In this document: piece after piece, positions 1 to 64,000 of the stretch | How the letters are laid out: each line of letters begins with the position of its first letter | How positions within the stretch are numbered: position 1 is the first letter of the stretch | NCBI GenBank assembly: GCA_025602905.1 | Contig: JAHLKI010000001.1 | Location: 2,232,001 to 2,296,000, forward strand | DNA: 64,000 nucleotides | Source: Phlyctochytrium arcticum | Lineage: Eukaryota > Chytridiomycota > Chytridiomycetes > Chytridiales > Chytridiaceae | Direction of reading: 5' to 3' | Made by a program: the position numbers and the translations under genes | The notes under the pieces: generated by a model | What the model saw: the letters and a program-made list of their open reading frames with translations, nothing else | Told to the model about the DNA's origin: nothing | The model's database searches: none

Positions 1-518
1 TTTTGCAGCGAGAAGGACGGCGCTCCAGCGATCAAGACATGGCCGAGGCTGCATTGGCCCTTCAGTTTCTCAGTGGTGGTGGCAGTTTGCCGCCATCAAG
101 TCTGCCATCAAGCGGGACAGTCGCAAATACTGCCGGTACATCCCGTCGTGCGGACGGTTCATCCCGAAAGAGGCCCTCCGAGGATACAGTGACACCACAG
201 CCCCCTCGAAAGATCCGACGTAACAACATTGGTGTTCTGACACCCACACCTACCCCAACTGCAAAAACAACCCCACAATCGACCAAATTCACAAAGTACG
301 TTGCGTGTGCGCAGCAGCCCAGTACACCACAATCCTGCTCTGGCATGAGTACTGCAATCGGCAACATCAAGCATACCTGTTTCTCATACTACTCAGTGTC
401 CCCAAGCTGTCGAGCGCTCACACATGAACCGTTTTACGCCCCGCCGCTTCCGTACGCGTATACCATTCCCTCATTGTGTCAACCATCTCCTGTAATTAAG
501 AGCACGCTGCCAGAATAA
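1..518 (+). CDS. 3' end of an unidentified low-complexity protein (partial)
   Basis: An open frame enters from the left edge and stops at 518, so the 5' part is missing. The visible 171 residues are rich in Ser, Thr, Pro and Gln. A short hydrophobic stretch (AALALQFLSGG) comes first, then a basic patch with KRPSED and PPRKIRR that could act as a nuclear localisation signal, then a Pro/Thr run. A good 5' splice site (GTACGT) lies near position 297, so the last third of this frame may really be intron and the true C-terminus may differ. I do not recognise the family. A nuclear regulatory protein would fit the composition, but that is a guess. Confidence 0.4.
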   Translation, partial: LQREGRRSSDQDMAEAALALQFLSGGGSLPPSSLPSSGTVANTAGTSRRADGSSRKRPSEDTVTPQPPRKIRRNNIGVLTPTPTPTAKTTPQSTKFTKYVACAQQPSTPQSCSGMSTAIGNIKHTCFSYYSVSPSCRALTHEPFYAPPLPYAYTIPSLCQPSPVIKSTLPE

Positions 519-727
519 ATGGCTGCCCGGCGTAACGGGCTTCGCTATTTATGTTAAAGTTTCATTTTAGACGCTGAAGACTCATCTATTTAAAACCCTT
601 TATACCTTCTCAAAATAATGCTACAAAGAATAATCGTGTGCACCGGAGATTCTTACTTACACATGACTTTATGACTTATTGATAGAGAATGAGGTAAATG
701 TAGTGCTTAGATGGAACGAAAACTATA

Positions 728-1972
728 TTACAACTTTGAGTACCCCGCGACACTGATCGTTGCTCCGCCGTCAATAGGTATGATGGCGCCAGTGATGTGA
801 GCGGAGGCTTTACTGCACAAGAACAAAGCCAAACCAGCCATATCCTCTGAGCAACCGATTCGACCTATCGCACGTGTCAACACAGGTCATCTAGTTGGAG
901 TGGGAACATCATCTTACCTAGAGGTTGCATCTTTTCCATGATATTACGTCCGTGTTCAATACCGAAACGCGTCATTCGAGACGGGAAAACACCTGGTGCA
1001 ATGGCATTGACGAGGATCTTGCGTCTATTACAACACCTTAGCTAGTCACTTGCAGCTTACAAAGATGTTAGCATACCGAGCCAGAGGGAGGGCTAATACC
1101 CGCGTCAAATGGTTGACCGCGGCCTTTGACGTTGCGTCTATTGCTAAGGGTCAGTATTGACGCGTTAGTGGCCAAATAAACTCAGAACGTACAAGACCAA
1201 GTTCCATTCCCGGGACCTGACAGAGCATCTTCTGCTGTACCCGCCGTGCCTGCTACGGAGCTATGGGGCCGTCTAAGGTTCTGCTCTGCTGTATGACTCG
1301 TCAATCAGGACTTGCCTAATGTTAATTACCCGGGCTGGGTCTACATTGCCATCAGCAGCTTTCTCGAGCAGGGGTAGGAGACTAAACAATGCTGTTGATC
1401 AAATGACCTGCATGGTAACACTTCTCGCCCAAACTTACGAGGTTGTCATGTAAAATAGACCCTTTACATTCAGAGCCATCAGACGATCCCATCCATTCGC
1501 TTCGTCAAAATTTTCAAGGCTGCTACCCCAGGACATGCCGGCGTTGTTCACCAGAATGTGTAGTTTTTGCTCGCGATCAGAGATTTGCTTGGCGAGTGCC
1601 TCAGCCTGTGCACGCGTTCCCAGGTCGGCCTGAAGAGGAATGCACTGCCCAGGTCCCATCGCTGTGAGCTCCTTGGCAGTTTCTTCAACTACCTCCTTCT
1701 TTCTCGAAGCGATATATACTGGCATGACGTTTCATCAGCAGAGAGCGATGGAAAGATTGAAACAAAGAACAAAAGGAGACCTACCTTTTGCTCCATTTTG
1801 AACTAATGATGCAGCAATCACTTTTCGTCCTGTCAGTATATGTCTTTGGACGGTTCACAAGTCCGACGGTAAACTTACTCTTGCCGATCCCGGTTCCACC
1901 CCCGGTAACTAGAGCAATCTTGCCCTGTACATTGAACAGATTTTTTGGCGAGAAGTCGGGAATGCCAGACAT
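728..1972 (-). CDS. short-chain dehydrogenase/reductase (SDR)
   Basis: NAD(P)-dependent oxidoreductase of the classical SDR family. The start is the ATG at 1972. Exon 1 carries the dinucleotide-binding motif TGGGTGIG, followed by an intron beginning GTAAGT. The exon at about 1435-1720 contains the cofactor-side segment VYIASRKKE and the structural NNAG motif. Further downstream PARVINI is readable, then a junction (donor GTACGT near 1203, acceptor near 1147) that rebuilds the catalytic Tyr-x3-Lys as YATSK. The last exon reads SAHITGAIIPIDGGATIS, the usual SDR C-terminal signature, and ends at the TAA at 728. The overall arrangement resembles the RhlG/3-oxoacyl-ACP-reductase-like SDRs common in fungi, but the substrate cannot be told from sequence. 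It is divergent from the gene starting at 2163, with only about 190 bp between the two starts. Confidence 0.85.
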
Positions 1973-2162
1973 TGTAAGAAAGTTTCTTCAGGAATTTACA
2001 ATTGCTGAGAAGTTGCAGGACAAATTCCCCGCGGCTCTGACTTTATAGTGCTCACCTCACGCGTATTAATTTACCCGAGGGCACGTGGGTAGATTCAGTT
2101 CCAAAATCAAAAATTTGTCGAGAGCAAAAATCGTCTCCGAGCGGCATTGCACCAACGACAAT

Positions 2163-2958
2163 ATGGGAAACCCAACACTTGACGCTGCTAGTATTGTCAA
2201 CGATGAAGAGGAGGATCTCGCTCTGGATGAGGAAGGCAAGCGATGGCTAGCTGATAAAATTGAGGAAGAAGCGGTAACCTTGTGGCATTGGAATCGACGA
2301 CGGACCCTTGGGTTCATTATGAACTAAAAAATTTCGTAGATCCGCCTTCGGAAAGCCGGTGTAAAGCCGCTGGTCCTATCGGTAAACTCAAGAAGTAATG
2401 GTTGTTATTACTCTTGTACTGAGTTTCCTATGAAAGGTCAAGAATTTCGGCGTCGTTCGGCAAGACGACCATTATCCCCCATTGGTGATTAACCGCTTGG
2501 AGGTACGGCATATCACAGGTCCCAAAGAGACTGTACTCATATACAATGCAGATTGATACTGGATTTGATTTTGGGAAACGGATAAAACAGGTAGGTTTTC
2601 GGGGTAGACATGGCCCCTCTACAATGAAGGGCTCACATCTTTTTCCAGTTAATGGTATCTGATTCAATCGACTTTCCGCTTCGAGAGGGATTCCGCTATT
2701 GCAATGTAAGAGTACAACATGTACGGGAGACGTTCGCTATCTCTAAACTAGTGGATTGTTCTGTAGCTCGTGCTTCTTACGGAAGTTCTGGAAGTGCCAT
2801 TACTGGTCCCATATGTATATCCCTCTGCCCTATTGAAAGAGGACGAATCTGCGACCTTGAAGCGATCTTTGATTAAGAATGACTTGAGAGAGTGGTTGCT
2901 GATCAACTCGAAACACCAACGAAGCCGGCAATCGATCAGCGAATTTCACGATGTTTAA
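2163..2958 (+). CDS. unknown six-exon protein, 168 aa
   Basis: Six exons (2163-2273, 2340-2381, 2437-2502, 2552-2590, 2649-2705, 2767-2958) join with every intron in phase 0 and with GT-AG borders, giving a 168-residue protein. That consistency is hard to get by chance, so I treat it as a real gene although no single exon looks like much. The N-terminus is acidic (NDEEEDLALDEEG) and leads into a helix (KRWLADKIEEEA). The middle reads like an alternating strand domain (KPLVLSVKNFGVV, YPPLVINRLEIDTGFDFG). The C-terminal exon is hydrophobic and then basic (VLEVPLLVPYVYPSALL, then KHQRSRQS). No signal peptide or clear membrane span is seen. I do not recognise the family. It is divergent from the SDR gene and tail-to-tail with the gene ending at 3020. 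Confidence 0.6.
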
Positions 2959-3019
2959 GCGAAAACCCCAGGTGCTTTGCGTCGGTCGCAACCGACCACC
3001 ACTGAGCCTGTGATGCTCA

Positions 3020-6000
3020 CTACATGCAGACCCCACAACCCGCTGTGAGGGACGTTGAGACCACGTTGCAGGAGGTTAATTGGCTACAGAAGCCATTCGA
3101 GTCTGGAATTGGTCCTGTCAAACCAGTATTGCCTCCAAGATTCCTGCAAATATTTGCTGTTAGTTCTAAAAAGCGCCTGAACACCAGTTGGAACTCACAA
3201 ATCTGTCAAAACAGAAAGATTTTGCAAACTGGTGGGCAGGGCTCCAGTAAGGCCAACGGTATTGAGCGTTAAGGAATTTAAAGATGCATGCCATACGGAA
3301 ACACTTGTGTCGCCGATCCATGTTGGGAATGAACCGAATGGTGGAGCAGGTGGAGTAGTGAAGAACAGCGAGCTGTAAAGATAATACATTTGCGTTAGTG
3401 TCTATCCTCCCGGTGAGAAACATGGCCTGCTGCCTGTTACTTACAATGTAGTCAATGGGACTGGCGCGAGGTTTTGTAAATTGCTTGGAGTTATCGCCGC
3501 ATCTCCTATAATGCTAATAGAAATGATAAGTGGCGGAGCATGACCGGCAAACTTTGACAAAATACATACATTGAACGAATCGTGGTGGAGGGCACTGCAG
3601 GAAACGCTACGTCCCAATTGCCCTGCAACTTTCTGTAACAAACGACAAAGACAATGTAAGACCAACATGCTCAATTGGACCCAACCGGCGAAAAAACTTA
3701 CACATTTTTGAGATGCGGTAATGACCACAAACTCGGATCGATTACTAGGCCGGAAGGAGCTCCCAGTGTAGAGACTTCCCTTTAGATTAAGCCAATTCAG
3801 TACCTGAGCACTATCCCGCCCGACATGAATAAGCCACTTACAGGTATTCCAGATAAACCAACTTTCCCATGTAGGACGGGTATCCGCCGGGAAGGTCCGA
3901 GGCCAGCGACCTGGAATACAACACGCGTTAATATTTCGAATTTTCGAAAATGGAATGATTAGTCAGGCGGCTTAGGTGGGAGACACTCACATTTCTGTGA
4001 CCTTGCCATCTACGCAGGTCAGCGTCGCTAAGCCGTCCTGCCAGTCGGCGCAAACATTCAACGAACTCATCCAGCCCGACCACCCTTCGTTGGTGTCAAG
4101 GGAAAATTGACCAAGTAGGCATACTTGCATGACATCGGACGTTAGGATCCCGACATCAGCCACGCAATCCGCACATGAAGGGCCAACCGCGCTTAGGAAC
4201 GCGGTAGGATTCAGACTTGAAGCCATTTGCTGGGAGCAGCTTTCGCGGACAGCAATTTCTGCTGGATCAAGAGGGTCATTGATGTTCTTGCCGTTGCCTG
4301 CAAACGACCGGCGTAATACAGGGGTAGAAGCGGGCGCTGCTGTACTGGAGGTCGCGCTCGCCCTTGTTAATTCCGTGGTCGATGGAACTAGTGTGGTTGT
4401 CGTCGTCTCAGTTGTTGTCGTGGATACGACTGTCGTTGTCGAATCATGCGTCGATGAAGGTAAATCTGCAGTCGTTGTCGATTCAGCGGTCGTTAAAGAT
4501 CCTAAAGAAGTCGTTGACGAATCTGGTACTGTCGTTGTTGTTGTAGTAGTATCTGAAGTGGTAGTTTGAACGATGGCCAACGTTGTCGTAGATTCGGTTG
4601 TTGATGGGGCTAGACTAGTGGTGGTAGATTCCGTTGTTGGAGGTGCTGTGGTGGTGGGTGATTCAGTTGTTGTTGAGGCTACTATAGTGGTGGTAGATTC
4701 GGTTGTGATTGAAGGTAATGTAGTGGTGGTGGGTTCACTTGTCGTTGATGCACTTGTTGATGAAGCTACTATAGTGGTGGTAGATTCGCTTGTGCTTGGA
4801 GCTAATGTAGTGGTGGTGGGTTCAGTCGTCACTGATGCACTTGTTGATGAAGCTACTGTAGTGGTGCTAATTTCACTTGTCGTCGATTGAGTTCTTGATG
4901 GAGTTATTGTACTTGTGGAAGCTTCTGTTATTGACAGAGCTACTGTACTGGTGGTAGGTTCACTTGTGGAGCTTGACGTTGAGTCCGGTACTGATGTGGT
5001 CGACGCGTCGGTCGTGATGGTAGAACTCTCTGTGGTCTGGATAAGTGTACTACTACTCTGTACAAAGCTAGAAGTGGAATCGCTACTCGTAGCATGCGTT
5101 GTACTAGAATCTACTCCAGTACTAGATATCGTACTCGTTGAAGCATAAGTGGTTGTGCTACTTGACACTAGGAGAGCCATGGTGGTGGTTTCGCTGTGTG
5201 TGAATGAGCTGGTCCCTTCAGAGGAAAAGGTAGGTGCTGAGGCCGTGGTACTGGTCGCGTCGGTTGACGTTGTAGTGGAAATCAAACCCATGGTACTCGA
5301 CCCGCTCGAAGCCGTTAACGGTGCCGATGTGATCGTGGCTTCGCTCGACGTTACCGACGCCGTTGAATCCGTGGCAAGAGTACTGCTGGTGGTAGAAAGG
5401 GTTGCTGAAAGGGATAATGCTCCGTCCGATGAACTGATACGCATTGTACTACTGGAAATACCGGTCAACATAGTGTTTGTAACTGACGCGGTTGCACTAG
5501 ACGCAGTCAAAATCACTGCGTATTGACCATCAACTGTAGTAGTAGAACTGTACGCAGTGGACGTTCCCGTACCACTGGAACTGTATGATGCTGATTCCGT
5601 GCCACTGGCACTGCTGGCGGATGAAGCAGTGCTTGAGCCATGCCCTACATAGGCAGGAGCGGAAGTGGAAGAAGCACTCTCGGTGGTGCTTCCATGAGTG
5701 CTTGATGTTGCTGCGGACAATATCGCCGTTGCTGATGATGATGATGATGCTATTGTATTTGTCGTTCCGGCATTCTGATATGCGGAGGTTGTGATTACAG
5801 TAGATACAGATGACACACTTTGGGTTGGGGAGCTGGTAATAGATCCCGAAGATGAAACACTATAAGTAGGGGTGCTAGAGATTAAAATCTCCGTACTTGT
5901 GCCCGGCGACCCCGCATGAGAGCTGGATGACGATGGAGAGGGCACTGTACTTGTCGCAATGACAAGATTTGAAATGGTGGTGTATACCGAGGTTGTAGTA

Positions 6001-8614
6001 GGAGATGCCGACAGTCGGTTTGTGGTCGTGGTCGTACCTAGAGAACTATCAAAACCGGCTCCTAGGGTACTCCGGCTAGTGGACCCGATATTCGAAATTG
6101 TGCTTGGAGCAGCATGCGGTTCCTGTGATGAGCTGCCCAAGGGAATTGTGGACGTGATGCTCGCCACAAATGATGGAGCAGTTGTTAATGTATGACCTCT
6201 ACTGGTAGTGGTAGATAGTGAAGACCCCGGAGTCCTTGTGGAATTTGGGAATTTTAAATCTGCTAGTTTGGCCAGGGCGCTTTTGGTTGTGATTGAATCT
6301 TTGACCACCGCGACATTGATGACTGTAAGGTTTGTCACAAACAACAAAAGGAATATGGCCAGGCACAGCGATCCGCAGATTGTACCAAGGCACGATTTGG
6401 GCGAGCACCTGCGACCATGGGAGCGGTCCGTGGCGCAGGCGCGGGGCTTCGAAGGATCCTTGGGCTTGCTTTTCCAAGAAAGCCAAGGAAAAAACCGAAA
6501 TCGCTTGCGTGTGCCCATCAGGTCGTACACTTCCACTGTTGCAGTCAAGTCTTCCTTACTGGCCTTGCCCACCCAGTTGCTCCCTTTCCCAGTCTTTATA
6601 TTTGCCGACTGACTTGAAGGGGACTTGGTGGTATGTTGTGTCTTCTCCTCCAACTCGTCAATGATGATTGTGGGGACACCGGTGTCGTGATTTATCGGAT
6701 TGGTAAGAATGTTACCTTTCTTTAGTTCTACGCTCTTATTATTCGGATCACTGATATCTAAAGGTGTGGGACCCCAGTCCACAACGAATGAGGGTTGTCC
6801 AGTCGGTAGTGCAGAGAAGGGTACCTTCCCGATTCCTTCATCATCCCACGGAGCAGATTGAATGGAGAGTGCTTGATTCTGTTCCCGGAAATATGGATTC
6901 ATGTCTCCCCGTGTGTTGGTGGACCTTACAACCTCCATATTATTTGATGATGCATTAGTGTAAGCTTGTGTCGAAGAGATCATAGTTCGGGAATGATTTG
7001 CGCTAGTAATCTCCATGCTTTGAATTGGGACGTTGCTGTCCGCTTGTAACCGGGCATATGTAGGTACATTGGCAGGTGGCATCATTTCTCTTAACCCCGT
7101 AACATGCGTGTCGGGACCAGTCCTGTTCAGCAACTCTAAAGAACCCATATAATCTTGACCGAGAAGCGTCCCTACCCCACTGGGCCTACTCTCCACTTTT
7201 GTACTTTCTCGCTCGGTTACTCGTGAACCATATGCCGGCTCATTTGTAGCGGCGAATAATTGTGGGTTGCTGCCCTCCGCAAGAGCGCCGGATGACCCCC
7301 AAGAATCTTGAGCACGCAAGGCTTTATGTCGAATCTGGCGTTCGACCAGCTCGTTCACCAAACGCTCGTCGTTCTGCTGTAAAGAGGCCAGACTTGACTG
7401 ACTGTAAGTAGGATTACGCGTCGAATCTCTGACTGTCTGTTTGCTTAGCGCGGGTGATGCTGATAATGCTTGAGGAGAGAACCAACCTAGTTCGTCAAGC
7501 CCGCGCTGCTCTTTTCGCGATGCAAGCATTCCTTGTCGTTGCATCATCTCCAGCACCGCTGCATCACAGACAGAATGGTTGGCGAGGCTAGCAGATGCTT
7601 GGTTGAGGCTCTCCATTTCCCTTGCCTGTGGTACTAGAGAAGATACGCCCTCTCGGAGGACCATTGTCCCATAATCTGCATCTCGTGAATGGACAGATGT
7701 CATGGAGCTGTCGAGGATCATGGCCGCGATACCATGGGCATCATCGTGATGCTGCGCCGTACTGGCCTTCGGCTGCGTTAGGCTATCACGCCCAGTCGAC
7801 CCGTACGTTGCAACTGCAGGTAGATCGCGATGAATCATCGTCTCGGTAGCGCCAGCAAATAAATCATCCTCCACCACTGGGTGGGGATCCGCGAAGATGT
7901 TTAGTGATGTGTTGCTAGTACTGATAATTTGCGAGCGTACTGCTCGCACCCGCTGCTCCGCTGATACTCGTCCAGTCCTTGGCTGGGAAGGGTTGAAGCC
8001 ATAAGGGTCCAGCAGCGCTACCGTTGCATCAAAAGGTTCTCGGCGCAGCGTTGACCTGAGATCCTTATCATCTCCGGTGACCGTTTGACGCTCACCCCCC
8101 AACCTATCGTCGTTAAGGTAGTATGGGTTGGCATTCTCGCTCTCAATAACTCTATGCTCGTGATGTGGCTGCACTCCCTCCGAATGAGCTGCCACCGTAA
8201 CCGTCCCGATCTGAGTGAGGCTTTGGTGGGGGTTTTCCAATCCAGACTGGAACACATCATCATCATCCCTTCTATCGCGTTTGGAGGCAAATTCCAAAGT
8301 CCCGGCCGGGGGATCGCCCAAAGTTTGGACAGGCAACCCGTGCGCTTTTGACAACCGTTGCTCGCTGGGCTGCTGCGCCCTGGTAAAGCGAGTTTTTGTT
8401 TCTGAATGTTCCTCGGTCGGACCCTTCCAGGCCGTTGGTTCCAGATTGTCTCCCCTGGTGTGGCGGGGCTTCCAGGGTGGCTCAGAGACTCGAGGTTCTA
8501 CGGCTGGCCGCGGGACTGGCACTACGAACCGTGGATACTTTAGAAACTTGAAGGCTTACAGAAGGATTGGTAATAAATAACCTTTGTTCTCGACGTTCTG
8601 ACCGATGGTCTCAT
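3020..8614 (-). CDS. giant membrane protein: cytoplasmic tail, TM, mucin-like stalk, C-terminal LRRs
   Basis: The main exon is open from 8522 to about 3988 (1511 codons). Its first ~690 residues are polar and probably cytosolic. Near residues 700-735 there is a basic flank and then a hydrophobic span (GSLCLAIFLLLFVTNLTVI), a signal-anchor. Then come about 650 residues almost entirely of Ser and Thr with Pro (O-glycosylated, wall-spanning stalk) and a Cys-containing segment (PSCADCVADVG, NVCADWQ). Six introns follow, the junctions I could resolve being phase 2, and the small exons encode plant-type leucine-rich repeats (LVIDPSLWSLPHLKNV, LTLNTVGLTGALPTSLQNL, LNLGGNTGLTGPIP), ending in a Cys-rich tail (CSQLTSC, GCGVCM) and TAG at 3020. 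The inferred orientation is N-in/C-out. The main exon has no ATG; I suggest exon 1 at 8614 with a 38-nt intron, which is uncertain. A wall-sensing or adhesion receptor role is inference only. Confidence 0.7.
4574..4900 (-). repeat. degenerate Thr/Ser minisatellite coding for the stalk
   Basis: Within the stalk-coding exon, units encoding variants of STTTIVASSTSASTTSEP and TTTLAPSTSE recur several times with diverged third positions. The repeats are in frame and look like old internal duplications, typical of mucin-like surface proteins whose stalk length varies between strains. Confidence 0.6.
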
Positions 8615-8708
8615 CACGGAGGTCCCGGAGGTCCTGGGGGCTACCGGTGGCAGTAGAGTCCTAAAAGCATTTAGTCGGATCAGTAATAACCCAGATTTTG
8701 ATAACTCT

Positions 8709-9843
8709 TCAGTAAAAAATTAGACATGCCTTTTCCGCGCGTGTCTGTCGCTCATTCTCGACAAAACCAACTTCTACGCGTCGGTAGCTTGGAATGGGAA
8801 CTTCCCGCGGCGGCGAGCTTGCAATCTGGAAAAATATTTTGTTAAATTACATCTCAGAATGTAAAATCAGTGTTTACCTTTGACGAACCGGGTCCTGCGA
8901 CCGATGATACGGGAGCACTTTTTGCTGCTTGAGACGGCTGCTGCTGATGAGAAGTCATGCATTCTCCAAGGTTAGAAATCTCCAACGTCAGGCAGTTTAG
9001 CAATTTGAACAATTGGACGGCGCATCCAAGTGTAGGGGCTCCGCCTTGGTCCAGGAACAGCCATTCATTGTTTCTCAAACTAAACAGAACTTATCAAAAT
9101 TGAAAAGAAAAAAAAAGTCAGGTCCTTTTGTGAATTTTTTTCCGTCCTTGGTTCTTACTTTTCTCAATCACTGTTATTCTGTCGATGAGCTCACTGTGAT
9201 ATTCCCGCGTAGAAGTTTTGTCTGCTTCCTGCTTGGCTGCTTGGAGAAAGCGTTCTGCTGCCTTGACGATCAATGCGGCTTGCTGAGGGTCGGCAGCCAC
9301 TACAGAAGGGGCTCCAGGAGATTCCTGATTTGATGGGATGTGCGATGAAGTAGAGGGTCGCGCCAAGGATATTTGGTCTGCGGAACTACCCTCCAGTACA
9401 GGATTCGTGGTAGTAGCGGCGAGTTTCGAACTATCACCTTGGGAAATCTTTTCAGGTCCCAGTTGACTGACAGTCGCCGTTTCCTTTCCCTTTGCAGTGG
9501 ATGCAGGTGCCTTAAACTGTGCATCGAACGGCCGCTCAGTCTTTCCCTCATTGCTCAGATCGACATCGCCCACTATGTGTGCCAATGGCCTAGCAATTGA
9601 GGTATCATCCAATTCCGCATTTCCCCCTTCCAGCGCTGCAATCATCTTGGATACCCATCCCCTCGACTCCAAAATCCGCAATGTCCGCGCAGGATGCGGG
9701 GAAGCCTTTGTCTGCCCCAAAAGCTTTTGTATAACGTCTTGATCTGTCTCATTGGGGGTACTAACTATCAGTTTGTTGACGTCCGCTACCGAAGTTTCTC
9801 TGGCGTCCAAATCCAAATTGCTTGACTCATCGATTTCGTCCAT
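8709..9843 (-). CDS. unknown protein, 337 aa, low-complexity middle
   Basis: Three exons (9843-9159, 9089-8878, 8825-8709) join in phase to give 337 residues. The N-terminal ~75 residues are charged and helical and contain RTLRILESRGWVSKMIAALEGG. The middle (~80-185) is Ser/Ala/Pro-rich and looks disordered. A helical region follows (QQAALIVKAAERFLQAAKQEAD) and runs into YHSELIDRITVIEKILFSLRNNEW across the first junction; the second exon then carries LDQGGAPTLGCAVQLFKLLN. The 5' splice site of intron 1 (GTAAGA) and acceptor TAAG at 9090 are needed to keep the frame open. I do not recognise the family. The amphipathic C-terminal half suggests a coiled-coil complex subunit. The predicted end lies about 95 bp before the putative start of the giant LRR protein on the same strand. 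Confidence 0.55.
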
Positions 9844-10879
9844 ACCCCAAAGTCAACGCTTGAGATATTCCAACAACTCTCGACATCAGGTTTCTGCTAC
9901 TTAGCCAAGTTCTATAAAGAATACTTGTTGATGCTTGGTCAGATTTCCATGCAGCAGCATACATCCAAGTAAAACTGCGACGATTTCCGTTCATTTTAAT
10001 TGTAAGCGACTTTGCAATCGATTATAATGAACTATTCCGGAGCTGGAAGAGTGTCTCAAAGGGCGATACAAAAGCAGAAATGGTATTATCCAGTCTTGTG
10101 AGTGTTACATATATACTTTCTCTGTTCTGTTCAGTGTTCTGTTTATTTTCAAGCCATCTCGGCCAGATCCGGCCCGCCATTATTGCTTCAGAACCACCGC
10201 CCGGCTTGGAGGAGGGAGCGTCTCGGGCGAGGTAATATCCGGTTTGGAGGAGTAAATGTGCAGATCTTGGGTGCGTATCGGGGGTGCGTATCGGGCGAAG
10301 AGGTACTTTTATGCTATACAGTAAATCTTCGGAACGCGGATTGACGTTCCGCTAAGATGACCTAAGGAGACCTAGGTCCACGGTCCAATGGCGCGTGTTG
10401 GCGTACCCCCTACCACGACCCCCGGCGAGTCGGCGCGACCCCCTGCCATGTATATATATATACGTCCGCTCCTCCGAGGAAGCGAGGATAATGCGGGCGT
10501 TTTTATTCCGTACCATGAAAATTACTATTCCGTGGGTGCGTATCGGGCGTAGAAGGGTTTAAGGAACATCCGGTGATAGCGCTTACAAAGAGGATCCTAC
10601 CTTACCGCTTCTGTGGATTCGATCACCAACTGGCATTTGGCTCCCCCCCCCCCCACCAGGGATAAGCAAATCGCTGGGAAGGGGCCAAAGGGTATGCGAT
10701 TGCAACTTCTGTCGAATTATGCATTCCACGTGTGGACAAAATAAGAGGGCATGTGGTATATTGGGGGTATGGACGAAACAGGATATCAGCAGAATTGGTT
10801 GTCAAAGCTTCCAAAGAAAGTACACATGGCATGGTGTGAAAGCCCCGACGACATTTGATAATAAAACATTCTCACAAAA
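9844..10879. other. 1-kb intergenic region with short direct repeats
   Basis: No coding segment could be supported here. The stretch contains three copies of a GC-rich 14-16-mer (annotated separately), a (TA)n run near 10450 and a C-tract near 10645. It separates the divergent starts of the unknown gene ending at 9843 and the HMG-box gene and must hold the promoters of both. Confidence 0.6.
10269..10549 (+). repeat. three copies of GGGTGCGTATCGGGCG-like repeat
   Basis: Copies start at 10269 (first 14 bases only), 10282 and 10534. The first two are almost in tandem; the last two match over all 16 bases. They lie upstream of the HMG-box gene. They could be remnants of a mobile element or protein-binding sites; nothing else marks them. 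Confidence 0.6.
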
Positions 10880-12328
10880 ATGCCTTTCGTGGCCATTCCT
10901 ACCAATACCACACCGTTCCCATATCCGCCTACTCCTACCTCCAATGAGTCTTTGAATGCATCAGCCGCCAGTACAGTACATCAGCAACATCACCATCTGC
11001 ATCAGCATCAACAACATCATTCAACCCCTACCACCGTCACCTACCAGCTGTCCCCGGAAATGGGAATGTATTCAATGAATGATCCGGTGCTGATACAGCA
11101 TTACTCACATAGTATGCCGGGACTTCCCTGCAACCCAATGCCAACGATGCAGCCATTGCCTCAAAGAATGTACCCCCCAGGGCCTCCACAAGTGACGATG
11201 CAACACCCATCATCAGGACCTCCCATGCTTCATCACCCTCATCAACAAATGTACGGCACCATGGGTCGGCAGGTGGTTCTGGTGCCAGATGGCTACACGG
11301 CCGTAATGGTTCCATCGGCGCGTCCACAACATAATCAGCCCGGCCAAGTGCATCATAACCCATCATCACATTACGGGCATCATCAAATCTCACCAGAATC
11401 TCAACCCATCGAGAAGGAAAAAAAGCGCATCCCAAGGCCAGCGAATTCCTTTATGACATGTAAGTAATCTACAGTTCGCAGGCTTTGAAAAAATGTTACC
11501 TTAACACGAATCTGCTTTGTCTCCCTAGATCGCACGGAAAAGCAGCGAGAAGTTTTGCAACAGCACGCGGGAGTAAATAACAAAGATGTTTCTATCATCA
11601 TTGGCGAAATGTGGAGGAACGAACCTGAATCTGTAAAGGAGTATTATCGACAAAAAGCCGAAATTGGACGCCAGGATCACGCTATACGGTATCCGGACTA
11701 CAAATACACTCCACTGAGAAGGAGAAAAGAAAGTCACACGCGTACGACCAAGTCCCCATACGCGAAAGTCCCGACGGCAACCACCTCCCCACATGCCCTC
11801 GCTATTGACCCCTCGCAATCCCAGTTCTCTTCAACATCTGGGAGACCTCGGAGCAAGAGGGATAAAAGATCATCCTTGACCTTGGATACAACGCCAGGTC
11901 AAGATCGAAATTCGCGGGTTTCGCCTAGCAGCGAAGTCATTAATCATTCCTTGGATGCTTCTCGGAATTTACTGCGAAGCCTGGGTGCAGAATCCTCTTG
12001 TACAAACTTCACCGACACTTCTAGTTCCATCGAATCTGTAAATGGAGGGACAACTGCGTTGCCTGCATCCACGTCCCCACATCGAGTTGCAGATGCTGCC
12101 GAGCCAGACCATCCCTCATTAAAAGCGCCTAATCTTGAGTTCGATGGGTACTCTACTGCGAATCGAGCAACCGATGATCAAAACACAATTTTCTCGCTTG
12201 CAGGAGGATCCACAACGGAGACTTCGGATGATGAAGCAGTAAACTCTTTCCAAGGTTTGTACCGTTTTGAAGCGGCGTCCAGTGACCGTCTGAATGCTGA
12301 CCCATTCCTTCAAATGTGCAGAGCATAG
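10880..12328 (+). CDS. HMG-box transcription factor (MATA_HMG/SOX type)
   Basis: Sequence-specific HMG-box DNA-binding protein, expected in the nucleus. Exons 10880-11459 and 11529-12328 join at a Tyr codon (T|AT) to give about 459 residues. Residues 1-180 are His/Gln/Pro-rich. The HMG box follows across the intron: KKRIPRPANSFMTYR, then VNNKDVSIIIGEMWRNEP and YYRQKAEIGRQDHAIRYPDY with the basic tail KYTPLRRRKE. RPxNSF and the basic tail are marks of the sequence-specific SOX/MATA group rather than the non-specific HMGB group. The rest of the protein is Ser/Thr-rich and probably disordered. An intron inside the box is also typical of fungal mating-type HMG genes. Whether this is a mating-type gene cannot be decided here, because no neighbouring gene points to a MAT locus. 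Confidence 0.88.
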
Positions 12329-12404
12329 TTTATGACATCCGGAGCGAATCTCCGCACCGCATGCTCGAAAATAGTACAAAGCAAGTTGTCATTTATTTTC
12401 ACCG

Positions 12405-14231
12405 TCACTCCTATACATAGATTTTTAAGAACCAATGAAATCAAAAGCGTCTCTTGACTCTCCCAAAAATAATTTCAGAACTTTTTACAATCTTCAGTAA
12501 TTATTCCACAGAGAACAATCAAAAGAATAGGGAAGTCACTCACCCTGATTTGATATGTTCCTGGTTTGGTCATATATCGGACCCACTTTACACTGGGGTA
12601 ATTGCTTTTCTCGAATATCTTCAAGAATCGTACCATCAAACCAGATGCTGTGAACATCAAAACCTACCAACAAATGTCAATATATTTGGCCGAATCAGAG
12701 ATGGTTTTTCAGTCGCAAACCTGAAAATCCATTGAAATGGGTGGTCGCGACCAGGCCTTTTTTGTTGTAGTACTGGTTAACTCTGCCTCAGCGCTCAGCT
12801 GATACTCTTGCTGACCCTGGAATCTGGAAATTCTAGAATCAAGTTATGAGATCAACCACACTAACTTGACGGAAGGGCAGGCGAATACGTACTTCCACAC
12901 TATAGCGTTCTCGCTTCCGACATACTTTGCCTTCCCGGACGTAATAATGCATTTGGCTCCACTTGTGTTAGTGGGCACGGGTATTTTTAGGGAGACATTC
13001 TGAGCAAATAGCTTGTTGTTGAAGTTTGATCGAACAGAAATCTTATATTCCATCCGGTTTTTGGATAATTCAACTACCACGGCGTGCACCCGGAATGGCA
13101 AATTGATATTCTCCGTCGTGCGGTATTTCATTAGTTCACATTCGCCATCAGGAGGGATGAACGTGATGGTCCGATCGCGTTCGTAGTTTCCAAGTCTGAC
13201 GCATTGGTGGAATTGGCAATCATCCAGTTCAACTGCACCATTTGATCTCTTTCCCCCACCAGGCGTTGTTGACAGGGCCGTACCAAGCTTTCCTTCCTTC
13301 TCCAGCAAGACCTTGTCGTTCAAACCAAATTTGCATTCTGGCATTCCGGACAAGTATGCACGCATAAGAACTTGGCCGGACACATCGGCTCGTAAGACGG
13401 TTCCTACAAGAATTTTTAAGTATCTCATGGGGCAATTCGATGGAACTTCTTGTGTACCTTTAGCGCTCATTAAAAGATTGACACTCTCGACAACGTCTAT
13501 GAATGCTTCATTTTTTCTATATTTGATATCAGGCCGTCGCCATGCCACGGCGCCAGTAGCCTGGATTGCAATCTTTGAACCCTCCTCTTTCTAATAAGAT
13601 AAAGTACCATCTTTTGTCAGTTACGTCTCCACGCAGGTTGTGGTATAGTCTCTTACCAAAGCCTTCTCTGATCGAACGCCTTCGGTGGTGATATATAGCT
13701 TCAACGTTTCTGCTTCCGTATTTTGTGGAAAGCCGAAATCACATATTTCTAAGGAGAAGGAGGCGTGTATCGCATGAGTGAGGACATGATTGATCTCAAA
13801 TAGAAGATCACAAACCGTCAAGAAGCTCGTATATCAATGTAAAATTGCTCTTTACTGCGTCCTCATCGAATTTTCCAAAATAACTCCGACCCAAGTTCAC
13901 AACTTTGTATAAAAACTCAAATATCAAAGCTGCATTGGCGTTGGTTTTGGTCACTCCTACAAGATAAATGTTCTCGTGCCGAACGTGGAAGAAAGACATG
14001 CTCCCCAGGGTTGTTATTGGCGATCTGACATCTGTTGATGACACAACTTGGATTCGGAAGACATCCGCTACGGACCGCCTGTTCCGGTAGAGTCAGAATC
14101 AAGAGAAGGATATGAAGACCCATTGATGGTAGTTGGGCAGTCGCTCGCGTTACGTACTTGATGTCAGGCCGGTAAAGACGAGATATGAGCACCTCTCCTT
14201 TGACGTTGAAGATGAAGAACGCACTCAGCAT
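12405..14231 (-). CDS. APM4: AP-2 complex subunit mu
   Basis: Medium (mu) subunit of the AP-2 clathrin adaptor, which selects endocytic cargo at the plasma membrane. The start is the ATG at 14231. The longin-like N-terminus reads MLSAFFIFNVKGEVLISRLY, and the next exon includes SFFHVRHENIYLVGVTKTN and ANAALIFEFLYKVV. FGFPQNTEAETLKLYI follows, then the linker and the MHD at about 13548-12844: WRRPDIKYRKNEAFIDVVES, the LSGMPECKFGLNDK segment and FIPPDGECELMKYR. The C-terminus reads FEKSNYPSVKWVRYMTKPG and TYQIR near 12545. The final exon is not certain; an acceptor at 12411 would add one residue and stop at 12405. At least six introns. The length and motif order match AP-2 mu better than AP-1 mu because of the YFGK and QNSE-like linker segments. 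Confidence 0.88.
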
Positions 14232-14490
14232 CTTGCGTCGAGTGTTGACACCCACAAGTTATATGGCCAAAAATTATCGCACACGTCTGCCAAGCTGTGA
14301 GGTTTCCGGGACGAGGTGGTATATGGTCGTGAGATGGGTATGACTTGAACTGTTCAAGCTTCCATTTTACGCCGTGCGGGGTTTGAAGAGCGCGAAGGCC
14401 ACGTGAGCGACCGACAAAGCGGCAAACCGTTCAACTTTTCTTGGAAGCAAGATCCTCTGGAAGCTCCTGAGCAAGATCCCTCCGCTCAAG

Positions 14491-15388
14491 ATGGCCGCAA
14501 AGTTTGAGGTGATCTCTGAGAGCATACGGAAGCTTCTTGCTCCAAAGGGGCTGCTGGTCAGTGACCCTTTTCCAGTACAAAGTGCGTGAGGTATGGCGGA
14601 CTGTATGCAGAGGTTCCGATTCCAAGATGCTAACCTAGGCGGAAGGATACAACGCGGATCCGGACTGTAAAGCATTTCTTTTGCCAACCTTTGGCCGCCC
14701 AACATCTACTTTAGCGCTGTTGGTTTATAACAACAAGACATTATGGGATCCATTCACTTCATACCTGGCCCAGGACCCGGAAACGCGATTGGAGGGTACG
14801 ATCATGACCTTGAATCCTCTTTACTACCTCCTTTTTGAACAAAAATCTCTACCAGGAACTTTGAATCCCCTGGATGATTATGCTGCCATCTCAGTCAACG
14901 ATGCGACGCAGAAAGCGCTCGCCGGGGGATCCGTCCAATATGAAGTCAGATATCCTCATGATACTGGGGACAGATTTGTGCATTTTCAGAAACTATGCGC
15001 ACTGGCTGGTGTCGCATACCGAAATCCACACTGTTTTCTGTGCGTCCACCCGGTGTATGGGCCATGGATGGCACTCCGCGCGGTTATTGTTATAGACCAG
15101 GATGGTCCCTCATTGACAGAGCCGTGGCACGAAGTGCCAAACCCTTGCCCGCAGACTAACTCTGAGGTTGTCGAGATGTGTGCACGTCTGCGGGAGCAAG
15201 TGAACGCGGAGGATGGGCCAATCGCAGAAGCATTACACAAGAGAACGAAACAACTGATTGAAATCCGGGATGCTACCGGTCGTTACTTGGAAAGTGTCGA
15301 GCAATATCGCTACGGAAGTCTACAGTTGAATTATCATTACACGAAGGACAAGCGGTTTCTCCGCGACGCTTTACAGCTGAGGAAGTGA
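14491..15388 (+). CDS. MMACHC/CblC-like cobalamin-processing protein
   Basis: Two exons (14491-14581, 14646-15388) give about 277 residues. The N-terminus reads FEVISESIRKLLAPKGLLVS, then PFPVQRYNADPDCKAFLLPT and STLALLVYNNKTLWDPF, which line up with the start of the CblC fold (flavin-reductase-like). The hallmark region is VHFQKLCALAGVAYRN followed by CVHPVYGPWMALRAVIVID, matching the AAHVAGAAY and ICIHPxFGGWFAxR region of animal MMACHC. The C-terminal QYRYGSLQLNYHYTKDKRF corresponds to the WRDWTYRDAVTPxERY region. The family removes upper-axial ligands from cobalamin in the cytosol and feeds methionine synthase and methylmalonyl-CoA mutase. Acceptor AAG|GATAC was chosen because it restores phase. 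Most fungi lack this family, so the assignment should be confirmed by profile search. Confidence 0.75.
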
Positions 15389-15658
15389 TAGATTGCTATT
15401 TAAAATGAGTATTATGCGGTGCAAGTAATTCTAGAAGGACAGTGCATATTAAGTAGTATCGATATCGCCAATACCAATGGTACGGATGTAATAGAGCGGC
15501 ATTTTCAAATTTGTGATATTGGGAAGGGTGAGAGCTATGGTGGGCAATTGGTGGTTACCCCAGTGTTTACCCACGCTGACCGCGGTGACCACAGGGTCAC
15601 AATCTGAAATCCAGGAATTTAAGATCACTTTTGAGATTAACGAATATACATCATACAA

Positions 15659-16848
15659 ATGGTAAGACTATTGAGATTCGTTTTTCAGCTAACTGATGCC
15701 TTATGCGTTTAGGATTTCTGGCCATATCAAGCAGATCTAAATGCTAGAGACTACGAGGCAGAGGAATTGGAGGAGATCGAGTGGGCCGCGAGTGAGTCGA
15801 ACAGCGAACCTGCCTTTCGTCTCAAAGTAATTCGCATTTGGCATAAAACCTTTCATTGAGTATGCTAATTCCAAACGGAATTAGTGGGAAACTGGCCGAG
15901 AGCGTGCGACGTTAATGTCTGTCCCAACCTTGCTGGTTGGTATTGACATGTTGGGCGCTATTCTGCTCGAGGCGACGTACAATGGCAAATCGCCTCTGGC
16001 CTCAGTACTGTTTGGGACTGAGAGGAAGGAGGTTCGCTTCATACAAATGATTATTTGTTACTAGTATCTAATTTTTCACGATGTCAACTCAGAAGATTGC
16101 GTATTCAAATGAAACGAAGCCAGTATGTACAATTTTCAAAAGTCAATCGGTATATTAGGTTGACTGTACCCGGAAGGCGTGCGATTTCTTTGAAGTGGAT
16201 GAAACGACCATTGTTGCCATTTGCAAGTCTATTGAGCCTTCCCAAGCTCCGCATTTGGTGCGGCTGCTCCTCAAGCACTTTCAAGCAGATAGGTGAGACC
16301 ATGTCTTGGGTATTTTATCGTTCACAGGTGCTGATATTTGCAGGGTTATAATCTTTGAATCTTTCACAACGCGAGAGTATAGTTCACCAAGCGAAAATCT
16401 TGTCCCGCCCTTTTTACGATGCCTTCGAACATCCACAGCAGAACAGGTATTGATTGTGTTCGTACTTGCAGCTCTCAGGCGCAGGCATTGAATGTTTTTC
16501 GTGATAAGCTGGACGGCACGCCAGATTTGGAAGTGTCCAACATGCTGAGCGGTCTTTCTGCAGCCATTTTGGTGGCCGTAAGTAGATGGACGTCTTCCAA
16601 AATTTGCTGGCAGCAACTGATGAATGATATAGCTTGAGATTCGCCAGAAGAAAGCATGGGTTTACAAGAGTCTTCTGGAGATGCAACTCGGTCGGTACGA
16701 TGTGACACTTGACACGCTAGAAGCGTACGAACCATTATTCCGAACATTGGCCAACAAGTCTATAATATCCGCGCCAAAGTCGAAAGCCCAATACCAACCA
16801 CTTTTAAATATTCACCAAAAAAAAGATACCAACCATATGTACATGTAA
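15659..16848 (+). CDS. proteasome assembly chaperone 1 (PAC1/PSMG1-like)
   Basis: Multi-exon gene whose first exon is only the start codon: ATG at 15659-15661 is followed at once by GTAAGA, and an in-frame stop lies 18 bases upstream. Readable segments in order are DFWPYQADLNARDYEAEELE, then WETGRERATLMSVPTLLVGI (a hydrophobic strand), VIIFESFTTREY, LVPPFLRCLRTS (cf. PSPFLRALKT in animal PAC1), LSGLSAAILVA, and the last exon KKAWVYKSLLEMQLGRYDVT followed by DTLEAYEPLF, which matches the WKIPAxLY...TVEAFKPIL C-terminus of PAC1. The family dimerises with PAC2 and guides alpha-ring assembly of the 20S proteasome. N-terminal similarity is weak; the call rests on the C-terminal half. The gene ends 27 bp from the convergent XRCC3-like gene. 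Confidence 0.65.
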
Positions 16849-16875
16849 ACTTTGACAAATAAATACCTATTCTAC

Positions 16876-18026
16876 CTATGGATCATTCGCCGCCTTTGTC
16901 GGAATTCCCACCATTCCACGTTCTGTGATTTCGTAATGGCATTCAGAGTTGGGAGTATCGGGCCCAAATGATATACCAAGTATCCTTGTAGGTTGCTTTG
17001 GCTCTAAAACAGCACCAGCGGGCAGGTCTTCCTCTTTTCTGTACTCCTCCTGCCGCTGCAGTCTAATCCTGACATTGATCGAATTTGCCCACGCAAGTCC
17101 TAAGCTAGGGACAGTCTCGTCTTCGGATGTCGACTTTTCACGTCTTGCGGTACCAAACGCATCTGTAACCTGGTTGACACAAACGACAGCTGCATCGTAT
17201 TCCGCCGCAATCCGTTTGAGCGAATATCCAATTCCGCATATTGAGTTCGTTCGGGTACTCATATTCAGCGTGCCGTCTTCATTTCCTCGAAAATTGGCTG
17301 TTATTGAGTCGATGATGATGAGTTTGACGTTATGTGCTTTCAACGGTGTAAACAAATGATAGTTGAGAATGTGCTCCTGCGTAATGTAGTCACGAACATG
17401 TACGATGTGCACATTGCTTCCCATATCCACATTCGACATGACAGGATACTTTCGCTTGAAGTTCTCCTCCATTTGCGCGAATCTCTTGATCGGGAACGTC
17501 TGCTCCGTTGCAACATAAATGACTCCTAATCCGAATGATCAATTACGAAGTAACGGTTGGATGAGAAATGACTGACTGACCGGAATTCAAGCCACCGAGC
17601 TCCAATGGCAGTTGAGTAGCTAGGCAAAGCTGCAGCATCATTTGCGTTTTCCCCGAGGCACTCTTGCCATAGACTTCCGTGAGTAAGCCAGTGGCTATTC
17701 CGCCTCGGAGTGTTGCATCCAAAGTCTCATCTCCCAAGGTCAGTTTCCTGTGCTTCTGCTTCTGGAGTAAGGCTGTTGTTTGGTGTTTCTCAAGAGAAAA
17801 GACATGTTGGCAGCATTTCTTGAGGGTATTTTCCGCTTCGTCGAGAGTGATCTTCACCTTTGCCGCTAAGTCGTTCGCAGAAAGCGTCAAGACGTTACTT
17901 ACACAAGTATATCCAGCTGGTGAGCGTTAGAGTAAAGTCATCTGTTAGGTATGGTTTGCTAGCACTATTACCAGTCTGAAGCTGCTTATGGACGTTTGGG
18001 TGAAGATTCAACTGAGCAAGATCCAT
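16876..18026 (-). CDS. RAD51 paralogue, XRCC3/RAD57 type
   Basis: RecA-fold recombination mediator of double-strand-break repair, nuclear. Three exons: 18026-17972 (MDLAQLNLHPNVHKQLQT), about 17919-17583, and about 17528-16876. The helix-hairpin-like N-terminus leads to the Walker A loop EVYGKSASGKTQMMLQL. After the second junction the protein reads VIYVATEQTFPIKRF, then Walker B as KLIIIDSITANFR, then CVNQVTDAFG and the GLAWANSINVRI segment, which is typical of XRCC3/RAD57 (ALGxxWAxxxxxRxxL). About 340 residues, the normal length. The longer Walker A spacing and the EQTFP strand fit XRCC3 or Rad57 better than RAD51 itself. Confidence 0.88.
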
Positions 18027-19098
18027 TGAGCCGAGCCATTGCTTGCCTGATTACTTTCCGCAACATGGCCGCCACCGAATTTCCGGTAAAAGACAAGACC
18101 GCCGTATCCGTGTCTAATGGCAGATCCGCAGCGGACCGGGGAACACAGGACGTATATCCTCAAATTGTATCTGTATCATACTATAGGAACAAATAGGCCG
18201 GGGACGTGGGAATTTGGGGCTGAGGTGAACTTTTATCCTAGAGACCAAAACATCAGGTGCCCCTGATGACCAAGGACGACTTCTAAAGTCCTAATGTCTT
18301 CTATCAGCCGGACAATTTCTTGTCCAGTATATTCTATGTAGCTCCTGGATGTGTGCTATCTAGTGCTGATACTACCTAGCTGGACAGCTCTAAATTAAAA
18401 CAGGAGCTCGAAGGTAAATCTCACTAAAGGGATGGGCGGGTTTAGGTGCTTCATTTGTTTTAGGTACTTCACTGGCTCCCCCAGAAACTCCAGACGTGGC
18501 CGCAGTGACAACTTCTTCCCGACGTATTCTCTCGGACTAGTAGTGAACAACATTAGTAAAAACGCACGCCTTCAACCGCCACGCGCAAATCAAGATCACC
18601 ATTAAGCGCTTCCTGGAGTGCGCAAAGAGCACAGGGTCTTCCTTGTCATCCGACAAGGACCGGACCACCTGCATAGGTGCTGCCCAAGGTAACGCCCGGC
18701 ATTTCTCAAAGGTTCGTCCCAGTTGTCCGCCGATTTGTAGCACCCAAGGGCGATAGCCTAAACAATGTACATAATGAATCAAAGCACTCTTTCCGGCATG
18801 CCTGCCGAGATGGCAAAGAGCATCATACCGCGTTCGACAGGAACCAAGTCCACCTTGAAACGACAGACTCAACAAAACTACTTGCGTACGAGATGAAAGT
18901 GCATCTATTACCGAATAAGTTCCGGGTGCGACATCATCGTTGTCGATTCCTCGGCAGAGCTTGGGAAATCTCCCAACTCGACTTTGCAACACTACTGCGC
19001 TTCCATTTGGAGTATGCTGATCCCTTGTTCCGCGATGTTCCGGGCTATACGTGACTGGTCCCAGGGGATTCTAAACCACAAATGGAGATTGAGCTACA
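18027..19098. other. 1.07-kb region without a supported gene
   Basis: Overlapping open frames of 151 codons (-) and 125 codons (+) exist between 18537 and 19054, but neither shows a domain, periodicity or usable splice structure and their amino-acid make-up is that of chance frames. The sequence lies between the start of the XRCC3-like gene and the 3' end of the next minus-strand gene. It may hold a decayed gene or element; I see no terminal repeats. Confidence 0.5.
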
Positions 19099-19992
19099 TT
19101 AAAACACATCCCATATGTTTTCTTCAACCTTGCTTTGGCCCTCGAAACGTCCGGACTTGTACATTGCCCAGTCATCTGACATATCTTGTCTACCCGCTGT
19201 CCTTCTTCTTGCCTGGATGACCTCCTTGTTGGGCCACATAAGGGGCCATGGGTTATATGTGCCGGGGTCAACACCACGCCCTAGCGAACCTGACCTTCCC
19301 TCAAACACTGGTCGCGAATGCTGCGCCGTTTGCTTTTCAGAAATCTGATCTAATTTCCTTCCAACGCCTGCGCTGCTCGCCGCAGATTCACGCGAAGGCA
19401 GTACACTGCCCCGGCGTGAAGAGACACTATTCCGCCGCGATTGGGACTGGCTTTGTGTTGTTCGCATACGGAGTGCGGCCGACAGCATTTGTTTCTCCGC
19501 TGCAGATTCCATTTCGGCTTCAGCCAGAGCCAAATGCTCAGGTATGCCATCATCTCCAACTTTAATGGCACCAGGTTTGCGAGCACTAATCGGGCGATCA
19601 AGAATCCCTGAAGCCGATGTCTGAGCAATCAAAGTATCCGGCTCTTCTCCAGGTGTCAATGATCGACTTCGCCTCGTCGCATCCCTCTTGCCCGGCCAAT
19701 CAGATGGAAGCAGCCCGCTCGCAAATCCACCTTGACGACTACTCGCCGATCCACGACGCGGCCCAACGCGCTCCTGAGGAGGACCTCTCGACAATCTGAT
19801 CTCCGAGTTTCTCCCAGTAGCCAAAACATTGAAACTGGAAGCTTGGTGCTGTAGTGTGCTGGAGCTCATCCGGAGTCCACCACCAGTGGGTCCGATGACT
19901 GATGATTGACGAGACAGCCTACTCTCCGAAAGCATTCCATCTTGTAAAGAGTTTGCACCAGGTTCTGTGTAAACTGTACCCGGATTAGACAT
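19099..19992 (-). CDS. unknown Ser/Arg-rich protein with conserved-looking Trp-rich C-terminus
   Basis: About 297 residues from the ATG at 19992 (MSNPGTVYTEPG) to the stop at 19099. The frame is open further upstream, but that part has no ATG and reads like non-coding sequence; an extra 5' exon beginning at an ATG near 20255 is possible. Residues 1-220 are Ser/Arg/Gly-rich with RRGSASSR and RRNSVSSRRGS, likely disordered and phosphorylated. The last ~55 residues differ: NPWPLMWPNKEVIQARRR, DDWAMYKSGRFEGQ and a final ENIWDVF, dense in Trp and probably a short binding module. The family is not recognised. It is divergent from MIOS with about 300 bp between starts. Confidence 0.6.
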   Translation of the reverse strand: MSNPGTVYTEPGANSLQDGMLSESRLSRQSSVIGPTGGGLRMSSSTLQHQASSFNVLATGRNSEIRLSRGPPQERVGPRRGSASSRQGGFASGLLPSDWPGKRDATRRSRSLTPGEEPDTLIAQTSASGILDRPISARKPGAIKVGDDGIPEHLALAEAEMESAAEKQMLSAALRMRTTQSQSQSRRNSVSSRRGSVLPSRESAASSAGVGRKLDQISEKQTAQHSRPVFEGRSGSLGRGVDPGTYNPWPLMWPNKEVIQARRRTAGRQDMSDDWAMYKSGRFEGQSKVEENIWDVF

Positions 19993-20296
19993 CTTCCCAA
20001 TCTCCCGTAGTTGTTTTTGGGTCGCGAATCTCAAATCCCCAAATTCCGACCTTGTGTCAGCCAGCCCTAACCCAAAAGTGACAAACGGAATCACACTCAT
20101 ACAGCTCATATTTGAAGAGTTCTTGACCACAACCAAGCACAACCAGGCTTTCGAGTGAGAAACTATTATATGATTTAACCTATACACCTTGGGAGGAAAC
20201 TTGCTCGCCTTCGGACGACGCCATACCGCTTTTCCGACACGTTTGGACACATCTAGTGATCGAAATTCGCTATTGTAAACAAAACACCGGACGAGG

Positions 20297-23200
20297 ATGA
20301 GTACAGCGGGAGTCCGTTCCAGGCGGTAAGAGTGTCAGTCGAAATTGTATAGGCAGGAAATATCTATCGGGAAAACTTAGGGTGGTCTGGTCTCCTCACG
20401 ACTCTCAGCGATTATTTCTGGTTGGCGGACAAGATCTTCGACTCTATGAGTGGTCACCGGTAGGACATCAGGCTCCAAACCATCTATGTAGCTAAAATGT
20501 GCTAAATACGTTGTGACAAACCAGGATGCTCGAGAGGATGAATCCATTCAGCTTATTGCGGTCAATTCCGACATGATGTATATGAAGGTTAGTACATCTT
20601 CAACTATTCGCTCAATGGAGACATCTTGATGCTGCTGCGCATAGTGCTTCGATTGGTCCCCACATCAACAGTTTACCGATCTGATAGCTGTCGGATATAC
20701 AACTGGCAGAACGATACTCACAAAGCTACAATCATTTGATTTCGTCAATAGTCCAGCGTCCAACAATGCGCACCCTCTTTCGAGAAATGCATCATTATCC
20801 TCTCTGCAGCAGTTGGGCACCAACAACCAGACGTCCAAGGTTCTAGGTGAATTTATGCCGCGCCATACCAGAGCCTGTAACGTTGTTGCCTTTTGCCCGA
20901 CGGATGCGCGCATGCTAGCAGCTGGCCTAGACAAGGTTCGGAACGATTTCGGACTGATGGTGTGGGACACCGAAGTCGCGACAAGAAGTAGCGTACCACA
21001 TGATATAGATACGATGTACTCGGATGTCGGGGGAGGGACCGGAACGAAAGCCGCTGCTGCCAAGCAAGATGTTTACCCTGCTGGCAATATGCAGGAAAGC
21101 GCCCGTTTTCCGTACCTGCATTTCCCTGGATCAGACCTGGAAAGTACAATTGGTAACGTCCATTCCACCCCAAAGCGTATCCTGTTCTAAATGGGAATCG
21201 CCAAAGACAACCGGAAGATGCCACTGGCTAGTGGAATCGACTCGTTACCCCGGGCAGCAGTTAATGCAAAGTATGTAATGCATTGCCAGCTGGAAAATTG
21301 AGTTTTAACATTTCACAAAGCCCAACAGGCTCGCCAAATAAGCCGCTGGCTCAGTATGGCTCATCAGAAGGCGTGTCATCTGCGGCTTGGTTGCATCATA
21401 GTTCACCGCATCTCGTAGCAGGAATGGGGTTGAAATGGATCAGGGGTTTTGATTTACGAAGTATGGAAACGCCGCGATCGCAAACACTGAGTGATTAACT
21501 CTTCTTCCTTACTACAGACGGGACTAGCAACTCCAACAGCATGGTTATTTCCACGAAAGCAGTTCTAGGTTTAGCAGCGGATCCTTTCAACTCTCATCGG
21601 TTCGCATCTTTTGCTGAGGATAACGTTGTTCGGCTTTGGGACACGAGAAACAGCTCGGAACCAATATCCTTTAATCAACTATTCGCAATTGTTCATTTTT
21701 TTGATCTTTTATCCTTAACTCTTCCAACGCTTTAACATTCGTCGCAGATTATCGAAATGGCATCGGCCAACTGTCATGGTCCACCATGCGAGCAGGTTGT
21801 CTCGCGGTTGCAGGCAAAGACTCCCCTGCCCTCAAAATTTGGGATATTCAGGAATTCACCAGACGGGATGCCAATAGCACCTCCATTTCCAGATCGAGTG
21901 TTACGAAGGTAAACCCGCTGGCGTCAACGTCCAACTTGCAAGTCCCGCCAAATCTCACCGGCGATTCGATACTTGCCACGACTCCGACCAACGAAATCAC
22001 CGATCCGCTTATTGGGCACGTCAATGGAGGAGCACCGATCGGTATCGAGGGTCATTCGCGCGTGGACAGCGCAACCGCGGGGGTTACGGGAAGCAATGCG
22101 AGTGGGCAGGTACCATATGGCTCTTCTGACGGCCCGCAAAGCTCTGCACCTCTCAACACCACTGAGCTCGGGAGCCACACTATTCCAATAATATGGAAGT
22201 CGCGCCAGCGTGAGTCGCTTTGCTCACATGCTAGTACAGTTTGGTTAAAATAAGTCTATCAGTGCGGCCATCCACGCAATCCCTACAAGGTTTCTCATGG
22301 ATTCCGATCCCAATATCGGACGATTTCTCCCAGCATGTCATAACAGTTACAACCTTGAAGGAGCAACAGTTCCATGTTGCAAAACTTCCGGTAACTTATC
22401 AGGTAGCCTTGTCACCGCGTGGCGACTTGAGTGTTACAGGTGGCCGTTCTGTGACAATATTTTCTCCAAATACGAGGAAAGGCGCTCGGAACGACTCAGG
22501 GCTTTCAGATTATCTCATTGACCCAAGGCTCAGTTCAGCTGCCCCGCAAGCGCCATCTCGACAAAGATCATCCGTATCTATTGACCGAAATCTCAGCGTC
22601 GCGCAGCATGATATATCCGTCATCATGAGGAAACGAGCAGAGGCTGGGTATTCGATGAATGTATGTTTGCTCAATCCACTACATCCATGGCTTATGTCTC
22701 ATGCAAATCCGGGCAGGCACCTCAAAATCTACAAATTTTAAATGAGGAGGATTCTGATCTGAAAGAGCTTTGGGTTTGGATTATTAGTGAGTCTCATCTT
22801 TGAATATCCACGTGTAATCAATGTCTGACCCAAAATACTGAACTTTAGATTCACGTGAAAATGCGAATCGAGCTAGATTGCGGATAGGAGGGGTAGATTA
22901 TTCTGGGCAGGGGATACAATCGGTTGTGCAAGATATGGTGACCGCCTCTAGTAAGCTGTTAACTATCTCAAATCACGGAAGTATTCTCACCATGGTGATG
23001 TTTCCAGACATGCATCCAACCACACCGTTGTCAGCTCCAACCAGTCCATTATCAGTTGATTCTGCTGTTCCATTCACGAGTTACATCAATTCACATCGAA
23101 TAGCAGCTTTGGTGATGTGCGGCTGGCTCTTCCATTCCTTGACGTCGGGCGTCAACAACTCCGAAGGGGAGGAATCACTGGAGCAGATTCTGCAGTGGTA

Positions 23201-24663
23201 CTCACAATTTTTTTTAATTTTCGCTTCAGGCTGGTCAACTAACCCAAACAAGTATGGAGGCTAATGATGAGTATGAAAAGGCTGCCGGGTGGGCGCTCTT
23301 TCACTCCTCCTCAATCAGTCGGGCTGTGCAGGCTCTCGATGCAAGTGCTGGTAATAGATAGATGTCAAAAGCTTCTCAGCCGATACTCATTTGAGACATA
23401 GATGAACGTCTGAAACTGGTCGCGACTGCTCTAGCTGGGTACTCTGCAACAATCAATAAAAGCGGGTCCAAGCTGTGGCACGACATGTGTCGGTCCCTCA
23501 GTGCAGACATGAAGGATCCATACCTGCGTGCCATATTCGCGCTAATTGCTTCTGAAGGGGACTGGAGAGTGGTTCTGCAGGAGCAAGGACTCTCAATAAA
23601 GGACCGGATTGGAGTAGCCCTTCGCTTTTTGCCTGATGACGAGGTGAGCATAATTGCGGGGCCTAGCTTCTCATTTGGTTATTCATCCGCAAATTTTTAC
23701 TTCAGTTACTGGCTTATATCAACAAAATCACCAATAAAATGGTCTTATTGGGAGACATAAATGGCCTACCCTTGACTGGGTTAACACCAGCTGGAGTCGA
23801 TCTTATGGAAAACTACATCAACAGGACCGGAGACGTGCAGACGGGTGTGTTACTTCTATGCATGGTTGCGCCTGGTAGATTCACGGACGCACGCGTTGAG
23901 GACTGGGTAGAAACGTGAGTAATCATTGGACATGAAAGTCATTACATTCTCTTAAAATATTCACAGGTACCGGTCATTACTGGATAGATGGCAGCTGTAC
24001 CGGACGCGTGCGCAGTTCGATATATCGCGGCAACGACATCTCTGTGGTGACGGGTTTGTTCCACATACTCCACATCCAAGTACCCCGTACAACAGCTCGC
24101 CAGCCCCACAGATATATGTACGATGCAACTTTTGCAACCAGCCAATTGCGAATGGATTATTTGCATCACCAATCAAGAAAGGTCCACAGGCCTCGCAGGC
24201 CATTGCAGGATCAGCAGGGCTGCATATGACGGGAGGCACTCCCATCAACCCCCTGATGATGGGAGCAGGAAGGCAAAAGGTTCATATATGTTGCTTGAAC
24301 CACGTTCTCGGTACTGACTGGGGATCCAGGTAACCAGCTGTCCCAACTGTCGCAAGCCGCTTCCACGCTGTGCTCTGTGTTTACTTCACTTGGGAACGCC
24401 AGCGGAAAACATGCAGTATTTCTCTCGTCGCGATAAGCCGGGTACTCGTCTCGAAGGATCAGGTAAGATGCAACCGGCTTGCATGATCATATGCGGCAGC
24501 TTGATGACCTTCCGCAGGAACAACTCCATCAGGATTTGATTTATGGTTTAGCTGGTGCCAAACTTGTCGTCATGGGGGACATGCCATTCATATGCTCCAA
24601 TGGTTTGATAAGCACGATATCTGTCCGGTCTCTGATTGCAGCTGCAGATGTCGAGAAATTTAA
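20297..24663 (+). CDS. MIOS/Sea4 subunit of the GATOR2 (SEACAT) complex
   Basis: WD40 plus zinc-domain protein of the lysosomal/vacuolar GATOR2 complex that relays amino-acid status to TORC1. The start is [10 protein letters not shown] at 20297. The next exon gives [20 protein letters not shown], then the propeller: [59 protein letters not shown] helical solenoid follows. The C-terminal zinc module is spread over three exons: [15 protein letters not shown], then [20 protein letters not shown], then [19 protein letters not shown] with [10 protein letters not shown], ending at TAA 24661-24663. This Cys/His pattern (CxxC...[14 protein letters not shown]...CxxCxHGGH) is diagnostic of MIOS. At least twelve introns. 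All expected domains are present. Confidence 0.92.
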
Positions 24664-24773
24664 TCTTATGCTTAATCGGAATAAAACTCAATCCCCACCA
24701 AAATAGAATTCTAAATTGCTGTAGCTAGCTGATGGGCTTAATAAATAGGAGTTTGTGATTTACTACATCGCTC

Positions 24774-26478
24774 ATGATGGGTCCTCCGGATGTCATTAGA
24801 TTTCTAGACAGCTCCGGAACAACGGTATTGGACTCACTATTGGCCGACTATGAGGACTCCTTCACCCTCGACACATTTGGTGATCTTGCGGAGGCGCATG
24901 AACTGGCAGAACCGGAAGGAACCAAAAGTTTCATAATCGCAAGAGTGCAAACTTGGGATGCGAAGCAACCGGGAAAGGTACAATTTTGAATATTACCAAT
25001 ATTTGGACGCGCCCATCAACATGTTCTTCTAGGCCTTCTATTCATACTATAGTGCGTACCAGCTGAACCGGATACTCTTCCAAACTCAAGTATATCTGGG
25101 CAAAAAACTGATACATCGTCTGCATGTGCTCAACCCATTGACGAATACCGATATTATTGGCGATGTGCAGTACTTTATGGTGCGACCAGCAGGGGCAGAA
25201 CAAGTGCAAAGCGGGGACAAGTCAGGAGAGGCCAAGAAGGAAATTCTAGCTACATCAGTCGAGGAGGACGAGAAGGGATCCGAAGGAATGGAGGGAAGTG
25301 CCCACAACTTGCTAGCCCGAAAGAAGAGTATGACGCGCAGGAACAAAACTACCACTGAAAGCGGATCTAGTCGAGGCCGAGCAGCTGTTCCTTCTATCGT
25401 TACCAATCTGGAACGTTCCCCGGTACGACGGCAGGTCAACATTCCTCCACCAAGTCCGAGTGTACGCGAGATCGAGGCTGGGAATACGGGATCTTGGACA
25501 ATGGCAGCACCATCCGTGACAGAAATTACGGAAGAAGAGTCGACAGGCCCTGGGCCACAACCCCGCAAATTCAGCATCAAAACTTGGAGCCTTCGAAGTC
25601 CATATTCTGAGAAGGTGTCACCAAAGCAGATTCGCAGCGCGTTTCCTGCTTTAGAGGGAATCAAACGAGATGGCGGTGAATTCATCGTTGACATTCCACC
25701 ATCTCCAACCAAATTGTCCATAAGATCTCCATTTGGTACTGAAGTCAAATTGAAATCCCCTGGCCTGGCGGCAGAAGAAAGTTCCCCAAATGCCAAAGAT
25801 TTACGCGTCGTTACGAAACCCCCATCCGGGCTGATGCAGATGAGGAATCCAGGGCGCAATAATCGTTTACATGTACCAATGGGGGTTGTCACGAGATTCG
25901 CCGAACCAGTGTCGGTGCACGAGTTGCGGCACGTATCGCCTCCCACACCAACTAATCGGCGTCGATCTTTTTCGTATATAAACTCCGCCGCGCAAAAAGA
26001 TACAAGTCCTACGTTCGAAGACTGGCTGAAAACCACCCTAGCCGAGAAGCGCAGACTCAAAACATCCCCAGTGAGCGAGAGTGAAGGCAGCGAGCAAGCA
26101 GAACCGACGACTGAAAAATCTGATGTGCCCATGGTTTATGATGCCGTCTTGTTTGCCACCGACACGGACTATCTGGAGTCTTCAAAGACTCGGGCCGCGT
26201 TTCGACTTAATGCAGTCACTCCCGAAGACGTCAAACTCTTTGAGATGCCAGAGTATGCTGGTCCAGATGCTATGCCCAATGTAGTGATTGTTGATGACAG
26301 TCCAATCTGCGAATGGTGCTATCCAAGTCCCGGTGCGCTGGAGCAATATGGTCCGCGCATGCGTTGGTTCCACAAGAGCAAATGTTGGCTGCTGCTGTTC
26401 ACAATGATCGCGGGAGGGTGCTCTCTCATCATTTTTGTACTCTCAAAGAATCCCAACACCACAGATAGAAGAATGTGA
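24774..26478 (+). CDS. unknown tail-anchored membrane protein
   Basis: Two exons (24774-24977, 25033-26478) in phase 0 give 549 residues. The N-terminal ~125 residues look folded: VIRFLDSSGTTVLDSLLAD, IIARVQTWDAKQPGKAFYSY, then YQLNRILFQTQVYLGKKLIH and the LHVLNPLTNTDIIGDVQYF strand. Residues 130-400 are Ser/Pro/Glu-rich and disordered (NIPPPSPSVREIE, VDIPPSPTKLSI). The C-terminus has a conserved-looking segment (YDAVLFATDTDYLESSKTR, FRLNAVTPEDVKLFEMPEY) and one hydrophobic span close to the end (CWLLLFTMIAGGCSLIIFVL) followed by only ten residues, i.e. a tail anchor. No signal peptide. I do not recognise a characterised family. Confidence 0.75.
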
Positions 26479-26592
26479 TTGGAATAATAGCTTCTCACTA
26501 GTAAGGGATGCGGCTGCTGTCTCGGTACGCGCAAAGATTACAGCTAGAATAATGTAATGTAAATGATACCACGTATACTATTCATCACCAGC

Positions 26593-28643
26593 TCATTGTG
26601 GTAACAGAGCTAGAATGCGCGCGCGTTCCCTTGCGGCTAAACCTCCAAATCCCTCCAGAACGCTCAGTATAGTCCGCAAATTGTCCTCACTTGGGGCGAA
26701 GCCTCGCCGTTGCATGTCTTCCAGAAAGCGGAGAGCTTTGATAGGTTCGTTCGCGATTTGACAGCATCTCAACATCAAGGTATAAGTCTCTGCGTCAGCA
26801 GACTTGGGAAATTGTCGCTGCATAGTGAACCAGAAGTCGGTCAACGCCCATTGTGCAGCATTTGCTTTTCTCGAAAGTGCGCACTGTCTGAGAATAGACT
26901 TGTAAAGCGAAAGGCTTGGCGCGATCCCAGACAAATGCATTTCAGACAATCGCTGTGGAATAAGGAGCCAGATATCTAGAGCAGCTAGCGCTTCCAATAA
27001 TGGGAAACTACTGCCCTGATGATGCTTGATGTTGCGCTCGGCCATCTGGACATCGTATTCCCGCAATTGGTTTCGTGCTTTGACACGTTCCCTCCTTGAA
27101 ATCTCCGGACCTCTCCAATCCGATGCATATGCACCAAAGATGGCACTATAAGAATCTGCGTTTGGTTGAATACCCGCGCGCTCCATAGCATTCCACAAGG
27201 AACGTATGCTGGCAATCTTTTCAACGGGTGTCAAATCCAAAGCAGATTCCCATCCTTTCATCATCAAATTGTAAATTACAACATTAGGCGCCAGTCCTTC
27301 ATGTTTCATCCGGTCAAAGATTGTAGCCACCACAGGCATGTATGTGAACCCATCTGAGCAGGCTTGAATATACAAGTCTAGTAGCGAGTAAGATGTACGG
27401 ATATCCCGTACAACTTTGCGGTATCGCAAATCTTCCGCAATTCGGGTCCAAGTTTGATGCAACGACTTCCGTTTCGCCAATGTGCTCTCTGAATTTGGCA
27501 TCGCTCGCAGCGTTCGCCGGATGATGCGCAATACACCGGCATCTACAGCTCGGTAAATCCTGTCCCGCGTGCTGGTTGACAGTTGAGATCGACCAATCTC
27601 GGGCCGAATGAACTGGCGCAATTCCATTGCAGAGTTCAAATTTTCAGTACGCAAATAGCCGGCCATCAGGCGTGAGCAGAGCTCAATAATGACATCTTCA
27701 AGCTGAAAATGCTGCAGAAAATCTGGGCTGGAAGTTGCTTTTGACACAAGCTCCCTGAACGAAAGTTCTGCTTCTGCCAGTGTGGTTGAATCGGGGTGAC
27801 GACTCAATGCTAAGGCTGCATATGCTTTAGCGATAGGGGATTCCGTAACAGGAGCGCTGCGTACGAGGGCGAGAGTAGATTCCGCCGACTTTCCATAAGT
27901 CGATGCCTAAAATGGTTGAATTAGCCAGAACGTAAAAATAAACAAAGCTGCTATGTCACACTGACCAGGAATTGGAGACTTGTAAATAGTTGATTGGTCG
28001 ACTGATCAGCTACTTTCTCCAAAATGGCGGAAGCCAGATTGCCATATTGGGGGTCATCAGAGAGTAAAAGACCCTTGGCCATTGCCATGTAAAACACAAC
28101 ATCGCCGGGTGTGTGCTTTTCCGGGTTGGCAAAGACTTGCAATAACTTCATGAGATTATTGATTGGGTCAGGTCCTGCTATGACGCTTTTGACGACCAAC
28201 GCAATGACATCTGGTGGAACCTGCACACCCAATTGAGTGATCAGCGGCAAGAGCTGTAAGAGCGTTTCATGATCTCCGATCTTGTGGCAAGCTTCCAGCA
28301 GCGTTGCATACATTTGGGGAGAACCTTTCCCTTCCTTATGCATACTGATAAAGACTCGTACAAATCGATCCAAGTTATTGTGCTGCAAAAGTGACTTGAG
28401 ATTCTTGATGGACAAATCCTCTTTCACTAGTGCTGGATTTTGATCAAAATGAACCGATGGCGTTGGCCGGAGACTGGCAACAGCAGGAGTTTCGGGTATA
28501 AGGTTGGTAGCACTACTTGCGTAGCGGGGGCGAGGTTTCAGTGCACGGACCCGACATTGGAAGCAAGCGGCAGGGGAACCACCAGAAGACAGGCCCAGAA
28601 GAGCCGTTGCGTACACTTTCAGAGAGCGCTGGCGTCGGTGCAT
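26593..28643 (-). CDS. mitochondrial pentatricopeptide-repeat protein
   Basis: Two exons (28643-27967, 27906-26593) give about 660 residues; the start is the ATG of MHRRQRSLKVYATALLGL, an Arg-rich amphipathic N-terminus typical of a mitochondrial presequence. Alpha-helical repeats of about 35 residues are visible: LLDLYIQACSDG, IFDRMKHEGLAPNVVIYNLM, LWNAMERAGIQPNADSYSAI, and near the end FLEDMQRRGFAPSEDNLRTI. The PPR signature (x2-M-x4-G-x2-P-x4-Y) is clear. Such proteins bind organelle RNA for processing or translation; the RNA target cannot be read. The promoter is shared with the divergent CUE-IFT46 gene (188 bp apart). Confidence 0.85.
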
Positions 28644-28830
28644 TGTTTGCGAGCTGATCTTGGACAATGGCGGTCGCTGCCAACAAAGTCAAAAGTGGAA
28701 AGTTCATCTGCCAGCTTAAATGAAGAAATCACGTGCAGCGTTGGTCAGCGTCGGAATTTGATCCAACGCGCTTCAAGCAGCGATTTTGAGTGAGAGTTGC
28801 CCGCGGTACCAAGCTCCAAGTCTTTCTGGT

Positions 28831-31430
28831 ATGGACGACGAAGATGAGCAGCAACACGCCCTCGCCCGTCTTATTGCACGGTTTCCAAACGCCAGCCCGG
28901 AAGCTTTGACTGAGGTCCTTCAGCGTGCCAACTACGATGCCGACGTAGCCCAGCAGGCGCTGGAACGATCTTCGCGGCGGATAGAGGAGGACGAACCCCG
29001 CGATAAAGGGAAAGGGCGACCAATGAGTAGCGCAACTCGAGGGGGTGATGGGGGCAATCGACCCATGACCTCCCGCACTCGGCAGAAAGTCGAACGAGCC
29101 GATGAGTCGCTTGCGCAGGAGTTGCAGGAGAAGGGGAATCGGATTCCCACCGCTCGACGCCGACAACTCGAGGACCAGGAATCGGAAGATGAATTGCTCG
29201 CACGGGTCATTGCTATCGAAGAAGATGAAAAGTTTGCTAGGAAGTGAGTAGATGGCCTTGCCAGCACTTTGTTGCCATAGGAGTTCTCCCCTGCATAAAC
29301 AGTGGGTTCACTCCTGACTTGGCAAAAGAGTTATGCATATCTTTGGTTTCGTAATTCATATAAAGGTTGCAGAGTGATCTCGAGGCGGGAATCGACAATC
29401 CGGGGCGGCCGTACAGCGGCAAGCGGGGTCCTGCCCCCGCCCGGTCAATGGAGGCACTCAACGCTTTCGACGGCTTTTCCCAGCCATTGGCTGGATCAAG
29501 TCAACTCAGCAAGTCTCGGGAGCACATGAGTCAAAACGACTTGACGCAGCCTAGCATTCAACGGCGGGAGTCGATCAGCCGCACCGGTGGTTTACAAAAT
29601 CTACACAAGGATCCTGTCGGGGAACAGACTGACCCGGTACTTTTGATCCAAAACACTATTTGATGTTCATCATCACTCATCATCACTCTGTAGACTCTAG
29701 CTCGCGCATCTGCTCTGAAAGGGGGCATTACTGCTTCAGCAAATTTATCAGCAAACCTGGGTCCCAACGATATTGCTGCAGATAGCCATTCCGATACTGA
29801 AGAACACGCACTGGATTCTGCCATTGGCATGGATCGTGAGCACCTGTCACTGCCTGGAGAGCATAAAAGCTTTGAGCAGTCTTCCATTTCTGAATCTGAG
29901 CATCAGGACTTGATGCTAAGCTCTGAAGACGATCTACCGCAGACCTCTAATGCGCGGCCGCAAACTTCGTCGAGTCGAAGAACAAGACCGGAAAGCGCAC
30001 GAAAATCTGCGAAACGGCAACCGCAGGTAATGGCGGAACGAACCTTGACATCTTATCACCTTTGTAGGGAAGTACTTACTCGTTTCCTTTCCTGCAGCGC
30101 ACAACCCACAGCGAACCCGATGAAGACGAAGATCTGGACTTTGTCACAAAAATGATTGCCGACAAGACGGGCCTCCAATTCGCCAAAGACAGCATTTACT
30201 CAGCTGCTCGAAGTGTAGACCCAGTTCCAGCAGCAGTATCCACCACAGGCAAAAACACCCTTTGGCCACAACGGACTGACAGTCTTCAAAAGGGAACGTC
30301 CTATGGTACTGCCAGAAAAGCATATGATGGCACCCTGGCTGATGATGAAGAGAGTAACGACAACATTTTCCCGGAAGCGAGTAAAACGAAAAGTTTGCCT
30401 GGTGCACTGGACCAAGAAGACGAGGAGGACCCGGATGGGCTGGGAAACGAGCCGTTAGGCAGTATAGGTGCGCAGCTGGCCGAGCTGTTCACCTACATTG
30501 ACGCGTATCAGCCTCAAACGTTCGAACTGAGTCCGGAATTGAAATGCTTCATACCCGAATATATGCCGTCTATCGGTGATATCGATCCCATGATCAAGGT
30601 GAGGTCATCTGTTCAGCCAAGCACTCCGTATGCAGTGATTCTGACAATACAGTAATGTTTTTCAGGTCGATTTGCCAACACGATGGCCGGGTGATCCAAC
30701 CACCGCTGTATCAGAAAAACTGGCCAATCTGGGCAGCGAGGTGCTCGATGAGCCAAGTATCAAACAGTCTGACCCCGCAGGTACTGTTCTCAATTTCTAC
30801 TTTTCCATTGTCCCTCTTTTTCTCACAGACGCGTCAAAAATGGTTTGTAGTTCTCGACCTCCGTCTGCGTGCACTCCACAAATCCTCGAGCACGTCCCAG
30901 CTAAACCCAACCAAAATCCGGGCCATCCAACTCGGTGGTCAGCAAGACGGCATCAAGGCGCTTAATCAATGGATCCAGAATGTGCATAGTCTACATGCGC
31001 AAAAGCCACAGGATCGAGTGGAGTTTAGCAAGAAGATGCCTGATGTCGAGGTCCTCATGTCACAGTGGGCCGAAGGCATGGAAGAGGCATTGGACCAGGG
31101 CGAGGTATTCTCAATGTTACTAGCCAAGCCCATATGAAAACGATGTGTACCAACTCATTTCACACGATACGATAGGTGCAAGTCCCCAGCGCAGAAATCG
31201 ACATGTCCTTAAAGGAGTACTGTCAGCTCGCCTGCAACATGGTCGATATTCCGATTCACCTGCCCCATACAAGGCAAAAACGTACCGAGACGCGCGCGCA
31301 TATCGAGTCGCTGTACTGTCTCCTCAACCTCTACAGCGAATTTAAAAACTCTCAACACTTCTCGGGCCGTCAACAGGGTCTGGCAGCAACAGCCGAGCCA
31401 GCTCCGGCAGGTCGTGCTGCTGCTATTTGA
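28831..31430 (+). CDS. IFT46: IFT46 with an N-terminal CUE domain
   Basis: Seven exons (28831-29243, 29375-29636, 29694-30026, 30098-30598, 30666-30780, 30851-31104, 31176-31430) join in phase to 710 residues. The C-terminal ~260 residues are the conserved core of intraflagellar transport protein 46, an IFT-B subunit: IGAQLAELFTYIDAYQPQTF, KCFIPEYMPSIGDIDPMIKV, LGSEVLDEPSIKQSDP, MPDVEVLMSQWAEGMEEAL, VPSAEIDMSLKEYCQL and NLYSEFKNSQHF. The N-terminus is a CUE-like three-helix module (LARLIARFPNASPEALTEVL, then YDADVAQQALE), followed by an acidic helical stretch ending DEKFARN and a long disordered linker. Animal and algal IFT46 are about half this length and lack CUE, so this is a fusion or an extended form. 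Every junction in the linker keeps the frame, arguing against two genes. Presence of IFT46 implies a flagellated stage. Confidence 0.85.
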
Positions 31431-31850
31431 AAACACTGTACGGAGAGACTTGAACGATTGAATTGTAAAACACACCAGACTCCTTGTTTTAAAAATTGTA
31501 GATACAAGTAACGGGTTGGAAAATGCGTAAAAATTGCGTTGTTGAAATGAAAGAGCTGCCGCTCTGTGCGTTGCTGGCAACAACAAAGGTACAAGAAAGA
31601 GAACAAACAAGTTCGCGCAGCCAAAGTAAATACAAGGATGGGGAGAAGCGTTGCAAGAAGCCAACGTGACAAACAAGGGATGGAGGAGTGAGTAGCAGAG
31701 TCGCCATGTGAAATGTTCAAACACATGTATTTGTCAAATGTCCCGCGACAAAGAAACAATCATCCGAGGCAAAGCCCAGCCAGTAAAGAAATAATACTTT
31801 GCCTACTACATAACAACTTCGGATGGAATATGTACATTGTGTTTCGACGT
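31431..31850. other. convergent 3' region between IFT46 and the homeodomain gene
   Basis: No coding segment is supported; the sequence is probably the two 3' untranslated regions. Confidence 0.5.
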
Positions 31851-33668
31851 TCAACGCGGGATGTTGGGATCGTTGCCCTCAATAATGGGACCTCCCTGAT
31901 TTCCTGCAGGAAGATACATGCGCTCCTCAATTATAGGCTGTAACGGTAATGCAGTGGGTCCAAGATCTGCGGGTGTTTGTGGCGTATCGGCGTTTTCCTC
32001 GGGTAAGCTCAGACCCATAAACGACGCCAGAAATTCAGGTGGACAAGATCCGCGACGGAGACCCATAAACGATGCGAGAAATTCGGGAGGGCAAGAGCCT
32101 CGCCGGGCGGTTCCCCAATTAGATCCACCATCGCCAAGGTAGTGATTGGGTAGATGATGTCGCCCTGGCATTCCCGTGGCAGGAGGAAGGGTTGGAGTAA
32201 AGTACTGGTCCGACATGGGACTATCCATGTTTTGGTGTACTCCATAAAGGGGTGCAGTATAGGCACCTCCGGCCATAAAGTTGGTGCCAGTACGGTCCGG
32301 AATGGTGATCGACAGATTAGGCTGTGGAAGCCGGCCGCGATTGCGGGCAGATGTGGGATCCATGACCGGGGTCTGGTTTTCATAGAAAGGGTAAGGTGAA
32401 GGATGCGTTTGCGACGGGCTCCCTCCGGGTACGGGCATGGATGGATAGGGTGGAAGTGTTTCGTCGCCAAAGTATGGGTCCTGCATTTGGTTGGGGTATG
32501 TGGAAAGATGATGCTGTTGTTGTTGTTGTTGTTGAATTTGAGTATGCTGCTGTTGCTCTCGTTGATCAGATTGAGGAGAATGTTGCTGCTGCGGGTACAG
32601 ATATGGGTATGACATCATTCGCATTTGACCGTCCATTGGGGTTTCCTCAGAACGAGTCCTTGCGGATATTGGAGCAGCCGGTATATACGACATCCGATTT
32701 ACCTGGGTACGGTATTGCTCGGGGAAGGAGATGGCGCGGTTACGAGTATACTGGGGGTACGCTCGACGGCCAGGTGTCCCATCTGTCAATAGTTGCTGGT
32801 GTTGTTGTTGGTGTTCTGGTTGGTGATGTGATGGAAGTGGTGCGGATAGCTCGGAGGCATCCTCGGATCCTGGAAACCCATACCCATAGGTTGCTGCAGA
32901 AGCGTCCTCTTGGGAGAGATCTTTTCGAATGACAAGGTTGGGGATGTCGCCGCCAGCGGCAACACCAGCGTCTTCGTTGTCGCTCAGATTGACAGACATG
33001 GTAAGTCCTCCCACAACGACCGGGTTGGATGAGGGGTTGGGATAGGATGTTTGATTGGATCGACCGGGTGTCAGTGGGCCCGACAAATGTTCTGGTTCGT
33101 CGTACGGTTGATTGATCTGTGGGAGGTATGAGGAACTGTTGCTATTGCCGCTGCTATGGGTGTTGATACATGAGTTGTTATCGCCAAGGTGTGGGTTGGC
33201 TGCAGCGGGGTTGCGAGTTGGCGAGGTGCTTTTTGACTCGGCATTGGACGCACCGGGAGCATTTTTCCGCAAGCTGGCCTTTTCCTTGGCCCGCCGATTC
33301 TGGAACCAAATCTGGACGCCTCGAGGGGTCATATTGAGCTGACGAGCAAGTACTTGGCGCGTTTCGGCATTGGGCTTTGTGTTGGTGCGAAAGTTTCGCT
33401 CCAGGATCTCCAACTGAGATTTGGTTGTCTTTCGGCGAGTCTTGTGGAAGAAGGGATTGTAGGCCTATTTGGGGATAGCATGTCGTTCTTAGCAAGACAT
33501 CCCGACAAAGATCCTGACAAGTGCAAGACTTACGTGGACATGAGGGAACTGGTGATAATCGCTGTAGGCGGGAAGGTAATAGTGTTCCATGTATTGGGGG
33601 GGAATCGGTTGACCTTCGGGGGCCAGCATCATCCCCTCGGTGCCGTCGGTTGGGGGTAGTCCGTCCAT
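31851..33668 (-). CDS. homeodomain transcription factor
   Basis: Exons 33668-33534 and 33464-31851 give about 583 residues from the ATG of MDGLPPTDGTEGMMLAP. The homeodomain crosses the intron region at residues ~46-105: FHKTRRKTTKSQLEILERNF, then RQVLARQLNMTPRGVQIWFQ and NRRAKEK. Helix 3 reads VQIWFQNRRAKEK, with Gln50 and Asn51 in the canonical places; there is no TALE three-residue insertion. The rest is low complexity: Asn/Ser runs, a Gln/His tract (about 32500-32600), Pro-rich segments, and a 16-residue duplication LRRGSCPPEFLASFMG near the C-terminus. It belongs to the typical (non-TALE) fungal homeobox group; the target genes are unknown. The long gene-poor region upstream may hold an extended promoter. 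Confidence 0.88.
32010..32105 (-). repeat. 48-bp tandem duplication inside the homeodomain gene
   Basis: Two adjacent 48-bp units (32058-32105 and 32010-32057) encode the same 16 residues LRRGSCPPEFLASFMG, but the DNA differs at several third positions. The peptide has been kept while the codons drifted, so it is probably a functional motif used twice. Confidence 0.8.
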
Positions 33669-34023
33669 CGAGTGATGTGTGTGGTGATGTGAAGGGTTTT
33701 GCCCCAATCCTGCGGCGAGGTCTTCTCTCTCTCTCACACTTGTGCAATAAAGCCGGTATCAAGACCTAACGACAACGGCGACAACTACGTTTTGACGATG
33801 GTTTTTTGGTCGGTCGGTCCCCCTTGATCCACTGTGGGTGCGATTTGGTTGAGATGATGGAGGATGATGGGAAAAAGAAGAGACTGCCGACGCTGGCCAG
33901 AACAATGTTGTCCCTAATGTATGTGGTATGTGAGGACGGTGTCTGTCTACAGACGGGTATAATATGATCTGTGAGAACGTAAACAAGGAAACGCTCCAGC
34001 GAAATGGCGACCCAGAATTCCAC

Positions 34024-34052
34024 AATCACGACGACGACCACGACAACAACGG

Positions 34053-34084
<32 letters not shown>

Positions 34085-34085
34085 C
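34024..34085 (+). repeat. GAC/ACG triplet repeat
   Basis: Imperfect run of GAC, AAC and GGC triplets, ending with several perfect GAC units. A simple-sequence repeat about 360-420 bp upstream of the homeodomain start. Confidence 0.85.
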
Positions 34086-34237
34086 CCGGTGGTGGTGGAT
34101 GGTGGGGCCGGACAAAGGAAGAGACTATGAGGCCCGGCGGGCGGAAGGGGCAAGAGCGAGCACCTTGTGGCCGGCGACGACGGCCGGGAGGGGCAGAACG
34201 ATGGCCGCGAAAGCGTTGGGCCAAGCGGGAATCCTCC

Positions 34238-34264
34238 CCGGTGCGACCGGTGCGACCGGTGCGA
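34238..34264 (+). repeat. three perfect copies of CCGGTGCGA
   Basis: A 9-bp unit repeated three times head to tail with no mismatch, in the non-coding region upstream of the homeodomain gene. Confidence 0.9.
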
Positions 34265-34680
34265 CGCTCGGATATTTGGGATATATGCGATAGATGACCA
34301 CCCACGTACTTTGGTGATATATCATAGATCCAGGACGAGCATTCTTATTATCATAGATCTGAGCCAGGTCGAGGACGACAAAGACAACGACAACGAGGAC
34401 GAGGAAGAGGACGAGGACGTTGGACGACGCGGACATCATTGGACCGAAGCCATGCGGCCGGCTTTCGATATCAGAGACATGAGTCGTACATTGGACTTGG
34501 GAGAATGGGGGATGTGGGGCAGCATGAGTAGCGCAAGGATCGAGTATGCTCGATGAAGGTCTTAATTCTATATATAGATGAGCGAGATGCTCACATGCAT
34601 TTGTTCATCCATCGACGACGACCGAAACGACACCAAGGTAAGGAATACACTTCTGATCGACTCCACTCATATTCATGTGC

Positions 34681-34694
34681 AGTACTCGAGTACT
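34681..34694. promoter_or_regulatory. 14-bp perfect palindrome AGTACTCGAGTACT
   Basis: A perfect inverted repeat. Its core TACTCGAGTA recurs at 34943-34952, about 260 bp away. Two copies of one palindrome in otherwise empty DNA upstream of a transcription-factor gene suggest dimer-binding sites; this is inference. Confidence 0.35.
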
Positions 34695-34942
34695 CGTATC
34701 ATGTCGCATGGGCAGCGCTAACAATGCCGGATGTGTGGGAGATGGCTTTAAATCGACCATGGTCTGCAATACACACCTCAGAACACCAGTGCATGGCCGA
34801 TGACAAACGGCGAAGCTGTTTTTTACCTTGGCGGGGCCTGGTCGGGAACTTTGGGGGCTGGGGCTCTCGCCGAAAGCTCGTCGTCCCGGCGTCGGCGGAA
34901 ATTGCTGGGATAGGTCTACACCGTACGGGAACAATGCGCTGG

Positions 34943-34952
34943 TACTCGAGTA
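34943..34952. promoter_or_regulatory. second TACTCGAGTA palindrome
   Basis: Same 10-bp palindromic core as the site at 34681-34694. Confidence 0.3.
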
Positions 34953-35932
34953 TACGGCACCACCCACTCACGCGAGCGGCGACGACCATCTACTGTGTAC
35001 CCCTTGGCCACAATTATTTGGTTTTCTGGTTCTTGGATCGTACGGACCCCATGCGAGCTGATGATGCATGCTGGATGCATGGTCTCATGTTGAGAACTAA
35101 TGAGATTTTCATTTTCCACATGGGACATTTTGGGAACTTGCCCGACCTCCAACACAGAACTCTCCGAACTATCGATATGATACACAGCGACAAGGGATAC
35201 GACGTACTGTACTTTGAAATGATGTTGACAGACCCATTGATAAACCCAAAATTTGGGGAAAGGGCAAAGAGGGCTGCATATTTACACACCCCATACCGTA
35301 TGCGATATATATGATACCGTCATGATCTAAAATGTACATTGCTCTCCTATATACCGATATATATATACGGGTATCATATGATTTCGCGAGTCCTACTTTC
35401 TTGCCGTTGTGATGTGGGTGATGCGGTTGATGCCAGCCTGTTGTCCAGATCCATCTGTCGGGGCCGCGAATCGTGCCACAACGCGTCGTGCATCGTGCAT
35501 CCCAAATGTGTATCCTGGAAATTCGTTGGAGCTTCTCCATCAGCCTTTTCTTTGCAACAAAGAAATGGTGATGGGAAAGAGCAGTTCGTTGACCTGATAC
35601 TCGCATATAATATGCGGCGGCGGCATCTCGGCACTCGGCATCTACAAAGTGCTGGCCCAAGCGGATGTAAATATTTTCGGCACACACCATACCGCGGGTT
35701 GTACCCAGATCCGTCCGTCCGTCCCCCACGAGCAGTGCTGCACCGGTGCTCGGTGCTCTCATTACGAGAATTTACGAGTATGATATTTTCACAGTCATGC
35801 CAAATGTAAATGGACTATATATGGAACAGTCGAGCCAATGGCCGCTTTTCCGAGTGTACATTTCTACGGACATTTCTCTTGGTTTCCGTCTCATGTCACG
35901 TCTCGTAGAAGCATGACAAAAATTGAAATGAA

Positions 35933-35972
35933 CTAGCGGTTGGCGCGCCTCGCTTCGCAGCGCGCATCGACT
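35933..35972 (-). other. Helitron 3' terminus: hairpin plus CTAG
   Basis: On the minus strand, GCGCGC ... GCGCGCC arms flank a short TGCGAAGCGAG-like centre, then AACCG and the terminal CTAG, followed by T. This is the termination signal of rolling-circle transposition. Confidence 0.75.
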
Positions 35973-37466
35973 TTATGTGTGAGAACGATGGCGAACGCAC
36001 ATAATACATATAGATGTTCCACATATATGCATCACAATTTTCATCCTTTATGTTATTTTGCGAGTAGATCTCTTTGATTTGGTCATTGCATTTCCCTCAA
36101 CTTTAAGATGGAAGTTATTCTCATCTTAGCCATACCCACACATTGTGTTGTATAGTAGCAGGGGGACGTTGAATGCATGAACCCCAAACATGCAGGATAT
36201 TAACTTTTGGAACTATACAGCTTCATGTGCTGAGAATTGCCAACATGGTAACAGTAAGAATCGCCAACATTTAAGGAAGAACTCAGATGATTTCGGAAAA
36301 GACCACATTCTGGACTCCATCGCCCGCATTTTCCGATCCAGTCACAACTTTAATTTGGTCTGGGTGACGACCTCGCGAAAGAGCCACATACAGCTGACCA
36401 TGGGTGAAGACCTGAGTGCCCAAATATACGCCAACATGGTTGAAAGACTGTCCCTGGGACTTGTTGATGGTCATGGCAAATGCGCCAGTGACCGGGAACT
36501 GTCGCCGATACAAAGTAAACGGCATCCGTGAATCACTGCACCGATGTGTGATTCGCGGGATAAGAACCACATTGCCAGTGAAGGGCCCTTCAATGATTTG
36601 GCAGCGTAGAAGCCGTTGCGATACCACCTCAAGTAGTCGCAAGCGAGTTCCGTTTGACAAACCACGCGAAGGGTTGAGGTTCCTGAGGAGCATGACAAAC
36701 TGACCAGGTTTGAGCTCAAGCTTGTGGGGAGGAAGTCCCGAAAGCTGCAGAGTATTGAGGAACTCTACAGGATAAGTAGAAGCGTCCTCTTGATCAACGT
36801 AGTCAGCGCTCAAGCACTCGCGGAAGTCACCAGGCAGACGTTCTACCACCCTACGATTGATCATCTGAGCGTCGTCATTCTTGACAGCGAGGATCACACG
36901 ATCTTCAAAGTCAGCGCCGTCCGCAAAGATGTCATCGATCAAACCATCCAGGTTGTTCCCTGTAGCAACCATGGATTCCTCAATGTTCACACGCGCACCG
37001 TTTCTGCCCTCACCAACATCAAGTAGAAACTGCTGGAAGTCTGGCCGTGACTGCAGACGCATATTGATGGTCAAATTCATCGTTGTAACGTGACGCCAAA
37101 GGGGTGACTTTTTGAAACAGCGCCCAACTGTTGCCGACCGACCACCTTGTAGAACAACTGGCAAAATTTGCCTGAAGTCACCTCCAAAGAGCATCACTTT
37201 GCCACCAAATGGCTTGTTGACATCAAGTGCATCCCGAATAGTACGGTCAACCGCTTCAATCGCATATCGAGAAGCCATGGGTGCCTCGTCCCAGATGATC
37301 AAGTCAACCTCCCGAAGGGTGTTGGCAATTGCAGATCGAGGGCCGAAGTGACATGTACTTGTCTCGTTAAGCTCCAACGGAATAGCGAGAGTTGAATGTG
37401 CCGTTCTTCCATCATGAAGAAGACACGCAGCAATACCACTGCTGGCCATTGCCAAACACCGGAAGC

Positions 37467-37471
37467 CCTCT
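37467..37471 (+). repeat. target-site duplication CCTCT, left copy
   Basis: Identical to 37809-37813 and directly abutting the TG end of the LTR. Confidence 0.85.
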
Positions 37472-37808
37472 TGTAGTAAACTTTGTGTACTTTGGGCTCG
37501 TGAAGTAATACAAGTTACTGTTGTGTTTTGTTTATGATTGTGTGTGTGTGGAATTCGACGTTGAGAGTTTTTCTCTCTCCGTCCGGTGTCCTTTCTTCCT
37601 TTATTATGCTCTCTCGGAGCGGTAGCACACTCATTGGCCTAGCCATAATGGGTGTGGCTACTACTGAGAGCAGCGGGGATTCGTGCGGCTCGCCGGAGGC
37701 TTAGCTACGCGATCCTCACGTGCTATGGACGGAGCCTACCGCACTCATCACTATGACAACAAGGACATTAACTGCTTACACAATACAGTTCACACTAATT
37801 CCATTACA
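37472..37808. mobile_element. solo LTR (337 bp) inside the Helitron helicase gene
   Basis: Begins TGTAGTAAAC and ends CCATTACA on the plus strand, i.e. TG...CA ends with an imperfect short inverted repeat TGTA/TACA. It is flanked on both sides by the 5-bp duplication CCTCT (37467-37471 and 37809-37813). There is no coding sequence inside. A TATA-like ATAATAAAGG on the minus strand suggests it is oriented like the Helitron gene. The ends and the 5-bp duplication are those of an LTR retrotransposon after recombination between its two LTRs; Ty3-like or Ty1-like cannot be told apart. Confidence 0.85.
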
Positions 37809-37813
37809 CCTCT
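37809..37813 (+). repeat. target-site duplication CCTCT, right copy
   Basis: Identical to 37467-37471 and directly abutting the CA end of the LTR. Removing the LTR and one copy restores an unbroken reading frame. Confidence 0.85.
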
Positions 37814-40800
37814 GAACGCATCGCGCGCAACAGCGTATTGTAGACGTACGTCTTGCCGGTCCCGCCGGGCCCATCCAAGAAGAAGACTCGCTCCTGAGAG
37901 GTTGCACCTTGACGGACAGAGTGCGCCACCCTCTCGAATACCGATCTCTGATCGACATTCAAAGTGTCAATGAGCTGAGCGATATCGGTGTCTTGGTCGT
38001 TTTGGTTTAAATCTTCTTGAGCCCCATCGTCGTTCGGATCGAACCCTTCGGAGTAGAACTCTTCTAGGTTAATCCAAGTCGACATGCGCATATTGAACGG
38101 CTCCAAAAGCCGGTCCAAGTCTGCAATGACGCGGGATTGCCGTTGACCTTCCGACATGTCCCTCTGATCCTCGGCCATTGCTTCATAATGCTTATGAAAC
38201 AGCCTTGCAACGTCTGCTGGTTCACTGAAGGCCACCATAGTGGCAAACAGCTTGCGGATCTGTGATGGCTTGGAGGACACAGTTGCTTCCTCCAGACACG
38301 TATCATACTCAGTGTCATCCTCAAGGAGCCCTCGTGCAATCGCTGCCTCTTTGAACGTTTCATACAAAACGCCGTCGTGCGTTCGAAGATCCTCATAAGA
38401 GGTCGGCCCCCGTACATGACTCAACAGCATACGCAAGTGAAAACGGTCGCTCCCAGGAGGAGCCATGGTCATGCGAGCCACGACCTTCCATGCCCTCTTC
38501 CGACGTGTCCAAGTTTTTGGACCTTGGTTCCACCGATAGTGCTCGGGGAACTCACAATAAGTAAGACCTTCACCCGCTTGCTGCTGGAGCTCTTGGTTTG
38601 TACGGAAGAATTCGGTGAGCATAGTGCGCTCATTGTTCTCTACGGCAGCCTCAGGGGCAGCCGCATCAAATGTGACATACTGCTGACCAGGCAGATGCAC
38701 TGGAAGCCGAACGATATTGTGGCTAATGCTGTTCGTTTCAAAGCTGAGCAAGCGCCAGCAGGCTTCCTGGGCGGAAATGTATCGCCCTTCTAGATATTGA
38801 CTGATTTCGTCAATATCTTCACCCGCCTCGAGGACAGCTCGGTCCTGTCCTTTGTAAATGTACTTGTGCAAGTACTTTACTGAGCTCACCGAGTTGCAGA
38901 TTTCAACGTTGATATGGCAGTCATACTTCCCGGTCAAGAACGGGTTGTATGGAACGATCCACTCATTGCCAAGCTCCACGACTGTACCTCGCACACGTTT
39001 TTGGATTCGAGGACCACCACCTCGTCGCCGGTACGTAATCAAGCCATTGTCAGAGACAGTCGTACTTTCAGCGAGAGCCTTTGGGAACTTTTTGGTGCAT
39101 GCACCGTCGGCCATGCAGACATTTTGCGGATTGTCGCGTCCGCGTGACTTAACGGAGGCGTACAGTCGGGGCTGAGTTTCGGGATCTGGGATCTCTGCAC
39201 ATACCATGCTGTCATAATGCTCCTCGGTCGGCTTTGATTCCAACCAAACCAAAAGGTGTGTGTGAGGAAGGCCACGCTTTTGGAACTCAACCGTGTAACA
39301 ATAAGCCTGCACTTTGCCAAAGACACTCTTTTTCACAATGTCGTCCAACATGTTTTGGAACTTCATGTGAAAGACGCGAACAACAATGTCGGGACGGTCC
39401 TGTGCCTTCTGGTGAGGAAGCAACAGGCGGGTGATTTCGGGCCACTTCGGGTTGCAGGTCATCGTAATGAACAGATCCGGCTTGCCAAACCTGCGAACCA
39501 AAGCCATAGAATCTTGGAACCTTTGCTGCATGTACCGAGGTGACCCGATTGTTGTTGCAGGAAGAACAATGCGTCGTCCAATGGTACGGGTATCACCATT
39601 GTCAAGAGCGTCAACAATCCCTTGGTAACATTCAGCTCGAAGTTGCTTCAGGTTGTGACGAATGAACTGCAAGTTTTGGGCTTCAACTCGCAGGTACTGA
39701 TCAACAATGTATTGCTGAAACAGCTTGCCCCCCATGTGCAGGACGTTGGGTGAAGAACGGCACTGCATGCGGTATTGTACAAATGCTTTCAAAGTCACAC
39801 CGGTAGCCTCTTTGAATGGGATGCACCAACCCTGGTTACCTACAACCGTGCCAAGAAAGCCGTATCAGAAAATCCGCACTTTTCAAGCTCAGCAACATGA
39901 ACGCAAGTTTAAATCATACCTTGCGGGAAGAACAATGGATATGATAGGGCATCGTACATGGGATGACATTCATTGATCCGCTTCAAGCCACCACCACGCT
40001 TGCGAAGTACGATGTCCCGGTTTGTAACATGCTCGTCATTGAGCCATACAGCAGCGACCTCCGGAGCAGCAGCCGCATTATAACGACGGGGATGTTCACC
40101 AGCTGGTACAGCGGACCCGTTGATACTAAGAACAATGTTAGTAGTACTCTGAGCCATTTCTCGCGCTGCAACAAACTGTTGAACCAAGGCGTTCTCAGTC
40201 TGCATCGCGTCGTGAATAGTTGCCACCGCCATAGGCCGGAGATTGGAGAAAACCTCCAAACGTCGAGAGCTTTGAGCCTCCGCGTCCAAAAAGTAAATTT
40301 GAGAAAACTTGGGCAGTTCCCCGTCTTCGGCCTCCAATCCATCCCCAATCCGGTGATACAGCTCACCGTTGACCCGGAAAGTGTAGATGCCATCCCGGTC
40401 GCTCGCCAAGTTCAAGTCAAGATTGCTGGACATGCTGGTAAACGCAAAGGCTTGGTTGTATTTTCGGATGTGCGCGAGGAACTCTTTAGAGTCGTTCGTG
40501 GCCCCTGAAAACAACGGCTGTAAAGCTGCATGTGGAGAAACATGGCCTACATCATCACCTTTGGTTTTGCCGTTATGGCAGCAGATTGAAGCCTTCTCGG
40601 CCTTCCACCTGAATGCGCCGCAGCTTCTGCACTCGCAATTCATATCGCCCGCATCAAACAGAGTTGCACTGTCCCGAAACTGCTCAATAGAGCAAATCGC
40701 AACAGCCATAGTAAAGGTCTTTGTGTGTGTGTATTTATTGTTTTGTGATAAAGAGTAGGGGAGCGGAGGGAGATCTGCCTTATATACCGCGTGTCCGAAG

Positions 40801-40871
40801 GCTGGCCCTGTCCGGACATTAATTGATGACGGCAGCCAGCCAAGCCACCTGATGAGTCATGTCGCGACCAA

Positions 40872-40889
40872 CATTTTTTAGTAGTAGGA
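40872..40889 (-). other. Helitron 5' terminus (TC end)
   Basis: Minus-strand sequence TCCTACTACTAAAAAATG preceded by A, matching the conserved 5' end form TC(T/C)...TACTACTAAAA of Helitrons. Confidence 0.75.
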
Positions 40890-41404
40890 TCGAGGCTTTT
40901 CCCAGCTTTTCCCTCTGTCCATGTAAAGAAAATGAGGACCGTATCAAAGATGTTACGAAAAAAATTTCAAAGTATTAACGAGAGCTTCAATGCAGACTTG
41001 AGTCGTAGATGCGAACGCTGGATGCGACGCATGATCTGGCGAACAGGAATGTTTGAATTTTCTGGATATAGGCAAAGATTGTCGTACATTCAATATTGAA
41101 GGCTGTTCATCTGGAAAATAGCATAGGCTGAAAGAATAAAAAGGCGCTGGCCAGTGATTGCAACTTTCTGCAGATGGTAACCTGCAATTGCTATATTATA
41201 GTGACCATCATTGCTTGGGGGTTACCAGAGGTTTACCGAAGGCACTGTAGATGACTAATGAACACACCGAGCATCGTCAGCCTCAGAAAAAACCCTATGA
41301 TGGCGGTTGGTTTGTCAGGCTAACCGCCGTATGCTCACCAAGTGTATCGTCGACCTTATTGGATTGTGCAGACAAACCAATGCCATAACTAGGCGCACTT
41401 ATTA
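40890..41404. other. flank right of the Helitron, no gene seen
   Basis: About 500 bp with no supported coding segment. Confidence 0.5.
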
Positions 41405-42348
41405 CTAGTAGCGGGCGATGCTGGGACAACACAAGATTTCGAACCTCCGCTTCACTACTTGGCTACACACAGACGCTCGGTAGCAACATTGCGCAGCGGA
41501 GCATGGCGGAGAATTCTTGGCAGTCTTGAGACTTACTACGAGAAGAAGAATGCTGACTTGCGATGGGATTGGGTTGTATATACATTTGCGCTCTCGTGTT
41601 CCTATTTTAGATTGTAACGGAAGAGGTAGCACGGGCACAAACATTACTTGGTATGGAAGTCTCCTGCTGCACCCAGGAAGTTCTTGCCTTGCGAACCGCC
41701 ATTTCTTGGGTGGCCATGGCGTCGGCCAAAGTGTTGCCATCAGCGGCAGATCACTCGCAACTTGCCGGCATGCGCTGGATTCGCATATCAGAAGAGCTGG
41801 CACCCATCTGGGCAGCCACACCGGTTTGCCAGATGAAATCTCTGCGATTTCTAACATAATTTGGCGCTTCAAGCGGGGCATTGGCAGCAATATGCGCACT
41901 GTCAATTCAATCACCCCAAAGCAGTCCTCGATATGAAAAGATGATCCGGGATTCCTGCAAGGCTCCCCTGAGATGTCAGCTTGGGTAGTAGGCGATTGAA
42001 TGACTAGCAGACTGAAACAACATTTTCGACACTAGGTTAAGAAAACTGCTAACCATTTCTCCCAATTGTTGATATCTTTCATCCTCTGTGCCCAATCTGA
42101 GCCGTTGCTCGCATTTTTCCCCAGATGTTTCCTGATATCCATCGGCAGAAGTCAACTGAAGAGTCGCAGAGTCATTCTGCAAATTACCAAACTGTGAGTA
42201 GTGTTGCACATTCTATCAGCTTTTTGTTATCCTCCAACAATGAGGACAAGATCTGCAGGAAATTTTGTCCAGACAGCCAGCTTGGATGGTTGCGATGGGA
42301 CTAGTGCGTCTACAGTGTCCTCAGTTTCCAGCTTATATTCTCGTCCAT
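41405..42348 (-). CDS. unresolved candidate gene
   Basis: Several minus-strand stretches look coding but I could not join them into one frame. A possible first exon at 42348 (MDENISWKLRT) joins through a short intron to LWLSGQNFLQILSSLLEDNK. Next is QLTSADGYQETSGEKCEQRL followed by EDERYQQLGEM. Two overlapping frames compete at 41890-41640; one contains NYVRNRRDFIWQTGVAAQMG but has an in-frame TGA at about 41748. The other is open for 169 codons but has unlikely composition. The helical, leucine-rich start would fit a coiled-coil subunit. It is divergent from VPS16. It may be a real gene with unusual introns or a decayed one. Confidence 0.3.
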
Positions 42349-42606
42349 CGTATCAGTTGGTCCACTGCTCCTCTCGTTGTCTCCTGTGGGTTGAATATAA
42401 AAATAGTTGTGGGTAGGAAGATTGGATTCAAGATTGCAGTGACAGGCGAAGAGCCAGAACGCCGTGAGGTTTTGTCGCCGCTCCGAAATTTGAGCGGTGT
42501 GCAGTGTGCTCCGACAAGATCGTTTCGCGGAAGAGAGCTTTTAGAGTAAAGTTAGCGTGAAAAGCTTGCGCAACTTTCGCAGGATACCCGGGAAAGGCAT
42601 CTCAAC

Positions 42607-45600
42607 ATGTTGGTGGGAAGTCTGTCCCCCGCTGCCGAGTGGAATCTCCTTCATGACCGTTTCTATTGGTAAGTCCCCGCTTTTGTAATGAATGCTTGAA
42701 TACACACTTAAATTTACTGAAAAAATAGCAAGCAAGAGACGTATTCGATGCTATGGAAGGGCATGGAGTTGTCAAAGTTCATTATCGCGGTAGCCTCTTT
42801 TGGAGGCCCAATAGGTAAGATATCATTTTTGGCTTGTAATGCGAGAGAAGCTATCTGTATCTCAAACGCAATGCTAATTGTCTCATTGATTAAATGACTG
42901 TAGCAATGATTCGCGATGACAAAAAGATCCTTTCACTTCAAAGTCAGACGGTCAAACCTGTGATGCATCTCTATACGGCATCAGGAAAGCTATTGAATCA
43001 ATTCCAGGTGTGCAGCGCTCCGGATCTCTTGATTCCACAGCCTGACTAAAGAAGTCTACTGTAGTGGGACAAAGGTAGAATAGTGGAGATGGGATGGACA
43101 AATACCGAACATCTGATGTGCGTGCTGGAGACTGGAGTTGTACGGATATACGACATTCATGGCGAATTCAACCAGTTCTCGCTTGGGCAGGTACGAGGAC
43201 CTTTGCTTTTGCTCCATCGTTGCCTTGATCAGTCTAACTAGGGCTTCGTGCCGTGCAGGATGCCAAAGACTCAGGGGTTCTGCAATGTCGATTGTGGGAG
43301 AGCGGCCTTGTTGTTTTGACCGGGAACTACAAGTTGATTGCAGTAACAGACCTGGCGGAACCACGGCCATCACATCTTGCCGACCCAGGTCAGGACCATT
43401 TGTTTACTTTAGCCACAACCATTATCACTTAATGTTTTTACTATCAAAGGGTTGACTTCTGAGCCATCTGCATGGACGGTCATTGCCCCAGAACTTTCCC
43501 TGAGTAGGCATTTGGAAGTGGTACTTGCCATCAACTCCACGGTTTTGGTTGTGGACAGTTCCAGCGCTCAAGATCAGGTAGGACCTGGTCTCTCATTGTT
43601 TTAAGCCCATATTGATATCATATATACCAGCTTTTGACGCAAGGTCCCTTTACCTCGGCATCTGTATCACCAAACGGGAAGTTTCTTGCCCTATTCACAG
43701 AAGAGGGACGTCTCTGGGTTGTATCCACCGACTTTCAGAAGAACTTGGCCGAGTTTGCTACAAACTCTAGCACTCCGCCTTTACAAATGACTTGGTAAGA
43801 TCTTATTGAACGAAAGTTATGCTTTTCGCTGACTCTACGGACAAGGTGCGGGACTGATTCCGTTGTCCTGCACTGGCCGGATTCTGTTCTGATGGTTGGC
43901 CCTTTTGGAGACTGGATAAAGTATGAGCTCGTTTATTCTTCATTTGAGCATCGTCTTAACTCCTGTTCAGATATACTTATGAAGGAATCGTTCGGCTTGT
44001 ACCCGAGATTGATGGTCTGCGCATTATCAGTAATGAAAAGTGCGAATTCTTACAGCGAGTGCCAAGTAAGAGAAAGGAAAAAGCAATCAAAAATGAGTCC
44101 TAAATGTCCATTGGATCAAAGCTTCAATGGAAGAGGTCTTTAAGATCGGCTCTACCGCCCCGGGCGCAATTTTATTTGACGCATTTGATCATTTCGAGGT
44201 AAAACAGTTTTACTCTTCAGTCACCTTTCTTGCGAATATTTACTTGATCAAACGCAGAAAAAAAGTCCTCGAGCGGATGAAAACATACGCAGTATACGCT
44301 CAGAGCTAACGGAAGCAGTCGACAGTTGTCTAGACGCAGCCGGGCATGAAATACATCCCACCCGGCAGCGCGCGCTTTTACGCGTAAGGCGCATCTTGAT
44401 TTGCCTCGTTTCCCAACTAAACGCCAGTCTAAAATGGTTGATCTATATAGGCCGCCAGTTTCGGAAAATGTTTCTTGGACTCATACAACTCTGATCGGTT
44501 TGTCAAAGTCTGCGAAATTATCCGCGTGCTGAACGCCGTTCGCCACTATGAAGTTGGCATACCACTTACATACACTCAGTAAGAAAGAAAACTCTTGTTC
44601 ATTCTCGCGAAAGAGTTTTAACCTGTTCGGAATAGATTTCTCCGCTTAACTCCCGAAGTCCTCATAAATCGACTCATCAACCGACATCATCATCTTTTAG
44701 CACTACGAATCAGCGAGTATCTTCGATTAAACGGAGATCGCGTTTTAGTTCATTGGGCGTGTGCTAAGGTACTATTTGGTTTACATGAAGAGACTGAACT
44801 GCTCATTCCGAGGAAGATCAAACGGACTGATTCTTGTTCTTGCAGATTAGGGTCTCTGTGGACGATGAGGAAACCTTATGTCGAATCATTGTTGAAAAGC
44901 TTGGTGGACGGGACTCGGGTATCTCATATACGGATGTCGCAAAGACCGCGTTCGAAACAGGACAAACCCGGCTGGCTACCAAGGTGAGTGTGGGAACGTA
45001 CAAACACGTATATTACCATATGTCCCCTGACTGTGCCTTGCCCGTCAAGCTCCTGGACTATGAACCTCAAGCAGCAAATCAGGTTCCCCTATTAATGAGC
45101 ATGCAGGAGGATGAGTTGGCGATGGCTAAAGCCGTAGAAAGTGGGGACACAGATCTGGGTATGGACTTTACGTTCCAATGGCAGGTTTCAGCGGGCATTC
45201 TGATTATTATGTACAAAAAACACAGTGTATCTGGTCATTCTCCATCTAAGACGCAAGTTACCACCAGCCGATTTTTTCCGCATTATCAACGATAAACCGC
45301 TCGCATGCAGTCTATTAGAGCGGTACGCCATGCAACAAGACCGACAATTGTTGCGGGATTTCTACTATCAGGATGATCGCCGTTTTAATATGGCTCACCT
45401 GGAATTGGCAGAAGCGTTTGAGACCTCGGTATGTTCGCTGTGATATCATAGCTAGTCTGAGACAAGGGCATTGAATTGGCCAATGGCTGTAGGATATTGT
45501 TGAGCGGACTCGACATCTTAAAATTGCCTCCAAACTCCTGGCTGAGGACAAAAGCCACGCATTCGAAACAAAGGTCGGTTTCTTTCTTCTTCAAGACGCA

Positions 45601-46253
45601 ATATTGCGCCATGGAGAATGATATTAAATACTCCCAACAGATGACAGAGGAGCAAATCAAACTCTTGGCACTGCAGCCACAGCTTGAGCGGGACACGGGT
45701 CAGTCCTTCGCCGACCTGTCCTTGACAGAAAGCATCTCCAAATTGCTGGTGGTTGGGAATGCCAGCCGAGCTGCCAAACTCAAATCAGACTTCAAAGTTC
45801 CGGACCGAAGGTGAGAAACATTCTACTTTGATTTCACGCGTCGTTTCTTAATAGATCCGGTATAGATTTTGGTGGTTGCGGATAAAAGCTTTCGTAGCGG
45901 TACGTGTGTGCCGGTTATTATCGCGACAGATGACTAGGCACTGAGCAGCTACTCCCTGATTTAGACAAGTGACTGGGAACAATTGGAAAAGGTACGCATC
46001 TTTCCCCATTTGCGCTAGCAAAAACTAACGGTTGTGTTATGCACAGTTTGCGAAAGAAAACGTTAGATCTTTCGGATACAAAGGCATCGTGGAAGTCTTG
46101 CAGGATGTGGGGACACCGGCTGCAATGACCCAAACCCAAAAGTACGTCGAGTTGATGATGAAAAACGGGCAGGAGCGGGACGCCCAACCATTTTTGGATT
46201 TGTTGAAACGGAGTCCACTTGCCGCACGGCGAGCCACGCGCGCGTCCACTTAG
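42607..46253 (+). CDS. VPS16: VPS16, core subunit of HOPS/CORVET
   Basis: Core subunit of the vacuolar/endosomal tethering complexes HOPS and CORVET. The start is ATG at 42607. The N-terminal propeller reads [60 protein letters not shown], then [20 protein letters not shown], the [14 protein letters not shown] segment and [20 protein letters not shown]. The C-terminal helical region follows: [60 protein letters not shown] and [17 protein letters not shown], ending with a basic tail ([13 protein letters not shown]). The FWWLK-like motif and the order of blocks are those of Vps16. At least sixteen short introns. The product has the full expected layout. Confidence 0.92.
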
Positions 46254-46379
46254 CCGGTCCAAATAAGAGGGGGCTATTCATGTAGCTGGCCCATACCAAT
46301 TCATACTTGAGACTCGTTCGGTAGTCACCGCCGGTGTGTTTTGATCGATTGAGTCGATCGTGCGCCTTAGACACACATT

Positions 46380-47668
46380 TTATGGCTGTGCTGCGCTCGG
46401 TCCTGTTTCGGCTTCAGCGGCAGAAGGAAAAAACACCGATAGATCTAGCGGTGCATCTACATTGAATTGCTCCTGTGTGGTACGTTCCGGGATAGGCAAC
46501 TCCAGGTGATGTGCTGGTAATGGTTTGCTGAAGAAATATGGATCTAGCAGTGCCTGGTAGAAATTTGTAAATGATGTAAACCATTTGTGAGACAATAAAC
46601 TGGTGGTACCTCTTTTGCCGGTGTCCGGCTTTTGCTGGAATAAACCAGGAACCGCTTGAGGAGGTTAACAGCTTCTTGACACGCATCCGGACAAACTTGT
46701 TCCAATGAGACGCCGGGCATGTTTGGGAACTGGATCTTGTTATAATCCGGGAGCGATTCCATGTCCTGAGTGCGTGATGCATCGTTTAGAATTGAGGCAA
46801 ACTTAAGAAAGAAATAACGTGGGACTCTTACCGGCCACGACTCTTTGGTCGGAGTCCCAAGAATGCTGAGTACACAATATAGCTGATCAATGTCATTCTG
46901 GCCAGGAAATAGTGGGGAATGGTTAAGAAGCTCCCCAAAAATACAGCCCACGGCCCACAAATCCACCCCCACATCATACATTCGAGCTCCATACAGTAGT
47001 TCTGGTGCACGGTACCAGCGAGTAGCCACTTGATGAGAATAAGGTCTCTGCACTTCTGATCCTTGTGCAGGCTGAGGTCGGTGGACCCGCGCCAAACCAA
47101 AGTCCGCCAATTTCAAAACCCCAGTTGGACTGATGAGCAGATTAGCGGGCTTCAGATCCCGATGCATAATGTTATTCTCGTGGCAATAAGATAACCCCTT
47201 GAGGAGCATAAGCATGTAAGCCTTGACTTGCGAGGAAGTCAGGGGTGCAGGCGTGTTCCGTAATATATGGGACAGATCTGACAGCATGAATTCAAAGACA
47301 AGCACGAAGGAAGGACCGGATGGGTGGACAGACAATAGCTTTACGACCTGGAGGCATCAAAAGATATGCACATATCCTTTCAACAACAAGATCCAACTAG
47401 AATGAGTACCGGCAAACCTACATTTTGATGATCGATGGCCTGAAGCGCCTTGATTTCTCGCAAAATTGTATTAGGGATTCCGTCCTCGAGGCGGCGAAGA
47501 GGAACTTTTTTCAAAGCAACAACCTCCCCGGTTTCTATTGATTTGGCCTTTAGCACCACGCCATGAGCCCCTTCTCCAATCTGTTTTAAGTAACCTGTTA
47601 AAATCGAGTGACGGAAAGGGGAATGATCTTGGTATACGCGCCTTGCCAAGCACTCTGAACTTTTCCAT
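46380..47668 (-). CDS. CDK20: cyclin-dependent kinase CDK20/CCRK
   Basis: Ser/Thr kinase of the CDK family, cell-cycle-related kinase subgroup, which in animals and algae controls cilium length and assembly. The start is MEKFRVLG at 47668. The glycine loop reads IGEGAHGVVLKAK, the catalytic Lys sits in VVALKKVPLRRLEDG, and the alpha-C Glu lies in LREIKALQAIDHQN. FVLVFEFMLSDLSHIL is the hinge typical of CCRK. The catalytic loop is HRDLKPANLLI and the magnesium loop DFGLA, followed by VATRWYRAPELLYGARMYDV. Near the end ELPDYNKIQFPNM and YFFSKPLPAHHLELPIPERT are CDK20-specific. Introns at 47637-47595 and several later ones. Retention in a fungus fits a flagellated lineage. Confidence 0.88.
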
Positions 47669-48575
47669 TGCAAACAGGTGGAAACGACCTTGTGGCACAA
47701 CCCGGCTTTGGGTTTCTGCGCGTCAGGGAGAGCGTTTGAAAACTTGCTATCGACTCATAGCTTTGGGGCTCCAAGTTGGGAATGTCCAAGATCGCGGTGA
47801 TCGCTCATTCCACGCGTGCGGGGACATCCGGGGTTTTCTGGCATTTTTTCCTACTTATGTATATACCGTATAATATTCACCGTACAAATGACAATATACA
47901 AGGCAACAAATCCCGAAATTTATGTAGAAGAATCCAATAATTTTGTATTCTGACAGACTTAATAACTTTGATGCCGCAAGAAAGCTTCCAGACACACCAA
48001 AAAAAATCTGACGAAGAAGCACTTACCTCCTCTCGCCGGTTAAAAGCTTGAAAGGTAACGACTAATACCTACGCAGAAATATGAAAGACAGAATTCGAGG
48101 GTGTCTGACCGGTAAGTGATCGAAATCTGGAACGCCGGGAACTGTTCCTCTGCTTTTTGGGGGGGATATGGGTAGATGGGTGAGCGGGGGGGATGACACT
48201 GAAAACTGGGGAAGCATGGAAAGATATTCGTGGGAAGCTGAAAGTTGGGAAAGGTAGCCCGTTCCTCCGCTGAATGTTGGTATATGGGTAAAAGTGGAAA
48301 GGAATGAGGGAGTGTGCAAAACCGATCCGTGTAGCGAAAGGGTGGAAGGTGAGATTTACGCGAGGATTCAGATGATGGATGGAAATGTAAGCAAGAAAAG
48401 CTGAAAGTTTGTCGATGAAGGATTTGCGCAGTGGTTGTATAGGTTGTACACGCGTATATGTGGCAATATCGATTTATAAACTCAACGGACGGTCCCGCAG
48501 CCGCCAAAAATTGTTCGCAGGAATACAGAGCAGATGCCGGAGAAGTGACGAGATGTACTCCTGGAAAATGGCCAC
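47669..48575. other. intergenic, 3' of the splicing-factor gene and 5' of CDK20
   Basis: A 155-codon minus frame (48507-48040) is Pro/Ser/His-rich without a domain and most likely lies in the 3' untranslated region of the SR-protein gene. Nothing else was seen. Confidence 0.5.
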
Positions 48576-49512
48576 TTAACGGCGTCTTCGGTCGCGATCA
48601 CGGTCGTCGTAGCGATCCCGAGACCGACGGCGGTCACGGTCCCGACGGTCGTCCCGACGGTCATCATAACGGTCTCGAGGAGCATATCGATCATCACGTC
48701 GGTCATAATCACGGCGGGAGTCGCGGCGGTCATCACGACGATCGTCACGGCGATCATCCCGACGGTCGTATCGATCGCGACGAGCTATATGGGATATTAA
48801 CGCGGGAATGAGAGAAATGACAGTCAACGCTTACAGTCGCGCTTTGGGGGTCCAAAGTATTGTCCGGGTGTCGGGGTACGTGCACGGGCACGCTTGGCCT
48901 AACAAATTGGTTTGAGCTCAAGTTTCTCGAGACTTGCATTAAGCACTATGCATACCTTCTCGATCGTTACAGATCTGCCATCTACTTCGAGGCGGCCGCT
49001 TTCATCCAAAGCGCGGGCAGCATCGTCTGCATTAACATACGAGACGAAGGCAAATCCTCGCGACTCGCGCGAATGGGGGTCGTACCTAATTCTCAAAATC
49101 AGAAAATATAGCACAACTATCAAAACATAGTTGCATACATAATCTGGCATCTATCAATCTAATAATATAAGAAACTGGTTTAGAATTGGTGAAGATCACT
49201 ATTAAATGGGATGCTTGACCTACCTCGCCAAAAGGCGCAAAAGCCTTTTCCAAGTCAGTTTCCTTGGCACGCGTACCGATTCCGGTGACAAAAAGGTTGT
49301 TTCCGGGATTTCGATTTCTATAAGCAAGAATTAAGCTCGGCACCCAGTCATTAGTGTCCTTCCGGCACATACTCGGGTCGTTCAGAGCGGCCGCGACTGT
49401 CATCGTCCCTTGATGGTCGAACAGGGGAGATGGACATGTCTTTTCGTCGCTCAGGAGTGCGTGATCGAGAGCGGGATCGTCCTCCTTCACGGTAATCACG
49501 ACTGTCTTCCAT
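48576..49512 (-). CDS. TRA2-like SR splicing factor (one RRM, two RS regions)
   Basis: Nuclear SR-type splicing regulator with the layout RS1-RRM-RS2 of transformer-2. The start is MEDSRDYREGGRSRSRSRTP at 49512; a donor GTATGT in exon 1 joins RSERPE to NRNPGNNLFVTGIGTRAKET. RNP2 is NLFVTGI, then DLEKAFAPFGE; the next exons give RYDPHSRESRGFAFVSYVNA with RNP1 RGFAFVSY, then LEVDGRSVTIEK and the linker AKRARARTPTPGQYFGPPKR, which is close to the TRA2 linker. The C-terminus is a long Arg/Asp-rich repeat of RRDDRRD units. The stop is at 48576. A telomere-motif palindrome lies about 260 bp upstream of the start. Confidence 0.85.
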
Positions 49513-50325
49513 CTTCAGGTCGTTGTCGCCGTCGATGCTCACTGTGCGCAGAACAGGGGTCATTAGTCCGAACAGTCTGGACGGGTACGGGCAGACAGCA
49601 AACAACAATGCCTGCCCTCTCGCCGTGGATAGCCAGATACTTACTCGTTGTTTCCCCTTTCTCCGACAAGGGCGGTTCGGATGGCAAAGGCTTTCCTGGG
49701 ATCGTCGTTATCTGATCTGCAGAAGTTGCCGAAACTGAACTCGCAGCCGCGGAGCGGCAAGGGGCGCTGGGATTAGGGTTAGACCCTAATCCCGTGGCGC
49801 GGCTCGTGTGGCGTGAAAGTGCTGCGCCATTCTGATGTTTCAACAATTCCAAATTTCAAATTTTTGGTGAGCTTCAAATCATGGCGATGAGAGTTGAGAT
49901 GGCATCCAGGATCCTTTTCGTTAACGCGCACAATTCATCAGATTTGCCATGCTTGCCCAAGAGCTGATTTCCACTGCTCCCCGTGACAGAATGTCGCTCT
50001 ATTTAGCTCCGACTGTTGTCAGGACTGTTGTCAAACATTGACGCGTCGCCTCGAACGCGACCCTTCGCTTCTGGACGTTTGTCTACACAAATAACTTGAA
50101 CGGCTCTATTATCTCTTGGCGGACCCACATTATGCACTGCCCTCAATCGGCATTGTACTGTGGGGCTATGCTCTCGGAAAGTGCGAGAAATCGTCCCGCC
50201 TTGATTTCCCGCCTATAAAGTCCACCCCCGCAGAGGGGTTTCCTCTCGCTAGAATCACCCCGCCAAAAACTTCGATTACAAGTACCCTCTGCCATTAATT
50301 CTTTCACCTTTGTGCACCAACATTC
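49513..50325. other. divergent promoter region between the SR factor and the CaaX protein
   Basis: 813 bp with no supported gene; a 118-codon minus frame at 49852-49496 overlaps exon 1 in another frame and looks accidental. It contains the TTAGGG-type palindrome at 49769-49793. Confidence 0.55.
49769..49793. promoter_or_regulatory. telobox-like inverted repeat (GGGATTAGGGT / ACCCTAATCCC)
   Basis: Two perfect 11-bp arms separated by TAG. Each arm holds TTAGGG/CCCTAA, the core bound by Tbf1/Teb1-type Myb proteins in fungal promoters and also the usual telomere repeat unit. It lies about 260 bp upstream of the SR-factor start. Regulatory use is inference from the known motif and position. Confidence 0.45.
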
Positions 50326-50590
50326 ATGGCCACCATCATCCAAGCCCCTGTAACCAAGAGTGACACTGCTCCCGACCATCAATCACAGAGTACAGTTGAC
50401 GAAGAGCACTTGAAACAAGCGGTAAGTGACCCTCATTGGCGGCACTCGAAAGCTGTATTTGTCTGATAGCCTTCCTGTCTTCCAGTCTGAGCAACTTCAA
50501 GAGCTTGTTCGACAATACCTCGCCGCGTTTTCAACCGAAAATGTACCGAACCGAAATGATGGTCAAATGAAGCGATGTTACCTACTGTAG
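50326..50590 (+). CDS. 66-residue protein ending in a CaaX prenylation box
   Basis: Exons 50326-50421 and 50486-50590 join in phase 0 to a 66-residue protein, too short for routine ORF lists. The N-terminus is polar, the middle is one amphipathic helix (EEHLKQASEQLQELVRQYLA), then an Asn-rich turn (NVPNRNDGQ) and the end MKRCYLL. CYLL is a CaaX box with Leu last, the form preferred by geranylgeranyltransferase I, preceded by a basic pair. Short length, single helix and CaaX end are the layout of heterotrimeric G-protein gamma subunits, but sequence similarity to known gamma subunits is too weak to name it. Other small prenylated proteins are possible. Splice sites GTAAGT and TTCCAG are both good. 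Confidence 0.55.
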
Positions 50591-50736
50591 GGAGGGAATC
50601 TGGCTTCATTACCTTTTAAATGTCACGGTTCTGCAACTCCACCTTAGCATTATACCAACTTTCACTCCCCCGTGGGAAATTGCCTGTATAACATTGTGAC
50701 TGTAAATTGAAAAAATGAATATGATGTATTGAGCAT

Positions 50737-51854
50737 TCACCGGGCATCAACGCCGACAAATGTGGCGAGAATGTCGCTCTGAGAAATGACGCCGATGGGT
50801 CGCAGGTCTTCGCTCTTTTCCACAACCCACACGCGGTGGATGTGGTGATCTACCAGGAGATGCAAAACACTTTTGAGCGAGTCCTCTGGAGTAATCACCA
50901 CCGGAAGCTTGACCTGCTTGCTTGTGGACTTGGCCTTCAAAAATAAACAAACGTTGAGCAGGTAGTCTTTCCTCAATACGTGCAGAAAATGCCAACCTTC
51001 AAATATTCGAGCACCGGCTTTTTAAGATCTGATAGACCGATTCTGGTGATTCCACGCAAGTCACTGGCACTCAAATTTGCAACGATTTTTCCATCGCCAT
51101 CCAGTACGGGAACAGCGGCAACCTTCTTTTCGGTGATAATTTTGAAGCCGTCGAGCGCAGATTGATTATCTCGCATAGTAATCAGGCGTCGCTGATTACT
51201 CAGACGCTTCAGCAATGAAACTTTGACGGGTAGGTCAATGTCCACGGTGGGCGTGACACTTTCAGGGTGAGCGTTGACGTAGCGAATGATGTCCGATTGG
51301 GTCATTAGCAGAGGTTTTTTTTGTTCAAGTGCATCCGTGATAAATGCCCGATGAATCCCACGCGCGTAGGCCACTAACGTCTGCACATGCGCTTAGCGAG
51401 AGGCCCAATCTATACACACCAGACGACGAGCACATACCGCATCCAAGGTGTCGCGGAAATCACGCTCCCAAATTCTGTAGCTTTCATTGTCATCTCCATC
51501 CAGTCCAAGAGTTTCTACATCCTCAATTTTCAACGAATCCAAATCAATACTATCCAGTCCGTCTGAGCCTGCCTTTCGAAGGATATAATCAATAATATCT
51601 GACACCCCAACGACAGCAGCTAGCTTGTTGATTCCAGACCGGGTGCGGATCGGGACAGTGACCGAATCCCGCTCCTTCATAAACTCGAGACATTTGGCAA
51701 TGCTGTTGTTGTGGGGGACGTAAGAATTAGTGACAACACAAGTCAGACGCGTCAATCACCTTTCGTCGGGACTAACAGAGGTAACGGGTGGTTTGTTGGA
51801 GTCATGATGGAGCTCCTCAAAGGTGATACTGGCTAGCGGGCAGAGTGAGGGCAT
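50737..51854 (-). CDS. protein with four CBS domains (SNF4/SDS23-like)
   Basis: Four adenosine-ligand-sensing CBS motifs in two Bateman pairs. Start MPSLCPLASITFEELHHDSN at 51854. CBS1: VVTNSYVPHNNSIAKCLEFM through AAVVGVSDIIDYIL. CBS2 spans the exon join, ending with PLLMTQSDIIRYVNAH. CBS3: ITMRDNQSALDGFKIITEKK, AAVPVLDGDGKIVANLSASD. CBS4: LPVVITPEDSLKSVLHLLVD, HRVWVVEKSEDLRPIGVISQ, SDILATFVG, then stop at 50737. Several introns. Fungal proteins with four CBS repeats are either the AMPK gamma subunit Snf4 or Sds23-type phosphatase regulators; the motifs here do not settle which. Confidence 0.8.
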
Positions 51855-52099
51855 CTTTAGAAAGGTGGTCTTATTAAGAGCTCGTGGGTGAGAAACTCTT
51901 GAGTTCCGGCTTGAGGCCAGATTTGGTGATGAGCACTGATGACTGGATCGCATTATTATTCGCATCACGTGGAAGGCTTTCTAGACCTGTTCAACTTGGA
52001 AAATTTTATTTGTTCCCTTGTTGAGCAGAGAACGCTCCCATATTTGCATTATTATTCGGATAGGTTACGATAAATAGTGTCCACGATGTACAGTGTCCC

Positions 52100-55036
52100 T
52101 TACATATAATACATAGATTTTGCCAGGTCGGGTTTGACCTGGCCATGATTGGCAGAAAGTGTCTCTAACGTGACAACATTGGGTATACCAAGATCGCCGG
52201 CAAACCCAGTATGTCCAAACCCTCGCTCTTGGGCGACATCTGACCAGCTCTCGCCCATGAAATGAAATCTCGCCCTCGCGGCTACTAAATGCGCGTAATA
52301 GGCTGGTGGACATACGGAAACGGCTCGCGTTGCGCGACAATAGAGGTAGCATAGGCGATACGTAAGTTCCTGTAATCCATCCGCTGTAAAGGTATTTTCG
52401 TCATGTAGAACATGGTAATGTGTCGGCTTTGAGGTTCCTTGCAAACCGGGATGGGATGCAAGATAGAAATCTACATTAGACAAGCATCAGTGGCAATGTA
52501 ATTAACAGAAACGTCAAGTCGATGTTCACCAAATTCGGCGGGATGCGTTATTCCGGTTTCTACCACCGTTCCCGGCAGGACATTCCCAGATTTATCCGAA
52601 TCTTCTCGTCTCAGCGGGAAGAATCTGGCGTGATGCCGTTTATGTATAATCACAAATGTAAGCGTAGGCTGGTAACCCTCTGTTTTCGAATGTCAAAACG
52701 AGTGCCAATTCCCGTTGCAAAAGCAGCTCACCTTCCAACATAGCGCATGCTTTCCGAATAGCTGCCACTTCTACCCGCGCCACTTCCGTATACTGACTTT
52801 CGGACACGCCGTCGCGATAAAACAAGATTCGTTTCGGCTTAGATCCACTAAATTGGTAAAATGTTCGAAGGAGTTCTACGACAGCCCCGCTGAGATCGGC
52901 AATAACCTCATGGCGGCCTTTCTGAATCCTTATAGCAGCCGCGTAACGTGAACACCGCGCGTCAAGCGAGCCAACAATCGCCGCAATAGAGGGCTTGTTG
53001 TATTCGCCAGGGGCGGGATGCGTAATCTGTAACCAATTGGTTTAGTATGCGGGAAGAAAGTGCGATGGTGATTGACTACTTACATCCGCCCCAAAGATGA
53101 TTGTCGGTTCCTCAGACACAAATGACAGCTGAGACCCTCCCAAAAAGCAATTCATCCCGCCAAGCTTTACATTAATCTTCAAGCAAATGTTTGCGCAATA
53201 TTGTTTTTTGGCGGCGAAAACATCTGGTGCATCATTGGGATTAGTACGAAATTTGGGAACACGTGAAAGATATTTACTCACGTTTTGACTGCATACACTG
53301 TGTAGCAATACCGACGTCCGTATCAGCAATTCGTTTGATCTCGGCATACAAAGGGACGTTCGTATTCGGAAGAATTACAAGGATCAACTGTGGCTTGTGA
53401 TTAGAAGCGTTCCCGGCATCCATGTAAGCCGCCTTTAAGATTGCAGCAATGTTTCCCAGAGGGTTTGCGTGCCGTATTGGGGGTTGCATTTGACGTATGT
53501 CGACACCCGTATCCCGGCAGGTAACGATCAGCTCGCGTAAGAATTTTTGGACGCTAGCAACCGTTATTTCTTTTTCGGACCCGAAAACAACTACGGACCA
53601 GGAGTTGAGAACAGCTCCTTGAGCCACTTTCTTATCGCGCAAGTTCCAGGACCCCTCCCTAGGCGCTATGTTGGATTCTCGGGATGTTGGATGATAAGAT
53701 AGTACAGGGGTGGGTAGCAAGCGGGCATTGACTGTTGCCATCTCCTGTCCTATAGAGACATTGAAATCCTGCAGATACTTGTTGTCTTCACTAAAAAGAA
53801 GGTTGAACCCATTTGAGACTTTGTTGGAACGGACGTGGGGAGGCTGGCAGGTAAATCGTATCATGTCGGACTACAAAGGTTTGTCAGCGGAGGTTATCAG
53901 ATAGGCAAAACTTGTAGCAGACCGTTTGCCTTTCGTTCAATTTGCGCAACACCCGCTGTCCGGGAACGACTTGACAAACCTCCATGGGAAGATATATATG
54001 TTTGGAGGGGTCTCCTACGATAAGGCATGGGAAGATATCGTGAAACAATGTGATGTTGTAACGCTCCTTGAAATAGTTTGTGACAGTGTCATCCCGAGGC
54101 TTGTCGCCACCCTTGGGAAACACGGTTTTGCTCGCGGGAGTTGATGTCAATTTGGCAATCTTCCAACGTCGCTTACTGGTTCCCCGGTGTGTTGTGACAA
54201 TCTTTACACCTTTCAAGGCCTTTTCAATCCTTGAGCGATCTCTATCATTCAGTGGTTGCCGAATTTCATCCGCCCTCGTTTTGCCCAAAATTCGGACCAC
54301 CACATCGATTACCGGGCCAGATTCCAGAAACGCTGTTGCCGACACGTCCAAGTTGAGAAGCATCCGATTCGAAGTGGGCTGGACAGACTGATGAAAGCCT
54401 TGCCAGAGCTCCGCACCATTTGCAATAAGAGAAGAGCCCTCTGGAGTGTAGAAGCACCTGCCGACAGTTGTGTATAGCATAGATGGCCGATGACGGAATA
54501 GAATATCTAATGCTGTCACGGCGTCCGTGGGTGCTTCTCGTAGCCTTCCATCCAGAAACATGTTTAGTTTATGCATGCTGATTTCTGCCACCTTTTTTAT
54601 GGTAACCCGGAAAAGCCGCGGAGATCTTGTCAGACTATTTGCACTTTCTACGTCAGCTCTCGATCGGCCCATCACCAACCAAAAGAAATGTACCAAACCT
54701 TTTCGCGGTTGAAATGCCATTATCACCATTGTCCGGAATTTCCAGAGTGAACACTGCTACATCATCTTTCAAGGGTAATAGGCGGGATGAGTAGATGCTC
54801 TTCTTCCCATCAAAGACAGGGCGGGTGTTTTTTAATATTCCATTCCTATTGAGATCCTCCCACAAGGTAAATAAACGACGATTGATCCTGGGACTTGCTT
54901 CTGGAGTTATGGTAACATCATAGTGATGCAGATTCTGACCCGGAAGAGAAAGTATAGGGAAAAAGTTGGTGCGGACTTTGAGCGGTTTTCCGGCGGTCCC
55001 CAGACCCGGTCTCCTTGGCGTCGATACGAGATCCAT
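52100..55036 (-). CDS. Argonaute, predicted slicer-competent
   Basis: Small-RNA-guided effector of RNA silencing. Start [20 protein letters not shown] at 55036; about ten exons. N domain: [33 protein letters not shown]. Linker 1: [100 protein letters not shown], then [44 protein letters not shown]. The catalytic tetrad is visible: Asp in GADITHP, Glu in [10 protein letters not shown], Asp in [11 protein letters not shown] and His in [16 protein letters not shown]. The C-terminus is SMYYM. No Dicer or RNA-dependent RNA polymerase lies in this window. The frame is open above the ATG without another Met. Confidence 0.92.
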
Positions 55037-55687
55037 CAGCTTTTCAGGGCTTGCTGGGACTCCAGCACCCGAACCAATTGGTACTCCAGCTCCAGAATGT
55101 AACTTTTATACTGTCCCAGGGTGTTTTGTTTTGCATTCACGTTGAGGTGCTACAAAAAGGTGTGATTTTTTCCCTGGGGTACCATTCACATCCTCGGGCA
55201 ATGCAAATAAGATCTGCGAAAACGGTGATTTGCACGAATAAGTGGATTGATGAAGCCAGGATGCAGCTTGGATAGCATCTAAGGTCCACTCTCAGCGAGA
55301 CATGGCCGAGAAGATTGCAGGTTTGCTTCTTGCTTCTTGCGACTTTCGAAATCCAAAAGCGCGAACCTTGCGCGAGCTGGTGATACCGTTTATCACCGGG
55401 CAATAGATCAGTGGCCTCCTGGCGCTCGGAGTCTTGTCAGAAGAAAGTGCACACACAACCTTGGAATTTTTAGAGTCATTTGGTCTCAATACTTGGGCTA
55501 CCGGACCACGGCAAGCGTCTCAGGTTTGCGGCTACTACTTTGACCACATACCGGCACTCGGTTTCCGTGGATTTTTTGGGCAAATTGCGATCCTTTTGGG
55601 AAGTGTGAAAGTGTCCGGTGAGCGCAGGGCCCGCAACGCCAACCGCTGAGGGAACTCCGCAACCACGAACGAACCGTATTGCCGTTC
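55037..55687. other. divergent intergenic region, Argonaute/PCGF
   Basis: 651 bp without a supported gene. Contains a TATA box on the minus strand for Argonaute. Confidence 0.5.
55104..55110 (-). promoter_or_regulatory. TATA box of the Argonaute gene
   Basis: TATAAAA on the minus strand, about 70 bp upstream of the Argonaute ATG. Confidence 0.4.
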
Positions 55688-57575
55688 ATGGGAGCTTCTT
55701 CTCGACGCACCAGACTCAGCGCTGCGGCCAGCAATCAAGAAACTGAAAATATCAACCCACAGGTACTTGTGAACACCGCACGTCTCGGCGAGTGAATGAA
55801 TTGTTTATAACTTGGGACCCAAGATGGATTCTGCTCCGGAGACGAATATGGCTAGTCCAACCCCTCTAGAGGATGAGGATGAAGGCGCATTGGTAAGTCG
55901 CGACTGTGATGACTCTGTCTTCAGGCTTCTCATGAACAATGCTGCGCCGCTCTTTTCAGCGATCAAAGGTAGAATATGACTGCGAAACAAGTACTAGTTG
56001 CAAGATGCTAACCGCGGTTTTCCTTTGATAATGCCATGTTCATCAGGAAGATATGATTAGAGAGTATGTTGATCTCAATTACCCATTTTGTGCGCGGCGA
56101 ACTTACCTGTATTTTTTTGCAGGTTTGTTACGTGCAAAATATGCGATGGCTATATCATCGATGCCACAACCATTGACCCCTGCCTTCATTCATGTGAGCT
56201 TCATTCGTGCTCATCGTTGCAGCTAATGGTTGCTTATGACATCTCCGTGCAGTTTGCAAACCTTGTATATACAAACGGTGGAGATTTTTCAAATCCTGTC
56301 CCCAATGCCAGGAGCTTCTGGGACCCAATCCAAAGGAACAGTTAAAGTATGTCGTGAATATTGCTGAGAAAGTTGGGACTTCCTTTGACTTCTTTCGATA
56401 TAGGTCAGATCATACCGTGCAAAATCTGATATACAAGTTAGTACCAAACCTGCAGAAACTTGAGAAGGAGAGGTTGCGTAAATATGAAGGTAAATACTTA
56501 CTATAAACCCGGTGTTGGCGGTCAGACTATTGATTATTTGCTTTTTTCCTATTGCAGAGGCTCATCCTCCTGCCGTCGGTCAACCCAGCACATCATTTCC
56601 AGACACACCATCCACCAGGCGAACGGCATCTTTACGAGCCAGGTCACCTGTTACCAGAACGCCTCAATCAAAACGCCCCGCACCAACTCAAAACCTTTCC
56701 GAAGCAGAAGAAGAATATACTCCAACCACATCAACAAGACGACGGTCTGCGCAAGCTAGTCGAGCTACACCACCAGCTGCCAAGTCCAAGTCACCGGCCT
56801 CTAAACCTCAGTCGCCAGCCGCCAAAGCTGCAACGCCGGTCCCCAGAGCTCAGTCATCGACTACAAAGGGTCAATCACCGGCCCCTAGAGCCTCAGGCAC
56901 CAAAGCTCAATCGGCAATTGGGGCGCAACCGTTAGGTATCAAGACCCCAACACCAATTACAAAAGCTCCACTACCGATCAGGCGCGAGACCACATCGGCC
57001 GAATTGATGCGCGTTCCAATGCTCACGGAGGCCTTGTTGGCTAGACTTATCCAAGTCGAAAGCTCTCGCAAACGCCCTCGTTTTAACAAACCTTATCAAG
57101 AAGAATGCGATGCCGCTTTGTTAGAACATGCATCGGCACTAATAACGGTTCCACCTGACGCCCTCGTTGCCTTTAATCTCGAGTTGGATAAAGAGTAAGG
57201 AGGACAGGTCAATTTTCATTCTTCACACTTCTAAACTGCTATTCTAGCTGGTTTGAAGTGCAATGCTTCCAATCCGTCACTGTCAATGAGGCCGTTCTTA
57301 ACGATCCATACCTGAAAACAAAGGCCCGGGCAACTGTTGAACAAATAGGAAAACATCTGGCAAAGAATCTTGCCGTGGCTCCTCAAAAGGTAATGTCAAA
57401 CATGAACACCTCCCATTTGACGCCTCGATTTAACGGATTTTATTTCAATAAGATCGAGCTTATTTACCTAGAGAAGGAATTGGATCCATCTTGGACCTTA
57501 TCTTACGTGGCAAACATAGGATGGGTGAACCCTCAACCACTCATTCTCAGATACCGTCCTTGGTATGACCCATAA
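55688..57575 (+). CDS. Polycomb-group RING finger protein (PCGF/PSC-like)
   Basis: Predicted PRC1-type RING/RAWUL protein. Exon 1 MGASSRRTRLSAAASNQETE at 55688, then MDSAPETNMASPTPLEDEDE and a possible 9-nt microexon (CGATCAAAG). The RING reads EDMIREFVTCKICDGYIIDA, TTIDPCLHS, VCKPCIYKRW, SCPQCQELLG: C-x2-C, then C-x-H, C-x2-C, C-x2-C spacing as in PCGF/BMI1. It is followed by the PCGF-type extension DHTVQNLIYKLVPNLQKLEK. A long Pro/Ala/Ser linker (SPAAKAATPVPRAQ) leads to a C-terminal domain, WFEVQCFQSVTVNEAVL, IGKHLAKNLAV, ELIYLEKELDPSWTLSYVAN, PLILRYRPW, which fits the RAWUL ubiquitin-like fold. In animals PCGF pairs with RING1 to ubiquitinate H2A. Dikarya lack PRC1, so this is notable. 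Confidence 0.78.
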
Positions 57576-57788
57576 CCGCCTTTCGACCTCCAAATGTATC
57601 AGTTTTTGGCGCAGTGCGTCGTACATAAACCATGAGTATTCAATCGACTCCCATAAGAATGCAAGATGGAGTCTTTCTATAGTACATTAAGAGAAGAAAT
57701 TTGCTACGGTAATGGGTTGGCGTTCCAATGTTTGTCAGTGAGCAGATATACCGTAGGTCTTCGCGCTCAATAGCATCGTACAAAGAGC

Positions 57789-58771
57789 ATGCTTTCATTA
57801 CACTCTCATTCGGGTGAATTCTGCCTTCACGCCAGCGACACTCTCGAGGAATGCGTGCAACGTGCCATTGCTCTCAAGTTTCGGGTATTTGGATTGTCTG
57901 AGCATGTTCCCAGAAGTCGGGTGCAGGATCTCTATCCCGAGGAAGTATGTCACGACCACCGACAAGATGGTGGACAACTAACGAAACCGAAATAGGAGCA
58001 CCTCACTCCTGCTGACCTCAACAAAACTTTTACAAACTATGTAGTTGTCGCAAGAGCTTTGCAGAGCAAGTACAAGGATCAAATCCGGTTACTAGTAGGG
58101 GCCGAAACAGAGTACATCCATGAGACATCATTACAAGACCTAGTATCTTTACGGAAGGAAACCCCTCTTGACTATGTTGTGGGCTCAGTTCATCATGTTC
58201 AAGGGCATCCTATTGATTTCGATCTTTCTCGATTGGAGACTGCTGAAAATCACCTCGGGGGCACCGAAGCTTTGTTTCTCGCGTATTTTGATGCTCAATA
58301 CGAGATGTTACGACACATCAAGCCTGAAGTAGTGGGACACTTTGACTTGATTCGGATGTTCCGACCGTCTCATCCTTTGAGCAATGAAACTTGGAGTAAA
58401 ATCAAGCGGAATGTGCGCGAGATTAAAGCCTCTGGGGGGTTGGTAGAGATCAATTCGAGGGCATGGAAAAAAGGTCTGCCCAGTGCTTATCCGTTGCGTG
58501 ATATTTTGGAGGTAGGCCATCGTCATAAGTTCGCCATATGGTAAATATGCTCAACTTCATCTTATTATAGTACATGATCGAAGAGGAAGTCAACTTCACC
58601 CTCTCTGATGACAGTCATGGACCAAAAGATGTGGGCATGCATTATGACAAGCTCGTTGCGTACTTGAAAGAAATGAACATCAACCGCGTGTGGTTCATTA
58701 CCGAGTCTGGAGCGGTTGAAGCCATGGATATCGATTTGGACCGCCCCTTGTGTCTTGATTGGCGGTCGTGA
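57789..58771 (+). CDS. HIS2: histidinol-phosphatase, PHP family
   Basis: Removes phosphate from L-histidinol phosphate, the penultimate part of histidine synthesis; cytosolic metal enzyme of the PHP fold. Exons 57789 to ~57944, ~57994-58511 and ~58572-58771. The metal-binding start is MLSLHSHSGEFCLHASDTLE, followed by RVFGLSEHVPRSR. Further ligand motifs: LLVGAETEYIHE, VVGSVHHVQGHPIDFD, EVVGHFDLIRMF, LVEINSRAWKKG, and FTLSDDSHGPKDVG. The order matches fungal His2. About 290 residues, normal length. Confidence 0.92.
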
Positions 58772-58886
58772 CGGAAAGTAAATATGGAGAATAAATATAG
58801 AATAATAGTAGATGAGGTAGCCCTCATTGTCGGGTATATACAACGGAGGCATAGGGGTCCAATGGGGTAGGGCTTTCAAACTACTG

Positions 58887-60233
58887 CTACTTTCGTTTTT
58901 GTAATCGCATACGCGCTTCGCCCGCGGCAATGGTGAGGTTCGCATCTTGCTCATGGAGACGTAAATCCACGGTCAGTTTCTCCATGTTCCTTTTGAGTTC
59001 CTTGATTGCATTTGGATCATCTGCGTAAGGCTCAAACGCAGAACTGAAGAGTTTTTGGCTCTCCACTAATTGCAGAGTGGTCAGGTTGTCGAGCTCAGTC
59101 ATCGCCTCTTTGACAGTCCGCTGAGACTCCGGGAAGAGCATTGGCCCCAGTTGTGAAATGGCAATAGCCAGTACGACGAAAAATTGGTGCAGCATCACTA
59201 TATGCTCGTGTGGAGTTCTCCATGGAATCAGTGTTCTCATGACGGTGTGCATTCCGGAATCTGCCGAGCTAAACAGAATGCGCGCCTCGAAAGCACACAT
59301 CACCAGTAGGCCGGCAAATCTCCAGTAGCGACCAAAACTCAATACGCCCAGGATACTAAGGATACATAGAACAACGGTACTAATGACATAGAATACGCCA
59401 AACTCAGGTATGGCCTTCATAAGATAGTCCCGTTCCTTCACACAACGGATGCAGTCGTGAACCACCTCGCCAAACTTATCTAGAATGCATATTTACGTCA
59501 CCCGTTCTAAAGTATGCCGAGTTCCTCATGCTACATACCATACATCTGCCGCCTCATTGGTTCTTTGAGGGTCTCATACGCTTGCCGCACATGCACATAG
59601 CGATATTCATGCAAGGCCCGCTCTTCCTCAGGCATCTAGAAGGCTTGAGTAAGTCTCGAGTAGCAAAAAAATGTCCTTTTTCGGCACTGTCATACTGCTG
59701 GAAGTTTGTCCTAAACCCAAGAATGAGTCTCGCTGTACATATATAGTCGCAAATATGCCTACCGGGTGTAACTCCAACGTTAGCTGTCGAAAGCTTGTCT
59801 TGAGGTCCTTGGCATCACATTGGCGTGACACTCCTAAGATATCATAATATGTTGAAGGCAACCCTCTCTCCACCTATTTGAATAATTTAGCTTGAATGCT
59901 GCGTAGTGTATCGAAGTTGGTGCTACCTCCACAAAAGTATATGCCAGATAGCATAGTACCACCAACGAGTATATGACCCGGAAGTGGAAACGTGCTTCGG
60001 AGGGCTTGACTGCCCTCTTTCCCCAAAAATATTTGTAGTATTGCTTTTGTAGAAAGTTCGTAACAAGATTCTGCACAAGTTTGCTTAGACCCAGGCGACG
60101 ACCAGGAAACCAACGAAACCCAGGACCGTACCGGCACAAAAGACCAAAATATCATCTACGAAATCAGATATCAGTTAAGTAGCAGGACGGAAGTCTGACA
60201 CCAGCTTACCTGCTGGGCGAAACCCCAATCCAT
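58887..60233 (-). CDS. membrane-anchored J-domain (DnaJ) protein
   Basis: Hsp70 co-chaperone in an endomembrane. Start MDWGFAQQMIFWSFVP at 60233; a 61-nt intron joins it to NLVTNFLQKQYYKYFWGKRA, which is the only join I found that keeps the frame. A first membrane span follows (VIYSLVVLCYLAYTFVE). The J domain reads LPSTYYDILGVSRQCDAKDL, SFRQLTLELHPDKLPA (HPD motif built across an intron), then VRQAYETLKEPMRRQMYD. Three further spans lie in the last exon (FYVISTVVLCILSILGVLSF, YWRFAGLLVMCAFEARILF, MLHQFFVVLAIAISQLGPML), then a charged coiled coil (IKELKRNMEKLTVDLRLHEQ). J domain near the N-terminus with several spans recalls ER J-proteins; no exact orthologue is claimed. Confidence 0.78.
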
Positions 60234-60429
60234 TTTGAAGTTAATGTCGAAGGGATTGGGAGATCAGGATTCAGGTTTGACCTGGGACTCTCGGAGTTTG
60301 GCCAACTCCGAGCGCGACTTGGGCTGGTTGGCTGCACCCAAATTTGCTCAGCAAGATATCATTCAAACAGTAGTTGGTGTGCAGCATATGTACAATATAG
60401 AAAGTAACTTGTAAAGGAATAATCTAAAT

Positions 60430-61717
60430 TCAGTAATCCTCGTCCTCATCATGAGCGTCCTCCCACTCGTTTTCATACATATCACTAACAAACTCTTCTC
60501 CATCATAAGCGGCCATCGGCTAAGTATAACCTGTCAGTTTTTGCCGTTTCAAAAGGTCCGAAACTACTAGTCACTTACAGAGTCGGGCAAGCTTTTGGGA
60601 AGGGGGGCGAGCTGCATACGTAAATCTTGCGCAGTTGGAAGTTGCTCTTCATCGGATCTCAAATCTTCTCTGGCTGAGGGTGTATTTGACCTGTGAGGCA
60701 ACGGCTCAATGACATTCAAGGGTGGGGTTTCTGGTCGGTTTAATTCGGGTGTGTGGGGTGGAACCGCAACTTCCTGAGCTGCGCTAAGTGGTGGGGGAGC
60801 GGGAGATGGTGCTGGCTCCGGAGCGATAAAGAGAGTCTCGGTGTTGGCTGCTGATGCGTAGTCGCCATCCATTGAGGCCGAATGTTGGTTAGGAGAATCA
60901 AGCGCTCCGTCCAATTTACGCTGTATGGGACTAGGCAAGGGTTCCGAAGGATTAATGGCGTGTTGTTTGCAGAGTTGATGGATTCGGAAAAAATACGCAT
61001 GCCAAAAACGCTCGTCCTTCATTCTGGATTCCTTGTTAAAACTTAATCTGAGGTATATTTCATGTTCTTACTTCTTGGGGACCAACTGGAAGCGCATATC
61101 CATTAATGAAGAATCTGCGTCGAGTAGGAGCAATGCTGTCGGGTACGAATCACTCAGATTGAAGGTAAAGTCTTCCGTCTCAGGAACTTCATTCAAAAAG
61201 TTGTATGTGTCCTGTACACACTCAAGATTAGTTACAGCAATGATAAATATGGAGGGGAAGGTACCTCTGAGATGTTTAGTATCTTTGCCCGAAGGCTGTC
61301 ACTATTTTCATACCCCTCCCAAGGAAGTTTTCCCCGAGATGAAGTCGACTGCTCTTGGTTTCGTTCATACTCTATCTCGTCACCCAACGCTTCGTCCAAA
61401 TTGATGGCATCAAAATTTGTTGTTACAGTGGAGAGTTGGATAGGCAGAACTTTTGCGATGGCTTCTCGTATATTGGAGGAGCTCCCTCTCTCCGCCGAAA
61501 TGGAAGATTCTGCACGCTCCGAAAAATCGCCACCGTCTTGTTCCTTCTTCTCTTGAAGATACGTTATTCGCTCCTCCTCAAGTGAAGCCGCGGCATCGGT
61601 TATCGCGGACTTGATCTTCAGGGCATAAGTGGAGGCCAAGTTAGCGAATCCTATAACGTCGTTAAGAGCCTTTCCTTGAGCATTATTCTTGTGAGGTCGC
61701 TTACCATTCGAGAACAT
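60430..61717 (-). CDS. BSD-domain protein, SYAP1-like
   Basis: Start MFSNGKRPHKNNAQGKALND at 61717. The N-terminal helix (VIGFANLASTYALKIKSAI) and coiled region lead to the BSD domain beginning LPWEGYENSDSLRAKILNIS. It continues over the next exons with TYNFLNEVPETEDFTFNLSD, SYPTALLLLDADSSLMDMRF, LVPKMKDERFWHAYFFRIH, which contains the conserved FW pair (RFWHAYFFR) that defines BSD. The tail is Pro/Ser-rich and acidic at the very end (EWEDAHDEDEDY), stop at 60430. Position of BSD after a helical N-terminus is the layout of synapse-associated protein 1, which in animals helps AKT activation by mTORC2; the fungal role is unknown. Divergent from the coiled-coil gene at 61812. Confidence 0.82.
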
Positions 61718-61811
61718 CGTGTTGAAATGAGGGAAGGCGCTGTGACGCGAAACACGCGTGCTCTGGATTCCACTCCAAAAATATTATTTTGACAGGGATC
61801 TCTGGTCGAAG

Positions 61812-62393
61812 ATGGCAAGTGTGCAAAAGCCGAGGGACGCAGCGGCTCTGTCTCAACCACAGCAGCGGAATAGTCCAAGAAAGCCAAGTTCCTCACAAGC
61901 ATTAGCACCACTTGCGTCGCCTCCAACACTAGGAGCGTTGGTGCCCACCACTGCCGATCGGCGAGGAACTTTGCAGCAAGCGCCTACCAAGTGGGGGCAA
62001 ACCATTGCTGCTCTCACAGAGAGGACTCGTGCAGCAAGAGAATCCTTGGAAAAGATGACCCACATGACGGCGCAACTTCGGGAGCAGTGCAGCCTGCAGG
62101 AAGCCGAGTGTGCGGCGTCAGAAACCGAAAAGACGAAAGCGAAAGAGGAGCTGGACAACATGATCAAGCGCGTAGAAGAGCTTGTCAAAGAGAAGACCAA
62201 AGTTGAGCATCGCTTAGAAGAGCTGAAAGGGGAGAATGATAGATTGGAGGGGTTTCTGGCGGTGAGACCAGCAGTTTACATTCCTCTCTATTTACGCTAT
62301 CGCTAATGCAAGATAACACAGGAAAGTGAAGCATTGGCAAGCAACGCAGATTCTGCGCCAAAAGCAAGGCCTAATGCGGTACCCAAAACATAA
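61812..62393 (+). CDS. small coiled-coil protein, unknown
   Basis: Exons 61812-62261 and 62322-62393 join in phase 0 to 173 residues (MASVQKPRDAAALSQPQQRN). Residues 1-70 are Pro/Ser-rich and disordered. Residues 75-150 form one heptad-rich coiled coil (LTERTRAARESLEKMTHMTA, TEKTKAKEELDNMIKRVEEL, KVEHRLEELKGENDRLEGFL). The tail is Ala/Pro-rich. No family is recognised. Start-to-start distance to the divergent BSD gene is only 94 bp. Confidence 0.65.
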
Positions 62394-62798
62394 ATGGACA
62401 CATCTGCAGCCTATATACCCTTTCAAACTATCTCGCGGCTCTGCTTCCTACCAGGGTGTCCCTGCTGCTTGAATGCAACCGGCGTGGAATGCAAATACAA
62501 TGATAATTGCAGGAATAGGATGTACCCACATCAAGCCGGTAACGCGAGCTGCTCATCTGTGGAAGGCAACGATATGCCCAACTCGAATTCGTATCGTTCG
62601 TCCTCTCTCCACCATGTCCGACGCGACGTGATGGTCAATGTGGGTTTTGTTACGCAGAACGCCGCATTGCGTTCGCGTATGGCGTACGTACTTTTCAGTT
62701 GACCACGACGATGTGAGATAGCATGTTCCGCGTTGGAGTGGAAGGCTGTGCTTCATATAGACGTTGATCCTTCATGTATGATGCTTGTTCTGTAATTT
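62394..62798. other. intergenic between convergent genes
   Basis: 405 bp; a 102-codon plus frame beginning inside it shows no domain and looks accidental. Confidence 0.45.
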
Positions 62799-64000
62799 TC
62801 ACGAGTCGCTATCCTCATCGTCCACTAAAAACCCTCCTCCTCCTATGGTGACAGACTCTTCGTCGTCACTCAACATAAACCCTCCGCCACTCGGTTGCTG
62901 ATCTATCATTGACTTTGCGGAAGGGGCAGCCAGCTCTTCCACGCCAGAAGAACTACTATCACTATCATCATCGTCATCTTCATCATCCGAGAAGAATCGG
63001 CGCGGTTGTAAAGGAGCGGTCGGTTGGCTATCTACATCCATGCCGCTGTACGTGTTTTCGTCGTCCGATGATTCTGGTGGCGCTGCCGCGGCAAGACCTA
63101 TCAACTTTACAAACTGTGGCTCCGGTTCCTGATCAGCGCCATGGGGAAGGTACTCTCGCATGACTCTATCCTTCGTGATAAGTCCCATAGTGAGCTTGCG
63201 CCACCGGCCGTGTATTCGTTTTTGACGTTTACGAAGCGCCTTTTCTCTAGCGATTTGGGTGTACTCTTCATAAGCCTAAAGATGATTCATTAGAAAGGAG
63301 ATTGCGGAATGAATTGACAAGTTACTGACAGCAAGTAGCACATCCTGAAAATGCGTCTCGACAAGAACCCCAAGGATAACCGGCTTGGAATGGCCACCTT
63401 GAAAGTCAAATCCGGTCTATTTATTTCAATTTTTAAAAGCGCCGAGGATATGACATGGTAACCAAGACATACCACTACGCTCACATATTCAATTCCTAAT
63501 GTTTTCGCAACCTTTGCCATTCCTTGATCTGAAAGATGTTTTAATGAATTTGTTCTTGGTCACTTTGCTTCGGTCCTCTTACATGGTAAATGCACTGCAC
63601 CCGCTGGTATCATGTTAGGGTGAAATACTTCAAAGTTTCCAAAATCGTTCCGGGGTATTTTGCCCTAGTCTCGATTAACAAAGCTTTTGAATGATATGCA
63701 ATGTCCACAACTCACATCAATGATGGGATCTGCAACGTAAACCTCCGTTTGCCACTCCCCAAATACCGCTGAAAGGGAGGAATCCCCGGCATCGCCATAA
63801 TCCTCACGTCCTCTTGTTTCGTCCATTTTCTCTGCCTCTATCTGTCGTTTTCGATTGATGGTCGCAACGCGGGCTTTTACGTGCTTGACTGGCTCCTCTC
63901 CGGGACAAACTCTTCTCCCCTTCTTCAGCCACGTTTCCGGAGTATGCAACTGAAAGAGACAAGAGTTCTAGAAAGGAAAGAAAGCAAGAGCATATATATG
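62799..64000 (-). CDS. RAD4: XPC/RAD4 nucleotide-excision-repair protein, C-terminal part (5' end outside window)
   Basis: Damage-recognition factor of global nucleotide-excision repair. The gene enters from the right edge, so the N-terminal and most of the transglutaminase-like region are missing. Visible from 63949 on: TPETWLKKGRRVCPGEEPVK (BHD1 start), then VYVADPIID. The next exon holds PRNDFGNFEVFHPNMIPAGA, BHD2/BHD3 with the conserved NxxGNxE...P.MxPxGxVH pattern, then MAKVAKTLGIEYVSVV, the FDFQGGHSKPVILGVLVET segment (BHD3 damage-contacting region), then AAYEEYTQIAREKALRKRQK, HGRWRKL and LITKDRVMREYL. The C-terminal tail is acidic (FFSDDEDDDDDSDSSSS). Stop at 62799. Four introns are visible. 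Confidence 0.9.

Follow-up and report, generated by a model that had tools for sequence, protein, structure and literature searches.

The helicase exon of a Helitron in Phlyctochytrium arcticum, a chytrid of the Chytridiomycota, is split by a solo LTR, and the question raised by this locus is whether the insertion created an intron that can be removed exactly, without damage to the protein, or merely ended the life of the gene. We analyzed it within a stretch of 64,000 nucleotides of contig JAHLKI010000001.1 (positions 2,232,001 to 2,296,000, forward strand), which is referred to here as the window and to which all coordinates without a contig handle belong. The first-pass annotation of the locus favoured the intron and kept the dead gene as an alternative.

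The replicase/helicase frame is split at 37467-37813 by a 337-bp element. A base-exact check located this element, with TG...CA ends, at 37472-37808 on the minus strand, and direct CCTCT duplications (AGAGG on the gene strand) bracket it at 37467-37471 and 37809-37813. The first of these copies lies downstream of the LTR with respect to the gene and carries the candidate acceptor; the second lies upstream and, on the gene strand, ends with the G that opens the candidate GT donor. Between the two duplications there are 337 bp and no internal region, which identifies the element as a solo LTR, and its assignment to Ty3/gypsy follows from the exact ends, the 5-bp duplications and the copies elsewhere in the genome. 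On the minus strand the junction reads TCA GAG GTG TAA, where the in-frame TAA stop at 37804-37806 comes from the LTR and is the second codon past the junction. An AATAAA is present on the sense strand of the LTR, where ATAATAAA (37600-37607, minus) is a putative poly(A)- or TATA-like sequence. Promoter and poly(A) signals are probably present in the LTR, and transcripts may be ended by its ATAATAAA.

Matches to the LTR were found in at least 13 places of the genome. At C3:1224424-1230513 a Ty3/gypsy coding region is flanked by paired LTRs and bears the target duplication ATTTG, and this copy is the full-length retrotransposon for which the first-pass annotation had proposed a search. Its two LTRs stand 5.75 kb apart, differ from each other at 2 columns and are 96% identical to the window LTR. 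Pfam analysis of the element, read in pieces, detected the RVT_1, RT_RNaseH, Integrase_H2C2, Ty3_capsid and zf-CCHC domains, with the rve domain only below the cut-off; gag, reverse transcriptase, RNase H and integrase thus follow each other in the gypsy order between paired LTRs of the same sequence. On the LTR sense strand, the 5' LTR is directly followed by TGGTAGCACCACC, which we take to be a primer-binding-like start, and the 3' LTR is preceded by GAGGGGGG, presumably a polypurine-like tract. The positions of these two sequences show that the sense strand of the LTR is the minus strand of the window, and hence that the LTR runs in the direction of the helicase gene. The window LTR is unlike every other copy compared at 2 of its 337 positions and is therefore young. 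A solo LTR normally originates by recombination between both LTRs of a full-length insertion, so the gene was probably split at first by about 6 kb, and a single harmless insertion is not its likely history.

Two further observations concern the gypsy family. The C3 copy (C3:1222924-1232013 with its surroundings) lies within a Ty1/copia element: RVT_2 was detected on one side of it, and the open frame on the opposite side, which has no Pfam match, is copia-like by eye. The LTR places on C63 (L002) and C41 (L003) have an identical left flank of 20 bases and begin alike internally, as if a segment had been duplicated or a single insertion assembled twice.

The interrupted element is defined as a Helitron by its termini as well as by its gene. 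Helitrons have a 5' TC and a 3' CTRR end, lie between A and T, and carry a palindrome near the 3' end. The element at 35933-40889 (minus) begins with TCCTACTACT after a host A and ends with a GCGCGC palindrome and CTAG, of the CTRR type, before a host T; the same ends recur in many copies with unrelated flanks. The stability of the 3' hairpin GCGCGC...GCGCGC is not above that of shuffled sequences (z -0.61). Exon 1 of the gene, an open frame with its ATG at 40709, occupies 39920-40709 and is followed by a native 80-nt intron at 39840-39919 (CAAG/GTATGA...TTGTAG/G, the slash marking the cut), which was deduced from the frame (join G-N-Q); the gene finder instead placed the acceptor of this intron at 39810. 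The coding part upstream of the insert (37809-39839) contains the Rep domain (Helitron_like_N, PF14214, 9.5e-67) and the start of the PIF1 domain with its Walker A motif (PF05970, 1.6e-08, profile positions 2-49), and the part downstream (36283-37466), an open frame to the stop codon, encodes the remainder of the PIF1 helicase (PF05970, 9.7e-52, profile positions 45-217). Both the Rep (HUH) and the PIF1-type helicase domains are thus present, and the initial identification of a Helitron helicase gene is borne out by these profiles. The frame of the window copy is open from ATG to stop except for the insert and an in-frame 18-nt deletion, while several other copies have frameshifts or stops. 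In one of the other copies (C3:713587-714552, L020/L036) the order is rearranged: a helicase piece is repeated out of order, with query positions 32-156 following 1-850.

Searches of the genome for copies of the Helitron gave at least 31 and at least 35 matches, of which 20 loci each were read, and 14 other Helitron places had both flanks of the insertion site. None of these 14 carries the LTR, so the segment did not occur in the copies whose possession of it had been named beforehand as evidence against a new intron. In 13 the site is empty, that is, the flanks abut and a single copy of the target is found (AGAGG in 10, TGAGG in 2 and AGAAG in 1); these are the uninterrupted copies that the first annotation had suggested looking for. 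The fourteenth place (L015) has a local deletion at the site. Two other arrangements were considered and rejected: an insert common to other Helitron copies, by the same 14 places, and other LTR places lying inside Helitrons, by the lack of Helitron sequence at 12 of 12 LTR places within loci of 501-3339 bases. Since the LTR is absent from the 14 Helitron places and the Helitron from the 12 LTR loci, the insertion is private to the window copy among the places read, and among them we saw no sign of later movement of the LTR-bearing Helitron copy. The coordinates and bases first given for the element, its CCTCT duplications and the split frame proved exact, and its identification as a solo LTR is sustained by the duplicated target, the gypsy-paired LTRs and the empty sites in paralogues.

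These data suggest the following history. A Helitron of a young multicopy family would have landed at the locus; a Ty3/gypsy retrotransposon would then have entered its helicase exon at AGAGG in the sense direction, with duplication of 5 bp, as the empty sites indicate; and LTR-LTR recombination, the usual route to solo LTRs, would have removed the interior and left one LTR. With the LTR stop two codons past the junction, the most that such a gene could yield is a Rep protein truncated shortly behind Walker A.

In the competing explanation, a 342-nt spliceosomal intron containing the LTR is excised exactly; the duplicated target would supply the G of the donor and both bases of the acceptor AG, and the helicase message would stay in frame. 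The geometry on which it draws is real. Cuts at GAG/GTGTAA (intron from 37809) and ACAAGAG/G (to 37468) take out 342 nt and leave TCA GAG GGC, the sequence of natural uninterrupted copies, so the claim that exact removal would restore the pre-insertion sequence stands; the candidate intron GTGTAA...ACAAGAG (37468-37809, minus) has GT and AG ends, and the frames on both sides of the insert are open. Splicing itself is predicted only, and disfavoured. The argument, made at first, that 342 is a multiple of 3 carries no evidential weight, because exact removal of an insert together with one copy of its duplication restores the frame at any length. Where an LTR starts with TG and its target reads NNAGG, a frame-restoring GT/AG pair arises as a by-product, and such a geometry is not rare. 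Among 3977 pentamers of this coding sequence, 61 (1.5%) read NNAGG on the gene strand, as needed for such a geometry with a 5-bp duplication, and 15 read NYAGG, which gives the favoured pyrimidine-AG acceptor; the window site is of the weaker GAG kind. At a frequency of 1.5%, the GT/AG geometry by itself argues only weakly for an intron. The general lesson is that LTR insertion with a 5-bp NNAGG duplication produces an exact-removal GT/AG pair.

The candidate splice sites were compared with introns of the same window. The supported set comprises nine GT-AG introns of the AP-2 mu and CDK20 genes (by protein homology), one GT-AG intron of the Helitron (by frame) and one GC-AG intron of CDK20, and a small matrix was built from the 10 GT-AG introns. 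Ab initio gene finding without splice preference yielded only 11-19 introns and no stable consensus; the run was therefore repeated with a generic prior, which gave 26 introns with a consensus that leans on the prior. The second matrix, also from a small set, uses 25 of these 26, the Helitron intron being left out as its acceptor was judged misplaced. The donor GAG/GTGTAA falls within the range of the ab initio donors: 8 of the 25 do not score above it, and it is the best GT within the insert. On the 10-intron matrix, where 1 of 10 scores as low, it is borderline, and the two comparisons agree with the original description of this donor as modest.

The acceptor is poor. ACAAGAG/G has no pyrimidine tract and is preceded by purine-rich sequence. 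All 11 supported introns end in CAG or TAG and none in GAG. On the 10-intron matrix none of the 10 scores as low as this GAG, which 34% of all window AGs equal or surpass; by the ab initio matrix 3 of 25 are as low and 38% of window AGs are at least as good, which is background-like. An apparent precedent for a GAG acceptor, the CDK20 intron read as GT...GAG, was rejected. The first intron of this gene (47581-47641, minus) is a 61-nt GC-AG intron, AAG/GCGCGT...AACAG/ATT, and joining the exons with GC...CAG gives exactly the species' protein P0241 (343 of 343 residues); hence this intron offers no precedent for GAG. The length of the candidate also lies outside the range found here. The 10 supported GT-AG introns measure 54-80 nt, and the 26 ab initio introns have 5th and 95th percentiles of 48 and 151 nt and a maximum of 273 nt, so that 342 nt is 4-6 times the length of the supported introns and exceeds the longest ab initio one.

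If the donor at 37809 is used at all, it may be joined to another acceptor, either an internal one such as the TAG at 37751 or the AAG at 37470-37472 (minus), and the resulting messages would be frame-broken. The 37751 acceptor would define a 59-nt intron, which fits the intron size of this genome, and its ab initio score, stronger than that of GAG, is at least as high as those of 18 of the 25 training introns; on the 10-intron matrix, in contrast, it is low (1 of 10 as low). The AAG lies 2 nt upstream of the frame-restoring GAG, and its use would leave 2 extra nucleotides and shift the frame. Here too the matrices disagree: the 10-intron matrix prefers AAG (-1.11 versus -2.77 for GAG), whereas on the ab initio matrix GAG is better (-1.8 versus -2.94) and AAG scores below all 25. 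The LTR may also end the transcript first. We consider such inexact splicing unlikely.

A second lesion bears on what exact splicing could achieve. At the junction 39143-39144 (minus), comparison with sister copies revealed a private in-frame deletion of 18 nt, which removes HMVHGPC and with it the HGPCG motif. The deleted segment is present in all 12 near-identical places that span the site (18 nt in 11 of them and 23 in one). Ten of these places have HGPCG as the motif, and the other two have HGPRG and HCPCG; in the copy on C46, which is 86% identical, it reads HAPCG. Among the best 120 of 3358 relatives, 114 have HGPCG or HGPHG, and 117 have HGPC with G, S or D as the next residue. Although it leaves the frame intact, the deletion removes a motif kept by nearly all relatives, so that even exact splicing would still not give the family's usual protein. 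A working product of the window copy is unlikely even with splicing, and two lesions, the LTR and this separate deletion, have probably left the copy dead.

Private substitutions provide a further comparison. Those of the other copies, 253 nonsynonymous and 104 synonymous, are in the neutral ratio (expected nonsynonymous fraction 0.73), as expected of copies dead on arrival. For the window copy, a looser filter counted 10 synonymous and 8 nonsynonymous substitutions (P 0.005 against an assumed 3:1). A stricter filter leaves out the C46 copy, any alignment below 93% identity and any column that is within 6 of a gap, is covered by fewer than 5 copies or shows more than 2 bases. It counted 7 and 8, respectively, which gives P 0.08 against the computed neutral fraction and, in a Fisher comparison with the other copies, P 0.16. 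The purifying selection suggested by the first count was thus rejected as not significant after stricter filtering. The synonymous lean hints that much of the private history of the window copy may have passed under selection, as would be expected both of a late insertion and of continued function.

Taken as a whole, the evidence favours a recent nested insertion of the ordinary kind, in which a Ty3/gypsy element since reduced to a solo LTR entered a Helitron copy that is dead; to this reading we assign a probability of roughly 0.85. That the insertion is nested follows from the 13 empty sites, the absence of the LTR from all 14 places, the full-length gypsy relative and the 5-bp duplications. 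That the copy is dead is suggested by an acceptor below all 10 supported ones, the better AAG on that matrix, the length of 342 nt, the loss of HGPCG and the neutral ratio in sister copies; we count against it the otherwise open frame, the donor within the ab initio range, the advantage of GAG over AAG on the ab initio matrix together with its 3 of 25, and the synonymous lean. Useful levels of splicing at the frame-restoring GT/AG pair are unlikely. Exact removal as an intron, despite its geometry, in-range donor and flanking open frames, is very improbable: beside the acceptor, the upstream AAG, the length and the deletion, it has against it a sense LTR with AATAAA, a putative two-step origin via a full-length element and the absence of the LTR from the 14 other Helitron places read. 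Still less credence is due to the full course of events in which insertion and LTR-LTR recombination turned a solo LTR into an intron that is spliced exactly from the gene of another transposon, the target duplication contributing the acceptor and one donor base, in a copy keeping some coding function. The original view that one insertion made a harmless intron thus gives way, on the poor acceptor, the frame-shifting AG 2 nt upstream, a length 4-6 times that of supported introns, the sense AATAAA, the probable two-step path through about 6 kb and the private deletion; its own alternative, a dead gene, is the better reading by the splice signals and the second lesion.

The preferred reading, a nested insertion in a dead copy, places the locus among well-known systems. 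It shares with nested Ty3/gypsy solo LTRs the TG...CA ends, the 5-bp duplication, an LTR that matches those of a full-length gypsy copy and empty paralogue sites, and differs from them only in the chance splice-site geometry. As a Helitron, a RepHel rolling-circle transposon, it has the same A/TC...CTAG/T ends, 3' GC-rich palindrome, and Helitron_like_N and PIF1 domains as others, from which the window copy is distinguished by the interruption and the lack of HGPCG.

Precedents for the exact intron come from other systems. According to Gozashti et al. (2022, PMC9860276), introners form families whose member introns resemble one another; some have target duplications and inverted repeats as DNA transposons do, and others lack them. 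Their splice sites derive wholly or partly from the target duplication, and mRNA length is unchanged. This supports the possibility of an exact intron, but the resemblance is one of working only: here a single LTR insertion is concerned and the candidate splicing is predicted from sequence alone. A review (PMC3443670) presents a proposal in which transposons insert at AGGT protosplice sites and the duplicated AG/G becomes the acceptor and part of the donor. The locus departs from that scheme, for its target reads AGAGG instead of AGGT, the LTR contributes the T of the donor, and the acceptor is GAG. The LTR retrotransposon ONSEN, in an Arabidopsis exon, is spliced as an intron with RNA evidence, as described in PMC12112155, and likewise speaks for the possibility; both cases involve LTR elements in exons, but ONSEN is there a full-length element, and the locus studied here has a solo LTR known from the DNA only. 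No report of this P. arcticum locus was found in the literature searched. If splicing did occur, the locus would represent a fungal case in which an LTR gave rise to an intron by a two-step route, and 13 sister sites would document the sequence before insertion; even so, an intron from LTR insertion would be of a kind already known. As it stands, the locus is a clean young nested insertion.

Several features of neighbouring genes in the window were also recorded. For the AP-2 mu gene, the best relatives among the matches listed are those of chytrids such as Thoreauomyces (79%); the AP-2 mu of P. arcticum itself does not appear among the 120 proteins listed. The homeodomain gene at 31851-33464 (minus) contains an in-frame tandem repeat, RRGSCPPEFLASFMGL, in two copies near the C-terminus. 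Finally, the 1522-aa open frame at 3987-8555 (minus) has a hydrophobic segment followed by a long stretch rich in Ser and Thr and, by eye, appears mucin- or wall-protein-like.
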